A DNA stretch of 64,000 nt, taken from assembly GCF_010731635.1 (NCBI RefSeq), contig NZ_AP022583.1, positions 3,162,001 through 3,226,000 on the forward strand, in the 5' to 3' direction. This DNA comes from Mycobacterium noviomagense. Lineage in GTDB: Bacteria; Actinomycetota; Actinomycetes; Mycobacteriales; Mycobacteriaceae. Both the position numbers and the translations under genes were made by a program. The number at the start of each line of letters is the position of its first letter. The stretch's first letter is position 1. The notes below the pieces were generated by a model. That model saw nothing but the letters and a program-made list of their open reading frames with translations. It ran no database searches and was not told where the DNA came from. Shown here in pieces: positions 1 through 64,000 of this stretch.

Positions 1-38
1 CGGCGTGCGTGGTCGAGCACATCAACTACGTGATCTGA
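1..38 (+). CDS. 3' end of an unidentified protein gene
   Basis: One frame stays open from the window edge to a TGA stop and ends in the residues VVEHINYVI. Only twelve codons are visible, so the protein cannot be identified; it does not resemble the C-terminus of SmpB. It lies about 100 bp upstream of the tmRNA on the same strand. The frame could also be open by chance. Confidence 0.3.
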   Translation, partial: ACVVEHINYVI

Positions 39-138
39 GCCACGCCTCTGTGCGGATGAATATTTGCTGGCCGGTTGTTGCACAACCTGCGTAATATTGA
101 ATGTCCTGCCGAAAGTCGGCGGGGATGCACGAAGACAT

Positions 139-504
139 GGGGCTGAACGGTTTCGACTTCGCGCATCGAATCAAGGGAAGCGTGCCGGTGCAGGCAAGAG
201 ACCACCGTAAGCGTCGTTGCAACTCAATAAGCGCCGATTCACATCAGCGCGACTACGCTCTCGCTGCCTAAGCGACAGCTAGTCCGTCAGACCGGGAACT
301 CCCTCGACCCGGATCCTGGCGTCAGCTAGAGGGATCAACCGCTAGGTTCGGTCGCGGAACCTAGCGGGACACCAAACAGCGACTGGGATCGCCGTCCCGG
401 CTAGTTCGCGAGACCGGGAGATCCGAGTAAGGGCAAAGCGAACTGCGCACGGAGAAGCCTTGAGGGTATGCCGTAGGACCCGGGTTCGATTCCCGGCAGC
501 TCCA
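139..504 (+). ncRNA. ssrA: transfer-messenger RNA (tmRNA)
   Basis: tmRNA rescues ribosomes stalled on broken mRNAs and tags the unfinished protein for proteolysis, working with SmpB. The 5' end (GGGGCTG) pairs with CAGCTCC at 497-503 to form the acceptor stem, followed by discriminator A at 504. The T-arm GGGTTCGATTCCC lies just before it. An internal reading frame at 233-271 encodes the proteolysis tag. The bases after the discriminator are CGA, so the CCA tail is not encoded and must be added by nucleotidyltransferase. The RNA is in the usual one-piece form of actinobacteria. Confidence 0.97.
233..271 (+). other. ssrA: tmRNA tag-peptide reading frame
   Basis: The frame GCC GAT TCA CAT ... 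GCT GCC TAA encodes ADSHQRDYALAA and a stop. With the alanine carried by tmRNA the tag on the rescued protein is AADSHQRDYALAA, the form known in mycobacteria. The C-terminal ALAA is the degron read by ClpXP-type proteases. Confidence 0.95.
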
Positions 505-578
505 CGAGAGAAGCTCCGGTCAGCGCTGGCAATGGCTGATTGGTGTTTCGGATGGCTTAGGCACCAGCAGGGGTGAAT

Positions 579-734
579 TTAGCTGACCATTCTGTTCTCA
601 GCTTGTTTTACCGCCGCGAGCATGCGCTCACTGAGGTCGAGGCATTCCCATTCACCCACGCCCCCATTCAGGGAGAATCCGATCTGGCGGACCTGAACGG
701 CGAATTCGCGTATGTCGTCACAGAGCTGTTTCAT
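579..734 (-). CDS. small protein of 51 residues, unknown function
   Basis: An ATG-started frame encodes MKQLCDDIREFAVQVRQIGF followed by 31 more residues, ending RMVS and TAA. A purine-rich ribosome site (AAGAAGGG) lies about six bases before the ATG, and the third codon positions are GC-rich as in real genes here. The protein is predicted to be mainly helical and soluble, with one Cys near each half. It lies just downstream of tmRNA on the opposite strand, in a group of small minus-strand genes. No family is recognised. The overlapping plus-strand frame has no ribosome site and is less likely. Confidence 0.5.
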   Translation of the reverse strand: MKQLCDDIREFAVQVRQIGFSLNGGVGEWECLDLSERMLAAVKQAENRMVS

Positions 735-862
735 GGCACCCTTCTTAGCCCCTTTTCTTGAGACGCTAGCGCCACCATAGGCACCTAATTGCGCGTGGTC
801 CAGTTGGCACTAGACTCCGCAGTTGACGGTCGGCATAGTGTGCGCAAGTAAGCCGACACTGC

Positions 863-1423
863 TTATTGGCGTTCGCTATGACAGAAACCAGTTTTCGATG
901 ACGGCGCATTCTCCAAGTGGGGGCAAAGGTGATGGCTCTCCGCCGATTCTGAGGCGCGCGATTTTATCTCTTGGTAGAGCATCTGCGCGAAAGTAAGCAG
1001 AACGTCGACGTCGGGTGTGGCGACCCTTATTTGTTCAGCTCCGTTGTTTTCCCCATCTTCAACGGCTGCGGTTAGCCTGGAATACGCGGCTGCCACAATA
1101 GGCAGGTTTGGATTGCTACTTAGCGTCCGATGAGTTTCGTCGTCGCCCCACGCTTCGCCAGCAGCGAGTAGTGCGCTCGCCAGCTCGCGGGCGTCGTTGG
1201 GAGTGAGCGCAACGTCGACGCCTGCCTCCTCAGCCTCGGCACCGGCCGTCAAGAGGACCCTGGCGTATTTGCCCCATAGAGCAGGTAGTCGCCGCGATTG
1301 GCGCAGGGCGGCCTGCGTGTCGCTGGTGCTTATTGCTGAACCAGGATGCTCAGGCATACCGGCCATCGTGTCATGCCTCATCTGCAACCATCTCGCCTTC
1401 CACCACGAACGCCAACCGGTCAC
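863..1423 (-). CDS. hypothetical protein, 186 residues
   Basis: No family is recognised. The protein has no signal peptide or membrane segment. Its middle (about residues 45-140) is alanine- and leucine-rich and probably helical, for example PNDARELASALLAAGEAWGD and VATPDVDVLLTFAQMLYQEI. The C-terminus has scattered Cys and His residues. The start is uncertain: GTG at 1423 gives the length quoted, and ATG at 1381 is an alternative that overlaps a stop codon of the frame upstream. It follows the 48-residue gene at 1452-1598 on the same strand, so the two may be transcribed together. Confidence 0.55.
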   Translation of the reverse strand: MTGWRSWWKARWLQMRHDTMAGMPEHPGSAISTSDTQAALRQSRRLPALWGKYARVLLTAGAEAEEAGVDVALTPNDARELASALLAAGEAWGDDETHRTLSSNPNLPIVAAAYSRLTAAVEDGENNGAEQIRVATPDVDVLLTFAQMLYQEIKSRASESAESHHLCPHLENAPSSKTGFCHSERQ

Positions 1424-1451
1424 AGGCGGCCAGGGTATCCACTGCCACGTC

Positions 1452-1598
1452 CTAGCCGACCCGTCCCCGAGTTGCTAGGCGTTCATCGAGCAATTCGTCG
1501 ACGAGTCGACTAGCCGACTCCATGCCATGCTCGCGAATTGAGCGGCGCACGGCGGCCAGGAGTCGTAGTTCTGAGTCGATGGCTTCTCGATCGCGCAT
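1452..1598 (-). CDS. small protein of the MRDR..ID.EL...DELLDERL family
   Basis: The 48 residues begin MRDREAIDSELRLLAAVRRS and contain VDELLDERL. The same pattern opens the repeat protein at 28615-29442 (MRDRDTIDFELRF...ADELLDERL), and the bases just before both ATG codons are alike (GCTCAG close to ATGCGCGA). It looks like a short helical adaptor module that exists alone here and fused to a membrane protein there. Function unknown. After its TAG stop the same frame stays open for about 26 more codons. Confidence 0.6.
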   Translation of the reverse strand: MRDREAIDSELRLLAAVRRSIREHGMESASRLVDELLDERLATRGRVG

Positions 1599-1876
1599 GA
1601 CGCTGAGCGTGATGGATTGAGCTGGGGCCATGCAACCCACCTCCGTCGCCCGAGCTGGTTTTGTTACCGCCCCGTGCCCCGTCCGTGCTCACAGCTTGTA
1701 CAGTTCGCCGCATTCGTCGAACAGTTCGTCTACCGGCCTGGTAAAGCAGTTGGATTGGTCCGCTGTACAGATGGCCGCTGGATGGTTCGACTCATTTGGG
1801 GCGCCCTGGTAAGAGGGGCCCCGTTCAATTCGAGCCCGGGTACGGTGGTCGTACGTCGCTGCCATGGGAGAGTGCT

Positions 1877-2626
1877 TTGCCAGACCTATTGCCCGGTCCT
1901 CGTCTACGCCAGGTGGCGTTGGTCGCCCATGACTGCGAGAAGACCGCCACCGCTCTCCAAAAGACGTTCAGCTGGCCAAATCCGTTCCACGATCCAGGGG
2001 TCGGAGAATTCGGCCTCGTCAACGCCGTGTTCCCCGTGGGCGACACCTTCGTGGAGGTGGTCTCTCCAGTACGACCCGACACCACTGCCGGGCGTTATCT
2101 AGCCCGTCGCGGATCCGACAGCGGCTACATGGCCATATTCCAGATGCCGTCGCTCGAAGACGCCCGCCGGCGGGTGACCGATCTGGGAGTGCGGGTCGTG
2201 TGGAAGGCCGAACTCGACGACATTGCCGGCACCCACTTGCACCCCAAGGACATCCCGGGGGCGATCGTGTCCCTCGACTGGGCGTCGCCAACCAACTCGT
2301 GGCGATGGGCGGGACCGGCATGGACCGGAACAGCGCCTGATCACCCGGCGGGCGGCATTGCCGGCATAACGGTCGAGGTGAAAGACCCGGCCGGAGCGGC
2401 CCAGCGGTGGGCACAGGTTCTTGGTCTCCACGCCGAGGTGGACGCTGGACCAGCCGAGGTCCGGCTGGATGCGGCGGACCAATCCTTAAGGTTCATTTCG
2501 ACGGTCGACGGCCGGGCCGAAGGCATTACCGAAATCTGGTTGAGCCCAGGCTTGCCGGGTCTGCCGAGTGATAGCGGGCCGGTCGCCGAGATCGGCGGGG
2601 TGCGGTTCGTGGTGCGGGCACCATGA
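1877..2626 (+). CDS. glyoxalase-like (VOC superfamily) protein
   Basis: The 249-residue protein has two repeated halves of the vicinal-oxygen-chelate type, beginning RLRQVALVAHDCEKTATALQ and, near residue 160, GGIAGITVEVKDPAGAAQRW. Such proteins bind a metal and act on small oxygenated substrates; the substrate here is unknown. A longer frame runs from 1796, but GGGAGAG lies a few bases before the TTG codon at 1877, which makes TTG the better start. Its stop overlaps the ATG of the enoyl-CoA hydratase gene (ATGA), so the two are probably translationally coupled and work on the same acyl or aromatic pathway. Confidence 0.8.
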   Translation: MPDLLPGPRLRQVALVAHDCEKTATALQKTFSWPNPFHDPGVGEFGLVNAVFPVGDTFVEVVSPVRPDTTAGRYLARRGSDSGYMAIFQMPSLEDARRRVTDLGVRVVWKAELDDIAGTHLHPKDIPGAIVSLDWASPTNSWRWAGPAWTGTAPDHPAGGIAGITVEVKDPAGAAQRWAQVLGLHAEVDAGPAEVRLDAADQSLRFISTVDGRAEGITEIWLSPGLPGLPSDSGPVAEIGGVRFVVRAP

Positions 2627-3444
2627 CGGCTCTTGACACCGGCACCGAAGACCTCCTGGCCGAGGTGGACGACGGCGTCGCTGTGATCACCATGAATCGG
2701 CCGTCGCGGCGCAACGCCTTCTCGAACGACATGCTCGACGCGTTGGGACGCATCCTGGCCCAGGTCGAACTCAGCGACGAGGTGGGTTGCGTGGTGCTGA
2801 CCGGAGCAGGCGGCGCCTTCTCGGCCGGGGGCGACGTGAAGGCCATGGCAGACCGGAGTTCTGCAGGCGCGCCGCCGGTGCCGGTCGACGTGGCGATTCA
2901 CCGGCAGCGTCTGAACCAGCAGGCGACCAGCGGGAAGCTGTGGCGGATGCCAAAACCGACCATCGCGCATATTCCCGGCCCGGCTGCCGGCGCCGGCCTC
3001 GCGCTCGCCCTGGCATGCGATCTCAGGTACGCGGCCGAAACTGCCGTATTCACAACCTCTTTCGCTCGTGTTGCCTTCGCCGGCGACTATGGCGGAACCT
3101 GGCTCTTGACCCGACTGGTCGGCCCGGCGAAGGCCAAGGAGCTGTACTACTTTTCGGAGCGGCTCACCGCCGACCAGGCCGAGAAGCTGGGTTTGGTCAA
3201 CGCCGTTTTCCCGGTCAATGAGCTCGAGAAAGAGGTGATGGAACGGGCCCGGAGGTTAGCCGAGGGCCCGTCGATCGCCTACCGCTATATGAAAGAGAAC
3301 CTCAACCGGGCGGTCCACGGCAGCCTCGAGGAATGCATGGACCTTGAGGTCACACACCACATCCATACGGGCCTGACAGAAGATCACCGGGAAGCGGCGC
3401 GGGCGTTCGTAGAGAAGAGGGAGCCTCGGTTTCGAGGCCGCTGA
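2623..3444 (+). CDS. enoyl-CoA hydratase/isomerase family protein
   Basis: This 273-residue crotonase-fold protein hydrates or isomerises acyl-CoA thioesters. The N-terminal NRPSRRNAFSNDML, the oxyanion-hole segment AFSAGGDVKAM and the second loop IPGPAAGAGLALALACD are all present. At the usual catalytic-glutamate region it has AFAGDYGGTWLLTRLVG, so the acid at that site is Asp rather than the more common Glu, and the reaction may not be simple hydration. It overlaps the VOC gene by four bases. Confidence 0.88.
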   Translation: MTALDTGTEDLLAEVDDGVAVITMNRPSRRNAFSNDMLDALGRILAQVELSDEVGCVVLTGAGGAFSAGGDVKAMADRSSAGAPPVPVDVAIHRQRLNQQATSGKLWRMPKPTIAHIPGPAAGAGLALALACDLRYAAETAVFTTSFARVAFAGDYGGTWLLTRLVGPAKAKELYYFSERLTADQAEKLGLVNAVFPVNELEKEVMERARRLAEGPSIAYRYMKENLNRAVHGSLEECMDLEVTHHIHTGLTEDHREAARAFVEKREPRFRGR

Positions 3445-3549
3445 CGCGGCGTGCCCGATCGGTTATCACCCTGTGCGCCGGTCATTTCTAAGCCGAGGTG
3501 TATCTCGCATGTGACTTTCTCGCGACAGCGATGAAGGACGCTCGTTTCC

Positions 3550-3834
3550 ATGACAGTGCTCGCGGTGATGTCCGCGCTGATAACAGCACTGTGCGTCGGC
3601 TACTACTTTGGCCGGCGCGCCGGCTCGACGCCTTCGACCTGGAAGAAGCGAACGAGTCGGGTGGCGCTGGGCCGACTCGCGATTAGCTTGCTCGTGTTAA
3701 TGACTGCACGCCGCATCCAGCGGAGGTTCCTGGCTCGTCGCGTGTTGCTCGACGCGGTGGGCACCTGGGGGCCGAGAGTTGTTGAGCCGCTTGAGTTCCT
3801 GCGTGGTAGCACGGCGCGATTGCGGTCCTTTTGA
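3550..3834 (+). CDS. small membrane protein, 94 residues
   Basis: The N-terminus (MTVLAVMSALITALCVGYYF) forms one hydrophobic segment, followed by a basic stretch and a second weaker apolar run around SRVALGRLAISLLVLM. The remainder is arginine-rich and probably cytoplasmic. AAGGACG lies about nine bases before the ATG. No known family. It ends just before the convergent amidase gene. Confidence 0.55.
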   Translation: MTVLAVMSALITALCVGYYFGRRAGSTPSTWKKRTSRVALGRLAISLLVLMTARRIQRRFLARRVLLDAVGTWGPRVVEPLEFLRGSTARLRSF

Positions 3835-3861
3835 CGGGCGCCTGCCGGGGTGGGCGAATGG

Positions 3862-4713
3862 TTAGTTGCCCGCCTCGATAGCCGCGACTCTTGCGGCAGC
3901 ATCGGGTCCGCAAAAGCGCTGGAGGTCTACCCGGCCAGCGGCAAGCAGATCGTCGATGCGGCGCTTGAGGTCGCCCGAGGAGATGTGGGCATAGAGGTTC
4001 GCACCCGGGCATGACGTCTTGGCTAGGTCTCGATGGCCCGCCAATGTATCGGTCGCGACGCCGAAGTTCTGTGCGGCCCATGCGAACGCGAGAGCTGCCC
4101 CCTGAAGCTGGGCGTCCGGCACGGCCTCTTGATCGAAGTCTCCTTCGCAGAGGACCAGGAAATGGCCTGTTGTGTCGTAGTCCGTCGCAGTGTCACCGGC
4201 AATCTCGGTGCTCCGCAGTTCGTAGATGTTGCCATTGCGGTCGACGCCGACGTGATAGGCAATATCGATCCATCCCAGCTGGTCTTGGTGGTATCGCTGA
4301 TCCTTGCGCAAATGCTCTGGGGCGTTGCTGTTTTGGCCGAGGACCACGGCCTCGTGGTGCAGGGTCAAACGAGTGATGGTGTGGCGCCGTCCCCCGGCGC
4401 GGGCCGGTCGTGCGCCCCAGGCATCGCGGCATAACAACTGAACCGACGTAGTAGCCGGGGCGGATGGGGGCGACGTTACGGGGGCTAGCGGCGGACTTTG
4501 CGTTTGGCTGGCAGCGGTTGCCGTTGCAGCGTGATTCGGAGTCGAGGCTTGCATCGAGGCGCTCGTGGATGCCGAGGCAGAGTCTCTACGTGCCTGACTT
4601 GGGCAGGCGCTGACCACTGACGCCACACTGATGCCGCCGGCCAGCCGGAGGAACTGGCGGCGGTTGACGACATCCGCGCCCTCATCGGGTCGGTTTGGGC
4701 AGGGCACATCCAT
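3862..4713 (-). CDS. N-acetylmuramoyl-L-alanine amidase (PGRP/amidase_2), lipoprotein-like
   Basis: It cleaves the bond between muramic acid and the peptide stem of peptidoglycan. The N-terminus carries a twin-arginine motif (NRRQFLRLAGG) and an apparent lipobox (VVSAC), so export and lipid attachment outside the membrane are likely. A low-complexity Ser/Thr/Ala linker of about 60 residues follows. The catalytic domain shows the zinc ligands in LTLHHEAV and AGHRDLAKTSCPG and the substrate-groove segment IDIAYHVGVDRNGNIYE. The ATG at 4713 is preferred over GTG at 4722 because it is closer to the Tat signal. The C-terminal 25 residues extend past the domain. Confidence 0.85.
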   Translation of the reverse strand: MDVPCPNRPDEGADVVNRRQFLRLAGGISVASVVSACPSQARRDSASASTSASMQASTPNHAATATAASQTQSPPLAPVTSPPSAPATTSVQLLCRDAWGARPARAGGRRHTITRLTLHHEAVVLGQNSNAPEHLRKDQRYHQDQLGWIDIAYHVGVDRNGNIYELRSTEIAGDTATDYDTTGHFLVLCEGDFDQEAVPDAQLQGAALAFAWAAQNFGVATDTLAGHRDLAKTSCPGANLYAHISSGDLKRRIDDLLAAGRVDLQRFCGPDAAARVAAIEAGN

Positions 4714-4937
4714 GGGCCTCACGATACGGACGTCATTTCCGCTCGCGTGTTGTCTTTTCAGACTGCGTGTGGTCTGGCCATTAGCCCTGGCTAGATCACT
4801 GTCGGCTCATACAAGCCGCTCGACCATTGACGGCGTCAAGAACAGAGAACGAAACGATACGCAAACGAGTAGGACTAAATGGTGGATCCGCGACGGGATG
4901 AATTGGCAGATCAGCTTGGTAGATAGGTGACGATGAT

Positions 4938-5183
4938 ATGTGGTTAACCCTGGTCGAAGTGTTGCTCGTTGTTTGGCTAATGATCGGCTTGACGACCTTG
5001 CTGATAGTGGGCTTCCGGCGATCTCGAGCCAATCGCGGTGACCCGAGCTGGTCGCGGCGAACAGACGGACAACCTGAATTCGAGGCGTCAATCCGCGGCA
5101 ACATGCCGACGACCCCTCTGCTCGAATGGGTCGACTGGGACGACGACCACCGAGAGCCTGACGGCCAGCAACGCCGCAAATAG
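4938..5183 (+). CDS. small single-pass membrane protein, 81 residues
   Basis: One membrane segment occupies about residues 4-25 (LVEVLLVVWLMIGLTTLLIV), followed by a basic stretch FRRSRANR and an acidic tail ending in LLEWVDWDDDHREPDGQQRR. AGGTGA lies before the ATG. The positive-inside rule puts the tail in the cytoplasm. No family is recognised. The approximately 220 bp before it hold no other gene. Confidence 0.55.
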   Translation: MWLTLVEVLLVVWLMIGLTTLLIVGFRRSRANRGDPSWSRRTDGQPEFEASIRGNMPTTPLLEWVDWDDDHREPDGQQRRK

Positions 5184-5332
5184 GTTTTAACAGTCGCAAC
5201 AGCTAGGGCACCGGCGCACGGATCGATCTGTGCAAATTGTCCACGACTTCGTCGGTCTTGGTCGGCTGTCCTGAGACCCGAGAGAGCGTCCGGCAAATCG
5301 CCAAATCATTCCCCATGCAACCACAAGCGGAC

Positions 5333-6580
5333 TCAGTCGCCGCCCTGCCCCCTGCCCTTGCCCTTTCCGGGATGCCGCGGCGGCGCCGGCTGTAGCGGCT
5401 CCGGGGCGAACGTCGGGGTCGTGGTCGTGGTTGTTGTGGTGGTTGTTGTCGCAACCGGTGCCGTGGTGTTGATTACCGGTGTCGGCGGCGACGACGATGG
5501 CGGGCCGAGCGCGAGGAGGATCACCGCAAGCACGAGGGCGGCGACAACTGCGCCAGCTGCCCACAGTTTGCGCGCCCGACTGGTCGCCGGAGCAGGGGTG
5601 ATGAGCGGCGCGTAAGTCGGCGTGGGCGGCGGGTAGGTCGGCGGCGGCAGCGGCGCGTCAAGCACCTTAGTGGCGGGCCGCACAGGCGGCGGCGGGACGT
5701 CGGGCGGCCGCACGGGCGGCGGGACGTCGGGCGGCGGCACCGGGATGTCGCGCTGCGCCGGCGGCGCCGTCAACGGCTCACCGCCCAACAGGGCGGCGCG
5801 CATCTCCCGCGCGCTGCCGAACCGCTGTGCGGGGTCGCGTGCCATCGCGCGTTCGATCACGGCCGCCAATTCCGGCTTCACATCCGGCCGCAGCGTTGCG
5901 ATCGGCGGCGGTTGCTCGGTCAGGATGGCATGCGCTAACGCGCCGATCTCTTTCTGGATGAACGGCCTGCGACCAGTCAGCGCCTCGTAGCCGACCACAC
6001 CGACGGCGTAGATGTCATCAGATACGGTCGCTGACCGTCCTGACACTCGCTCAGGGCTGAGATAGGCGAGCGTGCCGACGATCTGCCCCGTCATGGTGTA
6101 AGCCGCCTCGGCGGTCTTCGCGATGCCGAAGTCGGTGACCTTCACCCCACCGGATCCGCTGAACAGAATGTTTCCCGGTTTGATGTCGCGATGCAGGATG
6201 CCGGCATCGTGTGCCAGCTCCAACCCCGCCAGGACGTCGGCGAGCACGTCACGCACGAGTGGTTGCGGCAGCGGACCTCGGGCGATCTCATCCGCCAGTG
6301 ACGCACCGGGTAGTCGCTCCATCACGATGAACGGAGTGCCGTTGTGCTCGCCGCAGTCGTGCACAACCACGATGTGCGGACTGGCAAGTGCGCCGGCTGC
6401 CCGCGCCTCCGCCTCGAATCGCAGCCGTTTCTCGGACACGTCGGTCAGGGCCGGATGTAGCAGCTTGACGGCGACCACCCGCCGCAGACGGCGATCCCAC
6501 GCCTCGCGGACCTCCGCCATGCCGCCGCGGCCCAGGACGCCCCGCAACTCGTAGCGGCCACCGACGACCTCGCCGGCCAT
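5333..6580 (-). CDS. receptor-type Ser/Thr protein kinase
   Basis: This 415-residue Hanks-type kinase begins MAGEVVGGRYELRGVLGRGG, with the glycine loop GRGGMAEV, catalytic loop HRDIKPGNIL, DFGIAK and the activation-loop end LAYLSPERVSG. A proline-rich linker follows and one membrane helix (about residues 334-357, WAAGAVVAALVLAVILLALG). The short outer tail is a run of eleven threonines and proline-rich basic sequence, with no folded sensor domain. The ATG overlaps the stop of the glycosidase gene upstream (ATGA), so the start is fixed there although the frame is open for another 131 codons. It resembles mycobacterial Pkn proteins but the symbol is not certain. Confidence 0.9.
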   Translation of the reverse strand: MAGEVVGGRYELRGVLGRGGMAEVREAWDRRLRRVVAVKLLHPALTDVSEKRLRFEAEARAAGALASPHIVVVHDCGEHNGTPFIVMERLPGASLADEIARGPLPQPLVRDVLADVLAGLELAHDAGILHRDIKPGNILFSGSGGVKVTDFGIAKTAEAAYTMTGQIVGTLAYLSPERVSGRSATVSDDIYAVGVVGYEALTGRRPFIQKEIGALAHAILTEQPPPIATLRPDVKPELAAVIERAMARDPAQRFGSAREMRAALLGGEPLTAPPAQRDIPVPPPDVPPPVRPPDVPPPPVRPATKVLDAPLPPPTYPPPTPTYAPLITPAPATSRARKLWAAGAVVAALVLAVILLALGPPSSSPPTPVINTTAPVATTTTTTTTTTTPTFAPEPLQPAPPRHPGKGKGRGQGGD

Positions 6581-7761
6581 CAGAGCCTGCTCAGCTTGCT
6601 GATCGTTTGAATTTCGGTGTCCCGGTAGGGCCGTCCGTCGGGCTGGACCAAGTCTTGAAACCAGGGCTTCGGGACTGTCGTGTACGGGTGATCCCAGGAG
6701 TCCCACGGAAAGTACGTTTGAGTCTTCCCGGCGACAAAACCCCAATTGATCGCAGCGACGTTGTGCCGCTTCGCAATTGGCAGAACCCCGTCGACGGTAC
6801 TGCCAAGTGTGCGAGCCAGGTACTCCGTACAGAGGATTGGCCGTCCCAAAGGGGACAATTCGGCGATCCGGCCCTCGAATGCCGCTGGTTCGCCGTAGCA
6901 GTGGAAGGTGACGACGTCGGAGTTCTCCAGTTGAATGTTCGCGATTTCGCTGCGGTGCTGCGGATCTCCCCACTCACCGGTCCATACGCCACTGGTTAAC
7001 GGCTGAGAGGGATCAACCGAACGCGCCCACCCGAACGCCAGGGAAAGCAGGTCGGCGACACGCTCCTGCTTGTCTTTCCGCTCGACCTTGCGATACACGC
7101 GCGCGGGATTGTCGGGCTCGTTCCACAGATCCCAGCCCAAAACCCGGTCATCCGTGCGGAATTGGTTCAACACTCCCGTGACATAGTTGAGCAGAGTGCG
7201 GCGGTAATCCAGGTCATCGAGGTGCTCGGCGCCTGGGCTTTGCACCCAACCGGAGTTGTGGATCCCGGGCTTTGGTGCACGCTGCCGCCCCGGCTTGGGG
7301 AACGGATCCCAACATGAGTCGAAGAGGACGAAGAGTGGTTTGATGCGGTGGCGCGCCGCGATCGTGACGAACTGCGCGAGACGTTTCTGGAAGCCTCGCT
7401 GGTCTTGGGCCCAGAGCTGATCGTGGAGGAAGACCCGCACAGCGTTGAGCCCGTGCATCTGGGCCCAGCCCAGCTCGGTGTCGATGCGGCGGGGGTCGAA
7501 CGTGTCGGCCTGAAACATCTCGAGCTGGTTGATCGCGTTAGAGGTGACGTAGTTCGCGCCGACAAGCCAACCTTGCGCTTGGTACCAGCGGTTGGCCCGG
7601 TCAGGCGACCATCGGCTTTGCTCTGCGGCGGCGCGAGGGACTCGGGTCAGCACCGGGCCTGCCGCCAGCAGCAGCGGCACCTTGAGCACCGTTCGACGCC
7701 TCACGAAGCGACGATAGGAGATCGGCTGTGACGGCGTTGTCGAAATCGGTGCGCTCGACAC
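6580..7761 (-). CDS. secreted glycoside hydrolase, GH5/cellulase-like
   Basis: The 393-residue protein has a basic signal region with RRFVRRRTVLKVPLLLAAGP, suggesting export through Tat or Sec. The (beta/alpha)8 domain carries the acid/base motif DLWNEPDN and a likely nucleophile Glu in ILCTEYLAR, as in clan GH-A enzymes. GANYVTSNAINQLEMF and LNAVRVFLHDQLW are typical of the N-terminal half. The substrate (cellulose, mannan or a host glycan) is not readable. It is the first gene of a two-gene unit, coupled by ATGA to the kinase, which suggests that enzyme and signalling are linked. Confidence 0.8.
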   Translation of the reverse strand: MSSAPISTTPSQPISYRRFVRRRTVLKVPLLLAAGPVLTRVPRAAAEQSRWSPDRANRWYQAQGWLVGANYVTSNAINQLEMFQADTFDPRRIDTELGWAQMHGLNAVRVFLHDQLWAQDQRGFQKRLAQFVTIAARHRIKPLFVLFDSCWDPFPKPGRQRAPKPGIHNSGWVQSPGAEHLDDLDYRRTLLNYVTGVLNQFRTDDRVLGWDLWNEPDNPARVYRKVERKDKQERVADLLSLAFGWARSVDPSQPLTSGVWTGEWGDPQHRSEIANIQLENSDVVTFHCYGEPAAFEGRIAELSPLGRPILCTEYLARTLGSTVDGVLPIAKRHNVAAINWGFVAGKTQTYFPWDSWDHPYTTVPKPWFQDLVQPDGRPYRDTEIQTISKLSRL

Positions 7762-7880
7762 TCATGCATCGTTCGTGCTGTCGGTGCGGTACCTGCGGAT
7801 CAGGCGGTTTGCGATGCCGTTACGGTTGTGGCATAGAAGCAGGTAGACCGCGACCGAACGAAGAGACGGCAGATCACTCG

Positions 7881-8798
7881 ATGTACGAACAGATCGACAC
7901 CACCGCGCCGGACGCCACTGGCGTCGGTTCACGCATCGATCCGGTTCTCGCCCGGAGTTGGTTATTGGTCAACGGCGCGCATCCCGACCGGTTCGAAGAC
8001 GCTGCGCGCTCTCCTGCGGACATCGTCGTGCTCGACATCGAGGATGCGGTCGCTCCCAAGGACAAGGCGGCAGCTCGCGACCACGTGGCGCGTTGGCTTC
8101 GCGCCGGAAACACCGATTGGGTTCGCATCAACGGTTTCGGCACCCCATGGTGGGCGGACGATCTCGGCATGCTGACCGACACCTCGGTCGGCGGGGTGAT
8201 GCTGGCGATGGTCGAATCGGTGGACCATGTGACCGAGACAGCGAAACGACTGCCTAACGTGCCAATCGTGGCGCTGGTCGAAACAGCCCGGGGCCTGGAA
8301 CGCATCACTGAGATCGCTTCCGCCAAGGGCACTTTCCGGCTTGCGTTCGGGATCGGCGATTTCCGCCGCGACACTGGTTTCGGAGAAGACCCGGCGACGC
8401 TGGCTTACGCCCGCTCACGCTTCACCATCGCCGCCAAGGCGGCCAACCTGCCCAGTGCCATCGACGGGCCGACTATCGGCTCCAACCCGCTGAAATTGAT
8501 CGAGGCGACCGCTGTCTCCGCGGAGTTTGGGATGACGGGCAAGATCTGCCTCTCTCCGGACCAATGTTCCGTGGTCAATGACGGACTATCCCCATCACAG
8601 GATGAAATCGCCTGGGCCAAAGAGTTTTTCGCTGAGTTCGAACGCGACGGGGGAGAGATTCGCAACGGGTCCGATCTTCCGCGCATCGCCAGAGCCACCA
8701 AGATCCTGGATCTGGCTCGTGCCTACGGGATCGAAGCTGCTGAGTTCGAGGACGAACCGGTTCACCGGCCCGCGCCTTCGGACACCTACCACTACTGA
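7881..8798 (+). CDS. CitE-like CoA-ester lyase (HpcH/HpaI family)
   Basis: The 305-residue protein belongs to the citrate-lyase-beta-like group that cleaves or forms malyl-CoA-type esters with Mg2+. Recognisable parts are VVLDIEDAVAPKDKAAARDH (metal and CoA site), ALVETARGLERITEIA (catalytic Glu-Arg) and FRLAFGIGDFRRDTGFG. It matches the length and style of H37Rv Rv3075c. The ATG at 7881 was chosen because homologues begin near here; the open frame upstream overlaps the divergent glycosidase promoter. Confidence 0.82.
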   Translation: MYEQIDTTAPDATGVGSRIDPVLARSWLLVNGAHPDRFEDAARSPADIVVLDIEDAVAPKDKAAARDHVARWLRAGNTDWVRINGFGTPWWADDLGMLTDTSVGGVMLAMVESVDHVTETAKRLPNVPIVALVETARGLERITEIASAKGTFRLAFGIGDFRRDTGFGEDPATLAYARSRFTIAAKAANLPSAIDGPTIGSNPLKLIEATAVSAEFGMTGKICLSPDQCSVVNDGLSPSQDEIAWAKEFFAEFERDGGEIRNGSDLPRIARATKILDLARAYGIEAAEFEDEPVHRPAPSDTYHY

Positions 8799-8804
8799 CG
8801 GCGG

Positions 8805-9593
8805 CTAGCGTCGAGCCCACGTTGCTGGACGCTTTTCAAGGAATGCGCACATGCCCTCTTGGGCATCGTCGGCGCGGGCGTTCATGGCCATGACCGCCTT
8901 CGTCAGATCGTAGGCCCGGTGTTCGTCGAGCTCGATCTGCGCGTAGAACGCTTCCTTGCCGATCCCTACGGTCAGCGGGCTGGATGCCACGATGGCGTCG
9001 ACGATGGCGCCGAGTTCGTCGTCAATCGAGTCCGCAGGCACCACGCGATTCACCAGGCCCCACTCGTGGGCGGTCTCAGCGGAGATCGGTTGGCCGGTAA
9101 GCAACATTTCCAGGGCACGCTTCCTGCCGATCGCGCGCGACAACGGCACCATCGGGGTCGAGCAGAACAGCCCGAGCTTCACCCCCGGGGTGGCGAAACG
9201 TGCTGCGTGGGTCGCCACGGCGAGGTCGCAGGCGGCGACAAGCTGACAGCCCGCCGCTGTCGCCATTCCCTCGACCTTCGCGATCACCGGTTGGGGCAGG
9301 CGGTGAATAGTCTCCATGAGGTCGGTGCATACCTCGAACAGGCGCTGGTAAAAGGCGACGTCGCGGCCGACCATCTCGCTCAAGTCGTGCCCCGCGGAGA
9401 ACACCGGCCCTACCGCGTCGATGACGATCACCCGCACGCCAGGATCTTCACTGAGCCGGCGCAGCCTGGCGATCAATTCCTCCGTCAGCTCGAGGCTGAG
9501 CGCGTTGCGTTTCTCCGGTCGGTTGAGGGTGATGCGAGCCACCTGCCCTTCCGCGCGTACCAAGACGGGTGCGTCGGTTGCGAGCCTGCTCAT
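8805..9593 (-). CDS. enoyl-CoA hydratase family protein
   Basis: A crotonase-fold protein of 262 residues with [20 protein letters not shown], the oxyanion segment [10 protein letters not shown] and [20 protein letters not shown]. The [20 protein letters not shown] region lacks the pair of acidic residues of classical hydratases, which fits the enoyl-CoA hydratase domain-containing protein 3 (ECHDC3) subgroup. ATG at 9593 is used; an alternative ATG lies four codons upstream and neither has a strong ribosome site. It converges on the CitE-like gene with a six-base gap. Confidence 0.85.
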
Positions 9594-9731
9594 GCAGGGG
9601 AGCATACGTCTGGCTAATCGAGCCAGGACAGCGTCGGAGCACCGGCCGCTGCCCGAACCACTCAACTGTGTAGGTCGACGGTCGCGTCCGTTTTGGACGT
9701 GTCTTCAGCCAGCGGTCGATAGGTTCACTGT

Positions 9732-10628
9732 GTGTATCTGATCGTGGGGGATGCTTGGGCTTCGAGCAGAGTGAACGACCTGGTTGTCGAGCTGCTCCTG
9801 GGCAACGGTGAGCAGGTGCGGGTAGTGGTGCGTCGCCACGATGCCCGCGCCAGTCGACTTCGCGAACTCGGGGCCGAAGTCGTGGTCACAGATCTCACTA
9901 GTTCTGGGCATGTTGCCGACGCGATGCGGGGTATCAGGCGGATCTTGTTCAACACTCGCGTCTCTTTGGAGTATCTGCAGGAAACCGCGATTGTCTGCGC
10001 CGCGGCTCGCGAACTGGGCGCCGTCGAGGTGGTCATCAACATGTCCCAGATGACGGTGGCGCAGATGACACTGACGAGCACCCAGGAGTCTCGTGCGCAC
10101 CGGCTGTACTGGCTCGCCGAGCAGATCATGAACTGGTCGGGCCTACCGGTTGTGCATGTGCGTCCCACCGTGTTACTGGACAGTCCGCTGTTCACGGTGC
10201 TGGCCAGGCGATCCGTGCGCGAACACGGCGTTCTTGCTCTGCCGTTCGGCGCCGGTCGCACCTCGCCGATCGCCGCCGACGACGTCGCGCGGGTGGTTGC
10301 TACCCTCCTGCTCGCCCCGCCGAAGACCGGGCAGGTCTACGGTCTGACCGGTCCGCAGGAGCTTGACATCCATGGTCTGGCCGAGCAGTACTCCCACGCG
10401 CTGGGCCGCCCGATCACGGCCGAAGACATCCCCCACGACGACTGGGTTCACCAGTACCTGCGGAACTCCGGGCTATCCGACCTGGTTCAGCAGCATCTGG
10501 CCGCCATGGCGCGTCTACATCAGGAGAACCGGTACGACCGCTCGACCGACGACGTCGAGCACATCACCGGTCAACCCGCGCAGACGGTCGAGCAGTACGT
10601 CGCCGCACACCCGGAACTCTTTGCCTAG
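9732..10628 (+). CDS. NmrA-like NAD(P)-binding protein
   Basis: The 298-residue protein has the fold of NmrA/azoreductase-like short-chain reductases: ELLLGNGEQVRVVVRRHDAR, a domain with VEVVINMSQM, the VVHVRPTVLLDS segment and a C-terminal AEDIPHDDWV. The glycine motif near the N-terminus, normally TGATGxxG, reads VGDAWASSRV, so cofactor binding may be lost or changed and the protein may be a sensor. It starts at GTG. An IS630 element is inserted in its TAG stop codon, which is restored by the first base of the element, so the protein is unchanged. Confidence 0.75.
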   Translation: MYLIVGDAWASSRVNDLVVELLLGNGEQVRVVVRRHDARASRLRELGAEVVVTDLTSSGHVADAMRGIRRILFNTRVSLEYLQETAIVCAAARELGAVEVVINMSQMTVAQMTLTSTQESRAHRLYWLAEQIMNWSGLPVVHVRPTVLLDSPLFTVLARRSVREHGVLALPFGAGRTSPIAADDVARVVATLLLAPPKTGQVYGLTGPQELDIHGLAEQYSHALGRPITAEDIPHDDWVHQYLRNSGLSDLVQQHLAAMARLHQENRYDRSTDDVEHITGQPAQTVEQYVAAHPELFA

Positions 10629-11724
10629 TGTCCTGAGTCATTAATTCGTTTGCAGTAGTTGGCAACGGATTCAAGGATTTGGTCGGCGGTCTTGGTCCAG
10701 ACGTAGGGCTTGGGGTCGTCGTTCCAGTTCTCGATCCACGCGCGGATGTCGGCATTGAGTTGCCGCACCGAGGTGTGGGCACCGCGGCGCAGTTTCTTGG
10801 TGGTCAGTTCGGCGAACCAGCGCTCGACCAGGTTGAGCCACGATGAGCTGGTTGGGGTGAAGTGCAGCACAAAGCGCGGATGGTTTGTCAGCCAACGCTT
10901 CACCGCGGGCGTCTTGTGGGTGGATGCGTTGTCGAGCACGACGTGGCAGTCCAGATCGGCGGGCACCTCGGCGTCGATCTTCTTGAGGAACGCCAGGAAC
11001 TCCTGGGAGCGGTGGCGGGCGTGCAGTGAGCCGATGATCTTGCCGGTGGCGAGGTCCAGGGCTGCATAAAGGCTCGAGGTGCCGTGACGGACGTAGTCGT
11101 GGGTGGCGCGTGCCGGGGTGCCCGGCAGCATCGGGAAAACCGGTGCGGTGCGGTTGAGTGCCTGGATCTGGGTCTTCTCGTCCACACACAAGACCATCGC
11201 TCGTTCCGGCGGATCGAGGTACAGCCCGACGATGTCGCGGACCTTGGCGACGAAGAGCGGGTCCTGGACAGCTTCCACGAATCCTGTTTGTGCGGAGCCA
11301 ATCCGAAGGCCCGCCACACCCGAGAGACCATCGACTGCGACAGGCCCAGGTGCTCGGCCATCGATCGGGTCGACCAGTGCGTGGCATCAGCTGGACTGGA
11401 CTCCAACGTCGCGGTGATCAGCACCTCGATTTGCTCGTCACCCACCACCCGGGGCCGGCCCGGTCGAGGTTCGTCGAGCAGTCCGTCGCACCGCTTCTCT
11501 GCGAACCGATTGCGCCACTTGCGGATCGTGTTCCGATCCAATTCCAACCTGTCTGCAAGCTCGACATTGGATCCACCATCGGCGGCAGCCAGCACGATCC
11601 TGGCTCGAAGGGCCAACCCGGCGGCACTCTTGCGCCGCCGCACCCAGCTCTCCAACTCGGCGCGTTCATCCTTGGTCAACACGATCTGCGCGGCATGCGG
11701 TGACGGCATCACCCATACTAACAA
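10625..11724 (-). pseudogene. IS630 transposase, interrupted by a one-base frameshift
   Basis: The first frame (from 11724) gives the helix-turn-helix half: LTKDERAELESWVRRRKSAA, RNTIRKWRNRF and WRAFGLAPHKQDSWKLS. The second frame gives the DDE catalytic half: LCVDEKTQ, VVLDNASTHK and LNLVERWFAELTTK, which supply D, D and E. Related transposases read WKLSKDPLFV at the junction; here the DNA (near 11262-11270) has TCCAGGACCCG, one base short of TCCAAGGACCCG. A programmed frameshift is possible but no slippery heptamer is seen. The final stop TAG is completed by the target TA and a flanking base. Confidence 0.85.
10628..10649 (+). repeat. left terminal inverted repeat of the IS630 element
   Basis: The sequence GTGTCCTGAGTCATTAATTC and two further bases is the exact reverse complement of 11731-11752. 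It also encodes the last residues of the transposase (RINDSGH) on the minus strand. Confidence 0.93.
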
Positions 11725-11730
11725 GAACCC

Positions 11731-11752
11731 ACGAATTAATGACTCAGGACAC
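11731..11752 (-). repeat. right terminal inverted repeat of the IS630 element
   Basis: Exact inverted copy of the left end, directly followed by the duplicated TA at 11753-11754. It lies just upstream of the transposase start. Confidence 0.93.
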
Positions 11753-11781
11753 TAGGTCCTCGTCGCACCCCGTTGGTCGGT

Positions 11782-11835
11782 AACAGAATTCGCCCCGCCC
11801 AGCTCCTCACCGAAGCTGACGGGGCAAATCCTGTT
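11782..11835. terminator. stem-loop terminator candidate
   Basis: AACAGAATTCGCCCCG pairs with CGGGGCAAATCCTGTT at two mismatches around a 22-base loop. It lies 3' of the minus-strand secreted-protein gene and beyond the IS element, so it could end transcription from both sides. Confidence 0.55.
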
Positions 11836-11853
11836 CTGTTGTGCGCGAACGGT

Positions 11854-12357
11854 CTACTGCTGGCCCGGCGCTGGGTTCTCCGGCCCGGTCTGGCCCGGCG
11901 CTGGGTTCTGCGGGCCCTGAGCCGGGTTCTGACCCGGGTTCGTCTGGCCCGGCTGGTAGCCGGCCGGCTGACTCTGCGGATTCTGCGATCCACTTGGCGC
12001 GCAGAACACATTCATTTGCTGTCCGGCGGGCAGCCCGAGGTTCGAAGCGACGGGACCTTGCAGCGTGGCGACTTGCTGCCACGTCGCCCCGGGAGCCGCC
12101 TGGACTGGAGTGCCCTGCGCGGATGCGCCCTGGACGGGAGTCCCAGGGGCCGGAGGATTGATGCCGACGACGCAAACCGGGCCCTGTCCATTGGTACCCT
12201 GACCCGCTGGCGCAGCGGGATTCGCCGGACCCTGGTCGTTGCCCCCTGGCACAGCGGGCGGATTTGGATTAGGCGGTGGATCCGCCCACGCCGCCGCCGC
12301 GAGCGGAACTGCCATGGCGCCTGCTGCCAGAACACCCGTCAGCAACTTCTTGAGCAT
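11854..12357 (-). CDS. secreted proline/glutamine-rich protein
   Basis: A 167-residue protein with a clear Sec signal peptide (MLKKLLTGVLAAGAMAVPLA, cleavage likely after AWA). The mature part is rich in Pro, Gly, Gln and Asn, with irregular repeats of NPAPGQ type at the C-terminus and a central part with two cysteines (PVCVVGINPP and NVFCAPSG) that could form a disulfide. AGGAGAGG precedes the ATG. Cell-wall or surface role is likely; no enzyme motif is present. Confidence 0.75.
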   Translation of the reverse strand: MLKKLLTGVLAAGAMAVPLAAAAWADPPPNPNPPAVPGGNDQGPANPAAPAGQGTNGQGPVCVVGINPPAPGTPVQGASAQGTPVQAAPGATWQQVATLQGPVASNLGLPAGQQMNVFCAPSGSQNPQSQPAGYQPGQTNPGQNPAQGPQNPAPGQTGPENPAPGQQ

Positions 12358-12557
12358 GGTTTCCTCTCCTGTCGTTTGTCGGAACTACGGAACCGACAGG
12401 CCCAACCTATTGCCTCGGCCGCCTGGAATGAAACAGCAGCAAATGCCATGTGTTTGCAGAATGAAAAGAGTGCGCGACCGTTACCCCTGCTGATTCGCAC
12501 TAACCGCGACATTTTCGGCTCACTACTTATTTGGGCAGCAAACTGCCGAAATGGCAG

Positions 12558-13124
12558 CTATCGGGCCACCGGACGCTCCAAGACTAACCCCGCTACACCC
12601 AGTGCGATAAGAACTATCGTCGTGATGCAAGCGAGCGCCAAACCGTAGCCCAGAGAATAGTGCGCTGCGGCCACGTCGAAGGCGTCACCGAAAATCCTCC
12701 GTACGTTCAGCGCGGACGCCAGGCAAAGAACCGAACCGATGCTGGCTAGCAGGGCGACAGCGATAGCGGCCTCTTCGCGTGGGGGCAGCCACAGATACGC
12801 GGCGCCGGCGGCGATAATCAAGACAGCGATTATGGCCACCCACAAGCCGCCGTGACCCACCACGTGTTCAAGAGACTTCGCGGCGTACCGCTCGAACTCC
12901 GGGTCATCCTGAGGCATCGTGATCGAAACTGTTCCTGCCCCAGACACCGACGCCTGCGCGAGGCTGTGTGACTCAGCGCCGATCGCGATGCGGCCCCATT
13001 CCAGGAAGACAGACAGGATCAGAAGGAGCCCAGCGATCAGGATGGCCAGACCAACAGCGCGCTGAGGGCTTTTGCCCTTAACACCAGTTACGACGGTGTC
13101 GGGTCGCCGCCAGCGGCTAGTCAC
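12558..13124 (-). CDS. four-helix integral membrane protein
   Basis: The 188-residue protein starts at GTG and has four hydrophobic segments: about residues 23-45 (VGLAILIAGLLLILSVFLEW), 90-112, 118-140 and 155-182. A loop of about 45 residues between helices 1 and 2 is probably outside the cell. No motif of a known transporter or enzyme is seen. A perfect 12-base palindrome lies about 20 bp upstream of its start. Confidence 0.65.
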   Translation of the reverse strand: MTSRWRRPDTVVTGVKGKSPQRAVGLAILIAGLLLILSVFLEWGRIAIGAESHSLAQASVSGAGTVSITMPQDDPEFERYAAKSLEHVVGHGGLWVAIIAVLIIAAGAAYLWLPPREEAAIAVALLASIGSVLCLASALNVRRIFGDAFDVAAAHYSLGYGLALACITTIVLIALGVAGLVLERPVAR

Positions 13125-13142
13125 ATATTCATTGTTCTGCGC

Positions 13143-13154
13143 GGACGATCGTCC
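13143..13154. promoter_or_regulatory. palindrome upstream of the membrane-protein gene
   Basis: GGACGATCGTCC is a perfect 12-base palindrome about 20 bp before the GTG of the minus-strand gene and about 50 bp from the 3' end of selO. It could be an operator; the binding protein is unknown, and a chance palindrome cannot be excluded. Confidence 0.3.
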
Positions 13155-13204
13155 TTACAACGGTTAACCCAGCGACACCATTGTTGGCGCGCCGACTCGC
13201 ATGG

Positions 13205-14668
13205 TCAGGTGCCGCAGAACGTTCGGTACGCGCCGAAATCCTCTGGGGCAAGGGACGCATACCGCTCCAGGCCCGGCCGTTCGTCGTAGGGCGCGGTCAC
13301 TGCGGCAAGGAGTCGGTGAACGGGATCGAGATCACCCGCCATGGCCGCGGTCAACGCCTCCTCGACGAGATGGTTGCGCGGGATATAGATCGGGTTGACG
13401 CGGTCCATCAACTCGACGTCCGGCTCGAGAGCTCGCCAGCGCGACATCCAGCCGTCGAACCTAGCCAGGTCGATGAATAGACGGCGCACGGGTTCCGCCT
13501 CGGCGCGGCCCGCTTGGCTGAGGCGACGGAAGAACGAGGTGTAGTCGACGTGGCTCTCCCGCAGCAGGTGAAGCAACTCGTCGGCCAGTGCTGCGACGAC
13601 GTCGGCCTCGAGGTCCGCAGAAAAGCCCAGCTTGGCTCGCATGCCCACCGACCAGGCGGCCTGATACTGCGGGCGGAATGCGCCGAATGCCTCCTCGGCG
13701 AGGGCGAACGCCTCGTCGACGTCGTCCGAAATCAACGGGAGAAGCGCTTCAGCTAATCGGGCCAGGTTCCACGCGGCCATCTCCGGCTGGTTGCCGTAGG
13801 AGTAACGGCCCCAAAAGTCGATGGAGCTGAAGACCGTCTCGGGATCGTAGGCCTCCATGAAGGCGCAGGGCCCGTAGTCGATGGTCTCGCCGGAGATGGT
13901 CATGTTGTCGCTGTTCATGACGCCGTGGACGAACCCGACAAGCATCCATCGCGCCACCAGTGACGCCTGGGCAGCGACGACGGCTTGAAACAGTGCGAGG
14001 TAGGGACGCTCGGCTGCGGCGGCGCCCGGATGATGACGGCCGATCGCATGATCGGCCAGGCGTCGCAGCAGGTCGACGTCGCCGGTAGCCGCGGCGTACT
14101 GGAAGCTGCCCACTCGCAGATGGCTGCTGGCGACGCGGACCAGCAAGGCGCCAGGCAGTAGCGTCTCGCGCTGTACCGGACGCCCCGTGGCCACCACGGC
14201 CAGCGATCGCGTCGTCGGAACACCCAGCGCGTGCATCGCCTCGCTGACGATGTATTCGCGCAGCATCGGTCCAACGACGGCCAGGCCGTCACCGCCACGC
14301 GCGAACGGCGTCGGGCCGGACCCCTTCAGGTGGATGTCCCGAAGGCCGCCGTTGCCGTCGACCAGCTCCCCGAGAAGCAAGGCTCGACCATCGCCCAACC
14401 GCGGGGCGTAGCCGCCGAATTGATGCCCGGCGTAGGCCTGGGCTACCGGAGTGGCATCGGCGGGAAGCCGGTTGCCCACCAGGAAACGCAGCCCGTCAGG
14501 CGTTCGCAGCCAGCCCGCGTCCAGCCCGAGGTGGGCGGCCAGCGGCTCGTTGAGCACCAGCAGTTGCGCGTCGGGAGGCGTCTCGGCTTGCCAGCGCACA
14601 CCCATCTCCGGCAACTCGCGGGCGAAGCGGTCCTGCAGGACGACGGTTGTATCCGGTGCAACGCTCAC
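13205..14668 (-). CDS. selO: protein adenylyltransferase SelO (YdiU/UPF0061)
   Basis: SelO is a pseudokinase that transfers AMP from ATP to Ser, Thr or Tyr of target proteins, with roles in oxidative stress. The 487-residue length is normal. Hallmarks are [54 protein letters not shown] and [20 protein letters not shown], with the metal-binding N and DYG. A cysteine three residues from the C-terminus (FCGT) sits where eukaryotic SelO has selenocysteine. The start is GTG. A 28-base gap follows the hydrolase gene upstream, so they may share a transcript. Confidence 0.95.
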
Positions 14669-14696
14669 GTCACCAGGCTACGGGCGGCGGCTGCGT

Positions 14697-15947
14697 TCAA
14701 CGGTCGAGCAGCCCGGACTGCGCCAGCGCATGGTCCACGAATCGCTGTACTGGCCGCGAGCGGTAGAACCAGGTATGGCCGCCGGGGTACCAACAGATCT
14801 CGGGTTTGCCCCAGTGTTGCCACAGCCGGGTCGCTTCTTCGCGTGGGTGTACCAATCTGTCGGCGATCCCGACGTAGATGAAGCGGCCCTGCTCGGGCAC
14901 CAGGGGAGTCAGCGCAAGCGGAGAGATCATCCGGCCGATCGGCTTGGCCAGTTCCAGCGTTCGAGCGAGCGCGTCGTAGTGGCTGAGGCCGGTATGGCGG
15001 CTGACCAGTTCGACCAGGTCGACGGGAGGAACACCGAGAATCGCGCAAGCCAGGTCGCCATCGAGGCTGGCGACCAGCGATGTGAGGTAGGCGCCGAGGG
15101 AGATGCCGTTTAGCCCGATTGCGGCGGGTCCCTGTGACCGGATCCATGACAGCAGGCGCCGGAGATCCCAAACCGCTTGCGCCACACCGTGAACGTCGTC
15201 GAGTACGTCTGCGCTGGGGAACGAGGTGCCCTTCGGTAGGCCGCGGGCGCGCGGGCCGTGCATGGGAAGCACCGGAAGTACGACATTCAGGCCAAGGTCG
15301 GAGTACAGATGCCACGCTCGAAACAGCGTGAGGTCGAGTGCCGCCCTTCCCATTTCCGCGCCGTGCACGCAGACGAGCCATGGTCGGGGCTCGCTGTGCC
15401 GCAGCATCAAGGCGTACACGCGGTTGTTGGAGACATAGCCAAGCCAGCGTTCTCGCCCCGGTTCTCCTGGATGCGGCTCATATTCGCTGTCGAAGGCCAT
15501 GCGTTCGTAGGTGCGACCGCGGCTGTTCACTGGACTGATCGACACGCGGCTGGGTGGTGCGGGTGTGGGGAAAAAGCCCTCGGGATGCTCAAGCCAGCCC
15601 TTTTGGCCATACAGGTCGAGTGCCGCGATCACCTCGCGGTGGATGCGTTCTTGTGTCGGCGCGTCGGGCGCCGACCGCAGCACGTGAAAACCCAGCAGCA
15701 CGATTTCGTCGAGGAACGCCTGAGCCGCCAGCGTGATACTGGGTCGTCCCACGGGCAGCTCGCCAGGCTGACGATCCAAGTAGTCAGCCCAGGACCGCGC
15801 GTAGAAACCACCGGTCCGGGTGAACGGCCCCAGCGCCTGCCACAGCGGACCGGTAACGGCGCGCCGCTGATCCGAAAACCCCCGTCCCCGGTGACCCGAG
15901 GGAGAAGCCGACGGGATCGTGTGTTCGGCCCTCTCGTCCATCTCCAC
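14697..15947 (-). CDS. alpha/beta hydrolase, esterase/lipase-like
   Basis: The 416-residue protein has an N-terminal extension of about 170 residues and a C-terminal alpha/beta-hydrolase domain. The nucleophile elbow is LNGISLGAY (Ser), the acid probably in GIADRLVHP (Asp) and the base in YPGGHTWFY (His). PWLVCVHGAEMG is the oxyanion strand. No signal peptide. It lies between SelO and a divergent WS/DGAT gene, in a lipid-metabolism group, so a lipid ester is the likely substrate. Confidence 0.75.
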   Translation of the reverse strand: MEMDERAEHTIPSASPSGHRGRGFSDQRRAVTGPLWQALGPFTRTGGFYARSWADYLDRQPGELPVGRPSITLAAQAFLDEIVLLGFHVLRSAPDAPTQERIHREVIAALDLYGQKGWLEHPEGFFPTPAPPSRVSISPVNSRGRTYERMAFDSEYEPHPGEPGRERWLGYVSNNRVYALMLRHSEPRPWLVCVHGAEMGRAALDLTLFRAWHLYSDLGLNVVLPVLPMHGPRARGLPKGTSFPSADVLDDVHGVAQAVWDLRRLLSWIRSQGPAAIGLNGISLGAYLTSLVASLDGDLACAILGVPPVDLVELVSRHTGLSHYDALARTLELAKPIGRMISPLALTPLVPEQGRFIYVGIADRLVHPREEATRLWQHWGKPEICWYPGGHTWFYRSRPVQRFVDHALAQSGLLDR

Positions 15948-16085
15948 CCCCTACTGCCCGGCTTCGGCCGGGCAAGAGATCGGATGTCACCGAGCCTAAT
16001 GACTATCAGCGAAACGAGTCCGCGACTTAGCGGGCCTTCAGGCGATGGCGAATTCGCGTCGGTGTCCGCTACGCGTCCCTAGGCT

Positions 16086-17480
16086 ATGGACATGAAACGG
16101 CTTGGCAGCGCTGATGCGGCGTTCTGGTTTGCAGAAACGCCGGGCTGGCATATGCATGTCGGCGGCTTGATGATCTGCGATCCGTCGGATGCCCCGGACT
16201 TCTCTTTCGACACGGTCCGCGACCTACTGGCCAGCCGTCTGCCGGAAATGCCGCAGCTGCGCTATCGGGTGGCCGGGGCACCGCTGGGGTTAGACCGGCC
16301 ATGGTTTGTTGAGGACGCCGACCTCGACATCGACTTCCACATCCGCCGCATCGCGGTACCGCCGCCGGGCGGCCGCAAAGAACTCGACGACCTGATCGGG
16401 CGGTTGATGTCCTACAAATTGGATCGCGGCCGGCCGCTATGGGAGATGTGGTTCATCGAAGGCGTCGAACACGGCCGAGTGGCCACCCTGACCAAAATGC
16501 ACCACGCCCTCATCGACGGCGTCTCCGGCGCCGGGCTCAGCGAAATCATGCTTGACGCCACCCCCGAACCGCGCCCGCCCGCCGATGAGCCGAAGGACTC
16601 GCTTGTCGGTATCGGCATCCCGCGCTTCGAAATCCGCGCGGTCGGCGGGCTTTTCAACCTCGCCGTGCGGACGCCTTATCGGATGATGCGCATGGTCGAG
16701 CAGGTTGCGCGCCAGCAGCTAGCGGTGCGTGGGCTGAACAACAAGCCGCCCCGCTATTTCGACGCGCCGATCACACGCTTCAACGCCCCGGTATCGCCGC
16801 ACCGGCGCATCAGCGGCAGCAGGGTGCCGCTGAACCGCGTCAAAGCGGTCAAAGACGCCTTCGCCGTGAAGGTCAACGATGTCGTGCTGGCGATCGTGTG
16901 CGGAGCCATGCGCAGCTACTTGGATGATCGAGAAGAGCTGCCAGACCGGCCGCTGCTGGCCCAGGTGCCGGTGTCCACCCGCCGCGAGAACAGCGATATC
17001 GGAAACCAGATCAGCTCGATGACGGTCAGCCTTCCGACCAATATGGCCGATCCGGGTGAGCGGATGAAAGCCATCCATGCCAGCACGCAGGGCGCCAAGT
17101 CGATGGCGAAAGCCCTTACGGCACACCAGATAATGGGTTTGACCGAGACGACTCCGCCCGGGCTGCTGGGACTGGCAGCGCGGGCATACACCGCCAGCCG
17201 GCTCGGGCGAAACGTCGCCCCGATCAACCTCGTGGTCTCCAACGTGCCAGGACCCGATTTCCCGATTTACATGGCCGGCGCCGTGGTGGAAACGCTGGTG
17301 CCGATCGGTCCCCTGGTCATGGACGTCGGGCTGAACGTCACGTGCTTCAGCTACTGCGGATCGGTGGACTTCGGTTTCGTCACCACGCCTGAGATCGCAA
17401 ACGACATAGACGAATTGGCCGACGGCATCGAACCTGCGCTGCGCGAACTGGAGCACGCCGCCCGCATCGACGCGAACTGA
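16086..17480 (+). CDS. wax ester synthase/diacylglycerol acyltransferase (WS/DGAT)
   Basis: The enzyme makes triacylglycerol or wax esters from acyl-CoA. At 464 residues it has the usual length. The active-site HHxxxDG motif is [11 protein letters not shown] (about residue 140). Other conserved parts are the [17 protein letters not shown] segment and the [19 protein letters not shown] motif near the C-terminus. Two ATG codons lie close together (16086 and 16092). It is divergent from the alpha/beta hydrolase gene and convergent with fadD6, which could supply its acyl-CoA. Confidence 0.9.
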
Positions 17481-17500
17481 GCGCAGCTGTGGACGGTTCG

Positions 17501-19264
17501 TCAGCTTTTCGGTCGGGAGCCGGCCGCTACTTTGCCGGGGTACTCGTCGTAGTAGGGGACATAGCCTTCGTCGCGACCTTCCAGCACGTACAGCGGATCG
17601 GTGAGGTCGGGGCCGTAGCCCTGTTCGCGCAGATCGGCCTTTTTCTTCTTGAACGTCGGTGTGTGCTCCAGCGAGTCAACGACTCGCACGAATAGCGGCA
17701 TCGCGTAGCTGGGCAGTTGCTCGTACACCGTCTTAGCCAGCGACGCACCGTCGAACGACTGACCCTCCTTCGGCACCACCGCCGCCATCCCGGCGCGCCC
17801 GTCGGTGCCGGGCACCTGTACCCCGAAAACCGTCACTGCTTCGACGGTCGGGTCGCTCGACACTGCCGCTTCGACATCCGTCGTCGCGACGTTCTCTCCC
17901 TTCCAGCGAAACGTGTCGCCGAGCCGGTCGACGAACACGGCGTGGCGCCAACCTTGTGGACGCATCAGATCTCCCGTGTTGATCCACACGTCACCTACAC
18001 GAAAGGCATTGCGCACCAGCTTCTTTTCAGTCGCCTCGGCGTCGGTGTAGCCCTCGAACGGCTGCTTCTTGGTGACCTTGCTCAGCAACAGCCCCGGCGT
18101 GCCGCCGCGGACCTTGCGCACCCGGCCCCTCTCATCGCGAACCGGGTCGCCGGTCTCCGGGTCGTACTCGACGAAAGCTACCGCTGTCGGGCAGACGCCG
18201 GCGGTCTTGGGGATGTTGAAGAGGTTCACAAAACCGGTGTTGCTCTCGCTTGCCCCGTAGAACTCGAAGACTCGAGGGATGTGGAAGCGGGTGACGAACT
18301 CCTCCCAGATGTCGGGCTGTAACCCGTTGCCGCCGATGACGCGGACCCGATGTCGGTGGTCGCTGTCCTTTTCGGGCTGGTTGAGCAGGTAGCGGCAGAT
18401 TTCGCCGATGTAGAGGAACGCGGTGGCGTCGTAGCGGCGTACTTCGTCCCAAAACCGGGAAGCGGAAAACGAGCGGCCCAGCGCGAGTGTGGCGCCGGCG
18501 CTGAGCACCCCCGAGACCCCGACGGTCAGCGCACTGTTGTGGTACAGCGGCAGGCAGCAGTACAACGTGTCGCTGTTTTTCAGCCGCATGCCAAGGGCGC
18601 CGGACCCGCCGAGCGCCCGAAGCCACCGGTAGTGCGTCATCACACTGGCCTTGGGTGCGCCGGTGGTGCCGGAGGTGAAGATGTAGAAAGCCGGCTCTTC
18701 CGCACGCACCGTCGACGTCACTGCCGGATTCTCGGATGGCGCGTCGGCGGCGAGCCGTTCGAGTTCGCCGGCGCTGATGGTTTGGCCGACTTTCGCGCCG
18801 GATTCGGCGACGGCCTCGAGTAGCGTGTCGTCGCCGATCAGTGCCTTGGCCTTCAGCAGCTCGACGCTGTGGGCCAGCACGCTACCGCGGTGGTGGTAGT
18901 TCAGCATCCCGGCGATCGCGCCCAATTTCACCACCGCGAGTATCAACAGCACTGTGAGAGGGGAGTTTTCCAGGATGATGGCGACGACGTCGCCGCGCTG
19001 TACTCCCCGCGCGGCGAGCACGGCGGCGTACCGGTTGGCGGTTTCGTTGGCCTGACCGTAGGTCACGACTTCGTCTTCGAATCGAATGAAGACGTCACCG
19101 CTGTGCCGTGCCGCACGGTGCTGGAAGACCTTGCCGATCGAGGTCTTAGCCGACGGTCGAGTCAAGAAGGCAGTCAAGACGCCGCGCAGGATTACCGGCG
19201 CGTCCACCAACAGAGCCGGAATCCGGACCGCTATATCGGTCAGCCTGACCGTGTCGTTAGCCAT
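17501..19264 (-). CDS. fadD6: long-chain fatty-acyl-CoA synthetase FadD6
   Basis: The 587-residue ANL-family enzyme activates long-chain fatty acids via acyl-AMP; members of this branch also act in transport. Motifs are YIFTSGTTGAPKASVMTH (ATP loop), YGASESNTGF, the adenylate-binding TGDLMRPQGW and DRLGDTFRWKGENVAT. The protein closely follows M. tuberculosis FadD6 (Rv1206) along its whole length, including VAIILENSPLTVLL and GMLNYHHRGSVLAHS. The 3' end converges on the WS/DGAT gene. Confidence 0.92.
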   Translation of the reverse strand: MANDTVRLTDIAVRIPALLVDAPVILRGVLTAFLTRPSAKTSIGKVFQHRAARHSGDVFIRFEDEVVTYGQANETANRYAAVLAARGVQRGDVVAIILENSPLTVLLILAVVKLGAIAGMLNYHHRGSVLAHSVELLKAKALIGDDTLLEAVAESGAKVGQTISAGELERLAADAPSENPAVTSTVRAEEPAFYIFTSGTTGAPKASVMTHYRWLRALGGSGALGMRLKNSDTLYCCLPLYHNSALTVGVSGVLSAGATLALGRSFSASRFWDEVRRYDATAFLYIGEICRYLLNQPEKDSDHRHRVRVIGGNGLQPDIWEEFVTRFHIPRVFEFYGASESNTGFVNLFNIPKTAGVCPTAVAFVEYDPETGDPVRDERGRVRKVRGGTPGLLLSKVTKKQPFEGYTDAEATEKKLVRNAFRVGDVWINTGDLMRPQGWRHAVFVDRLGDTFRWKGENVATTDVEAAVSSDPTVEAVTVFGVQVPGTDGRAGMAAVVPKEGQSFDGASLAKTVYEQLPSYAMPLFVRVVDSLEHTPTFKKKKADLREQGYGPDLTDPLYVLEGRDEGYVPYYDEYPGKVAAGSRPKS

Positions 19265-19376
19265 GGGTTGCTTGGGCCTGCCGATGTTGGCGACTCAGCC
19301 TTGCCAGCTGCAGCGCGCGAATGAGGGCCACCTGCAAAAGCTAGCGTGTGTCGAGGCGGCCAGGTACCGCTATCGG

Positions 19377-19943
19377 CTAGCCGATGGCTTGCTGGATCAC
19401 GTCACGCGCGCGGTCGAGCATCGACGCGAACGGTCCGACAGCGAGATTCAACTTCGCCGATTCGACACCGGGGTGCGGCCGCGTTGGCGCGATGGCCTCA
19501 GCGGCTCGCACCGCTGTGCCCATCCGCTTGAGGTCATCGGCGTCGAGCTTCCGCTCCAACTTCGGGAATTCCTCCGTCTCTTCGTGCTCGGCGTGCTCGA
19601 GCACTGCGTCACGCAGCTTGCTGAGCTCGTCGACGAACTCTTGTGAGGTGATGTCAAGGCTTTCGATGCTCGACAGCAGTTCCTTTGCGTCGTGCTCCTC
19701 TTGCAACCGCGCATCGACGATTGCGTCACCCTTGGTCACCTCGCGGCGCACCCGGGGATGCACCACCATTTCTTCGGCTGTTTCGTGCACAGCGAGCAAC
19801 TGACGCAGTGTGATGAACGGCTTCTCACGCGCTTTCGGGTCCGAGGCATGCAGCACTTCGTCGAACATGTCCTCGATGAGGTTGTGCTGCGCTTTGAGGA
19901 ACGCGATGACCTCTTCAGGCGATTGGACAATCATCTCGGCCAT
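19377..19943 (-). CDS. hemerythrin HHE-domain protein
   Basis: A 188-residue four-helix protein that should bind a di-iron centre. Candidate ligands lie in LKAQHNLIEDMFDE, LLAVHETAEEMVVHPRV, LQEEHDAKELL and LEHAEHEETEEFP. Such proteins sense or scavenge oxygen, NO or peroxide in mycobacteria. The ribosome site GGAGG lies nine bases before the ATG. It follows fadD6 at about 110 bp in the reverse direction and has its own promoter region. Confidence 0.88.
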   Translation of the reverse strand: MAEMIVQSPEEVIAFLKAQHNLIEDMFDEVLHASDPKAREKPFITLRQLLAVHETAEEMVVHPRVRREVTKGDAIVDARLQEEHDAKELLSSIESLDITSQEFVDELSKLRDAVLEHAEHEETEEFPKLERKLDADDLKRMGTAVRAAEAIAPTRPHPGVESAKLNLAVGPFASMLDRARDVIQQAIG

Positions 19944-20241
19944 GCTGGTACACCTCCAGAGTCAGGAATTGACGAACGTGCTATGGGCTGCGCACCGCTC
20001 GCTGCCACCGCATACCCAGCCTTGGAAAGCGCCCAAACACCTTCCCGCGAGCGGCGGCGGATAGACAGCCCTGCAGGGATCCAACGGTCGCCGCTGATGT
20101 TTGCGAGAAGTTGCCGCAGGGTACAAGCGACGTGCGTTCGACCTTGAACTCGGGCCTTCTTTGTCGTCCGTGCCGGAAGGCCAGCCACCTGTCCGATCGA
20201 TATTCCGGCACTCCTACTTACCTGTTACCTGGAGGATGTTC

Positions 20242-20529
20242 ATGCGTAAGACCATTGCTGTCGTTTCCGCTACGGGGGCGCTGTTGTTCGGCGGTGCCGG
20301 GGTGGCAAATGCCGCCTTGCAGAGCGCGCCCGTCCCGTCGTCTACCACGACTACAGTCGCGCAACAAGACAACAATCAAAACAATCAGAAGAGTGACCAC
20401 AGCGGGCTGTGGGGACTGGTCGGCCTGCTCGGATTGGGTGGGCTCGCCGGACTGATGCGGCGCAAAGAGACGGCTACCGCAGCAGGAGTTGCGGGTCCCG
20501 GCTCCCGCGGCCAAACGCCGCGTGCCTAA
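20242..20529 (+). CDS. small exported protein with C-terminal WG...RR anchor
   Basis: The 95-residue protein begins with a signal peptide (MRKTIAVVSATGALLFGGAG, cleavage near ANA), then a Ser/Thr/Gln/Asn linker, and ends with GLWGLVGLLGLGGLAGLMRR followed by a basic tail. The tail resembles short C-terminal sorting or anchoring segments with a WG start and a double-Arg end. GGAGG at 20231-20235 decides the start: ATG at 20236 would touch it, whereas ATG at 20242 has a six-base spacer. A strong hairpin follows the stop codon. Confidence 0.7.
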   Translation: MRKTIAVVSATGALLFGGAGVANAALQSAPVPSSTTTTVAQQDNNQNNQKSDHSGLWGLVGLLGLGGLAGLMRRKETATAAGVAGPGSRGQTPRA

Positions 20530-20540
20530 CTGAATCCTGT

Positions 20541-20578
20541 AGGCCCCACTAGTGCTTTCTCAAGCGCTGGTGGGGCCT
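20541..20578 (+). terminator. stem-loop terminator
   Basis: AGGCCCCAC at 20541 pairs with GTGGGGCCT at 20570-20578, and an inner stem AGTGC/GCGCT extends it around a short loop. It lies twelve bases after the stop of the small exported protein. Confidence 0.75.
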
Positions 20579-20634
20579 TCGAGCGGGTCCAATTCATGCC
20601 CACCCGTCGCTGCGCCCGGCGTTACGCTGGCCGC

Positions 20635-20991
20635 ATGAGCGCCAAGAGCCGTGTTCGGGTGGCGCGGGTCTATGACGAGCCGGGCGCTGACGACGGGCAA
20701 CGCGTCTTGGTCGACCGGGTGTGGCCACGAGGGTTTCGCAAGGACGATCCGCGGGTGGGTACCTGGCTCAAAGATGTCGCACCGTCGAATGAACTGCGCC
20801 GCTGGTACGGCCACAAGCCCGAACGCTTCGACGAGTTCGCTTCGCGCTACGAGAAAGAGCTGCAGGGCAGCGACGCGCTGGCGGAACTGCGCAAGCTGGC
20901 CAAGCGCGGAACCGTGACGCTGGTGACCGCCACCCGCAATCCGGAGGAGAGTCAGGCGGCGGTGCTGGCCAAGCTGCTGCGACGCCGTTGA
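20635..20991 (+). CDS. DUF488 family protein
   Basis: The 118-residue protein has the DUF488 pattern VARVYDEPGADDGQRVLVDR, VWPRGFRKDDPRVGTWLKDV and SNELRRWYGHKPERFDEF. Function is not established; members are small soluble proteins. It corresponds to H37Rv Rv3073c in length and position near the crcB/DUF190/pgmA genes. The ATG at 20635 is used, since the frame upstream contains no conserved residues. Confidence 0.88.
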   Translation: MSAKSRVRVARVYDEPGADDGQRVLVDRVWPRGFRKDDPRVGTWLKDVAPSNELRRWYGHKPERFDEFASRYEKELQGSDALAELRKLAKRGTVTLVTATRNPEESQAAVLAKLLRRR

Positions 20992-21024
20992 CCAGCACCG
21001 GCTTCGGTAGGCTCGCTGCTTGAT

Positions 21025-21666
21025 ATGGCCGAGACCGATCCAATCTTGCCGCGGGAACTGACCGACGACCTGCCCGACGAGGTCCGCAACCTTCCACCAC
21101 CGCCGAGCACGCTCGAGCTGCCCGAACCATTCGCTATGCGCCTCGCTGATCCTGACGCCGACGCCCAGATGATCGCCGAGTGGATGAATCAACCGCTGCT
21201 GGCCGATGCATGGGAATCTGCCTGGCCTACGTCGCGTTGGTATCGCTACCTGCGTGCTCAACTCGATGGCAGCTATTCTCGGCCGTTCATCGGCAGCCTC
21301 GACGGAATAGACGGAGCTTATTTCGAAATCTATTGGGCTGCAAAAGATTCCATCGCTACGCGCTACGAAGCCGACCCCTACGATGTGGGCATACACGCCG
21401 CGGTGCCGGACGAGAGGGTCTTGAAAAAGGGAATCGTGCAATCCCTGCTGCCACACCTCGCGTTGAGCGTGCTGAAGTACGAACCACGCTGCCGCCGAAT
21501 CATGTTCGACCCCGACCACCGCAACCAGATGGGGCGCCGGTTCTGTGAGCGCGCCGGCTGCGTATTCCTTGGCGAACACGACATGCGAAATCGACGGATG
21601 GCGCTGTACGCGCTGGTGCGTTCGCCCGACGACGTACCGCGGCTGCGGGCGCAGCCGAATCAGTAG
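21025..21666 (+). CDS. mbtK: lysine N-acyltransferase MbtK (mycobactin biosynthesis)
   Basis: MbtK transfers a long acyl chain from carrier protein to the N6 of lysine or hydroxylysine in mycobactin, the iron siderophore. At 213 residues it follows M. tuberculosis Rv1347c over its length: [60 protein letters not shown] and [19 protein letters not shown]. It is a GNAT fold. No other mycobactin genes lie within the window, so it stands alone. Its end overlaps the convergent DUF190 gene by seven bases. Confidence 0.92.
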
Positions 21667-22745
21667 TCGTAGCTCGCAAGGTGGACACCGTCGGGGCGGC
21701 GTGATCCGTCGATCGATACCACCGCCGGAACCATTTCACTCGTGACGAGTCCGTGGTTGGCCGTCAACTCGTCGACGATGTCGAAACTGCGGACGATCCA
21801 CTCCGGCTTGTCGATGATGATCGTGCACACGGGCACCCGCCGGCCTAGCTGGAACAGCTTGTCGCCGTGCGGTTCATGGTCACCGTGAAATCCCCAGACG
21901 CCGCGCAGCACCGTCGCGCCACGGGCCATGCCCGACTCCAGCAGTTGGCGGACCAGTGCGCGGTGGATCGGCAAACCGCCGTGCCCGGTGGCTTCGCTGG
22001 TGTGCACCATCAGCTTCTGCCAGACGGGCCGTCCGCGCGGGTCGATCGTGGGCAGCCGATGCGGTCGCGCCAACAACGCTCCGTCGCGCTTGCACACCCG
22101 AACCCGTTCGACGGTCAGTAACGGCTTGGGCATGGTGGCGCACAGTTCGGCGACCGCGGCCGAAGCCTGAGCCGCGGTCCCGATCGAAATGATCATCAGC
22201 GGCACATTGACATTGCGGCTGAAGAACCGGGCTCGGTAGCGGTCGCCGTGCGCGGTGCCGTCGACCCCGAGAAACACTGAGGCTCCGGAGAATCCACGCC
22301 GATACAGCAGATCGCACACCGCGCGGTAGGCGGGCATCCCGGCGACTCGTTCCTGGCGACTCACATAAACGGTGAGCTTGACGGCGTCGGGTTCGTCGAA
22401 GTCATTGGCCACGTCTACGTCGCCGGTGGCGAACCGGGCACGCTCCAGGGTCACCAGTCCGCGCGCGGTCATCGCGATCACCTCGTCGACTAATTCGGTG
22501 ATCTTCGACTCCACGTCGACGGCGGCGATCGTCACCGGCGGGTCTTCGGACAAGCTCAGCGATTCGTCTGTGCGCAACACATGCCGTGGCCCGAAACTGC
22601 TGATACCGCGCAACATCACACTGGTTGCCACCTCGCGGGCGCCGAAAAGATCGAGCATCGCGTCGGCGAGAAACCCGCGACGGTCGGACACGGCGCGCTG
22701 ACGCTCACCGAAGTAGGTGGTCAGCTTCAGGCACGGCTCGCTCAT
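21660..22745 (-). CDS. DUF190 domain protein (PII-like fold)
   Basis: The 361-residue protein holds three related modules of about 100 residues, starting [37 protein letters not shown] and [20 protein letters not shown]. The first has an insert [20 protein letters not shown]; the same pattern [19 protein letters not shown] repeats in the third. The DUF190 fold resembles PII signalling proteins. The ATG overlaps the stop of the crcB gene upstream, so it belongs to the crcB operon and may regulate fluoride export; this link is inference. It matches H37Rv Rv3071. Confidence 0.9.
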
Positions 22746-23107
22746 GGCTGGTTCCCGATCCACTGTCCGAGCAGCGCCGCAGTCATGCCCAGTGCGACGC
22801 TGACGACAATGTTGGCGAGCGCGACCCAGACCTGGCGTTCTTCGCCCAGGCGCTGGGTTTCCAGCATCCATGTCGAAAACGTGGTGTAGGAGCCGATGAA
22901 CGCGGTGTCGGCCAGCAGGGCCGCCTGCGGGCTCAACACCAAGCCCCCGACAATGCCCAACAACGCTGCGCCACTGATATTCACCGTCAGCGTCCCGAAC
23001 GGAAACGACCGCGCGACCCGGCGCGCAACCGCCCGGTCCACCAGGAAACGCAGCACCGAGCCGACGCCGCCGACGACCAGCACGCCGGCCCAGACCGCGA
23101 CCGTCAT
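22742..23107 (-). CDS. crcB2: fluoride channel CrcB/Fluc, second subunit
   Basis: A four-helix membrane protein of 121 residues that exports fluoride. Conserved parts are [13 protein letters not shown] at the N-terminus, the central [15 protein letters not shown] with the key Asn, and the pore segment [15 protein letters not shown] with the Phe-box. Start and stop both overlap neighbouring genes by ATGA (crcB1 upstream, DUF190 downstream), so the three are translated as one operon. Confidence 0.93.
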
Positions 23108-23502
23108 CCGCGCACCGACACCCGGCGCACCAGCGCGGTGGCCAGGTACACCGCCAGAAGTCCCAGTCCGATGCTGGCCACGCCGTAGCCGACAGCCAGC
23201 CCGTACTTGCCGTGCTCGATCATCGCCAGGATCTCGACCTGCATGGTCGAAAACGTGGTCAGCCCACCGCACAGTCCGGTGCCCAGCAGCGGGCGGCGAT
23301 AACTCGACAACGGCAACCGTTCCAGCAACCGGGTCGTGAAGTAGGCCACGAGGAATGCGCCGACGATGTTCACAGCGAACGTCGGCCACGGCCACCGCGT
23401 CGGGTCTGCGGGCACCAGGGTGCTCAGCGCAGCGCGGGTCAGTGCGCCCAGCGCCCCGCCCGCAAAGATCGCCGCCAGCTCGCGGTAATCCTGGCCTGCC
23501 AC
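23104..23502 (-). CDS. crcB1: fluoride channel CrcB/Fluc, first subunit
   Basis: The 132-residue protein has four membrane helices with [27 protein letters not shown] and [17 protein letters not shown]. It starts at GTG (23502), supported by AAGGAA eight bases before. Many Gram-positive bacteria carry two dissimilar Fluc genes whose products pair. The gene is first in the operon and divergent from pgmA with about 75 bp between, too short for a fluoride riboswitch plus promoter; none is seen. Confidence 0.93.
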
Positions 23503-23577
23503 TGAATGATTCCTTTCACTGGCCGAGCGTGCTGACGCCCCGGACCCTATCGCGCTACGGTGGGCAGAATTGACACC

Positions 23578-25212
23578 ATGGTGGCTCATCCGCGCGCCGG
23601 CCAGCCGGCCCAGCCCGAAGACCTCGTCGATCTGCCGCATCTGGTGACGGCGTACTACACAAAAGAACCGGACCCAAACGACGTCGCGCAGCAGGTGGTG
23701 TTCGGGACGTCGGGGCACCGGGGGTCTGCGCTGGACGGCGCGTTCAACGAAGCCCACATTCTGGCCATCACCCAGGCCATCGTCGAGTACCGCGCCGCGC
23801 AGGGCACGACCGGGCCGTTGTTCATCGGCCGCGACACGCACGCTCTTTCCGAGCCGGCGTGGGTGTCGGCGCTGGAGGTGCTGGCCGCCAACGACGTGGT
23901 CGCGATGATCGACTCTGCCGACCGCTACACGCCGACTCCGGCGATCAGCCACGCCATCCTCAACTACAACCGCGACCGCGCCGACGGCCTGGGCGACGGG
24001 ATCGTCGTGACACCGTCGCACAATCCGCCGGCCGACGGTGGCTTCAAGTACAACCCGCCCAACGGTGGCCCGGCCGAGAGCGAGGCGACCAACGCAATCG
24101 CCAAGCGCGCCAACGAGATTCTGCGCGACGGGTTGTCGGGGGTGAAGCGGGTGCCGTTGGCCCGTGCACTGCGCAGCGCGTGGCGCCACGACTATCTGGA
24201 CGCCTATGTTGACGACTTGCAAAACGTGGTCGACATCCGCGCGATCCGCGACGCCGGAGTGCGGATCGGCGCCGACCCGCTGGGCGGGGCCAGCGTGGAC
24301 TACTGGGAGGTGATCGCCGACCGGCACGGGCTTGACCTGACGGTGGTCAATCCGCTGGTGGATGCGACGTTTCGGTTCATGACGCTGGACAGTGACGGCA
24401 AGATCCGGATGGATTGCAGTTCGCCCGACGCGATGGCCTCGCTGATCGCCAACCGCGATTCGTACCAGGTCGCCACCGGCAACGACGCCGACGCCGACCG
24501 GCACGGCATCGTCACGCCCGACGCCGGGCTGGTGAACCCCAATCATTATCTGGCGGTGGCCATCGACTACCTCTACACCCATCGGCCGTCCTGGCCGGCC
24601 AGCCTCGCGGTCGGCAAGACCGCGGTCAGCTCGTCGATCATCGACCGGGTCGTTGCCGGGATGGGCCGGGAGCTGCTCGAAGTGCCGGTCGGGTTCAAGT
24701 GGTTCGTCGAACCCCTGCTGACAAGCGCGATCGGTTTCGGCGGCGAGGAGTCGGCGGGGGCGTCGTTTTTGCGCCGTGACGGCTCGGTGTGGACGACTGA
24801 CAAGGACGGCATCATCTTGGCGCTGCTGGCAGCCGAGATGGTGGCGGTCACCGGCGCGACGTCGTCGCAGCGGTACCAAGAGTTGGCGCGCAAATACGGC
24901 GAGCCGACCTATGCGCGCATCAACGCGCCGGCCGACCGGGAGCAGAAGGCTCGGCTGGCCAAGCTCTCGGCCGATCAGGTGACCGCGACCGAGTTGGCCG
25001 GGGAGCCAATCACCGCGAAGCTGACCGCCGCGCCCGGCAATGGCGCGCCATTGGGTGGGCTGAAGGTGACGACGGCCAACGCCTGGTTTGCCGCCAGGCC
25101 CTCGGGCACCGAGGACATCTACAAGATCTACGCCGAGTCCTTCCGCGGGCCGGACCATCTGGCCGAGGTGCAGCAGGCGGCGCAGCAGGTGGTCGACAAA
25201 GTCATCGGCTGA
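23578..25212 (+). CDS. pgmA: phosphoglucomutase
   Basis: PgmA interconverts glucose 1- and 6-phosphate, feeding glycogen, trehalose and cell-wall sugars. The 544-residue protein follows M. tuberculosis Rv3068c: [20 protein letters not shown] at the N-terminus, the phosphoserine loop [13 protein letters not shown], the metal loop [13 protein letters not shown], the sugar-binding [15 protein letters not shown] and the C-terminal phosphate-binding [15 protein letters not shown]. The ATG at 23578 matches the known N-terminus [15 protein letters not shown]. It reads toward the tRNA-Ala gene. Confidence 0.95.
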
Positions 25213-25278
25213 AGTGCCGTGACCAGCGACTTTGAACGCTTGTGGGCTGTGGTGTAGCTTCGATGGGCACGACTGCAC

Positions 25279-25351
25279 GGGGCTATGGCGCAGCTGGTAG
25301 CGCACCACACTGGCAGTGTGGGGGTCACGGGTTCGAGTCCCGTTAGCTCCA
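25279..25351 (+). tRNA. tRNA-Ala, anticodon GGC
   Basis: A complete cloverleaf: acceptor GGGGCTA pairs with TAGCTCC (25344-25350), the D-arm includes GCGCAGCTGGTAGCGC, the anticodon stem CCACA/TGTGG encloses loop CTGGCAG with anticodon GGC at 25312-25314, and the T-arm is ACGGGTTCGAGTCCCGT. The discriminator is A; CCA is not encoded. It lies 66 bp after pgmA. A diverged direct copy of its 3' half, starting exactly at the first anticodon-loop base, lies at 28460-28500. Confidence 0.97.
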
Positions 25352-25402
25352 CCCGAAACCTTGCAGGTTAAAGCGATAAATCGATGTCACGCATCCGTCG
25401 CC

Positions 25403-25567
25403 TCAGCGGCGTCCTTTTTCGCGAGCCGCACTTTTCAGAAAGTCACCGACGGGCTGTTGCTTCCGAAACAGACGGTGCTGACCTGGTTTTAGGGTGAGGA
25501 TCGTCCACTCGCCGTCCTCGCTGAAGTAGGTCGTGCCTGCAACTCCCAGCATCTTGCGCCGTTTCAT
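25403..25567 (-). CDS. small basic protein, 54 residues, in the tRNA-flanked island
   Basis: An ATG-started frame encodes MKRRKMLGVAGTTYFSEDGE then WTILTLKPGQHRLFRKQQPV and a basic end (SAAREKGRR). It is strongly basic with an alternating pattern that suggests a small beta-rich fold. No family is recognised. It is the first ORF after the tRNA-Ala gene, where integrated elements often carry regulatory or excision genes, but it does not resemble known excisionases. The 300 bp between it and the kinase hold no other clear gene. Confidence 0.45.
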   Translation of the reverse strand: MKRRKMLGVAGTTYFSEDGEWTILTLKPGQHRLFRKQQPVGDFLKSAAREKGRR

Positions 25568-25866
25568 GACCGGATCACTTCCGCTTCTGGATGCCGCCCG
25601 TCGTCCCGGTCCTACCAGCCTCAGAGGTAGCAAGCTACTCCTTAAACTACCGGTTCGTGGCTGTCCTTTTTGGTGTAGCCGTTTGGTGGTGCTGTGCACG
25701 CGCCCGCTCGATTTTGCGACGAACGAGCTTCCCGCAGGCGGTAGATGAGCGGCAGCCTCAACAACCACCGAGCAAACCGGCGGATAACCGGTGCCTTTGT
25801 TTTTCCGCGTTGGTCCCGGGCGCGGCTTATGGTGTTGCTCAAACGCATTCCAGGGGGACAGCTCAC

Positions 25867-27608
25867 GTGGAGGGCAGGCCGTTCGGACGTTACCGCCTCG
25901 TAGAGTTGCTGGGTCGGGGCGGTATGGGTGAGGTGTGGCGCGCCTACGACGGCGTCATTGACCGGATCGTCGCGATCAAGATGCTGCTCCCGCATTTCGC
26001 CCAGGACACGACGTTCGAGCACCGTTTCCGCCGCGAAGCCCACACGGCAGCACGTCTGGACCACCCGCACATAGTGCCCATTTATGACGTCGGTGAAATT
26101 GAGGGTCGCCTCTATGTGGCCATGAAGCTGGTCAACGGCGAGGACCTCCAGACACTGCTCAGTGACGGCCCAATAGACCCTGACCGCGCAGTCGGGATCA
26201 CCGAACAGATCGCCTCGGCACTACAAGCCGCTCACAAGGTTGGGCTGGTGCACCGCGACCTCAAGCCGTCCAACATCCTGGTCGCCGAAGATGACTTTGC
26301 CTATCTCATCGATTTCGGCATCGCTCGCGCCGCGGGGGAACTGGAATAACTCCCACCGGGGTGACAATCGGCACTTGGGCTTACATGGCTCCCGAACGAT
26401 TCGGTGCCGGAGAAATAAAACCGAGCTCCGACATTTACGGCCTGGCGTGCGTGCTTTATCAGTCCCTCACCGGTCAACCGCCCTTCCCCGGCGCCACCCC
26501 GGAGCAGGTTGCAATGGCGCACATGACTACCCCACCCCCGAAACCGTCGGCACAGCGTCGCGGCATACCCACAGCAATGGACGACGTGATCGCCGCTGGT
26601 ATGGCCAAAGAACCCGACCGACGCTTCGCCACCGCAAAGGGCCTTGCCGAAGCGGCACGCGCCGCGCTGAGAACCAACCCAGGCGCCGCTTCGGGCGAGC
26701 CAGGCCGCACCGCTGATATCGGCGCGTCGGCGCCTCTCCCGACGGTGCCAGCTGGTCGCCGCTCTCAACCCCGGGCCACTCAACAATTCTCTCAATATTG
26801 GCCTGATCCAGAGGGAACCGGTTACACCCCATATAGAGAGGACGTCGAAGAACTTGAAACGCCCCACCCGAGAAGGGGTTTCGGGGCGGGTCGGATCGTG
26901 CTGACTGCCGCGGCCGCAGCCATGTTCACCGGGGCATTCCTGGGAGCGCTATGGCTCAGTTTCGGCGAAAACTCCGGCGGTAGTCCGAGTGGCAGCCCTG
27001 ATGCCAGTACCAGCCCTGATGCCGGATCAAGCCGGTTGGCCACGCTTCCGACCTCGCCTCACGCGATTAACACCTTGCCCGATACCGACAATCTGGGTTT
27101 CATCGGCTATCCAGGTGCGCGTTGCGATCCTGGAAATGAGCCCGCCGTCATGGCCCGGACGACCCTGTCAGTGCTTGTGGTGTGTCAAATTGGTCCTGGA
27201 AACTTCTACTATCGCGCTGTGCGCGTTAGCGATGGCGCGAGCATCGAACTGGCCAATGCGGTACGTTCATCGGCTGGGTTCGACGTCACGAACCCCGCCG
27301 ACGGCTCGCTCCGAGGGTTCGCGGACGAACTTGGTCGGCGTTTATTCGGTGAATATGCGCGGGAATCGGTGCGATTCAACGGGAATCAACGACAGTCAAA
27401 GATAGTCGAATTGGTTGGCGCACAGCAGATAACGGGCACTATCGCGAATCGTCAACAACAGCCAACAGCGAATCCGTTGGTCACGTGTTCGACGTCTACG
27501 CCGGGTGGCGGATCGCGCTCGACTGCGCGGCGAATCCAAGACGAGACCGAGCGGTCCTCTGCCGCGGCCGCAGCGCGTACCTGCTCCAGGAGCTCGGGTG
27601 GGAAGTGA
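25867..27608 (+). pseudogene. receptor-type Ser/Thr protein kinase, frameshifted in the activation loop
   Basis: The first part, from GTG at 25867, reads MEGRPFGRYRLVELLGRGGM, with HRDLKPSNIL and DFGIARAAGE, then stops at TAA (26349). The second part continues in another frame: TIGTWAYMAPERFG, GLACVLYQSLTGQPPFPGA, then a membrane helix (VLTAAAAAMFTGAFLGALWL) and a sensor-like outer domain with LVVCQIGPGNFYYRAVRVSD. Reading GAAACTGG instead of GAACTGG near 26339 would join them as AGETGITPTGVTIGTWAY, so exactly one A is missing. Either a pseudogene or a sequence error in a G5A2 run. The last 150 bases overlap an antisense gene and are probably not native. Confidence 0.8.
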
Positions 27609-27703
27609 ACGGGCACGGTGGCGGTCAGCCGGCGGCGCCCTGGTCCTTGGGGTTCCTGGTTTTTCGGGCGGGCGTAGAACTCGTATTCGTCGTCGGGAAT
27701 CAT
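27452..27703 (-). CDS. ribbon-helix-helix protein, third gene of the BrnT-BrnA operon
   Basis: The 83-residue protein has an N-terminal arm YEFYARPKNQEPQGPGRRRL and a ribbon-helix-helix segment TATVPVHFPPELLEQVRAAA followed by EDRSVSSWIRRAVERDPPPG, as in CopG/Arc-type antitoxins. The C-terminal tail ends in two cysteines. Its ATG follows the TAA of brnA with no base between, so translation is probably coupled. It could be a second antitoxin, or a separate DNA-binding regulator. It overlaps the 3' end of the kinase pseudogene on the other strand. Confidence 0.7.
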   Translation of the reverse strand: MIPDDEYEFYARPKNQEPQGPGRRRLTATVPVHFPPELLEQVRAAAAAEDRSVSSWIRRAVERDPPPGVDVEHVTNGFAVGCC

Positions 27704-28015
27704 TTAAGAGGCGATTGGTCGGTTGTGTTCCGCAATGAACCGCTCGAGTTCGGCGACGGAAACCACCGCATTGGGCGGTGGGGTTGTCGCTTTCTCGATG
27801 ACCCACTGTCGCATCAGCGTTGTCGAGGGGATGCCCAGGACCGCCGCCTGTTTGCGCACCTTGTCGACCAACGACTGGGGGAGTCGGATCGAGGTGGAGA
27901 CCATCACCTCGTCGGTCGTTCGGGTGTCCAGTTCCGCGCCAGCGAACTCGCTGGCGACGTCGGTGTTGTCGTAGTAGTCGCGGAGTTCGTTCAGCTCGTC
28001 ATGGTTCATGCTCAT
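27704..28015 (-). CDS. brnA: BrnA-type antitoxin (ribbon-helix-helix)
   Basis: The 103-residue protein has an acidic N-terminal region (ELRDYYDNTDVASEFAGAEL) and a ribbon-helix-helix part VMVSTSIRLPQSLVDKVRKQ followed by LGIPSTTLMRQWVIEKA. This layout fits BrnA, which neutralises the BrnT ribonuclease and represses the operon. Its start overlaps the stop of brnT by four bases; toxin first, antitoxin second is the BrnTA order. Confidence 0.82.
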   Translation of the reverse strand: MSMNHDELNELRDYYDNTDVASEFAGAELDTRTTDEVMVSTSIRLPQSLVDKVRKQAAVLGIPSTTLMRQWVIEKATTPPPNAVVSVAELERFIAEHNRPIAS

Positions 28016-28281
28016 TGCCCCTTCTCGCGGAACAGGCGCTTCTCGCTGTCAGTCATGTCGCGCGCGGTGACGACGAAGTCTCGACCGTCAGCGGCCTCAG
28101 CGACGACAACCAACAGGTGCCGTCCTTCGTTGCTGGTGCCCAAGACCAACGTCGTCCCCATGCGTCCTGCGGTGCTCAACCGTGGACGGCCGTAGAGCGC
28201 CTGCTCCACTTCCGAAGGCTGGACACCGTGGCGGGCGATGTGGGCCTCGGAGTCCTCGGTCCACAGCACTTCGCCGAACAC
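28012..28281 (-). CDS. brnT: BrnT-type ribonuclease toxin (DUF497)
   Basis: The 89-residue protein has the DUF497 layout: EDSEAHIARHGVQPSEVEQA (helix with conserved His), a central TTLVLGTSNEGRHLLVVVAE and the C-terminal FVVTARDMTDSEKRLFREKG. BrnT has a RelE-like fold and cleaves RNA. It is the first gene of a three-gene operon with the antitoxin. A promoter must lie within the 330 bp upstream that also contain the tRNA-like repeat. The unit may stabilise the island. Confidence 0.85.
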   Translation of the reverse strand: MFGEVLWTEDSEAHIARHGVQPSEVEQALYGRPRLSTAGRMGTTLVLGTSNEGRHLLVVVAEAADGRDFVVTARDMTDSEKRLFREKGQ

Positions 28282-28459
28282 TGTTCCAGCGTACTACGCG
28301 CGTAGCACGCGGAAAGCGATGTGTGGACCAGCCTAGATTTCAGGAGGTCGCGTAACATCGCTGTCCTGACGACAGTTGTGACGACAGTCGCTCCCTCAAC
28401 TACCACCGCTACAGCACCAAAATGCACCTATCGTGCCTGGTCAGCACCCCTGCCCGCTC

Positions 28460-28500
28460 CTGGCAGTGTGGGGGTCAGGGGTTCGAGCCCCTTAGCTCCA
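28460..28500 (+). repeat. diverged copy of the tRNA-Ala 3' half (att-like direct repeat)
   Basis: CTGGCAGTGTGGGGGTCA is identical to the tRNA-Ala from its anticodon loop; the T-arm then differs at three positions (AGGGGTTCGAGC against ACGGGTTCGAGT), one base is lost, and TTAGCTCCA matches again. It is a direct repeat in the same orientation as 25310-25351, 3.15 kb away. No 5' half is present, so it is not a functional tRNA. The surrounding 28282-28614 holds no other gene I can support. Confidence 0.85.
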
Positions 28501-28614
28501 CAGGAACCCGCAGGTAATGTCCACAGTGACCAGCCGAGCGCACTAACCAACGGTTTGCGATACCACGCCAGTTCGGGCTTCTGCACGGCCTGGGTGTCGT
28601 AATGACCGGGATTA

Positions 28615-29442
28615 CTACTGGCCTGGAACGCCTCGCAGAGCTGGCAGGCCTGGAATGCCCTGCAGACCCGGGATGGCTTGCAGACCGGGGATGTCCTGGA
28701 GACCAGGGATGGCTTGCAGACCCGAGAGAGCATTCTGGATTGTTTGCTGTATCTCGGCCGGGCTGGCAGGTTCGTACTGTTTCGACCCGTCGATGACCGC
28801 CCTGTCGCGGATCCGATACGGCGGAGCGGATGCTTTCGGCGCAACCGGGTTGGATGGCTCGGCAGAGGGCGGGACTACAGCCGGCTGCGCACTGATGTCG
28901 GACGGCTCGGCAGAGGGCGGGACTACCGGCGGCTGCGCAACTGGATTGGACGGCTCGGCAGAGGGCGGGACTACGGTCTGCTGCGCAACCGGGTTGGACG
29001 GCTCGGCCGACGGCGGGAGTACCGTCTGCTGCGCAACCGGGTTGGACGGCTCGGCGGCCGACGGCGGGACTACCGTCTGCTGCGCCGCTGAGTCTGCGTG
29101 GTTGACCGCGAACGGCACCGCCCACACGGCGGCGGTGGCTGCGAGAGACAGTGGCAACGCCGCGAGCGTGCCGAAGCGGCGCAGCACATGCTTACATCCG
29201 TCACGCGTGACGTCGTCGGTCTCGTCGCACTGCGAACAGGTGTCGGCGCTAACCTCAGTCGTACACGCTTCAACTCCCGCGGTTTCGGACGACGCCTCCA
29301 CCATGTCCGCGCGGTGGCCTAGGCGCTCGTCGAGCAACTCGTCGGCCTCTCGGCACGACGGCTGACCGCCCTGCTCACGGACAAATCGACGCGCAAGAGC
29401 GATGAACCGCAGTTCAAAGTCGATCGTGTCGCGGTCGCGCAT
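28615..29442 (-). CDS. membrane protein with MRDR..DELLDERL module and 16-residue repeats
   Basis: The 275-residue protein opens with MRDRDTIDFELRFIALARRF and ADELLDERL, a module shared with the 48-residue protein at 1452-1598. A Cys-containing stretch follows, then one hydrophobic helix (LAALPLSLAATAAVWAVPFA, about residues 95-114). The part after it has five copies of a 16-residue repeat (AQQTVVPPSAEPSNPV and variants) and ends with a leucine/isoleucine-rich GLQAIPGLQDIPGLQAIPGL segment of five-residue periodicity. It is likely anchored with the repeats outside and the module inside. Function unknown. Confidence 0.7.
   Translation of the reverse strand: MRDRDTIDFELRFIALARRFVREQGGQPSCREADELLDERLGHRADMVEASSETAGVEACTTEVSADTCSQCDETDDVTRDGCKHVLRRFGTLAALPLSLAATAAVWAVPFAVNHADSAAQQTVVPPSAAEPSNPVAQQTVLPPSAEPSNPVAQQTVVPPSAEPSNPVAQPPVVPPSAEPSDISAQPAVVPPSAEPSNPVAPKASAPPYRIRDRAVIDGSKQYEPASPAEIQQTIQNALSGLQAIPGLQDIPGLQAIPGLQGIPGLPALRGVPGQ
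28849..29092. repeat. tandem 48-bp coding repeats
   Basis: About five units of 48 bp, each with TTGGACGGCTCGGC and GGCGGGACTACC on the plus strand, encode the 16-residue repeats of the minus-strand membrane protein. The unit next to its 5' side carries an extra triplet. Unit number could vary between strains by slippage. Confidence 0.8.
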
Positions 29443-29511
29443 TCACTGAGCATAGGGCGGTTCGGCAAACTGCGATACCCACTTAACTACGTCAAACGAG
29501 GGCGCGCCCGT

Positions 29512-29820
29512 TTGCCGGATTCTTTGCCGATCCCGAAGTCCGGCGTCGCCCGCGCCCGTGGCAGCGACGAGTTCGACGGAGCGGACCGCCTGGTCCTGGA
29601 GGCGACCGACAAGCTGCTCGCCGACGGGCGAGCCCGGGAGATGACGTGGCTGCGCCTCGTCAAAGAGCTCGGCACTCATCAGGCAACGGACGCGAAACCT
29701 CGGCTTTTCGGCGGCTTTCCATCGTCGAAGAGCTTGTACAACCGATCGGCACGGGCGCGTTCCTTGTCGGAACCGACCATCAAACCAACTCGCATCAGGC
29801 CCTCCACTCCGGGCGCATAA
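29512..29820 (+). CDS. possible remnant of a DNA-binding protein
   Basis: The 102-residue frame contains DGADRLVLEATDKLLADGRA followed by REMTWLRLVKELGTH, which looks like the first helices of a TetR-like or similar helix-turn-helix domain and has coding-like GC-rich third positions. The region after residue 55 is less convincing and may be out of frame. There is no clear ribosome site. It may be a decayed gene; 29443-29511 and 29821-30021 show nothing else supportable. Confidence 0.3.
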   Translation: MPDSLPIPKSGVARARGSDEFDGADRLVLEATDKLLADGRAREMTWLRLVKELGTHQATDAKPRLFGGFPSSKSLYNRSARARSLSEPTIKPTRIRPSTPGA

Positions 29821-30021
29821 CCGTCCCCGTCCTATAAAACGATGGGTAAAGCGGCGCGGCGAAGAGCGGTTCGACGTCGCCAACACCGCTCCAGTCATAA
29901 CGCACCCCAGCCCAAATGTTGAGTACTTGACATCGCCGTGGACGGCGGCGCCGGCCGCGTGCATTCGAGCGATCTGGCGGTCGGCGGCCGCGTCGTGAGC
30001 CTAGGTTTGGTTCTTGTGACG

Positions 30022-31278
30022 ATGGATTCTGATGGTCTTGATGTGCGGCGCAACGCGGGCTGGTTGCCGGCCGAACAGGATGACTTGGAGTCATGGCTGA
30101 CCGGTCACCGGCAGCGGGTAGAGGCGCGGGGCGCAGACGCGAAGCTGCATCCCGTGATCACGGAATTTCAGGAGTTGATCGCCACCGACCCCCTGGTGCG
30201 CATGTACATCGAGCGGATGATCACCGAGGTGCCCCATGGGCGGCAGTACAGCGAGCGTCATCTGCAGAGCGTCGAACAAATGCTGCGCCTGATCAACGAG
30301 GTGCTGACGATGGCGCCGGAATTCGGCGACAGCATGGTGATGACGCCACTCGGCGCGATACTCGACTGGACGATGGGCACCCCCGCGGGGTTCGCGGCCT
30401 ACCGCGATCCGCGGGTCAACGAGATGCTCAAGAAGATCCTCGACGCGTGGTGCGCATTTCTCGATAGCGCCGACTCGCTGTACGTGCTCAACGATTCGCC
30501 GTCGGGCTGGAAATGCGCCGCGGCCCAACAGGCAATCGGCATCGAGCAGTTCCAGTACGACCCGGCCGACGAGCACTGGGGCTTCGCCTCGTGGAACGAC
30601 TTCTTCACCCGGCGCTTCAAGGAGGGCCAGCGTCCGGTCGCCTCGCCGGACGACGACAAGGTGGTCGTCAGCGCTTGTGAGTCCACTCCCTACCGCATCG
30701 CTATGGGCGTCAAACAACAGGATCGCTTCTGGATCAAAAGCCAGCCGTATTCGCTGCGGGACATGCTCGGCAACGACGAGTCCGTTGAGCAGTTCACCGG
30801 CGGCACCGTATACCAGGCGTTTCTGAGCGCGACCGACTATCACCGTTGGCACAGTCCGGTCGGCGGGACAGTCGTGCGGGCGTTCAACCTGCCGGGAACG
30901 TACTTCTCCGAGGCCGATACCGAAGGCAAAGAAGCGGTCAATCCGCCGGTCTCCCAAGCCTATCTGGCGCATGTCGCCGCACGCGCGATCATCCTGATCG
31001 AAGATGACGATCCGGTCATCGGGCTCATGGCGTTCGTCGGGATCGGTATGTCGGACGTTTCGTCGTGCATCATCGATGACCACGTCGCGCCGGGTCACCA
31101 CCTGGCCAAAGGTGACGAACTCGGTTACTTCCAATACGGCGGTTCGACGTACTGCCTCGTCTTTCGCCCCGGCGCCATTGCCGACTTCGCCGTCGCGGCC
31201 CTTCCCCAACCGAACAATCCCAATGCGCCGCTGGTGCATGTCCGCTCGAAGCTCGCCATCGCCAACACCACGACATGA
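30022..31278 (+). CDS. phosphatidylserine decarboxylase family protein, PsiD-like
   Basis: The 418-residue protein has an N-terminal region of about 170 residues (QELIATDPLVRMYIERMITE, FGDSMVMTPLGAILDWTMGT) that is found in PsiD-type decarboxylases, then the phosphatidylserine-decarboxylase core with WNDFFTRRFKEGQRPVASPD, SATDYHRWHSPVGGTVVRAF and EIGYFQ-like KGDELGYFQYGGSTYCLVF. Self-cleavage for the pyruvoyl group would occur at the GGST serine. Such relatives decarboxylate amino acids such as tryptophan instead of phospholipid. Start at ATG 30022, or GTG 30016. No second lipid gene is adjacent, which favours a soluble amino-acid decarboxylase. Confidence 0.82.
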   Translation: MDSDGLDVRRNAGWLPAEQDDLESWLTGHRQRVEARGADAKLHPVITEFQELIATDPLVRMYIERMITEVPHGRQYSERHLQSVEQMLRLINEVLTMAPEFGDSMVMTPLGAILDWTMGTPAGFAAYRDPRVNEMLKKILDAWCAFLDSADSLYVLNDSPSGWKCAAAQQAIGIEQFQYDPADEHWGFASWNDFFTRRFKEGQRPVASPDDDKVVVSACESTPYRIAMGVKQQDRFWIKSQPYSLRDMLGNDESVEQFTGGTVYQAFLSATDYHRWHSPVGGTVVRAFNLPGTYFSEADTEGKEAVNPPVSQAYLAHVAARAIILIEDDDPVIGLMAFVGIGMSDVSSCIIDDHVAPGHHLAKGDELGYFQYGGSTYCLVFRPGAIADFAVAALPQPNNPNAPLVHVRSKLAIANTTT

Positions 31279-31357
31279 AGCGCAACGCTTCCGGATCATC
31301 GAAGCCGCTAGGCTTGGTGCTTGACGGCCTTCGCCGCCCCCGCACCTACCAGGAGCC

Positions 31358-31789
31358 ATCACGTCAAGCACCCGACCCAACGCCCGGCAGTACATCGCAT
31401 ACGCGTACACGCACCGACGCCTTCCCGATTCGATGCGCGAGTGGGTCGCTCACGATCTAGCCGGTAAAGGAGCGGTCCGCCGGTTCATGGTCCGCGCAGC
31501 GATACCGCCGTTTGTGGTTCTCGCCCCGTTTTGGCTGCTGCCCGCCCAGAACGCGCTCTATGTGCACTTGGAGATGACGGTGCCGATTTATGTCTGGGCA
31601 CTGCTGGTTTCGCTTGCGCTGAACAAGGTGTGGCGCCGCCACCGGCTGGCGCAGCACGGCCTGGACCCGAATCTGGTGGATGCGATCAGACGCCAGAAAG
31701 ACGCAAAGATGCACGAGGACTACATCCAGCGCTACGGGCCGCGCCCACAGGAGGCCGAGTGGCAGGCGAACAGCAACCCGTTCTTCTAG
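31358..31789 (+). CDS. DUF5313 membrane protein with an apparent ATC start
   Basis: The protein has two hydrophobic segments (FVVLAPFWLLP and MTVPIYVWALLVSLALNKVW) and the soluble tail RRHRLAQHGLDPNLVDAIRR, as in mycobacterial DUF5313 proteins. Family members begin about 25 residues before the first ATG (31433), and that region is conserved here (RPNARQYIAYAYTHRRLPDS), but between the in-frame stop at 31322 and 31433 there is no ATG, GTG or TTG. The ATC at 31358, two bases after AGGAGCC, stands where homologues start. It may be a rare start codon or a damaged gene. Confidence 0.7.
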   Translation: MTSSTRPNARQYIAYAYTHRRLPDSMREWVAHDLAGKGAVRRFMVRAAIPPFVVLAPFWLLPAQNALYVHLEMTVPIYVWALLVSLALNKVWRRHRLAQHGLDPNLVDAIRRQKDAKMHEDYIQRYGPRPQEAEWQANSNPFF

Positions 31790-31790
31790 A

Positions 31791-32240
31791 TCACCGGCGG
31801 AAAGTAGACCAATCGATACCGATTGACTGCAAGTAGATTCGCGCGCACTCGGATCCTCGTTGAGCCGCTACGAACAGTTCCCTTGGATCCGAGGTGTATT
31901 TGAGATCCGCATACTGGGTGAGGGTTGTATCGCTTTGCGGGACGTGGGGTGTCTGTCCTTCGCAAACCGTTGCTTCGTAATCACTTAGGTGCAGCGTATA
32001 ACTCTCGCGTTCCCCGCTTCGTTCACCGATTTTGGCGCTGACCGTTACCTCGACACCCAACTTGGTGGGTCCGATGCGACGAGCAGCTTCGATCTCCGTC
32101 TCGTTTTCCCTTAGCGTTGTTGCCGGAAATCCCCAGACCCCCGCAAGCGGTCCGTCCTCGTCGTCAGGACGTTCGACGATGAGAAGCTCGGCGTTGTCGT
32201 TCTTGATCACCAGCGCAACAGAATGCTTGTGCGGCTTCAT
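31791..32240 (-). CDS. Nudix-fold protein with a degenerate Nudix box
   Basis: The protein begins MKPHKHSVALVIKNDNAELL and shows a Nudix-like fold with LAGVWGFPATTLRENETEIE and AARRIGPTKLGVEVTV. In active hydrolases the box ends RExxEE; here it reads RIGPTK, so the metal-binding glutamates are replaced. It could be a binding protein or an inactive remnant. The DNA is more AT-rich near its start than its neighbours. An upstream ATG at 32294 would overlap the divergent dehydrogenase; the one at 32240 begins where the fold starts. Confidence 0.65.
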   Translation of the reverse strand: MKPHKHSVALVIKNDNAELLIVERPDDEDGPLAGVWGFPATTLRENETEIEAARRIGPTKLGVEVTVSAKIGERSGERESYTLHLSDYEATVCEGQTPHVPQSDTTLTQYADLKYTSDPRELFVAAQRGSECARIYLQSIGIDWSTFRR

Positions 32241-32292
32241 TTTTGAGATTTTATTCGGTGATTGACCACGTCGCCATGAAAGATTAACCATC

Positions 32293-33237
32293 ATGAAAGT
32301 CGCGATCCTCGACGACTACCAGAACGTTGCGCTGACCATGGCCGACTGGTCGGCGGTCGCGGCCGTGGCCGAGATCACCGTCTTTCACGATCACCTGGCC
32401 GATCCGGATGCCGTCGTCGAGAGACTGGCGCCATTCGACGTGGTCTGCGTCATGCGGGAGCGCACACCGTTGCCCCGCACCATCATCGAGCGGCTGCCGC
32501 GGCTGAAGATGATCGCTTCCACCGGGCCGTTCAACGCGGCCATCGACGTCTCGGCCGCCGAAGAGCGCGGCATCTATGTGAGCACCACCGGCGGCTACCT
32601 CGAGTCGACGGTCGAGCTGACCTGGGCGCTTATCCTGGCCGCCGCTCGCCGGATCGTCGACGAGACCTTGTCGGTGCGTGCCGGCGGGTGGCAGACTTCG
32701 GTTGGCCGTCAGCTCGGCGGCGCGGTGCTCGGTGTGCTCGGGCTGGGCAGGATCGGCACGCGGGTGGCGCGGGTCGGCGCTGCCTTCGGCATGGACGTGA
32801 TCGCGTGGAGCACCAACTTGACACCGCACGCCGCCGAACAGGCCGGGGTGACCTACGTGTCCAAGGACCAACTGTTCAGCCGGGCCGACGTGCTCACCAT
32901 CCATCTGGTGCTCAGCGAACGCACCCGCGGCCTGGTGGGCGCTGCCGAACTCGGGCTGATGAAGCCGACAGCGGTGCTAGTCAACACCTCGCGGGGGCCA
33001 ATCGTCGACGAGGAGGCCTTGGTCGAGGCATTGCGGTCGGGTGTGATCGCCGCCGCGGGACTCGACGTGTTCGACATCGAACCACTGCCGCCCGGGCACC
33101 CGTTGCGCTCGCTGGACAACGTGATCGCCACTCCGCACATCGGCTACGTCGCCGACCGGGTCTACCGGACGTTCTATGGTGAGGCCGCCGCCAAGATCGC
33201 CCGCTGGCTCGTCGAATTCAGCGGCCGGGGCAGCTGA
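32293..33237 (+). CDS. D-2-hydroxyacid dehydrogenase, NAD-dependent
   Basis: The 314-residue protein belongs to the phosphoglycerate/formate dehydrogenase family. The NAD loop is LGLGRIGTRVARVGAAFGMD with an acidic end replaced by WSTN. The catalytic Arg is in NTSRGPIVDEEAL, Glu in FDIEPLPPGHPL and His in ATPHIGYVADRVY. The substrate is not readable. The 3' end is overlapped by the antisense PAP2 gene, whose proper stop is unclear. Confidence 0.88.
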   Translation: MKVAILDDYQNVALTMADWSAVAAVAEITVFHDHLADPDAVVERLAPFDVVCVMRERTPLPRTIIERLPRLKMIASTGPFNAAIDVSAAEERGIYVSTTGGYLESTVELTWALILAAARRIVDETLSVRAGGWQTSVGRQLGGAVLGVLGLGRIGTRVARVGAAFGMDVIAWSTNLTPHAAEQAGVTYVSKDQLFSRADVLTIHLVLSERTRGLVGAAELGLMKPTAVLVNTSRGPIVDEEALVEALRSGVIAAAGLDVFDIEPLPPGHPLRSLDNVIATPHIGYVADRVYRTFYGEAAAKIARWLVEFSGRGS

Positions 33238-34434
33238 GGCTTTCGACCGGCGCGCGTCCAGCCTGCCGAATACCAGCATCACGACCGCGGCGAGCGCCCA
33301 GCCCAGCAGGATGTCGATGACGTAGTGCTCGGCCGAGTACACCAGGGCAAACGCCATGGTCACCACGTACGCCACCAGCAGCGCCCGCCATCGCCACCGG
33401 ACACGGCGCCACAGGAACAACGCCACCATGGCCGAAAGTCCGGCATGCAGTGACGGAATAGCGGCTACCAGGTTCACACTGGCCTGTCCCGAGTCGATCA
33501 GCACCCCTGCCGATTGCAGATGCAGCGTGCCCCAGCCGCGGGTGGAGATTCGCTCCACGAATTGGTTGGCCCCGGGCTGGCTCAAGTGCATGGCACCTAG
33601 CAGCCCGCCATCGGGAACACCGGCCGGGTGCCGGAACATGCAGGCCGGGTAGGACGGGCCGTCGGCGACGTCGCCGGCGGTGCAGCGGGCCGCCGCCCAC
33701 GGCGGCGCCGCCGGCAAGACGACATAGACGACCAGCGCAGCAAACGACAGCGTGAGAAAACGCCAGGTATACGCTTTCCAGTCGTCGCGGTCGCGCAGCC
33801 ACAACAACCCGGCGACCACGTACGGCACGACGAAAAACGACATGTAGACCGTGCTGATGATCACTTCCCACCAGGGTGGCTGCGGCATCTTGAGGTGCTC
33901 CTGCAACCAGACGGTGGGCATTACCCCGAAGAACAACCATCGGTCGATCGCGGGCTGCAGCTGCCAGAGCGTAGGAGCCCCGACCAATGTCGCCGCGCCC
34001 CGACTCAAGTCGTACAGCACCAGCACGACAGCGAACGGCAGCCAGTCGCGAACCACCAGCAGCACCTTGCGGCGACGCCCGATGCTCGCGGCGATCAGTC
34101 CGGTGGCGATGTAGACCAGCAGCCACTCCCGGTTGAATGCGAGCCCGGCCGTACAGCTGCGGTACACCACAACCAGCGCCCAGGTCGCGATCGCCAGGCG
34201 ACGCGCGACGGTCAGTCGACGATCTTGGGGCGTGGCGGTGTCATCGGATGGGGGCTGGGTCGATCCCGCGCGTCGACCGCTTATGTGTCGAAGGAGCCTG
34301 GCGACTACGGACTGTGATTCGCGCCTGAACTCCTCGGTTTTGCGGTCGGTCGTTAATGGCACCAAAGCAGACTTCCCACCCACGACGGAACACACGCGCG
34401 TCCATCTTGCCTTGCCCGACCGGCGCGCCGGCAC
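32977..34434 (-). CDS. PAP2-family phosphatase / phosphotransferase, membrane protein
   Basis: The protein has six membrane helices and the PAP2 motifs VAAIPSLHAGLSAM and YSAEHYVIDILLGWALA of the AUR1/inositol-phosphorylceramide-synthase-like branch. A lipid phosphate or headgroup transfer outside the membrane is likely. Homology ends near FGRLDARR (about 33240), but the open frame goes on for a further 260 bases antisense to the dehydrogenase gene with a low-complexity, non-conserved tail. The start is uncertain; the first membrane helix begins near residue 75. Confidence 0.75.
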   Translation of the reverse strand: MPARRSGKARWTRVCSVVGGKSALVPLTTDRKTEEFRRESQSVVARLLRHISGRRAGSTQPPSDDTATPQDRRLTVARRLAIATWALVVVYRSCTAGLAFNREWLLVYIATGLIAASIGRRRKVLLVVRDWLPFAVVLVLYDLSRGAATLVGAPTLWQLQPAIDRWLFFGVMPTVWLQEHLKMPQPPWWEVIISTVYMSFFVVPYVVAGLLWLRDRDDWKAYTWRFLTLSFAALVVYVVLPAAPPWAAARCTAGDVADGPSYPACMFRHPAGVPDGGLLGAMHLSQPGANQFVERISTRGWGTLHLQSAGVLIDSGQASVNLVAAIPSLHAGLSAMVALFLWRRVRWRWRALLVAYVVTMAFALVYSAEHYVIDILLGWALAAVVMLVFGRLDARRSKASAAPAAEFDEPAGDLGGGLTIERPVDPVGDVADVRSGDHVVQRAQRVPGRQWFDVEHVESRGGDHTRPQCLDQGLLVDDWPPRGVD

Positions 34435-34535
34435 CCGACATGCCGGATCGGTTCAGGCAGGGTTTGCCTGTGTGTTACCTGAGCGCGGCGTGATGGCTTG
34501 CCGGGAGAGTCGGAGTCGCGCAGGGTCAGCGGCCG

Positions 34536-36809
34536 TCAGCTTCCGCTCATGACACCCGATGCGCTGGTCGAGGACAGGGCGTCCCATTGCCGTTTCACCT
34601 CTCGTTCCCCAGCGGTCATGATCAGTCCCGAGGGCGCAAAAATTTTCGACACCACCGGATCGTCTTCACTCGGCGGTTTGCCGTTGCCGCGGACTGCCTT
34701 GCCCGCCATGACGACTCCGGCCACGAACACGATGATCACCACTGTCGCGAACACGATCGACAGGGTGCCCTGGATGAATGTGTTTCTGATGACCTCGGCG
34801 AGCTGGTGGGCGTTCTTCGCCGAACCGAAGGCCGTCTTGCCGGCTCGTTGAGCGGCGACGTACTGGAAATGCTGAGTCCAGTAGCCCACGGCTGGGTCAG
34901 CGGAGAAAATCTTTTGCCACGACGCGGTCAGCGTTACCGCCAGGTCCCACAGCAGCGGAGCCCCGGGTATCCACGCCCACTTCAGGTGGCCCTTCTTGAT
35001 GACGACGACGGTGATCACGGTCAGTGCGATCCCAGCCAGCAACTGGTTGGCGATACCGAACAGCGGAAACAGCGTATTGATGCCGCCGAGCGGATCGGTC
35101 ACCCCGATCAGCAGGATGCTGCCCCACGCCGCCACGACGGCCAGGCTGCAGATTAACGCGCCCGGGCGCCAGCTCGGATCGCGCAGCCGGGTCAGCGGAC
35201 CGCCCAGGTTGCCCAGCCCGTCGGAGAGCATGAACCGCGCTACGCGGGTGCCGGCGTCGACGGTGGTCAAGATGAACAGCGCCTCGAACATGATCGCGAA
35301 GTGGTACCAGAACGCTTTCAGACCGGTGCCGCCGAATACCCGCTGCAGCACTTCGGACATGCCGAAGGCCAGCGTGGGCGCGCCCCCGGTGCGCGACACG
35401 ATTGAGCGCTCACCGACACTGGCCGCGGCGTCGCTGATCTGCTCCCCGGTGGCCTGGCCTCCGGAGAGACCCAAGCTGTTGACGTAGTGGGCGGCCTTGC
35501 TCGCGGTGCCGCCGGTCTGGGCTGCGGGCGCGTTGATGGTGAAGTACAGGTGCTGGTCGAGGATCGCCGCGGTGATCAGCGCCATGACGGCGACGAACGA
35601 CTCGGTGATCATGCCGCCGTAGCCGATCAGCCGCATCTGGCTTTCCTTCTCCAGCAGCTTCGGTGTCGTTCCCGATGAGATCAGCGCGTGAAATCCGGAC
35701 AAGGCGCCGCACGCGATCGTGATGAACAGGAACGGAAACAGCGAGCCGGCGAACACCGGGCCGTCGCCGCGCCCCGCGAAATGCGATACCGCGGGCGCCT
35801 GCATCACCGGACGAGCGACCACGATGCCGATCGCCAGCAGCCCGATGGTGCCGACCTTCATGAACGTCGACAGGTAGTCACGCGGCGCGAGCAGCACCCA
35901 CACCGGCAGCACCGAGGCCGCGAAACCGTAGAGCACAATGAACCACGACAGCGCCACCGGGGAGAGGTTCAAAAACGTTGCACCCCAGGATGTTTCGGCG
36001 ATCCAGTTGCCGGAGGCGACCGCCAGCAGCAACAGCCCGAAACCGATCAGCGACACCTCCGACACCCGGCCCGGTCGCAAGAAACGCAGATACACACCCA
36101 TGAAAACCGCGATGGGAATCGTCATCGCGATCGAGAACACGCCCCACGGGCTTTGCGCCAGCGCCCGCACCACCACCAGCGCGAGCACCGCGATCACGAT
36201 CACCATGATCACGAGCACCCCGAGATGCGCGGCGGCCCCGCCCGTCGCGCCGAGCTCGTCGCGCGCCATCTGACCCAGCGACCGGCCGCGTCGCCGAGTG
36301 GAAAGCCACAACACCAGGTAGTCCTGCACACAACCCGCGAGCACCGCACCGACGACGATCCAGATGGCTCCGGGCAGGTAGCCCATCTGGGTGGCCAGCA
36401 CCGGACCAACCAGTGGCCCCGCACCGGCGATCGCGGCGAAATGGTGACCGAACAGCACCCGCCGGTCGGTCGGCATGTAGTCGGTGGCGTTGTTGAAGAT
36501 TTCGGCGGGTGTGGCGTGGTCGTCGCGCGGCTGGACGATCTTGCGTTCGATCAGCCGCGCATAGAAGCGGAAAGCAATGATGTACGTGCAGATCGCGGCG
36601 ATCACGAACCAGACCGCGTTCACCGTCTCACCGCGGACGAACGCGATGAGGGCCCAGGCGATGGCCCCGACGGCGGCGATCAGCGTGAAGAGGATCTTGT
36701 GCCGGATGGTGATGGGGGAGCGGTCGATAACGGCGACGGGCGGCAGGTGGGCATGGGTGCGGACGTAGTGAAGGTGTCCGTTGTGCTTTCCGTCCGGCGG
36801 TACCGCCAC
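34536..36809 (-). CDS. cstA: carbon starvation protein CstA, peptide/pyruvate transporter family
   Basis: A polytopic membrane protein of about 757 residues, equal to M. tuberculosis Rv3063. Members take up peptides or pyruvate during starvation. Typical parts are DYMPTDRRVLFGHHFAAIAG, PGAIWIVVGAVLAGCVQDYL, the SGFHALISSGTTPKLLEKES segment and TRVARFMLSDGLGNLGGPL. The GTG at 36809 is preferred: GGGAGG lies just before it and the length agrees with Rv3063; the frame upstream has no conserved residues. Confidence 0.93.
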   Translation of the reverse strand: MAVPPDGKHNGHLHYVRTHAHLPPVAVIDRSPITIRHKILFTLIAAVGAIAWALIAFVRGETVNAVWFVIAAICTYIIAFRFYARLIERKIVQPRDDHATPAEIFNNATDYMPTDRRVLFGHHFAAIAGAGPLVGPVLATQMGYLPGAIWIVVGAVLAGCVQDYLVLWLSTRRRGRSLGQMARDELGATGGAAAHLGVLVIMVIVIAVLALVVVRALAQSPWGVFSIAMTIPIAVFMGVYLRFLRPGRVSEVSLIGFGLLLLAVASGNWIAETSWGATFLNLSPVALSWFIVLYGFAASVLPVWVLLAPRDYLSTFMKVGTIGLLAIGIVVARPVMQAPAVSHFAGRGDGPVFAGSLFPFLFITIACGALSGFHALISSGTTPKLLEKESQMRLIGYGGMITESFVAVMALITAAILDQHLYFTINAPAAQTGGTASKAAHYVNSLGLSGGQATGEQISDAAASVGERSIVSRTGGAPTLAFGMSEVLQRVFGGTGLKAFWYHFAIMFEALFILTTVDAGTRVARFMLSDGLGNLGGPLTRLRDPSWRPGALICSLAVVAAWGSILLIGVTDPLGGINTLFPLFGIANQLLAGIALTVITVVVIKKGHLKWAWIPGAPLLWDLAVTLTASWQKIFSADPAVGYWTQHFQYVAAQRAGKTAFGSAKNAHQLAEVIRNTFIQGTLSIVFATVVIIVFVAGVVMAGKAVRGNGKPPSEDDPVVSKIFAPSGLIMTAGEREVKRQWDALSSTSASGVMSGS

Positions 36810-36907
36810 GGCGCCTCCCTCGACGACACTGCAGCTTTTTGCTTCCGGTGATCTTCGCACCGGCAGGGCCGCGGAAAGTTAACGCGACTTATCCGACGAG
36901 TGACGAC

Positions 36908-38449
36908 TCAGGTGTGCCGTTGGTGCATGGCACGGACCGTCTCGATGGTGTCGGCCTCGGCTGGGGCTTTGTCGTCGCGGTAGCGCAGCACCCGCGCAAA
37001 GCGCAGCGCCAGCCCGCCCGGATAGCGTGGCGAGGCCTGGATTCCGTCGAACGCGACCTCGACGACCTGTTCGGGCCGCAGCGGCACGACGTAACCGTCC
37101 GTGGGACCCGCTGCCAGCCGGAGGAACCGCTGGGTCTGCCACTCGAGCATGGCGTCGGTCATCCCTTTGAACGTCTTACCCAGCATCACGAAGCCACCGG
37201 TGGCCGGGTCACGCGCGCCCAGATGGATATTGGAAAGCTTTCCGCGGCGCCGCCCCGAGCCCCACTCCACCGCGAGCACGACCAGGTCGAGGGTGTGCAC
37301 CGGTTTGACCTTCAGCCAGGCCGCGCCGCGGCGGCCAGCTTCGTATGGCGCGGCCGGCGACTTGGCCATCACCCCTTCGTGGCCGGCGGCCAGCGTCGCG
37401 TCCAGGAAGTCGCTGGCCGCGGACAGATCCGAGGTGACCAGCCGAGCGACCCGATGCCGCGCGGGCACGATCTCGTCGAGGGCGGTGAGCCGGTCACTGG
37501 TCGGCTCGTCGAGCAGGTCGGTGCCGTCGCAGCGCAATACGTCGAAGAAGAACACCGACAGCGGCTGCGCGGCGCGGGCGGCCGCGACGTCGACCGAGCG
37601 TCCGAATCGGGACGCCGTCACCTGGAACGGTTGTGGCCGGTTGTCGGCCCGTAGTGCGATCGCCTCGCCGTCGGCGATCAGCTCGTTGACTGGCAGCGCC
37701 AACGCCGCTTCCACCACCTCGGGCAGCCGGGCGGTGACGTCGTCGAGGCTTCGGGTGTAGACGGTGACCTCGTCGTCGGCCCGGTGGATCTGGACTCTGG
37801 CCCCGTCCAGCTTGGCCTCGAAAACCGCTGTGCTCCCGAGTCTTTCGAGCGCATCGGCAATGCCGGTCGCGGTCTGCGCGAGCATCGGGCCCACTGGCCG
37901 GCCCACTCGCAGTGTGAAGGTGTCCAGGGCTGCGGTCCCGCCGGTGAGGCCGGCTGCGGCCACCGCGGGCAGATCCCCACCCATCATCGCCGCGCGACGC
38001 ACCTTCTGCGGCGGGATCCCGGTGGCGGTGGCGACGGCGTCGGCCATGATGCCGGCCAGCGCGCCCTGGCGCAGCTCACCGGACAGCAGCCGCCGCAGAA
38101 AGGTCTGCTCGGTCTCGGTCGCGGCGGCGAACAGTGCGGCGACGAGATCTGCCCGCCTCGTTTGTGATCCCTTACCGGATACCGCGCCGATCTCCGAGAA
38201 CGCGGCGTCGACGTCGGCCACGGTCAATGCGGGGTGCGCTACCGGTGGCGGCAAGGAGCGCAAAGCGGCCCAGCCGACACCGATTTGGCGTTGGGGCAAC
38301 TCACCGGAGAACCAGGAGACGACGATCGCGACCAGCCTGGGATCGGGTGCGGCGCGGTTGAGCAGCTCGGCGATGCGCGCGACCTTGGCGCGGCGCGCGG
38401 ATGCGCCGGCCACGTCCAGCGACGTGGCTGCCACGTCGATCAGCAGCAC
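36908..38449 (-). CDS. ligB: ATP-dependent DNA ligase LigB
   Basis: The 513-residue enzyme seals nicks with ATP. The adenylated lysine is in [15 protein letters not shown], with [11 protein letters not shown], the oligonucleotide-binding domain starting [20 protein letters not shown] and the terminal [20 protein letters not shown]. The N-terminal helical domain (about residues 1-200) is that of archaeal and mycobacterial LigB. It corresponds to Rv3062 and lies next to cstA as in H37Rv. It starts at GTG; the promoter is in the 90 bp before the divergent SDR gene. Confidence 0.94.
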
Positions 38450-38538
38450 AGCTCAGCTTTACACGGCTGGCCGACAACGTCATGCACGGCCGCGATAGCG
38501 TGCAGGAGACTGGGGCGACATCAAACAAGGAGGTTTGA

Positions 38539-39297
38539 ATGGAGATCAACGGCAAGAAGGTGGTCGTCATCGGCGGCGCCTCCGGCATGGGGCGCGCCAG
38601 CGCCGAACTGCTGGCCGCGCGCGGCGCCAGCGTCGCGATACTCGATCGCGAGGGTTCCGACGGCAAGGAAGTTGCCACTGCGCTCGGCGGGCCGTTCTAT
38701 GCGGTGGACGTCACCGACTTCGCCGGCACCGAAAAGGCGTTGCAAGCCGCGGTCGACGATCTCGGTGGGCTGCACGTGAGCGTGACGACGGCGGGCGGCG
38801 GCATCGCCAAGCGCACGCTGACCAAAGATGGTCCGCACGATCTCGAATCCTTCCGTTCGGTCGTGGATCTGAACCTCATCGCCACCTTCAACATCAGCCG
38901 GTTGGCGGCCTGGCACATGAGCAAGAACGAACCCGAGGACGAAGAACGCGGGGTGATCATCAACACCGCCTCGATCGCGGCGTTCGAGGGCCAGATCGGC
39001 CAGGTCGCCTACACCGCGGCCAAGGCCGGCATCGCCGGCATGTGCCTGACCATGGCGCGCGACCTCGGGTCGCTGGGCATCCGGGCGCTGGCGATTGCGC
39101 CGAGCCTGTTCGCGACCGGGCTGACCAAGGGCATTCCGGACGAATATGCCACCGCGCTGACCAAAGACGCCGCATTCCCCAAGCGCCTCGGCCGGCCCGA
39201 AGAGTTTGCGAAGTTGGTTGCGGCCATCGTGGAAAACCCGATGCTCAACGGACAATGCTTGCGGCTCGACGCGGGACAACGGTTCGCGCCCAAGTGA
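38539..39297 (+). CDS. short-chain dehydrogenase (3-hydroxyacyl-CoA dehydrogenase type)
   Basis: A 252-residue SDR with GGASGMGRASAELLAARGAS, NLIATFNISRLAAW, catalytic serine in INTASIAAFEGQIGQ and YTAAKAG (Tyr and Lys). IAPSLFATGLTKGIPDEYAT is typical of HSD17B10-like dehydrogenases of branched-chain and fatty-acid degradation. A full Shine-Dalgarno sequence (AAGGAGG) lies six bases before the ATG, the strongest in this part of the window. It precedes fadE22, with about 120 bp between. Confidence 0.9.
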   Translation: MEINGKKVVVIGGASGMGRASAELLAARGASVAILDREGSDGKEVATALGGPFYAVDVTDFAGTEKALQAAVDDLGGLHVSVTTAGGGIAKRTLTKDGPHDLESFRSVVDLNLIATFNISRLAAWHMSKNEPEDEERGVIINTASIAAFEGQIGQVAYTAAKAGIAGMCLTMARDLGSLGIRALAIAPSLFATGLTKGIPDEYATALTKDAAFPKRLGRPEEFAKLVAAIVENPMLNGQCLRLDAGQRFAPK

Positions 39298-39419
39298 TCT
39301 CGTAACCGCCGGACAGAAGCCACAGTCGTGATCATCTGCCGGATCACAGCCCTGGCTTCTGCTTCGCGGCATAACCAGCTAAGTACACTCAAACCCACGC
39401 CGCCACGAGGAGGGCCCTG

Positions 39420-41585
39420 ATGGGTATCGCACTGACCGACGACCATCGCGAACTCGCCGAAGTGGCCCGCGGGTTCCTGACTTCCCAAAAGGCACGCTGG
39501 GCGGCGCGGGCCCTGCTCGATTCGGCCGACGAACCTCGACCGCCGTTCTGGCAGGAACTCGTCGAGCTGGGCTGGCTCGGCCTGCACATCGACGAGGAGC
39601 ACGGCGGGTCCGGCTACGGGTTGCCCGAGCTGGTGGTGGTGGTCGAGGAGCTGGGCCGGGCGGTGGCACCGGGACCGTTTGTGCCGACAGTGATCACCTC
39701 GGCGGTGATCGCGCATGCCGGGAGCGCGGAGCAGAAGGCGCGGCTGCTGCCGGGACTGGTCGACGGAACGGTCACTGCCGGCGTCGGCTTGGACGGCGAG
39801 GTCGCGGTCGACGGTGGGGTCGCCAACGGCGAGGCCGGCGTCGTGTTGGGCGCGGGGCTGGCTGACCTGCTGCTGATCGCCGCCGGTGACGACGTGCTGC
39901 TGCTGGACCGCGGCCGCGACGGCGTGTCGGTGCACGTACCCAAGAACACCGATCCCACGCGGCGTTCGGGGCGGGTCACGTTGAAGGATGTCCGCATCGG
40001 AGACGACGACATTGTGGCCGGGGCCCGCGAATCGGCGCTGGCGCGTGCGCGTGCGCTGGTGGCCGCTGAGGCGGTCGGTGGGGCAGCGGATTGCGTCGAC
40101 GCTGCCGTCGACTATGCGAAAGTGCGCCAGCAGTTCGGCCGCACGATTGCGACCTTCCAGGCGGTGAAGCATCACTGCGCGAACATGCTGGTGGGCGCGG
40201 AATCGGGAACCGCCGCGGTATGGGACGCGGCCCGCGCCGCGGGCGAGGACGAAGAGCAATTCCGGCTGATGGCGGCAGTGGCTGCCGCGCTGGCCTTTCC
40301 GGCCTACGCGCGCAACGCCGAACTCAATATTCAGGTGCACGGCGGGATCGGGTTCACCTGGGAGCACGACGCTCATCTGCACCTGCGCCGGGCGCTGGCC
40401 GTGCGTGCGCTGTTCGGCGGGGACGCGCCCGCGCGAGATGTCTTCGACCGCACCGCTGCTGGCGTCACCCGCGCCAACAGCCTCGACTTGCCGGCCGAAG
40501 CAGAGGAGTTGCGCAAGCAGATCCGCGCCGACGCCGCCGAAATCGCGAAGCTCGATAAAAAAGAACAGTTGGCGAAGCTCATCGAAACTGGCTACGTCAT
40601 GCCGCACTGGCCAAAGCCGTGGGGACGCGCCGCCAATGCGGTGGAGCAGTTGGTGATCGAGCAGGAGTTCAGTGCGGCAGGCATCAAGCGGCCCGACTAC
40701 TCGATCACCGGATGGGTGATCCTGACACTGATCCAGCACGGAACCGATTCGCAGATCGAACGATTCGCGCTTGCCGCGCTGCGCCAAGACGAGGTGTGGT
40801 GCCAGCTGTTCTCCGAGCCTGACGCCGGATCCGATGCCGCGGGCATCAAGACCCGCGGCACCCGGGTCGAGGGGGGCTGGAAGGTCAACGGGCAGAAGGT
40901 GTGGACCAGCGGCGCACAGTATTGCCGTCGCGGGTTAGCCACCGTGCGCACCGATCCGGACGCACCCAAGCATGCCGGCATCACCACGATGATCATCGAC
41001 ATGAAGTCGCCCGGCGTCGAAGTGCGCCCGCTGCGCCAGATCACCGGTGGGTCGGAATTCAACGAGGTGTTCTTCAACGACGTGTTCGTCCCCGACGAAG
41101 ACGTTGTCGGCGAACCCAACGCCGGGTGGACCGTGGCACGGGCAACGCTCGGCAACGAGCGGGTCAGCATCGGCGGCGGCGGCTCGTTCTACGAAGGCCT
41201 CGCACCGCAGCTGGTGCAATTGGCGCAAAAGCACGCAGACCGCTTGGGGGGCGCGGCTATTCGCGTTGGCACCTTCCTGGCCGAGGATCAGGCGTTGCGG
41301 CTGTTGAACCTGCGTCGCGCTGCCCGCAGCGTCGAGGGTGCGGGTCCCGGGCCGGAAGGCAACATCACCAAGCTCAAGCTGGCCGAGCACATGGTTGAAG
41401 GTGGCGCGATCGCATCGGCGCTCTTAGGCCCGGACATCGCGCTGGCCGAAGGTGCCGGCGGGCTGATCGCGCGAATGGTGATGGGCGCCCGCGGTATGGC
41501 GATCGCCGGCGGGACTTCTGAGGTGACTCGCAATCAAATCGCCGAGCGGATTCTCGGGATGCCGCGCGACCCGCTGATCAAGTAG
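39420..41585 (+). CDS. fadE22: acyl-CoA dehydrogenase FadE22, fused double-domain
   Basis: The 721-residue protein is a fusion of two acyl-CoA dehydrogenase-like halves, the length of M. tuberculosis FadE22 (Rv3061c). The first half has VDYAKVRQQFGRTIATFQAV and IQVHGGIGFTWEHDAHLHLR; the second has WCQLFSEPDAGSDAAGIKTR, KVNGQKVWTSGAQYC and GGTSEVTRNQIAERILGMPR. GAGGAGG precedes the ATG. It oxidises an acyl-CoA with FAD in lipid or sterol catabolism. A 19-bp perfect hairpin follows. Confidence 0.93.
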   Translation: MGIALTDDHRELAEVARGFLTSQKARWAARALLDSADEPRPPFWQELVELGWLGLHIDEEHGGSGYGLPELVVVVEELGRAVAPGPFVPTVITSAVIAHAGSAEQKARLLPGLVDGTVTAGVGLDGEVAVDGGVANGEAGVVLGAGLADLLLIAAGDDVLLLDRGRDGVSVHVPKNTDPTRRSGRVTLKDVRIGDDDIVAGARESALARARALVAAEAVGGAADCVDAAVDYAKVRQQFGRTIATFQAVKHHCANMLVGAESGTAAVWDAARAAGEDEEQFRLMAAVAAALAFPAYARNAELNIQVHGGIGFTWEHDAHLHLRRALAVRALFGGDAPARDVFDRTAAGVTRANSLDLPAEAEELRKQIRADAAEIAKLDKKEQLAKLIETGYVMPHWPKPWGRAANAVEQLVIEQEFSAAGIKRPDYSITGWVILTLIQHGTDSQIERFALAALRQDEVWCQLFSEPDAGSDAAGIKTRGTRVEGGWKVNGQKVWTSGAQYCRRGLATVRTDPDAPKHAGITTMIIDMKSPGVEVRPLRQITGGSEFNEVFFNDVFVPDEDVVGEPNAGWTVARATLGNERVSIGGGGSFYEGLAPQLVQLAQKHADRLGGAAIRVGTFLAEDQALRLLNLRRAARSVEGAGPGPEGNITKLKLAEHMVEGGAIASALLGPDIALAEGAGGLIARMVMGARGMAIAGGTSEVTRNQIAERILGMPRDPLIK

Positions 41586-41595
41586 ACGGTAGCCC

Positions 41596-41657
41596 CGCGA
41601 GCAGACGCAAAAGCCCCAAAAATCAGCTGTTTTCAGGTGCTTTTGCGTCTGCTCGCG
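41596..41657. terminator. bidirectional terminator with GCGAGCAGACGCAAAA core
   Basis: CGCGAGCAGACGCAAAAGC (41596-41614) pairs perfectly over 19 bases with 41639-41657. Its right arm encodes the last residues of the convergent DUF35 gene. The same core occurs at 46219-46276. Convergent genes on both sides fit a two-way terminator. Confidence 0.85.
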
Positions 41658-42084
41658 CTTCGATCGGCGCGAAGACCGGCATGAACTTCGCGTCGGCGTC
41701 CGTGCCGTGTTGCTCGAATCGGACCTCGACAGGCAAACCGCACACCACCGAGTCAGGTTCGCAGTCAACAATATTGGTGGCCAGACGCAGTCCCGGCTGC
41801 TCGGCGAGCTCGACGATGGCGATCACGTACGGTGTCGGCACAGCGGGGTTGTACGGATGGAAGTTCACCGTGTAGGTGAACACCGTGCCGCGCCCAGACA
41901 CCGGCCGGGCGATCAGGGTGCCGCCGCAGTGCGGGCAGTGCCCGGGGGCAGGATGGATCCAGCGCGCGCAATGCTCGCAGTACTCGATCAGCAGTTGCCC
42001 GTCGCCGTCGCGTGCCCACAAGGCGCGGTCATCAGGAAGCATGCGTGGGGGAGGCGACGATCTCGGCTCGGTCGACACGCCCAA
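41623..42084 (-). CDS. DUF35 zinc-ribbon/OB-fold protein (thiolase partner)
   Basis: The 153-residue protein has a zinc ribbon with CEHCARWIHPAPGHCPHCGG and an OB-fold with GRGTVFTYTVNFHPYNPAVP and PYVIAIVELAEQPGLRL. DUF35 proteins associate with lipid-transfer-type thiolases and help bind acyl-CoA. It is divergent from such a thiolase gene, a usual pairing. The stop lies inside the hairpin next to fadE22. Confidence 0.88.
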   Translation of the reverse strand: MGVSTEPRSSPPPRMLPDDRALWARDGDGQLLIEYCEHCARWIHPAPGHCPHCGGTLIARPVSGRGTVFTYTVNFHPYNPAVPTPYVIAIVELAEQPGLRLATNIVDCEPDSVVCGLPVEVRFEQHGTDADAKFMPVFAPIEARADAKAPENS

Positions 42085-42127
42085 TACAGTACGCTTGATC
42101 CTTCGTGGGTTTTGGCGGGCGGAGCTG

Positions 42128-43324
42128 ATGCGCTATTTCGAGAAGGACGCGATCCTGTCGGGCGTTGGCATCTCCCGAATCGGCCGCCGCACCGGCATTC
42201 CCGGACTTGAGCTGACGCTGGAGGCGACACGCCAAGCGATCGACGACGCGGGCTTGACGCCCCGTGACATCGACGGCATCGCCACGCTGGGCGACACGCC
42301 GGTCGGCGAGGTCAGCGCCGCGCTGAGCATCGAACCAGCCGATTGCGGAACCGGATTCGACACCGGTGGGCTGTTGAGTCCGGTGATGTCGGCGTGCCTG
42401 GCGGTCGCCGAGGGTCGGGCCCGCCACGTGCTGGTCTACCGGACGGTGCAGATGATCGGCGGCACGGTGCCCACGTCGCCGTCATCGGCGAATGCGCCGC
42501 GCCCGGCGCTGGCGCGAATCGTCGAATCGCACGGCGACGGTGATCGACCGCTCATCGGTCCGATGGACGATGTGGGCGAACTGGTTGCGGCGCATGCATA
42601 TTCGGCGGCGAACTGGCTGGCGTTGAACTGCCGCCGTCACATGCAGCTGTATGGAACCACGAAGGAGCAGCTGGGTTGGCTCGCGATCAACAGCAGGCGC
42701 AACGCCGCGCTGAATCCGCGTGCGGTATACCGCGAACCAATGACGATGGACGATTATCTGGCGGCGCGGCCGGTGTCGTCGCCGTTCGGGCTGTTCGACT
42801 GTGACGTGCCCGTCGACGGCTCGATCGCCGTGGTGGTGTCAGCCGTCGAGTATGCCCGCGACTGCCCGCACCGCCCGGTGACAGTCGACGCGATCGGCGG
42901 GTCCAACGGCGCCGGTGGCTGGTTCCACCGCGACGACTATCCCAAGATGGCGTCGGCCGACGCTGCGGCGCAGATGTGGTCGCGAACCGACCTGAGGCCC
43001 TCCGACGTCAAACTCGCCGAGTTGTATGACGGGTTCACCTTTCTCACGTTTGCGTGGCTGGAAGCCCTCGGCATTTGCGCCGACGGCGAGTCCGGTCCTT
43101 TTGTCGAGGGCGCCACTCGGATCGCCCGCGACGGCGAATTGCCGTTGAACACCTACGGCGGCCAGTTATCTGCCGGGCGCATGCACGGCTATTGGGTGCT
43201 GCATGAGGCGTGTCTGCAGCTGCGCGGTGACGCCGAGCAGCGGCAGGTGCCGAGGCGCCCAGAGGTAGCCGCGGTGGCGGTGGGCGGCGGCCCGATCGCC
43301 GGTTGCATGCTGCTGACTTGCTGA
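42128..43324 (+). CDS. lipid-transfer-protein-type thiolase
   Basis: A 398-residue thiolase-fold protein with GVGISRIGRRTGIPGLELTL, TRQAIDDAGLTPRDIDGIAT and the C-terminal LPLNTYGGQLSAGRMHGYWV and VGGGPIAGCMLL. The position of the first catalytic cysteine reads DTGGLLSPVMSACLAVAEG, so the canonical active site is not obvious and a retro-aldolase or modified thiolase reaction, as in steroid side-chain cleavage, is possible. GGAG lies four bases before the ATG. It pairs with the divergent DUF35 gene. Confidence 0.85.
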   Translation: MRYFEKDAILSGVGISRIGRRTGIPGLELTLEATRQAIDDAGLTPRDIDGIATLGDTPVGEVSAALSIEPADCGTGFDTGGLLSPVMSACLAVAEGRARHVLVYRTVQMIGGTVPTSPSSANAPRPALARIVESHGDGDRPLIGPMDDVGELVAAHAYSAANWLALNCRRHMQLYGTTKEQLGWLAINSRRNAALNPRAVYREPMTMDDYLAARPVSSPFGLFDCDVPVDGSIAVVVSAVEYARDCPHRPVTVDAIGGSNGAGGWFHRDDYPKMASADAAAQMWSRTDLRPSDVKLAELYDGFTFLTFAWLEALGICADGESGPFVEGATRIARDGELPLNTYGGQLSAGRMHGYWVLHEACLQLRGDAEQRQVPRRPEVAAVAVGGGPIAGCMLLTC

Positions 43325-43351
43325 GTTTGCTTGCGGCAGAGTGCTAAAGCT

Positions 43352-43609
43352 CTAGCCCAATGCGTCCGGGTCGCTGGCGCCGCGGCCCATCAACTCCAAA
43401 CCGGCCATCGCCTGCTCGGCGCCAGCCCTGTCGGTCTTCTCGACGACGAAGCCCATGTGGATGATCACCCAGTCGCCGGGCGCGAATGTCTCCTCCGGCA
43501 GCATGCCCACATTCACCTTGCGGTTCTCGCCCGCGACATCGACCAGCGCGAGTTGGTCCCCGTACCCGTCGAGCATCCGGACGACTTGACCGGGAATCCC
43601 CAAACACAT
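43352..43609 (-). CDS. hypC: hydrogenase maturation chaperone HypC
   Basis: HypC carries the Fe(CN)2CO group with HypD during [NiFe]-hydrogenase assembly and binds the large subunit. The 85-residue protein starts MCLGIPGQVVRMLD; Cys2 is essential and the methionine is removed. ATG at 43609 gives this N-terminus, while the TTG three codons earlier would mask it. It follows the protease gene with five bases between and is last in the four-gene operon. Confidence 0.93.
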   Translation of the reverse strand: MCLGIPGQVVRMLDGYGDQLALVDVAGENRKVNVGMLPEETFAPGDWVIIHMGFVVEKTDRAGAEQAMAGLELMGRGASDPDALG

Positions 43610-43614
43610 CGCCG

Positions 43615-44115
43615 TCAAACCTCTCGCGCCGCTGCGTCGACGAGCATCGCCACCGCCGACTCGACCGCCGCCACCGCGTCCGGCACCGCTGCCCGCACGG
43701 GCTCGCTCAGGCCCATCTCGTCCGCGACGTCGGCGACCTCACACCCCACCACGATAGTCCTCGGGGCCACCCCACCGAGGGCGTTAAGACTCGCGAACAC
43801 CGCCGCGGGGTCCATGCTGTGCGCGTCGAGCCCCGGCGTGGGCGCGAGCGATCCGTGGTCGGCCTCGAAGACGTGCAGGGTGCCCGGGGAACCGCGGTTG
43901 GGCAGCGCGTCGACCAGGACCAATGCGTCCCATTCCTCCAGCAGGTCGTAGGCCAGATGCATGCCGCCGATTCCGTAGTCGGTAACCCGTACCGACTCCG
44001 ACCCCAGCCGGCCCGGGAGCTGACGCAGCACCTCAGAACCGAAGCCGTCATCACCGAGGAAGATGTTGCCAATGCCGGCCACCAGGATGCGGGGTCTTCG
44101 CGGCGAGGTCGTCAT
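43615..44115 (-). CDS. [NiFe]-hydrogenase maturation endopeptidase (HyaD/HycI type)
   Basis: It removes the C-terminal peptide of the hydrogenase large subunit once nickel is in place. The 166-residue protein shows GIGNIFLGDDGFGSEVLRQL with the nickel-binding Asp, DALVLVDALPNRGSPG and LDAHSMDPAAVFAS with the conserved His. Its start overlaps hypB by four bases. The large subunit it processes is not in this window. Confidence 0.9.
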   Translation of the reverse strand: MTTSPRRPRILVAGIGNIFLGDDGFGSEVLRQLPGRLGSESVRVTDYGIGGMHLAYDLLEEWDALVLVDALPNRGSPGTLHVFEADHGSLAPTPGLDAHSMDPAAVFASLNALGGVAPRTIVVGCEVADVADEMGLSEPVRAAVPDAVAAVESAVAMLVDAAAREV

Positions 44116-44882
44116 GGCGAATCACCTGCCGCGAAGCGCCGCAACCAGCCGAACCAGGCCGACATGCCGTCGCCGGTGCGCGCGCTGACCGGCAGGATGG
44201 TCGCGGTCGGGTTGACCTGGTGGATGTGGGCGGTGTAGCTGTCCACGTCGACGTCCAGATAGGGAACCAAGTCGATCTTGTTGAGCAACACCACGTCCAC
44301 CGCGCGGAACATCACCGGATACTTCAATGGTTTGTCGTCGCCTTCGGTGACCGAGTACACCATCGCCTTGGCGTGCTCGCCGACGTCGAACTCCGCCGGG
44401 CACACCAGGTTTCCGACGTTTTCGATGACGACCAGATCAAGGCGCGCGAGGTCCAGGCTCTGCAGGGCGCGGTTGACCATGGGGGCGTCGAGATGGCACT
44501 CGCCGCCGAACCCGTTGCTGGTGTTGAGCAGGGATATCTGCGCGCCGCGGCCGCCGAGCTTGGCCGCGTCGAGGTCGGTCGCGATGTCGCCCTCGATGAC
44601 CCCGATGGCGATCTCGCCGGCGAACTCGTCGAGGGTGGCGGCCAGCACCGTCGTCTTGCCAGAGCCCGGGGAACTCATCAGGTTCAGTGCTCGAACTCCG
44701 TTGCGCTCGAACGCCTCTCGGTTGTAACCGGCGCGGATGTCGTTTTCGGCGAAGATCGACTCCAGCACCTCGATGCGCTGAGAGCCGGTTTCGTACTCGC
44801 TGTGGTCCCCGTGCTCGTGCGGGTGATCGCCATGCTCATGGGTATGCACGGTGCCGTCGTCGTGCCGGTGAAACCTACCCAT
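44112..44882 (-). CDS. hypB: hydrogenase nickel-incorporation GTPase HypB
   Basis: HypB uses GTP to deliver nickel to hydrogenase. The 256-residue protein has a His-rich N-terminus (HRHDDGTVHTHEHGDHPHEH) that stores nickel, the P-loop MSSPGSGKTTVL, the metal site GECHLDAPMV, ENVGNLVCPAEFDVGEHAKA and the GTP-binding LLNKIDLVPYLD. It lies 12 bases after hypA and overlaps the protease gene. Confidence 0.95.
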   Translation of the reverse strand: MGRFHRHDDGTVHTHEHGDHPHEHGDHSEYETGSQRIEVLESIFAENDIRAGYNREAFERNGVRALNLMSSPGSGKTTVLAATLDEFAGEIAIGVIEGDIATDLDAAKLGGRGAQISLLNTSNGFGGECHLDAPMVNRALQSLDLARLDLVVIENVGNLVCPAEFDVGEHAKAMVYSVTEGDDKPLKYPVMFRAVDVVLLNKIDLVPYLDVDVDSYTAHIHQVNPTATILPVSARTGDGMSAWFGWLRRFAAGDSP

Positions 44883-44894
44883 GACGCGTACCTT

Positions 44895-45230
44895 TCACGA
44901 GACGTCCAGCGACGTCACCAGGAACTCGTCTCCGCGCAATATCTCGACGTCGGCGCTGGCGCACTGCGGGCACAACAGTGACCACCGCGACGTGATCGCG
45001 GACCGCAGTCCGCAGCCACGGCACTGCACCTCCGCGGTGACGAACTCGATCTCCAGCTCGGCGTCGGGCATGTCCTCATAGTCGCGGACCAGCGTCCAGC
45101 AAAACGACAGCGATTCGGGAACCACTTGGCGCAGCGCCCCGATCTTGACGCGCACGACGTCGACGTGGCGGCCGTCGGCATACGGCTTGACCGCCCCGGC
45201 GATCGCTTGGCACAGCGACAGCTCATGCAC
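44895..45230 (-). CDS. hypA: hydrogenase nickel-incorporation protein HypA
   Basis: HypA hands nickel to HypB. The 111-residue protein begins MHELSLCQAIAGAV, with His2 as nickel ligand, and has the zinc site CRGCGLRSAI and CPQCASADVEI. It is the first gene of the hyp operon. The upstream region is shared with the divergent DUF302 gene. Confidence 0.95.
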   Translation of the reverse strand: MHELSLCQAIAGAVKPYADGRHVDVVRVKIGALRQVVPESLSFCWTLVRDYEDMPDAELEIEFVTAEVQCRGCGLRSAITSRWSLLCPQCASADVEILRGDEFLVTSLDVS

Positions 45231-45386
45231 GGTGGGTCACCGCCGTCGTCGCCGAGCCGTGAGCGCTGACGAGGCTCATGAGCCCGTTCTACACCGCTGA
45301 GCCCATCGGGGTGGCCGAGCTGGCGCAAGACGGCGGCCCCAGCGATGTGCAGTTGGAAGCACAATGGGAGAAGAGAGGAGCCGATC

Positions 45387-45812
45387 ATGGGCATTGCGTT
45401 ATCCACCACCTTGCACACCTCGTTCGACGACGCCGTCAAACGCACCCGGGAAGCGCTGGCACACAATGGCTTTGGCGTGCTGAGCGAGATCGATGTCAAG
45501 GCCACGCTGAAAGCCAAGCTTGGCGAAGACATTGAGGACTACCTGATCCTGGGTGCCTGCAACCCGCAGTTCGCGCTCCAGGCGGTCAACCTGTACCGGC
45601 AGATCGGGGTGCTGTTGCCCTGCAATGTGGTGGTCCGCCGAGATCCCGAGTCGCCGGATACGGTCATCGTCGACGCGATGCATCCCAAGTTGATGGCCGA
45701 CGTGACCAACGAGCCCAGGTTGGGGGAGATCGCCGACGCCGTCACCGGGCTCCTGCAAGAGGCTTTGCAAGAGGTGTCCGCGGCTGCAGACGGCGCGTCA
45801 AGCAACGCGTAA
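45387..45812 (+). CDS. DUF302 family protein
   Basis: The 141-residue protein has the DUF302 pattern: LHTSFDDAVKRTREALAHNG, FGVLSEIDVKATLKAKLG, YLILGACNPQFALQAVN and IGVLLPCNVVVRRDPES. Members are small soluble proteins linked to redox or heavy-metal genes; the function is not established. GAGAGGAG lies six bases before the ATG. It is divergent from hypA and probably forms an operon with the LeuA-like gene 17 bases downstream. Confidence 0.88.
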   Translation: MGIALSTTLHTSFDDAVKRTREALAHNGFGVLSEIDVKATLKAKLGEDIEDYLILGACNPQFALQAVNLYRQIGVLLPCNVVVRRDPESPDTVIVDAMHPKLMADVTNEPRLGEIADAVTGLLQEALQEVSAAADGASSNA

Positions 45813-45829
45813 ACCAACTTGCAGATGTC

Positions 45830-46243
45830 ATGTCGTGGGAGCGCTTCATCGACACATTTGGCCCAAGCTCCGGTCCCCTCCGGCTGGGCCACTGGGCCTG
45901 CATCGACACCGAGCGGCCGGCCACCCGCCTGGGCCCGCAGTCCCGCAACTTCCGGGCCGTTGTCGCCGACGGCGATCGCATCAGCACGTGGACAGCCGCT
46001 GGGAGCGGTCCGGTGGCCGCGCTGACCGCGATGTTGCACGAGCGCGGCATCAGGTTGGAGATGCTGCGATTCCACCAGGTGCAGTCCGTCGAGCACACCG
46101 CAACGTTCATCTGCGGCAGCAACGGACTGCGCGCCGAGTGGGCAATGGCCTGGTCGGACGATCGCACGCAATCGGCGCTGCGGGCCGTCATCGCCTGCGC
46201 CAACCGGCTGAGCTGTGCCGAGCAGACGCAAAAGCACCCTTGA
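45830..46243 (+). CDS. stand-alone LeuA regulatory-domain protein
   Basis: The 137-residue protein resembles the C-terminal leucine-sensing domain of 2-isopropylmalate synthase, with GPLRLGHWACIDTERPATRL, ISTWTAAGSGPVAALTAML and HQVQSVEHTATFICGSNG. No catalytic TIM barrel is present. It may bind an amino acid or act as a dominant partner of LeuA. Its last residues (AEQTQKHP) are encoded by the left arm of a terminator hairpin. Confidence 0.72.
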   Translation: MSWERFIDTFGPSSGPLRLGHWACIDTERPATRLGPQSRNFRAVVADGDRISTWTAAGSGPVAALTAMLHERGIRLEMLRFHQVQSVEHTATFICGSNGLRAEWAMAWSDDRTQSALRAVIACANRLSCAEQTQKHP

Positions 46244-46276
46244 AATGGCGTTTTGGGGTGCTTTTACGTCTGTTCG
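46219..46276. terminator. bidirectional terminator with GCGAGCAGACGCAAAA-like core
   Basis: CGAGCAGACGCAAAAGCACCC (46219-46239) pairs with 46256-46276 at two mismatches. It covers the end of the LeuA-like gene and lies just before the stop of cyp136, between convergent genes. Its core repeats the hairpin at 41596-41657. Confidence 0.82.
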
Positions 46277-46279
46277 CGC

Positions 46280-47758
46280 CTAGAGCGGCCGCAGGACGAT
46301 CGGCATGCCATCCATCGGAATCGGCATGCCGCCGTAGTCCCACTTCGCCTTGTACCCCGGGCCGGGCAGCTCCAGCCGATACTGGCGCAGCAGCCGGTGC
46401 AGGATCGTCTTGATCTCCAGCTGGCCGAACACCATCCCAATGCACTTGTGCGCGCCCCCACCGAATGGCGTGAACGCATAGCGGTGCCGCTTGTGCTCGT
46501 TGCGTGGCTCGGTGAAACGGTCTGGGTCGAACTTCAGCGAGTCGGTCCAGATTTCCGGCAGACGATGGTTCATCCCGGGATAGGCGATGACGTTGGTGCC
46601 CTTGGGAAGGTAGTAGCCCACCAGCTCGGTGTCGCGCACCGTCCGGCGCATGGCCCACTGCACGGGTGTCACGATCCGGATCGACTCGTTCATCACCAGG
46701 TCGAGTGATTCGAGCTTCTCGAGCGCTTCGATGTGCAGCGGGGCGTCGCCGAGCCGATCCGACTCGTCACGGCAGCGGTCCTGCCACTCGGGGTGGGCGG
46801 CCAGGTGGTACGCCATCGTTGTGGCTGTCGACGTCGACGTGTCATGCGCGGCCATCATCAAAAAGATCATGTGGTTGACGATGTCCTCGTCGGAGAACTT
46901 GTTGCCGTCCTCGTCCTCGGTCTGGCACAACACTGACAACAGGTCGTTGCCGTTCTTCCCGCGCTGTTCCTTGACTCGCTCGCGGAAGTAATTCTCCAGC
47001 AGCTCGCGTGCCTTGAGGCCGCGCCACCAGGTGAACGGCGGCACGCTGGTGCGAATGATCGCGTTGCCTGCGCGGGTGGTGATCGTGAACGCCTTGTTCA
47101 CCTTGGTCACCAGTTCCTTGTCGGTGCCCGGTTCGTGTCCCATGAACACCATCGAGGCGATGTCGAGCGTCAGCTCCTTCATCGCCGGATACAGCAAAAA
47201 CCGCGCGTCATTGGCCACCCAGTCGTTGGCCACCACTTGTGACACGACCTTGTCCATCTGCTCGACATAGCTGACCAGCCGGGAGCGGACGAAAGCCTCC
47301 TGCATGATCCGCCGGTGGAACAGGTGCTCGTCGAAGTCCAGCAGCATCAGGCCGCGGCGGAAGAACGGCCCGATCACCGGGACCCAGCCCTGCTGTGAGT
47401 AGTCCTTGTTGCGGTTGGAGTAGATGGTCTGGATGGCATCGGGGCCCAGCGCCGCCACCGCCGGCAGCCACGGCGAGTCCCCGTACACGACAGGGCCTTT
47501 GGTGTTGTACAGGTGCAACAAGTAGTCCGGTCCGCCGCGCATCATCTCGATCATGTGGCCGAGAATCGGCAGTCCCGCATCACCCATGACCGGCTTGAGC
47601 CCACTGCCAGGGGGTGGGTCGGCGAGCTTCTTCTGCGGAAACTCGGTACGCAGCAGTCGGCGTTCGACGGCGCCCATGCCGGGAAAGTTGGTGATCGACG
47701 GCGTAAACCGCCGTTTGGCTTGATCGAGCAGATAATGCGGGGTGCTGATGGTCGCCAT
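46280..47758 (-). CDS. cyp136: cytochrome P450 CYP136
   Basis: A 492-residue P450, the same length as M. tuberculosis CYP136 (Rv3059). The heme-binding cysteine is in FTPFGGGAHKCIGMVFG, the I-helix oxygen-activating groove in MMAAHDTSTSTATTMAYHLA, the ExxR in DLVMNESIRIVTPV. The N-terminal region is soluble. The substrate is unknown, probably a sterol or terpenoid. The gene is divergent from a TetR gene with about 110 bp between them containing a palindrome. Confidence 0.94.
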   Translation of the reverse strand: MATISTPHYLLDQAKRRFTPSITNFPGMGAVERRLLRTEFPQKKLADPPPGSGLKPVMGDAGLPILGHMIEMMRGGPDYLLHLYNTKGPVVYGDSPWLPAVAALGPDAIQTIYSNRNKDYSQQGWVPVIGPFFRRGLMLLDFDEHLFHRRIMQEAFVRSRLVSYVEQMDKVVSQVVANDWVANDARFLLYPAMKELTLDIASMVFMGHEPGTDKELVTKVNKAFTITTRAGNAIIRTSVPPFTWWRGLKARELLENYFRERVKEQRGKNGNDLLSVLCQTEDEDGNKFSDEDIVNHMIFLMMAAHDTSTSTATTMAYHLAAHPEWQDRCRDESDRLGDAPLHIEALEKLESLDLVMNESIRIVTPVQWAMRRTVRDTELVGYYLPKGTNVIAYPGMNHRLPEIWTDSLKFDPDRFTEPRNEHKRHRYAFTPFGGGAHKCIGMVFGQLEIKTILHRLLRQYRLELPGPGYKAKWDYGGMPIPMDGMPIVLRPL

Positions 47759-47814
47759 CGACGCTCCTTACCCGGTTTGTGGCAGCCGTCACTGTCACCC
47801 ATCTTTTCGGCCAG

Positions 47815-47832
47815 ACTTGACGGCTGTCAAGT
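47815..47832. promoter_or_regulatory. candidate TetR operator between cyp136 and its regulator
   Basis: ACTTGAC GGCT GTCAAGT is a perfect inverted repeat with seven-base arms around four bases. It lies 57 bp before the cyp136 start and 35 bp before the TetR start, so one bound dimer could control both promoters. Confidence 0.6.
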
Positions 47833-47866
47833 TTTCTTTTGGCTCGCCGTGGTGCATCGTCGAAGA

Positions 47867-48532
47867 GTGAGCACCCAGCAGGACAGCCGCGCCGCGGGCT
47901 CCCGGAACCGGGGCGCGTCAACTCCACAACGGAGGGGCGACAAACAGCGACAGGCGATCCTGCAAGCGGTGCGTGAACTACTGGAGGAAAAGCCTTTCGC
48001 GGAACTGTCGGTCAGCACCATTAGCGACCGCGCCGGTGTTGCCCGCTCCGGCTTCTACTTCTATTTCGACTCCAAATACGCGGTGCTCGCCCAGATCCTG
48101 GCAGAAGCCACCCACGAGCTCGAAGAACTCACCCACTACTTCGCGCCCCGAGGGCCCGACGAGTCGCCGGCGGCTTTTGCCAAACGGATGGTCGGCAGCG
48201 CCGCTGCGGTCTACGCGAATAACGACCCGGTGATGTCGGCGTGCAACGCGGCCCGCAACACAGACGCCGAGATCCGCGAGATTCTCGATCAGCAGGTCGA
48301 CTCGGTGATCGCGCAGATCATCGGCGTGGTCGAGGAGGAGATCAAAGCCGGCACCGCACATCCGATCAGCGACGATATCCCCGCCTTGGTCCGCACATTG
48401 GCGGCGACAACCGCGCTGATGCTCTCCGGCGACGCAACGTTTTTGGGGCCTGACCGCGACGTGCAGCGCGGCATCAGGGTGCTCGAGCAGCTCTGGCTCA
48501 ACGCCTTGTGGGGCGGTCCGGCAGGCGACTAG
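47867..48532 (+). CDS. TetR-family regulator divergent from cyp136
   Basis: The 221-residue protein has the TetR helix-turn-helix: KQRQAILQAVRELLEEKPFA, ELSVSTISDRAGVARSGFYF and YFDSKYAVL. The C-terminal ligand domain has EEIKAGTAHPISDDIPALVR. It corresponds to Rv3058c. GTG at 47867 is the likely start; GTG at 47852 is possible. Divergence from cyp136 and the palindrome between them suggest it represses the P450 and itself until a ligand binds. Confidence 0.88.
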   Translation: MSTQQDSRAAGSRNRGASTPQRRGDKQRQAILQAVRELLEEKPFAELSVSTISDRAGVARSGFYFYFDSKYAVLAQILAEATHELEELTHYFAPRGPDESPAAFAKRMVGSAAAVYANNDPVMSACNAARNTDAEIREILDQQVDSVIAQIIGVVEEEIKAGTAHPISDDIPALVRTLAATTALMLSGDATFLGPDRDVQRGIRVLEQLWLNALWGGPAGD

Positions 48533-48557
48533 CGCTTCGCCGGTATCGTCTACCGCC

Positions 48558-49427
48558 ATGGCGCAAACAGAGCCACGCGGGTATTTCGGGGGTAAGAGGT
48601 GCTTTCTCACCGGCGCGGCCAGCGGCATCGGCCGTGCGACCGCCTTGCGGCTGGCCGCCCAGGGCGCCGAGTTGTACCTGACCGACCGCAACGCCGAGGG
48701 TCTGGCCGAAACGGTGGCCGACGCCCGCGCGCTGGGTGCGCAGGTGCCCGAACACCGCTCGCTGGATGTCGCCGACTATCACGAGGTCGCTTCGTTCGCC
48801 GCCGACATCCACACCCGGCACCCGAGCATGGATCTCGTGATGAACATCGCGGGAGTGTCGGCGTGGGGAACGGTCGACCAGCTCAGCCATGAGCAGTGGA
48901 GCAAGCTGGTCGCGATCAACCTGATGGGTCCCATCCACGTGATCGAGTCGTTCATCCCGCCGATGATGGCGGCCGGTCGCGGCGGACACCTGGTCAACGT
49001 GTCCTCGGCAGCCGGGCTGGTTGCTTTGCCCTGGCATGCCGCTTACAGCGCAAGCAAATACGGCTTGCGCGGGCTTTCCGAAGTGTTGCGCTTCGATCTG
49101 GCCCGCCACCGTATCGGCGTGTCGGTGGTGGTGCCGGGCGCGGTCAACACCCCGCTGGTCAACACGGTCGAAATCGCGGGGGTCGACCGCGACGACCCCA
49201 GAGTGAAGCGCTGGGTGGACCGCTTCAGTGGTCATGCCGTGACGCCGGAGAAAGCCGCTGAGAAGATCCTGGCCGGCGTCGCGAAAAACCGGTTCCTGAT
49301 CTACACGTCCGCCGATATTCGCGCGTTGTATATGTTCAAACGGATGGCGTGGTGGCCCTACAGCGTCGCGATGCGTCAAGTGAACGTGGTCTTTACCCGC
49401 GCGCTGCGGCCATCGGCGGCTCCATAG
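48558..49427 (+). CDS. short-chain dehydrogenase
   Basis: A 289-residue SDR of the classical type: TGAASGIGRATALRLAAQGA, MNIAGVSAWGTVDQLSHEQW, the catalytic VNVSSAAGLVALPWHAAYSA followed by SKYGLRGLSE. It corresponds to Rv3057c. The C-terminus has an extra segment with AWWPYSVAMRQVNVVFTRAL. It is 25 bp after the TetR gene and may share its transcript, giving regulator, P450 and dehydrogenase a common role in lipid oxidation. Confidence 0.88.
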   Translation: MAQTEPRGYFGGKRCFLTGAASGIGRATALRLAAQGAELYLTDRNAEGLAETVADARALGAQVPEHRSLDVADYHEVASFAADIHTRHPSMDLVMNIAGVSAWGTVDQLSHEQWSKLVAINLMGPIHVIESFIPPMMAAGRGGHLVNVSSAAGLVALPWHAAYSASKYGLRGLSEVLRFDLARHRIGVSVVVPGAVNTPLVNTVEIAGVDRDDPRVKRWVDRFSGHAVTPEKAAEKILAGVAKNRFLIYTSADIRALYMFKRMAWWPYSVAMRQVNVVFTRALRPSAAP

Positions 49428-49432
49428 CGCAC

Positions 49433-49509
49433 CGAAACTGCGGTGACGGCGCGGTTTTCGCACCGTTGGTCGCCATGGGCGCAGGATGGGCGGCCTGAGC
49501 GCAGTTTCG
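49433..49509. terminator. inverted repeat between convergent genes
   Basis: CGAAACTGCG (49433-49442) and CGCAGTTTCG (49500-49509) are perfect inverted copies separated by 57 bases, with a smaller GC-rich hairpin possible inside. It lies between the stops of the SDR and dinB2 genes and could end both transcripts, although the loop is long. Confidence 0.4.
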
Positions 49510-49519
49510 AACGGCACTC

Positions 49520-50557
49520 TTACGGCGGCATCTGTAGTTCGAGGCGCACACCGAGTAACCGCACCGGCCGGTCAAGTTCGAAGAGGTCGAGCACTCGCAG
49601 CGCGGCGGCGACGATGATGTCGGCGTCGGTGGTCGGCGCATCGAGCTTGCGGATTTTGGTGCGGGTATAAAACGTCGACGTGCGCACTGTGACGGCAACT
49701 CGGGTCACGATGCGAGATTGGGCCACCACGTCAGCCAGCGCTTGCCGCGCCAATTCGGTTACAACGGAGTCCATTTCTGCTCGGGCGGTAATGTCACGCG
49801 GGAACGTGACGACGTGGCTGCGGGATCGCGGCACCCATGGCTCGGCGCTGACATCGGTGTCGCCGCCGCCCTTGGCCAGCAACAGAAGCCATAGTCCGAT
49901 TCGCGGCCCGAAGGTCGAGGTGAGCAGCTCAGCGTGGGTGTTCGCAAGCTGGCCGATCGTCGTGATTCCAAGACCGGCAAGCTTTTTCGCTGTCTTAGGG
50001 CCTACACCCCAGAGCGCGTCGACTGGCCGGTCGGCCATCACGGCCATCCAATTGGCATCGGTGAGCTGGTAGATGCCGGCCGGTTTCGCGAATCCGGTAG
50101 CGACTTTGGCGCGCTGCTTGTTGTCGCTGATTCCGACAGAGCAGGAGAGCCCGGTTTCGGCCGCGATGACGGTGCGGATCTGTTCGGCGACGTCGACAGC
50201 GTCGGTGCCTGCGGGCACTCCGACGTACGCCTCATCCCAGCCCCAGACCTCGACCGGGTAGCCGAGGTCGCGCAGCAGTTCCATCACTTGATCGGAGGCC
50301 GCGTCATAGGCGGCTGGATCCGATGGCAGGAAGGTGGCGTCGGGGCAGCGCCGGGCCGCGGTGCGCAAGGGCATGCCCGCGTGCACCCCGAATTCGCGGG
50401 CCTCATACGAGGCGCAGGTGACGACCTTGCGGGGTTCGTTCGGGTCGCCGCTGCCGCCCACAATGACCGGCAGCCCGGCCAGGTCGGGATGACGACGTAA
50501 CTCGACCGCTGCCAGGAACTGGTCGAGGTCGACGTGTAGCACCCAGCCCGTGCTCAC
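49520..50557 (-). CDS. dinB2: DNA polymerase IV, DinB2
   Basis: A Y-family translesion polymerase of 345 residues, as in Rv3056 (dinP). The catalytic parts are VLHVDLDQFLAAVELRRHPD and GWDEAYVGVPAG with the metal-binding acids, then SVGISDNKQRAKVATGFAKP and LWGVGPKTAKKLAGLGITTI. No beta-clamp motif is obvious at the C-terminus (LGVRLELQMPP), as in the non-clamp-binding mycobacterial DinB2. The GTG start overlaps the TGA of the TetR gene (GTGA), so they are coupled; the longer ATG frame would overlap it by more. Confidence 0.93.
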   Translation of the reverse strand: MSTGWVLHVDLDQFLAAVELRRHPDLAGLPVIVGGSGDPNEPRKVVTCASYEAREFGVHAGMPLRTAARRCPDATFLPSDPAAYDAASDQVMELLRDLGYPVEVWGWDEAYVGVPAGTDAVDVAEQIRTVIAAETGLSCSVGISDNKQRAKVATGFAKPAGIYQLTDANWMAVMADRPVDALWGVGPKTAKKLAGLGITTIGQLANTHAELLTSTFGPRIGLWLLLLAKGGGDTDVSAEPWVPRSRSHVVTFPRDITARAEMDSVVTELARQALADVVAQSRIVTRVAVTVRTSTFYTRTKIRKLDAPTTDADIIVAAALRVLDLFELDRPVRLLGVRLELQMPP

Positions 50558-51159
50558 CGCCCGCATAGCTTGCGCGCCAGGCTTTCCCACGCGTCGCCCA
50601 ACGATGCGACGGTGTGGCCGCGATCGTTGAGCTGGTGCTCGACGTAGTCGGCGTCGAGAAGCGCCAGCAACGCGTCGGTCTGGGCATCCAGGTCGCCCGT
50701 GCTCTGAGCCGAGGCCAGCAGCATCCGGACATGGGTGTACAGCAGCAGCATTGCCGGCGCGTTGTGGCGGGTCTGCGGGTCGCGGCTGGCCGCGGAGAGC
50801 AGGGCGTGGTGGGTATGGACGAAGCGCTGCCGCTCGCGACCGAATGCGAGCAGGCGATCGAGAGGCGGCGCATCCGGGCCCAGTGGCGGCGGGCCGAACA
50901 GGAAAGCCTCCTGGAGGCGGCGCTCGTCTTCGTCAAGCAGCACCATCATCAGACGGGCGCGGCTGCCGAACCGCCGGAACACCGTGCCCTTGCCCACCCC
51001 GGCCGCAGCGGCGATGTCGTCCATGGTCACCGCGTCGGCGCCGCGTTCGGCGATCAGCCGGCGGGCCGCATCGAGCAACAGGGTGCGGTTGCGTGCCGCG
51101 TCCCCGCGCTCTTGCGGCGCGGAAACGGGCAGCTCACGCGTGTGGTCGACGAGCCTCAC
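50554..51159 (-). CDS. TetR-family regulator
   Basis: The 201-residue protein shows NRTLLLDAARRLIAERGADA, TMDDIAAAAGVGKGTVFRRF and GSRARLMMVLL. It corresponds to Rv3055. GTG at 51159 is chosen because the frame beyond overlaps the promoter of the divergent FMN reductase gene and carries no conserved residues. It is cotranscribed with dinB2. A palindrome in the 85-bp divergent region suggests that it controls both directions. Confidence 0.87.
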   Translation of the reverse strand: MRLVDHTRELPVSAPQERGDAARNRTLLLDAARRLIAERGADAVTMDDIAAAAGVGKGTVFRRFGSRARLMMVLLDEDERRLQEAFLFGPPPLGPDAPPLDRLLAFGRERQRFVHTHHALLSAASRDPQTRHNAPAMLLLYTHVRMLLASAQSTGDLDAQTDALLALLDADYVEHQLNDRGHTVASLGDAWESLARKLCGR

Positions 51160-51188
51160 CTCTGCACTGTAGCGCGACCGGAATAAAT

Positions 51189-51202
51189 CGGACCACGGTC
51201 CG
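51189..51202. promoter_or_regulatory. candidate TetR operator
   Basis: CGGACC AC GGTCCG is a perfect palindrome in the divergent region between the TetR/dinB2 genes and the FMN reductase gene, 30 bp from the TetR start and 42 bp from the reductase start. Confidence 0.55.
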
Positions 51203-51244
51203 GTTCGGTCGTGCAAGGATGTAGGAACAACGGAAAGGGACCAC

Positions 51245-51799
51245 ATGTCGGATCGCAAGTCGGACATCAAGGTGCTCGCACTGGTGGGAAGCCTGCGCGC
51301 GGCGTCGGTCAACCGTCAGATCGCGCAGCTGGCGAGTGAGGTCGCCCCCGAGGGCGTCACGGTCACCGTGTTCGACGGACTCGGTGAGCTGCCCTTCTAC
51401 AACGAGGACATCGACAACGCCGACGTACCGGCTTCGGTGACCGCGCTGCGTGCCGCCGCTGCCGACGCCGACGCTGCCCTGGTGGTGACGCCCGAATACA
51501 ACGGCAGCATTCCCGGTGTCATGAAGAACGCGATCGACTGGCTGTCGCGGCCGCTCGGCAACAGTGCGTTGAAAGACAAGCCGCTGGCGGTCATCGGCGG
51601 GTCGCTGGGTCGCTATGGCGGGGTGTGGGCGCACGACGAGACCCGCAAGTCGTTCGGGATTGCCGGGCCGCGCGTCGTCGAGGCGATCAAGCTCTCGGTG
51701 CCGTTCCAGTCGCTTGATGGCAAGCACCCGCGGGAGAACGCCGAACTGGTGTCCAACGTGCGCGATGTGGTGGGCAAGCTGGCCGCCGAAGTGAGCTAA
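51245..51799 (+). CDS. NADPH-dependent FMN reductase
   Basis: A flavodoxin-like quinone or azo reductase of 184 residues, identical in length to Rv3054c. The FMN-binding loop is ALVGSLRAASVNRQIAQLAS, with the second loop VVTPEYNGSIPGVMKNAIDW and GGSLGRYGGVWAHDETRKSF. It acts in the cytoplasm, reducing quinones or dyes. It is divergent from a TetR gene and ends at a strong hairpin. Confidence 0.92.
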   Translation: MSDRKSDIKVLALVGSLRAASVNRQIAQLASEVAPEGVTVTVFDGLGELPFYNEDIDNADVPASVTALRAAAADADAALVVTPEYNGSIPGVMKNAIDWLSRPLGNSALKDKPLAVIGGSLGRYGGVWAHDETRKSFGIAGPRVVEAIKLSVPFQSLDGKHPRENAELVSNVRDVVGKLAAEVS

Positions 51800-51811
51800 C
51801 CCGATGTGACG

Positions 51812-51849
51812 AAGCCGCCGGGGGGCCTCGATGGGCCCGCCGGCGGCTT
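51812..51849 (+). terminator. stem-loop terminator
   Basis: AAGCCGCCGG pairs perfectly with CCGGCGGCTT around 18 bases, which can form a further GGGCC/GGCCC pairing. It lies twelve bases after the FMN reductase stop. Confidence 0.8.
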
Positions 51850-52017
51850 TGCTGTAGCCGCGCAGGCCAGGACTTAACCACCGCCGATGTCAGTGGCAGG
51901 TGGTAAGTCTGTCGGCATGGCAATGATGCGGCCACAGTGGGCCCGAATTGTGATCTACGACACGCCGACGCGGCACCATTGACTGTGCTTACGACCAGGG
52001 AATTTCACGAATGTTGT

Positions 52018-52065
52018 TCAGAACATCTTGTATCTCTTCTTATTGTCACCCACTAGGTGTAGTGT
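52018..52065 (+). promoter_or_regulatory. tandem NrdR-type boxes upstream of nrdH
   Basis: The downstream box CCACTAGGTGTAGTGT (52050-52065) fits the NrdR consensus acaCTAtATaTAGtgt, with CTA and TAG four bases apart. The upstream box TCAGAACATCTTGTAT (52018-52033) is weaker. Their starts are 32 bp apart, about three helical turns, the arrangement NrdR needs. Similar boxes with the same spacing precede nrdF2. The rest of the intergenic region (51850-52266) holds no gene. Confidence 0.75.
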
Positions 52066-52266
52066 TTGAGCGACCGACAGACCCCAGGCTCGCCACGCCG
52101 GTCCAGCTTGGTGAGGTTCCGGAAATCCGGTATCGGCGCGTCATAAGCGCGGCGGTGCGAGGCACCGGGATTTCGGGGTCTGACGGTCTGCCGAGTAGCC
52201 GTGCAGAGGTAGTGCCCAAGAAGTTGCCAGTCCGCCCAGTCGTTCTGCAGAGGAGCCGAACCGCCG

Positions 52267-52506
52267 ATGACCATCACCGTGTACACCAAGCCCGCATGTG
52301 TGCAGTGCAACGCCACCTATAAGGCGCTGGACAAGCAGGGTATTGCCTACCAGACGGTCGACATCACGCTGGACTCCGAGGCGCGGGACTACGTGATGGC
52401 CCTGGGTTACCTGCAGGCGCCGGTGGTCGTGGCGGGCAACGAGCACTGGTCCGGTTTCCGTCCCGACCGCATCAAGGCGCTCGCGGGAGCCGCGCTCACC
52501 GCGTAA
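52267..52506 (+). CDS. nrdH: glutaredoxin-like NrdH redoxin
   Basis: NrdH reduces the class Ib ribonucleotide reductase with thioredoxin reductase. The 79-residue protein has the active site [15 protein letters not shown] and the C-terminal [13 protein letters not shown] motif. It is first in nrdH-nrdI-nrdE. Confidence 0.96.
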
Positions 52507-52516
52507 GGAGATTGCG

Positions 52517-52966
52517 GTGCCGTCGTCCAGCCTGGTGTATTTCTCCAGCGTGTCGGAGAACACCCACCGATTCGTGCAGAAGCTCGGTATCCCCGCCACG
52601 CGCATACCGCTGCATGGCCGCATCGAGGTGGATCAGCCTTACGTCTTGGTGCTGCCCACCTACGGTGGCGGTCGGGCGACCCCCAACATCAACGACGGCG
52701 GCTATGTGCCCAAGCAGGTCATCGCGTTCTTGAACAACGAGCACAACCGAGCGTTGTTGCGCGGCGTGATCGCAGCAGGCAACACCAACTTCGGTGCGGA
52801 ATTCTGCTATGCGGGCGAGGTGGTCTCGCGCAAGTGCGGCGTTCCCTACCTCTACCGATTCGAACTCATGGGAACCGACGAGGACGTCCAAGCCGTCCGC
52901 GCGGGCCTGGCTGACTTCTGGAAGGACGAGACGTGTCACCGACTCTCACAGCTGCAGAGCCTGTAG
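52517..52966 (+). CDS. nrdI: flavodoxin-like NrdI
   Basis: NrdI supplies the oxidant used to make the Mn(III)2-tyrosyl radical in NrdF. The 149-residue protein has [35 protein letters not shown] and [20 protein letters not shown]. It starts at GTG and overlaps the nrdE start by 34 bases, so the two are coupled. Confidence 0.95.
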
Positions 52967-55104
52967 CTGCTGCCGGGCGCAGCCCGGCGCAGGGCGAAAC
53001 GGACTACCACGCCCTGAACGCGATGCTGAATCTGTACGACGCCGATGGCAAGATTCAGTTCGACAAGGACCGGGAAGCCGCGCACCAGTACTTCCTGCAG
53101 CACGTCAACCAGAACACGGTGTTCTTCCACAATTACGACGAAAAGCTCGACTACCTGATCCGCGAGAACTACTACGAGCGTGAGGTTCTCGACCAATACT
53201 CGCGCAACTTCGTCAAGTCCCTACTCGACCGGGCCTACGCCAAGAAGTTCCGGTTCCCGACGTTTCTGGGCGCGTTCAAGTACTACACCTCCTACACGCT
53301 GAAAACGTTCGACGGCAAGCGCTATCTGGAGCGTTTCGAGGACCGGGTGTGCATGGTGGCGCTCACCTTGGCCGCCGGCGACACCGCGCTGGCTGAGAAG
53401 CTGGTCGACGAAATCATCGACGGCCGTTTCCAGCCGGCCACCCCGACGTTCCTCAACTCGGGCAAGAAGCAGCGCGGCGAGCCAGTGAGCTGCTTTTTAC
53501 TTCGCATCGAGGACAACATGGAGTCCATCGGGCGGGCCATCAACTCCGCGCTGCAGCTGTCCAAGCGTGGTGGGGGAGTTGCGTTGTTGCTCACCAACAT
53601 TCGCGAGCATGGCGCGCCGATCAAGAACATCGAGAACCAGAGTTCGGGCGTCATCCCGATCATGAAGCTGCTGGAGGACTCGTTTTCCTACGCCAATCAG
53701 CTCGGCGCGCGCCAGGGTGCCGGAGCGGTGTACCTGCACGCGCATCACCCCGACATCTACCGCTTCCTGGACACCAAGCGCGAGAACGCCGACGAGAAGA
53801 TCCGCATCAAGACGCTGAGCCTCGGTGTGGTGATCCCCGACATTACCTTCGAGCTGGCCAAGCGCAACGAGGACATGTACCTGTTCTCGCCGTACGACGT
53901 CGAACGGGTTTATGGTGTGCCGTTCGCCGACATCTCGGTGACCGAGAAGTACTACGAGATGGTCGACAACCCCCGCATCCGCAAGTCCAAGATCAAGGCG
54001 CGGGAGTTCTTCCAGACGCTGGCCGAGCTGCAGTTCGAGTCCGGCTATCCCTACATCATGTTCGAGGACACGGTGAATCGGGCTAATCCTATCGAGGGCA
54101 AGATCACTCACTCGAACCTGTGCTCGGAGATCCTGCAGGTGTCGACGCCGTCATACTTCAATGACGATCTGTCGTACGCCAAAGTGGGCAAAGACATTTC
54201 GTGCAACCTTGGGTCGCTGAACATCGCCAAGACGATGGACTCGCCGGATTTCGCGCAGACCATCGAGGTGGCGATCCGGGCGCTGACGGCCGTGTCGGAC
54301 CAGACCCACATCTACTCGGTGCCGTCGATCGAGAAGGGCAACAACGAGTCTCACGCCATCGGGTTGGGGCAGATGAACCTGCACGGCTACCTGGCCCGCG
54401 AGCGTATCTTCTACGGGTCAGAAGAGGGCATCGATTTCACCAACATCTACTTCTACACGGTGCTCTACCACGCGCTGCGGGCGTCGAATCGTATTGCGAT
54501 CGAACGCGGCACCCATTTCAAGGGGTTCGAGCGGTCGAAGTACGCGACGGGTGAGTTCTTCGACAAATACACCGACCAGGTCTGGGAACCCAAGACGCCG
54601 AAGGTGCGCCAACTCTTCGCCGACGCCGGCATCCGCATTCCGACCCAAGACGATTGGCGACGGCTGAAAGAGTCGGTGCAAGCGCACGGTATCTACAACC
54701 AGAACCTGCAGGCGGTGCCGCCGACCGGGTCGATCTCGTACATCAACCACTCCACCAGCTCGATCCACCCGATCGTGTCGAAGGTGGAGATCCGCAAGGA
54801 AGGCAAGATCGGGCGCGTCTACTACCCGGCGCCGTACATGACCAACGACAACCTGGAGTACTACCAGGACGCCTACGAGATCGGCTACGAGAAGATCATC
54901 GACACATATGCCGCGGCCACCCAGCACGTTGACCAAGGGCTGTCGCTGACGCTGTTCTTCAAGGACACCGCGACCACTCGCGACGTGAACAAGGCGCAGA
55001 TCTACGCCTGGCGCAAGGGCATCAAGACGCTGTACTACATACGGCTGCGCCAGATGGCTTTGGAAGGCACCGAGGTCGAAGGCTGCGTCTCCTGCATGCT
55101 GTGA
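52933..55104 (+). CDS. nrdE: ribonucleotide reductase class Ib, large subunit NrdE
   Basis: NrdE reduces ribonucleoside diphosphates. The 723-residue protein has [20 protein letters not shown], the redox cysteine in [20 protein letters not shown], the radical and substrate site [19 protein letters not shown] and the C-terminal VEGCVSCML with the shuttle cysteine pair. GTG at 52933, preceded by GGAAGGA, is the likely start. It corresponds to Rv3051c. Together with NrdF, encoded 2.7 kb further on, it forms the enzyme. Confidence 0.96.
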
Positions 55105-55112
55105 CCCGCCGG

Positions 55113-55170
55113 CCGAGCGTGAACCTCACGGCGGTTTCACGGCGTGTCGCGTCGGCAAATTCACACTCGG
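55113..55170. terminator. hairpin downstream of nrdE
   Basis: CCGAGCGTGAA (55113-55123) pairs with TTCACACTCGG (55160-55170), with one G-T pair. It starts eight bases after the nrdE stop and ends before the TetR gene. The loop is long, so it may be a paired repeat rather than a tight terminator. Confidence 0.45.
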
Positions 55171-55254
55171 GGAGCGCGTCGACGCGTCGCGAGTCCCGAA
55201 GACCAGGCAGTCTGCCCAGGTCAGCGACGGCAACGCGGTAAAGTGCTTGACGTG

Positions 55255-55995
55255 GTGAGAATTCCCCGACCCCACGCCCCGAGCGCGAAGCCTGGGGTGA
55301 AGGTCGACGCGCGCAGCGAACGCTGGCGCGAGCACCGCAAGAAGGTACGCGGCGAGATCGTCGAGGCGGCCTTCCGCGCCATCGACCGGTTAGGCCCCGA
55401 CGTGAGCGTGCGCGAGATCGCCGAGGAGGCCGGCACCGCCAAGCCCAAGATCTACCGCCACTTCACCGACAAGTCCGATTTGTTCCAGGCGATCGGCGAA
55501 CGGCTGCGCGACATGCTGTGGGCGGCGATCTTCCCCTCGGTCGACTTCTCCACCAACTCTGCCCGCGACGTCGTCCGCCGCGCGGTCGAGGAGTACGTCA
55601 ACCTCGTCGACCAGCATCCCAACGTGCTGCGGTTCTTCATCCAGGGCCGCTTCCCCGAGCAGTCCGAGGCGACGATGCGGACGCTCAACGAAGGTCGTGA
55701 GATCACGCTCGCGATGGCGGAGATGTTCAACAACGAGCTTCGGGAAATGGACCTCGAGCGCGCCGCGATCGAACTGGCCGCATTCGCCGCGTTCGGATCG
55801 GCCCAGTCGGCAACCGACTGGTGGCTGGGCCCCAGCCCGGACAGCCCGCGTCGGATGCCGCGTGACGAGTTCGTGGCGCACCTGACGACGATCATGATGG
55901 GCGTGATCAGCAGCACCGCCGAGGTGCTCGGCATCACGATGGACCCTGACCTGCCGATCCACCACGTGGTGCCGCGCAACTCCGCTGCGGGGTAG
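55255..55995 (+). CDS. TetR-family regulator upstream of the monooxygenase
   Basis: The 246-residue protein has the TetR DNA-binding part VRGEIVEAAFRAIDRLGPDV, REIAEEAGTAKPKIYRHFTD and a large ligand domain. It corresponds to Rv3050c in length if the second of two adjacent GTG codons (55255) is used. About 125 bp separate it from the flavin monooxygenase gene, which it probably regulates. Confidence 0.86.
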   Translation: MRIPRPHAPSAKPGVKVDARSERWREHRKKVRGEIVEAAFRAIDRLGPDVSVREIAEEAGTAKPKIYRHFTDKSDLFQAIGERLRDMLWAAIFPSVDFSTNSARDVVRRAVEEYVNLVDQHPNVLRFFIQGRFPEQSEATMRTLNEGREITLAMAEMFNNELREMDLERAAIELAAFAAFGSAQSATDWWLGPSPDSPRRMPRDEFVAHLTTIMMGVISSTAEVLGITMDPDLPIHHVVPRNSAAG

Positions 55996-56120
55996 CCGGC
56001 GTTGACATCGCTGCTGCGATCGGCAACACTCATCCGATACCCCGGGTACCGGGTACTTGCGTCGCAAGGCGCTTCACGCGCTCGCCGCTAACAACACCCT
56101 GAACAGGAAGACCACTCGCC

Positions 56121-57674
56121 ATGACCGTTGCCGAGCCGATGCCACAGCCCGCCACGCAACCACCGCCTGTGCACACCCGCGCGTTGATCATCGGGACGGG
56201 ATTCTCCGGTCTTGGCATGGCCATCGCGCTGCAGAAGCAGGGCGTAGATTTCCTCATCCTGGAGAAGGCCGACGATGTCGGCGGCACCTGGCGCGACAAC
56301 AGCTACCCGGGTTGTGCCTGCGACGTGCCGTCGCACCTGTACTCCTTCTCGTTCGAACCGAAGGCGACCTGGAGCAAGCTGTTCTCCCCGCAACCGGAGA
56401 TCCTGGACTACCTCAAGGGCGTCACCGACAAGTACGGGCTGCGCCGCTACATCCGGTTCGGTTCGCTGGTGGACCGCGCGCACTGGGATGACGGCGAATA
56501 CCGCTGGCATGTATTCACCGAGTCCGGACAGGAGTACGTGGCCCAGTTCGTCATCTCGGGTGCCGGGGCGCTGCACATCCCGCGCCTCCCGGACATTGAC
56601 GGCATCGACGAATTCGCCGGTGCCGCTTTCCATTCGGCGCAGTGGGATCACAGCGTCGATTTAAAGGGCAAGCGGGTCGCGGTGATCGGCACCGGTGCCA
56701 GCGCGATTCAGATCGTCCCGGCGATTGTCAACGAGGTCGCCCAGTTGCACGTGTATCAGCGCACTCCGCCGTGGGTGGTGCCAGTGCCGTTCGCTCCGCT
56801 TCCGAACGCGTTGCGCCAGGCATTCGCGACCGTCCCCGGCGTGCGTCTAGCGGTACGTTCCGGCATCTACTGGGGGCTGGAAACCGTCGGATACGCGATG
56901 ACGCAGCAGCCCGGATTGCTGAGAGCTATCGAGGCGATCGGCAAGTGGAACATCCGGCGCAATGTCCACGACAAGGAATTGCGCCGCAAGCTCACGCCGC
57001 GCTACCGCGCAGGCTGCAAACGAATCCTCTACTCCGGCAATAACTATTACCGAGCGGTGGCTAACCCGAAGACGACGCTGATCACCGAACGGATCACGCG
57101 CATCAGCCCGGACGGTATCGTCACCGACGACGGCGTCGAGCACCCGGTCGATGTCATCGTGTATGCCACCGGTTTTCACGTCACCGACTCCTACACCTAC
57201 GTCGACGTCAAGGGCCCCCGCGGGGAAGACCTGGTGGACCGGTGGAACCGCGAGGGTGTCGTCGCACACCGCGGGATCGCCGTCGCCGACATGCCCAACC
57301 TGTTCTTCCTGCTGGGCCCGAACACCGGTCTGGGGCACACCTCGGTGGTGTTCATGATCGAGTCGCAGATCCACTATGCCGCCGAGGCGATCGCGGCTTG
57401 CGACCGACTCGACGCGCAGGCGCTGGCACCCACCCGTGCCGCGCAGGACCGGTTCAACGAGGAGCTGCAACACAAGCTGGCCGGCTCGGTGTGGAACACC
57501 GGCGGCTGCAGCAGCTGGTACCTCGACGAGCACGGTGTCAACCGAACACTGTGGAGCGGCATGACGTGGCAGTACTGGTTAGCTACCCGCTCGCTCAAAC
57601 CGGCCGAATACCAGTTCTTCGGGGTAGGCGTCGGCTCGCCGGGCGAGCGGGCGGAGCTTGCCGTCGCCGACTAG
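56121..57674 (+). CDS. Baeyer-Villiger-type flavin monooxygenase
   Basis: A 517-residue FAD and NADPH enzyme that inserts oxygen next to ketones. The FAD Rossmann motif is IGTGFSGLGMAIALQKQG, the family fingerprint FAGAAFHSAQWDHS, and the NADPH motif IGTGASAIQIV. It corresponds to Rv3049c. VGGTWRDNSYPGCACDVPSH is typical of substrate-binding in this class. It lies between nrdE and nrdF2, as in H37Rv. Confidence 0.93.
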   Translation: MTVAEPMPQPATQPPPVHTRALIIGTGFSGLGMAIALQKQGVDFLILEKADDVGGTWRDNSYPGCACDVPSHLYSFSFEPKATWSKLFSPQPEILDYLKGVTDKYGLRRYIRFGSLVDRAHWDDGEYRWHVFTESGQEYVAQFVISGAGALHIPRLPDIDGIDEFAGAAFHSAQWDHSVDLKGKRVAVIGTGASAIQIVPAIVNEVAQLHVYQRTPPWVVPVPFAPLPNALRQAFATVPGVRLAVRSGIYWGLETVGYAMTQQPGLLRAIEAIGKWNIRRNVHDKELRRKLTPRYRAGCKRILYSGNNYYRAVANPKTTLITERITRISPDGIVTDDGVEHPVDVIVYATGFHVTDSYTYVDVKGPRGEDLVDRWNREGVVAHRGIAVADMPNLFFLLGPNTGLGHTSVVFMIESQIHYAAEAIAACDRLDAQALAPTRAAQDRFNEELQHKLAGSVWNTGGCSSWYLDEHGVNRTLWSGMTWQYWLATRSLKPAEYQFFGVGVGSPGERAELAVAD

Positions 57675-57699
57675 CTGTCGCGGCCGCAAAATACGCACG

Positions 57700-57747
57700 A
57701 CACAAGGTGTTGTGCTGCAGCAAGTTGTCACACCCCAGGGGTAGTGT
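57700..57747 (+). promoter_or_regulatory. tandem NrdR-type boxes upstream of nrdF2
   Basis: ACACAAGGTGTTGTGC (57700-57715) is almost a perfect palindrome. ACCCCAGGGGTAGTGT (57732-57747) keeps the right half TAGTGT of the NrdR box. Starts are 32 bp apart. The second box and its flanks (TTGTCAC...GTAGTGTTTGAG) repeat the nrdH upstream region, so the two units are probably repressed together. Confidence 0.75.
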
Positions 57748-57783
57748 TTGAGGCCTGAACACAGCAGACAAATGTCCTGGTGA

Positions 57784-58770
<987 letters not shown>

Positions 58771-58879
58771 AACATCGCGGAGCAGCGGCATGCCGCGTCG
58801 GCTGTGAACGGCGTGTGAATTGTGCCAATTATGCACCGCCACAGTGGCGCTGGTGAGTACGCGACAGAAAACTGGTGAC

Positions 58880-59236
58880 ATGGCGAGCGAGTCGTTTTTG
58901 AGTTCGGTGTTGGAGTGGCTACAAACGGGCTATCCCGATGGCGTGCCGGGGCCCGACCGTGTACCGCTTCTGGCGCTGTTGCGCGGCACCGATCTGACCG
59001 AGGATCAGGTCCGCGAGGTGGTACAGAAAATCACCACGCCGGGATCCGCAGCACTCGCCGATGGGACGGGCGAAAGCGACGACATCGCCGAGTTTGTCTC
59101 CGACATGACGCACTATGACGCGGGCCCGGAGAACATCCGGCGCGTCGCCGGCACGCTCGCCGCCGCCGGCTGGCCGCTGCAAGGTGTCGACCTCACCCGG
59201 GCCGGCGACGACGCGGGCCGTGCCACGGCCAGCTGA
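58880..59236 (+). CDS. DUF3349 family protein
   Basis: A small soluble protein of about 118 residues with FLSSVLEWLQTGYPDGVPGP, LALLRGTDLTEDQVREVVQK and DAGPENIRRVAGTLAAAGWP. DUF3349 proteins form helical bundles; the function is unknown. It corresponds to Rv3046c between nrdF2 and adhC. ATG at 58880 is used; GTG at 58853 is an alternative. Confidence 0.8.
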   Translation: MASESFLSSVLEWLQTGYPDGVPGPDRVPLLALLRGTDLTEDQVREVVQKITTPGSAALADGTGESDDIAEFVSDMTHYDAGPENIRRVAGTLAAAGWPLQGVDLTRAGDDAGRATAS

Positions 59237-59261
59237 ACAGGCGGCCTGTCAAGCGGAAGCC

Positions 59262-60302
59262 TTACAGCGTTGAGGTGTCGATGACGAAGCGGTAGCGCAC
59301 GTCGCTCGCCAACACGCGCTCGTAGGCTTCGTTGATGTAGTCGGCTTCTATGACCTCGATTTCGGGCCGCACGTCGTGCTCGGCGCAGAAGTTCAGCATC
59401 TCCTGAGTCTCTTCGATACCGCCGATGTTTGACCCGGCGATGCTGCGCCGCATCAGCACGAGGCCGAAGGCCGGCACCGGCATCGGGTGCTCCGGGATGC
59501 CCAGTTCGACGAGCGTGCCGTCGACGTCGAGCAGGTTCAGGTATTGGCCCAGATCGAGGTTGGCCGAAACGGTGTTCAGGATCAGGTCGAAGCTGCCACG
59601 CAGCTTGCGGAAGGTCTCACGATCGGAGGTCGCGTAGTACTCGCTGGCGCCCAGGCGCAGCCCGTCCTCCATCTTCTTCAGCGACTGCGACAGCACCGTC
59701 ACCTCGGCACCCATCGCCTTGCCGAGCTTCACTCCCATGTGGCCGAGGCCCCCTAGGCCGATGACCGCCACCCGCTTGCCGGGCCGGGCGTTCCAATGCC
59801 GCAGCGGTGAGTAGAGGGTGATGCCCGCGCACAGTAGCGGCGCCGCGGCGTCGAGCGGCAGCGCGTCGGGGATGCGCAGTACGTAGTTTTCGTCGACGAC
59901 GATCGCTTGGCTGTATCCGCCTTGGGTCGGTTGGCCATCCCGGCCGATGGCGTTGTAGGTCGTGGTCATTCCGGGCTTGCAGTACTGCTCCAGACCGGCG
60001 AGGCAGCTGGTGCACTCGCGGCAGGAGTCCACAAAACAACCGACGCCGACGCGGTCGCCGACCTTGTACTTCGTGACGTCAGAGCCCACAGCGCTGACCA
60101 CACCGGCGATCTCGTGGCCGGGCACGACCGGGTAATTCGGTTGTCCCCATTCACCTTTGGCGGTGTGGATGTCCGAGTGGCAGATCCCGCAGAACTTGAT
60201 GTCGATCACCACGTCGTGCGGGCCGGGTTCGCGGCGAGTGATCGTGGTCTTGGTCAGCGGATCGGTCGGCGACGTCGCGGCGTAGGCAGAAACAGTGCTC
60301 AT
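59262..60302 (-). CDS. adhC: zinc-dependent alcohol dehydrogenase AdhC
   Basis: A 346-residue NADP-type medium-chain dehydrogenase identical in length to Rv3045. Catalytic zinc ligands lie in [17 protein letters not shown] and [14 protein letters not shown], structural zinc ligands in [18 protein letters not shown], and the coenzyme loop in [20 protein letters not shown]. It belongs to the cinnamyl-alcohol-dehydrogenase-like group. Oxidises or reduces aldehydes in lipid detoxification. It starts at ATG with a divergent empty region toward fecB. Confidence 0.94.
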
Positions 60303-60460
60303 GGCAAACCTCTGAGTGCGTCAATTTCAGCAATTGGTGTTTGAGGCAACGTCACCCAGAATAGCATAGGCAGGCTATGTATTCCCTGGCCGTGAGGGCA
60401 ACATCACAGGCTGCGGCGCGCTCCCATCGCCACGTTACGGACCCGCCAGAACGCCGCCTG

Positions 60461-61570
60461 TCAGTTGATGGGCGCGTTGACCCAACGCAGGTCGTCGACG
60501 ATGCCGCGGGCCGCAACGACACCCTGGCCGGTCTGCCACACCTCGTTGTTCACCACGAACACCCGGTTGTCGCGGTAGGCGGACAGCTTGCGCCACGGGT
60601 TGCTGTCGAACACGGTCGGGGCGCGGTCTTTGGCGGCCGGCGATGCAAACGACACGTAGACGATGTCGGCGTCGGCCGCCGAGAAATCCGCTGAGCCAGC
60701 GAGATCGCTTGTCCCGATTTCGATATACGGCTTGTCGGTAAACCGCTGAGACGCCGGCCGGTCGACACCGACCGCGGTGAGCACGCTGGCCGGAAAGTTG
60801 TTGGCGCCGTAGACCCGCAGCGTGCTGTCGGTCAGCTGGACGATCGACGCCTGGTAGTGAGCAGCGTCATGCGCGGCGCCGGTCTGGGCGGCGTGAGCGG
60901 CGAAGTCCTTGACGATGGTGTCGGCGGCACTCGCACGGGCCGTCGCCGCGCCGACGCCACGCAGGTTGTCCTCCCAGGCCGCGCCCGGCGGCCCCGTGAA
61001 CACCGTCGGCGCGATCGCCGCCAGCGCCGGATACAAGTGCGGCGTCAGGGCGACCGAGCCGAGGATCAGGTCCGGTTTGGCCGCCGCGATGGCAGGCACG
61101 TCCGGTGCACTGCGCGGCCCCACCCCGGGCAACCGGTGCAGGCCGCCGCCCAGGTAGGAGGGCTGGCTCGAGGAGCCGTCCGGCAGCGCGGCGGCGACGA
61201 TTCGCGACTGCAGCCCTAACGCGCACAACGCGTCGAGCTGGTCGCCGGAGAGCACCAGGATGCGCTGCGGGTCGGCGGGGACGTCGGCCTTCTCCGGGCT
61301 CACGCCGGCGGCGTTCGGCGCCGACCGCGTCGGGGGACCCGGATCCGCCGGCGCCGGTTGCGGCGCACATGACTGGTCGGGCCGGCGCTGGTTGCCCAGA
61401 ACCCCTGCCCCGGCGATGGTGGTGGTGCTGGTGATCACGGAGCGGGTCGACGACGGATGCTGGCCGCCCAGCGACGCGGGCTTGCAGCTCGAACACAATG
61501 TCACCATGACGGCTGTCGTCACGGCAGCTGCGGTCGGCAGAACGCCGGGTCGCACAGGGCCGAACAGCAC
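60461..61570 (-). CDS. fecB: iron-siderophore-binding lipoprotein FecB
   Basis: A periplasmic-binding-protein-type lipoprotein of about 369 residues corresponding to Rv3044. The N-terminus is hydrophobic with lipobox VTLCSSC. The helical-backbone binding fold has VPADPQRILVLSGDQLDALC, AAAKPDLILGSVALTPHLYP and VYVSFASPAAKDRAPTVFDS. It binds ferric siderophore or heme outside the membrane. It starts at GTG and is divergent from ctaD with about 185 bp between. Confidence 0.9.
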   Translation of the reverse strand: MLFGPVRPGVLPTAAAVTTAVMVTLCSSCKPASLGGQHPSSTRSVITSTTTIAGAGVLGNQRRPDQSCAPQPAPADPGPPTRSAPNAAGVSPEKADVPADPQRILVLSGDQLDALCALGLQSRIVAAALPDGSSSQPSYLGGGLHRLPGVGPRSAPDVPAIAAAKPDLILGSVALTPHLYPALAAIAPTVFTGPPGAAWEDNLRGVGAATARASAADTIVKDFAAHAAQTGAAHDAAHYQASIVQLTDSTLRVYGANNFPASVLTAVGVDRPASQRFTDKPYIEIGTSDLAGSADFSAADADIVYVSFASPAAKDRAPTVFDSNPWRKLSAYRDNRVFVVNNEVWQTGQGVVAARGIVDDLRWVNAPIN

Positions 61571-61755
61571 GGGCTCGACGGTAACATCCGGCTGCCCGCG
61601 CCGACCGGTTCAGTTCGGCAGCGTTGCGACGGTGGCCGGGCATTACGGCATTACGACGGTTTGTAGGACCAGTGCGGCCACGGACCTAATCGAACGCTAG
61701 GATTCCAGGGAAGATCCCAGGGGCGTCTGCCCCGGATGGATGTTTGGAGGAGCCC

Positions 61756-64000
<2,245 letters not shown>

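Follow-up and report, generated by a model that had tools for sequence, protein, structure and literature searches.

The gene for tRNA-Ala(GGC) in Mycobacterium noviomagense (25279-25353, + strand, predicted with ARAGORN) is followed, within the 64,000-nucleotide stretch analysed here (the window), by a second copy of its own 3' half, which raises the question of what the DNA between the two copies is. An earlier note had described a direct repeat of the tRNA from its first anticodon-loop base, 3.15 kb downstream, and had read the interval as an integrated element. The repeat is confirmed: one copy lies inside the 3' half of the tRNA gene (attL core, 25310-25352, +) and the other at 28460-28501 (attR core, +), with a computed spacing of 3,150 bp, and the far copy begins exactly at base 32, the first base of the anticodon loop. 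When searched with up to three mismatches allowed, a 32-base core pattern occurs twice in the 4,779,798-bp genome, both times at this locus, so the direct repeat is far beyond chance. Hereafter, we call the interval 25354-28501 the islet.

The far copy is identical to the host's own tRNA-Ala(GGC) in 40 of 43 columns; the differences are two compensatory substitutions in the T-stem and one base absent from the T-loop. The repeat had been described as diverged, and it does differ from the host's tRNA, yet a comparison of T-stem types reverses the roles: it is the far copy that has the half usual for the genus, while the intact gene carries, from 25310 onwards, the rare C50-G64 type (hereafter C-type), found in 5 of 396 congeneric genomes. 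Compared with a tRNA of the typical G50-C64 type (G-type), such as that of G029, the far copy is identical in 42 of 43 columns (97.7%), and among loci L001-L019, all 17 with a tRNA match are of this type. The typical half at the far core and the rare half in the intact gene form the arrangement that would be expected from integration, which these comparisons support.

Mosaic tRNA genes elsewhere in the genus indicate that elements at tRNA-Ala(GGC) replace its 3' half. In G004, which carries an AICE-type integrase, the tRNA joins the 5' allele CTGG to the 3' allele GAA while its attR retains GAG, and the tRNA of G156 is likewise mosaic. Both mosaics count against the view that the C50-G64 pair was not element-borne and arose as two compensatory tRNA mutations after an ordinary integration, as does G040, where the tRNA with the C-type half neighbours an integrase and a G-type half follows the end of another element. 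The argument for such mutations, which we consider unlikely, comes from G319 and G185, the two closest relatives compared: both have the C-type tRNA with no element there now. They lack the islet and its attR and hold other DNA from the tRNA to the point where synteny resumes; since they are C-type but islet-free, the integration or the T-stem change would be older than their split, and the rest would reflect loss.

The earlier note proposed looking for an empty tRNA-Ala(GGC) site with a clean junction; no exact empty site was found in G319, G185, G250 or M. lacus. This absence weighs against the integrated-element reading, as do the rare tRNA without the islet in G319 and G185 and the lack of a recognisable left arm. 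In G250, the gene behind the tRNA is weakly related (52% over 91 residues) to the gene outside attR in our genome.

Adjoining the attR core is the right arm of the element (P' arm, 28363-28459, +), which contains two TGACGACA repeats (28367-28374 and 28379-28386, both +) whose GACGACA motifs start at -92 and -80 from the core; the first corresponds to the middle of three sites in relatives. At this spacing, the TGACGACA pair is the sole perfect match in the 4.78-Mb genome, with one further match carrying a mismatch. This combination of arm and following core (arm+core) is present in 43 of 396 congeneric genomes, our own included, and a reversed control pattern was absent among the matches listed for these genomes. 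Across 31 tabulated element ends, repeat sites stand at or within a few bases of -104, -92 and -80 from the core, and the tabulated ends also start at anticodon-loop base 32. From this, we infer that the repeats are putative arm-type binding sites of an integrase. A left-end repeat pair is also present in L129, L134 and L005, none is recognisable at the left end of this islet, and at L132 the far core stands without an adjoining repeat pair. Partial tRNA copies can come about by other routes, and a plain duplication of the tRNA piece would need no site-specific recombination. Such an origin is nonetheless vanishingly improbable here, because the copy starts at base 32 like the tabulated element ends, the repeats precede it at the distance seen there, and it resembles a G-type tRNA more than the tRNA next to it. 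Site-specific integration at the anticodon loop is thus the reading that the repeat comparisons support.

The arm+core genomes include G150 and G004, both of which have the integrase of a pSAM2-like element behind tRNA-Ala(GGC). In G150, the tRNA is followed by an integrase (PF00589+PF14659), an HTH_17 excisionase-like gene, RepSA and FtsK, and the integrase in G004 and L005 is identical to that of G150. Since the far half is genus-typical and the arm repeats also occur in genomes with an AICE behind this tRNA, 25354-28501 is very probably a remnant, the right end of a decayed AICE (pSAM2-like, now CIME-like) whose integrase is gone. The earlier reading as an integrated element is borne out by the placement of the two halves, by the arm-type repeats found also in those genomes, and by a parallel 1.54-kb islet of the same plan in G023.

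A second integrase family also uses tRNA-Ala(GGC), and G377 (L133) combines the present arm type with an integrase of this other family, so a given arm type does not always go with one integrase family. This second family could favour a different source for the right end, namely a prophage or another non-conjugative integrative element sharing its integrase and arm sites with AICEs. So could several loci with this kind of end: no integrase was matched in the stretches compared at L008, L013, L014, L128, L132, L136 and L139, and selected cargo ORFs of L014, L128, L136 and L139 contain no AICE gene. On the other side, the arm occurs with an AICE-type integrase in G150 and G004, a comparison of the islet with 50,697 phage records returned one match (106 bases within the kinase), and no viral contig has the exact arm+core pattern, so we regard a prophage-like source as quite improbable and viral origin of the islet as rejected. 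A plasmid origin of the whole islet was rejected as well: 30 plasmid records match pieces of it and none covers 80%, the best pieces being matches to a kinase gene of an M. gordonae plasmid (71% over 744 bases) and to an RHH gene of Hoyosella pAS9A-2 (81%). Two attP-like plasmid matches were set aside, as the records are large or chromosome-like and the matches have pgm and a tRNA-Ala-type core next to them (a Nocardia match was left out).

The 54-residue ORF that the earlier note placed in the interval is found at 25403-25567 (-), as an inner start of a longer listed ORF and without a credible family (best Pfam E 0.19). The Ser/Thr kinase is indeed broken: a StpK7/PknB-like N-terminal piece (25867-26349, +; PF00069 E 2.9e-32; NF052427 E 1.1e-69, under that family's whole-protein cut-off) ends at a stop at 26347-26349, and the C-terminal piece continues in another frame (26361-27608, +; PF00069 E 2.1e-9). 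Similarity of the latter to the best own-genome paralogue spans residues 2-316 of 415 and stops near 27309; the final stretch of this piece and the RHH gene overlap in antisense. Searches of 25201-28700 with three integrases found nothing significant (best E 0.30), in agreement with the integrase-free interval reported earlier and leaving the integrase remnant sought in the flank unmatched; the best own-genome relative of the AICE integrase reaches 35%. RepSA-type replication and FtsK-like transfer genes were absent from the six islet ORFs scanned with Pfam.

Set beside known systems, the islet is a well-marked example of an already known kind of genomic fossil. AICEs of the pSAM2 type are, like the islet, inserted in the 3' end of a tRNA gene, and the AICEs of G150 (Int-Xis-RepSA-FtsK) and G004 have the same right arm/core plan; in contrast, the islet has no tyrosine integrase, excisionase, RepSA or FtsK-like gene. 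The passages available from PMC5704250 define a CIME (cis-mobilizable element) by the loss of integration and transfer genes with attL and attR kept. The islet matches this loss and has both cores and the right arm, but its left arm is unrecognisable and its attR core is one base short, and for these reasons mobility of the relic seems doubtful. Likewise, the accessible part of the Islander paper (PMC4383910) takes a regenerated tRNA and a displaced fragment as marks of genomic island ends; both occur here, although the islet lacks the integrase gene inside. In the portions available of a 2011 survey (PMC3218068), serine recombinases are reported in all Mycobacterium AICEs but one and a tRNA-Leu group is described, whereas a tRNA-Ala group does not appear. 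None of the listed titles and abstract openings, mostly from outside the subscription literature, describes such an element or islet at tRNA-Ala(GGC) of mycobacteria, and in the available part of PMC6456199, tRNA-Ala appears only in a gene table.

Near attR lies a predicted toxin-antitoxin (TA) operon, comprising a BrnT-like toxin (28012-28281, -; PF04365 E 1.9e-6), a BrnA-like CopG antitoxin (27704-28015, -; PF12441 E 1.7e-5) and an orphan RHH (YlcI/YnfO-like) protein (27452-27703, -; NF041551 above cut-off, start and C-terminus altered). As in type II BrnTA systems, the toxin-like gene comes first, the CopG/RHH antitoxin second, and the two overlap by 4 bases; unlike them, the pair scores below the curated cut-offs (PF04365, 28.5 vs 34.5 bits; PF12441, 25.9 vs 28; NF047399, 21.9 vs 60) and is followed by a third gene from another module. 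No credible solved-structure relative of BrnT was found (best E 0.03). Hence, the three-gene layout of the "BrnTA-type operon with an extra RHH gene" stands (27452-28281), with BrnT and BrnA below the Pfam cut-offs, and what needs revising is the "extra" gene, which by its sequence relatives is the orphan antitoxin of a different two-gene module. At the DNA level, the RHH gene is 86-92% identical to its counterparts in two-gene modules that occupy this tRNA site in five genomes, the module lying beside attR or behind tRNA-Ala(GGC) in G073, G239, G023, G318 and G075. DNA similarity to these modules starts at 27470-27497 and directly abuts BrnTA, the usual partner gene is absent from the islet, and BrnTA occupies the partner's slot. 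This junction, with 92% identity of the RHH gene to G073, suggests that the tox-RHH slot was in place before BrnTA entered it.

BrnA-like relatives occur in M. haemophilum, M. lacus and M. celatum. The earlier note had named, as what would speak against an island, synteny of its genes beside this tRNA in most mycobacteria, with the repeat absent or older than the genus; instead, BrnT is present in 3 of 198 congeneric genomes (our own included) and arm+core in the 43 of 396 given above. In M. lacus, BrnTA lies directly behind the same tRNA, which is still G-type, and its 82% DNA identity to ours equals that of the neighbouring core DNA with pgmA. Both observations would fit two events, in which BrnTA and the right end came with an older element, and a later one, since lost, gave the C-type half to the ancestor of our genome (G000), G319 and G185. 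This history is of the same kind as a decayed AICE, in another order, and compatible with it; we hold it possible but not the likelier course, considering the suggested entry of BrnTA into the tox-RHH slot and the lack of a second attR in our own genome in the 32-base core search.

For the decayed AICE, we infer an ancestral element of AICE type and the following order of events. A tyrosine integrase would have recombined in the anticodon loop of tRNA-Ala(GGC), supplying the host tRNA with a new 3' half and moving the old one to the far end, where it would survive as attR behind the right arm. Later deletion may have removed the integrase, excisionase, replication and transfer genes as well as the left arm, leaving a toxin-antitoxin slot beside attR. 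A two-gene tox-RHH module would have filled it first, and BrnTA would later have overwritten this module, with the RHH gene left as third gene of the operon and the kinase gene, now broken, in the remainder of the islet. The TA pair may also have slowed loss of the remnant. In the available part of PMC8978831, the HipAB module is reported to stabilise the tRNA-Trp-borne island CGI48 of Shewanella; in our islet, by comparison, the TA module makes up a large part of what remains.

The locus illustrates how an element may be recognised after integrase loss. The signs are arm-type repeats left as orphans, set at a constant distance from a displaced half of a tRNA gene, and a tRNA in which the two halves seem to come from different sources. 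The end described here is one of a family of such ends at tRNA-Ala(GGC), seen in about 1 in 9 of the congeneric genomes searched (43/396), and the locus suggests that what is apparently the host's only tRNA-Ala of this sequence works with a 3' half of element type. More speculatively, and with rather low confidence, tRNA-Ala(GGC) in mycobacteria might collect "addiction relics", in which the TA pair, arm sites and attR tend to outlast AICE decay and TA cassettes are swapped. If so, a related element's integrase could still mobilise such relics, and arrays such as that of G218, with four cores and att-bounded TA or single-gene cassettes, would represent a site where cassettes slowly accumulate on an essential tRNA gene, the 3' half of which is rewritten again and again.

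At 25279-25353, ARAGORN calls a tRNA-Ala(GGC) gene, and the direct repeat of its 3' part claimed in an earlier note holds up: the segment that begins at anticodon-loop base 32 and runs to the 3' end (25310-25352) occurs again at 28460-28501, which puts an islet (25354-28501) between the intact gene and the displaced half. A 32-base core pattern, allowing up to 3 mismatches, matched twice genome-wide (4,779,798 bp, one contig), both times at this locus; the only tRNA-Ala(GGC) of this sequence is therefore probably the intact one. The T-stem pair is C50-G64 in the intact tRNA (C-type) versus G50-C64 in the far copy (G-type), which also lacks one T-loop base. Among the pgmA-linked loci L001-L019, G50-C64 was found in 17 of 17 tRNA matches, L011 and L017 having no match and standing outside the 17. 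A direct search recovered the C-type half from 5 of the 396 congeneric genomes (G000, the window's own, and G319, G185, G250 and G040); beyond the genus, L050 and L078, both from Corynebacterium, have it too. The far copy is identical to the G-type tRNA of M. lacus (G029) in 42 of 43 columns, versus 40 of 43 for its own neighbouring tRNA. This match, together with the rarity of the C-type, indicates that the genus-typical half is the one at the far end and that the unusual half sits in the intact gene, reversing the previous description of the 28460 repeat as diverged. Integration in the anticodon loop predicts such an arrangement: the element would give the tRNA its new 3' half, and the old half would be displaced to the far end.

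Replacement of the 3' half by integration appears to have precedents at this tRNA in other genomes. In a table of 5'/3' allele pairings, which includes overlapping loci of single genomes and some other genera, CTGG was paired with GAG in 42 rows and TTGG with GAA in 29, and 13 further rows were C-type. A CTGG+GAA mosaic with a G-type stem occupied three rows (L134 of G004, L130 of G156 and L030 of Millisia), and each of these loci has an integrase match; GAG is retained in the attR of G004 and in the far copy of G156. In G040, an integrase adjoins the tRNA-Ala carrying the C-type half; a separate contig has a G-type half, placed behind a further element end.

Just inside the far core, the right arm (28363-28459) resembles the same position in other genomes and holds the direct repeats TGACGACA, which are putative integrase arm sites. 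The repeat pair TGACGACANNNNTGACGACA has a single perfect match in its own genome, at this arm, and one elsewhere with one mismatch. A search of 396 genomes for the pattern GACGACA-N60-90-core matched 43, own counted, while its reversed control gave none among the matches listed. A table of the 30 loci returned covers 31 ends; in these, arm sites lie at, or a few bases off, -104, -92 and -80 before the core, with three perfect sites in 17 ends and two in 14; the window retains -92 and -80. Of these ends, 29 have C immediately before the core, and all 31 have G at position 50. Among 14 chosen and fetched genomes with at least two tRNA-Ala cores, the far-end flank resembled 'gcccgntc|CTGG' in seven (G321, G150, G096, G377, G004, G218 and G009) and 'tcaca|CTGG' in the other seven (G156, G080, G049, G214, G367, G167 and G145); G096 (L132), of the former type, lacks a repeat pair next to the far core. 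At L136 (G218), three more tRNA-Ala cores follow the tRNA in succession; every one of these three has three arm repeats, and two of the att-bounded segments hold AAA_14-DUF4143 genes.

About 3 kb behind the tRNA, G150 carries genes for an integrase (PF00589 and PF14659), an excisionase-like HTH_17 protein, RepSA (PF20199, E 4.6e-133, with a match under the cut-off to the NCBIfam RepSA model) and FtsK/SpoIIIE, a set that follows the plan of a pSAM2-like actinomycete integrative and conjugative element (AICE). Its integrase is identical across 422 residues in G004 and L005, the three-repeat right end is present in both G150 and G004, and a left repeat pair lies 115 and 127 bp past the tRNA start in L005, L129 and L134. 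The window yielded no significant integrase match and no left repeat pair, and the best relative of the G150-type integrase in its own genome (35%) is not close. We consider the islet most likely to be what is left at tRNA-Ala(GGC) of an AICE-type element whose integrase and left end are no longer recognisable; in structure it is like a cis-mobilizable element (CIME). The right end could instead derive from a non-AICE element sharing integrase and arm sites with AICEs, which we regard as unlikely; because no integrase was matched in the stretches fetched for seven other loci with such an end, this alternative gains slightly and the AICE reading is slightly weakened. A one-to-one link of right-end type and integrase family does not fit G377 (L133), which has the same kind of right end with an integrase from another family. 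Members of that second family, relatives of L133:3263-4099, also occur at this tRNA in further mycobacteria (L130, L131, L135, L137, L141 and L151).

The contents of the probable AICE-type relic can be traced in part to a two-gene module. In G073 and G239, a gene for a 113-residue protein followed by one for a YlcI/YnfO-like protein (RHH) adjoins the same kind of arm and attR, and the window RHH protein (27452-27703) is 87.5% identical to theirs over 64 residues. RHH relatives occur in 29 of 396 genomes, own counted, several of them weak (E <= 0.001). The partner gene, sometimes as fragments only, was found in 17 of the 20 loci returned around them, but not in the window, L214 (a contig end) or L216. 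The module lies less than about 2 kb from a tRNA-Ala core in G073, G239, G023, G318 and G075, as does its remnant in the window; the remaining 14 loci showed no core within the locus, that of G075 being visible only in a larger stretch. The entire islet of G023 measures 1.54 kb and comprises tRNA, RHH, partner gene (two fragments), arm and an attR with two mismatches. On account of its RHH domain and of its size, gene order and overlap, the pair (L190:2951-3507 in G073) is a candidate toxin-antitoxin (TA) system; the partner protein matches neither Pfam nor NCBIfam. The same pair is carried on the Hoyosella plasmid pAS9A-2.

In four of five comparisons between the window and the module loci, similarity runs out at 27703 (at 27697 in the one with G239), precisely at the end of BrnA (27704-28015, minus strand), and it returns at 28363-28367. 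It appears from this that BrnA and BrnT (28012-28281, minus strand) took the place of the partner gene and the first RHH codons; the window RHH gene start directly follows the BrnA stop. The proposed BrnTA operon with an extra RHH gene is correct as an arrangement, with RHH better seen as a leftover of the module whose partner BrnTA apparently replaced. M. lacus has BrnA and BrnT (without the matching N-terminus) directly behind its G-type tRNA-Ala, at 82% DNA identity to the window cassette, equal to that of the pgmA region; among 198 genomes, 3 yielded BrnT, own counted. BrnTA may have arrived with the first element or at a later time. The Ser/Thr kinase is broken, as previously reported: two StpK7/PknB-like pieces with a disrupted frame look like a pseudogene. 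Its similarity to the best own-genome paralogue (51%) stops near 27309, the open frame finishes with a stretch antisense to RHH, and its best plasmid DNA match is a M. gordonae plasmid kinase (71%, 744 bases).

Of the relatives fetched, G319 and G185 are the closest: they share the C-type tRNA with the window and are 87-88% identical to it in the pgmA region. Both have different DNA from the tRNA up to window 31643-31751, where synteny returns, so they offered no empty site with a clean junction of the kind that the earlier note had sought, and most of 28502-31750 is likewise unshared. This stretch is possibly a second, older variable segment; three of its genes or ORFs, all outside attR, are not shared with either relative: a minus-strand gene without Pfam match whose relatives are labelled DUF732 (28618-29442), an ORF (29446-29964) and a phosphatidylserine-decarboxylase-like gene (29938-31275). 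A relative of the 28618-29442 gene stands behind tRNA-Ala in G250 (L152), and a DUF732-annotated gene adjoins an integrase behind a tRNA-Ala core of Rhodococcus erythropolis KB1 plas2 (L200, 6082-7676). A 44-residue stretch at window 1467-1598, roughly 1 kb away from the tmRNA gene, shares 57% identity with the N-terminus of the protein from 28618-29442.

These observations indicate an unusually well-marked relic that carries a swapped, candidate TA cassette.
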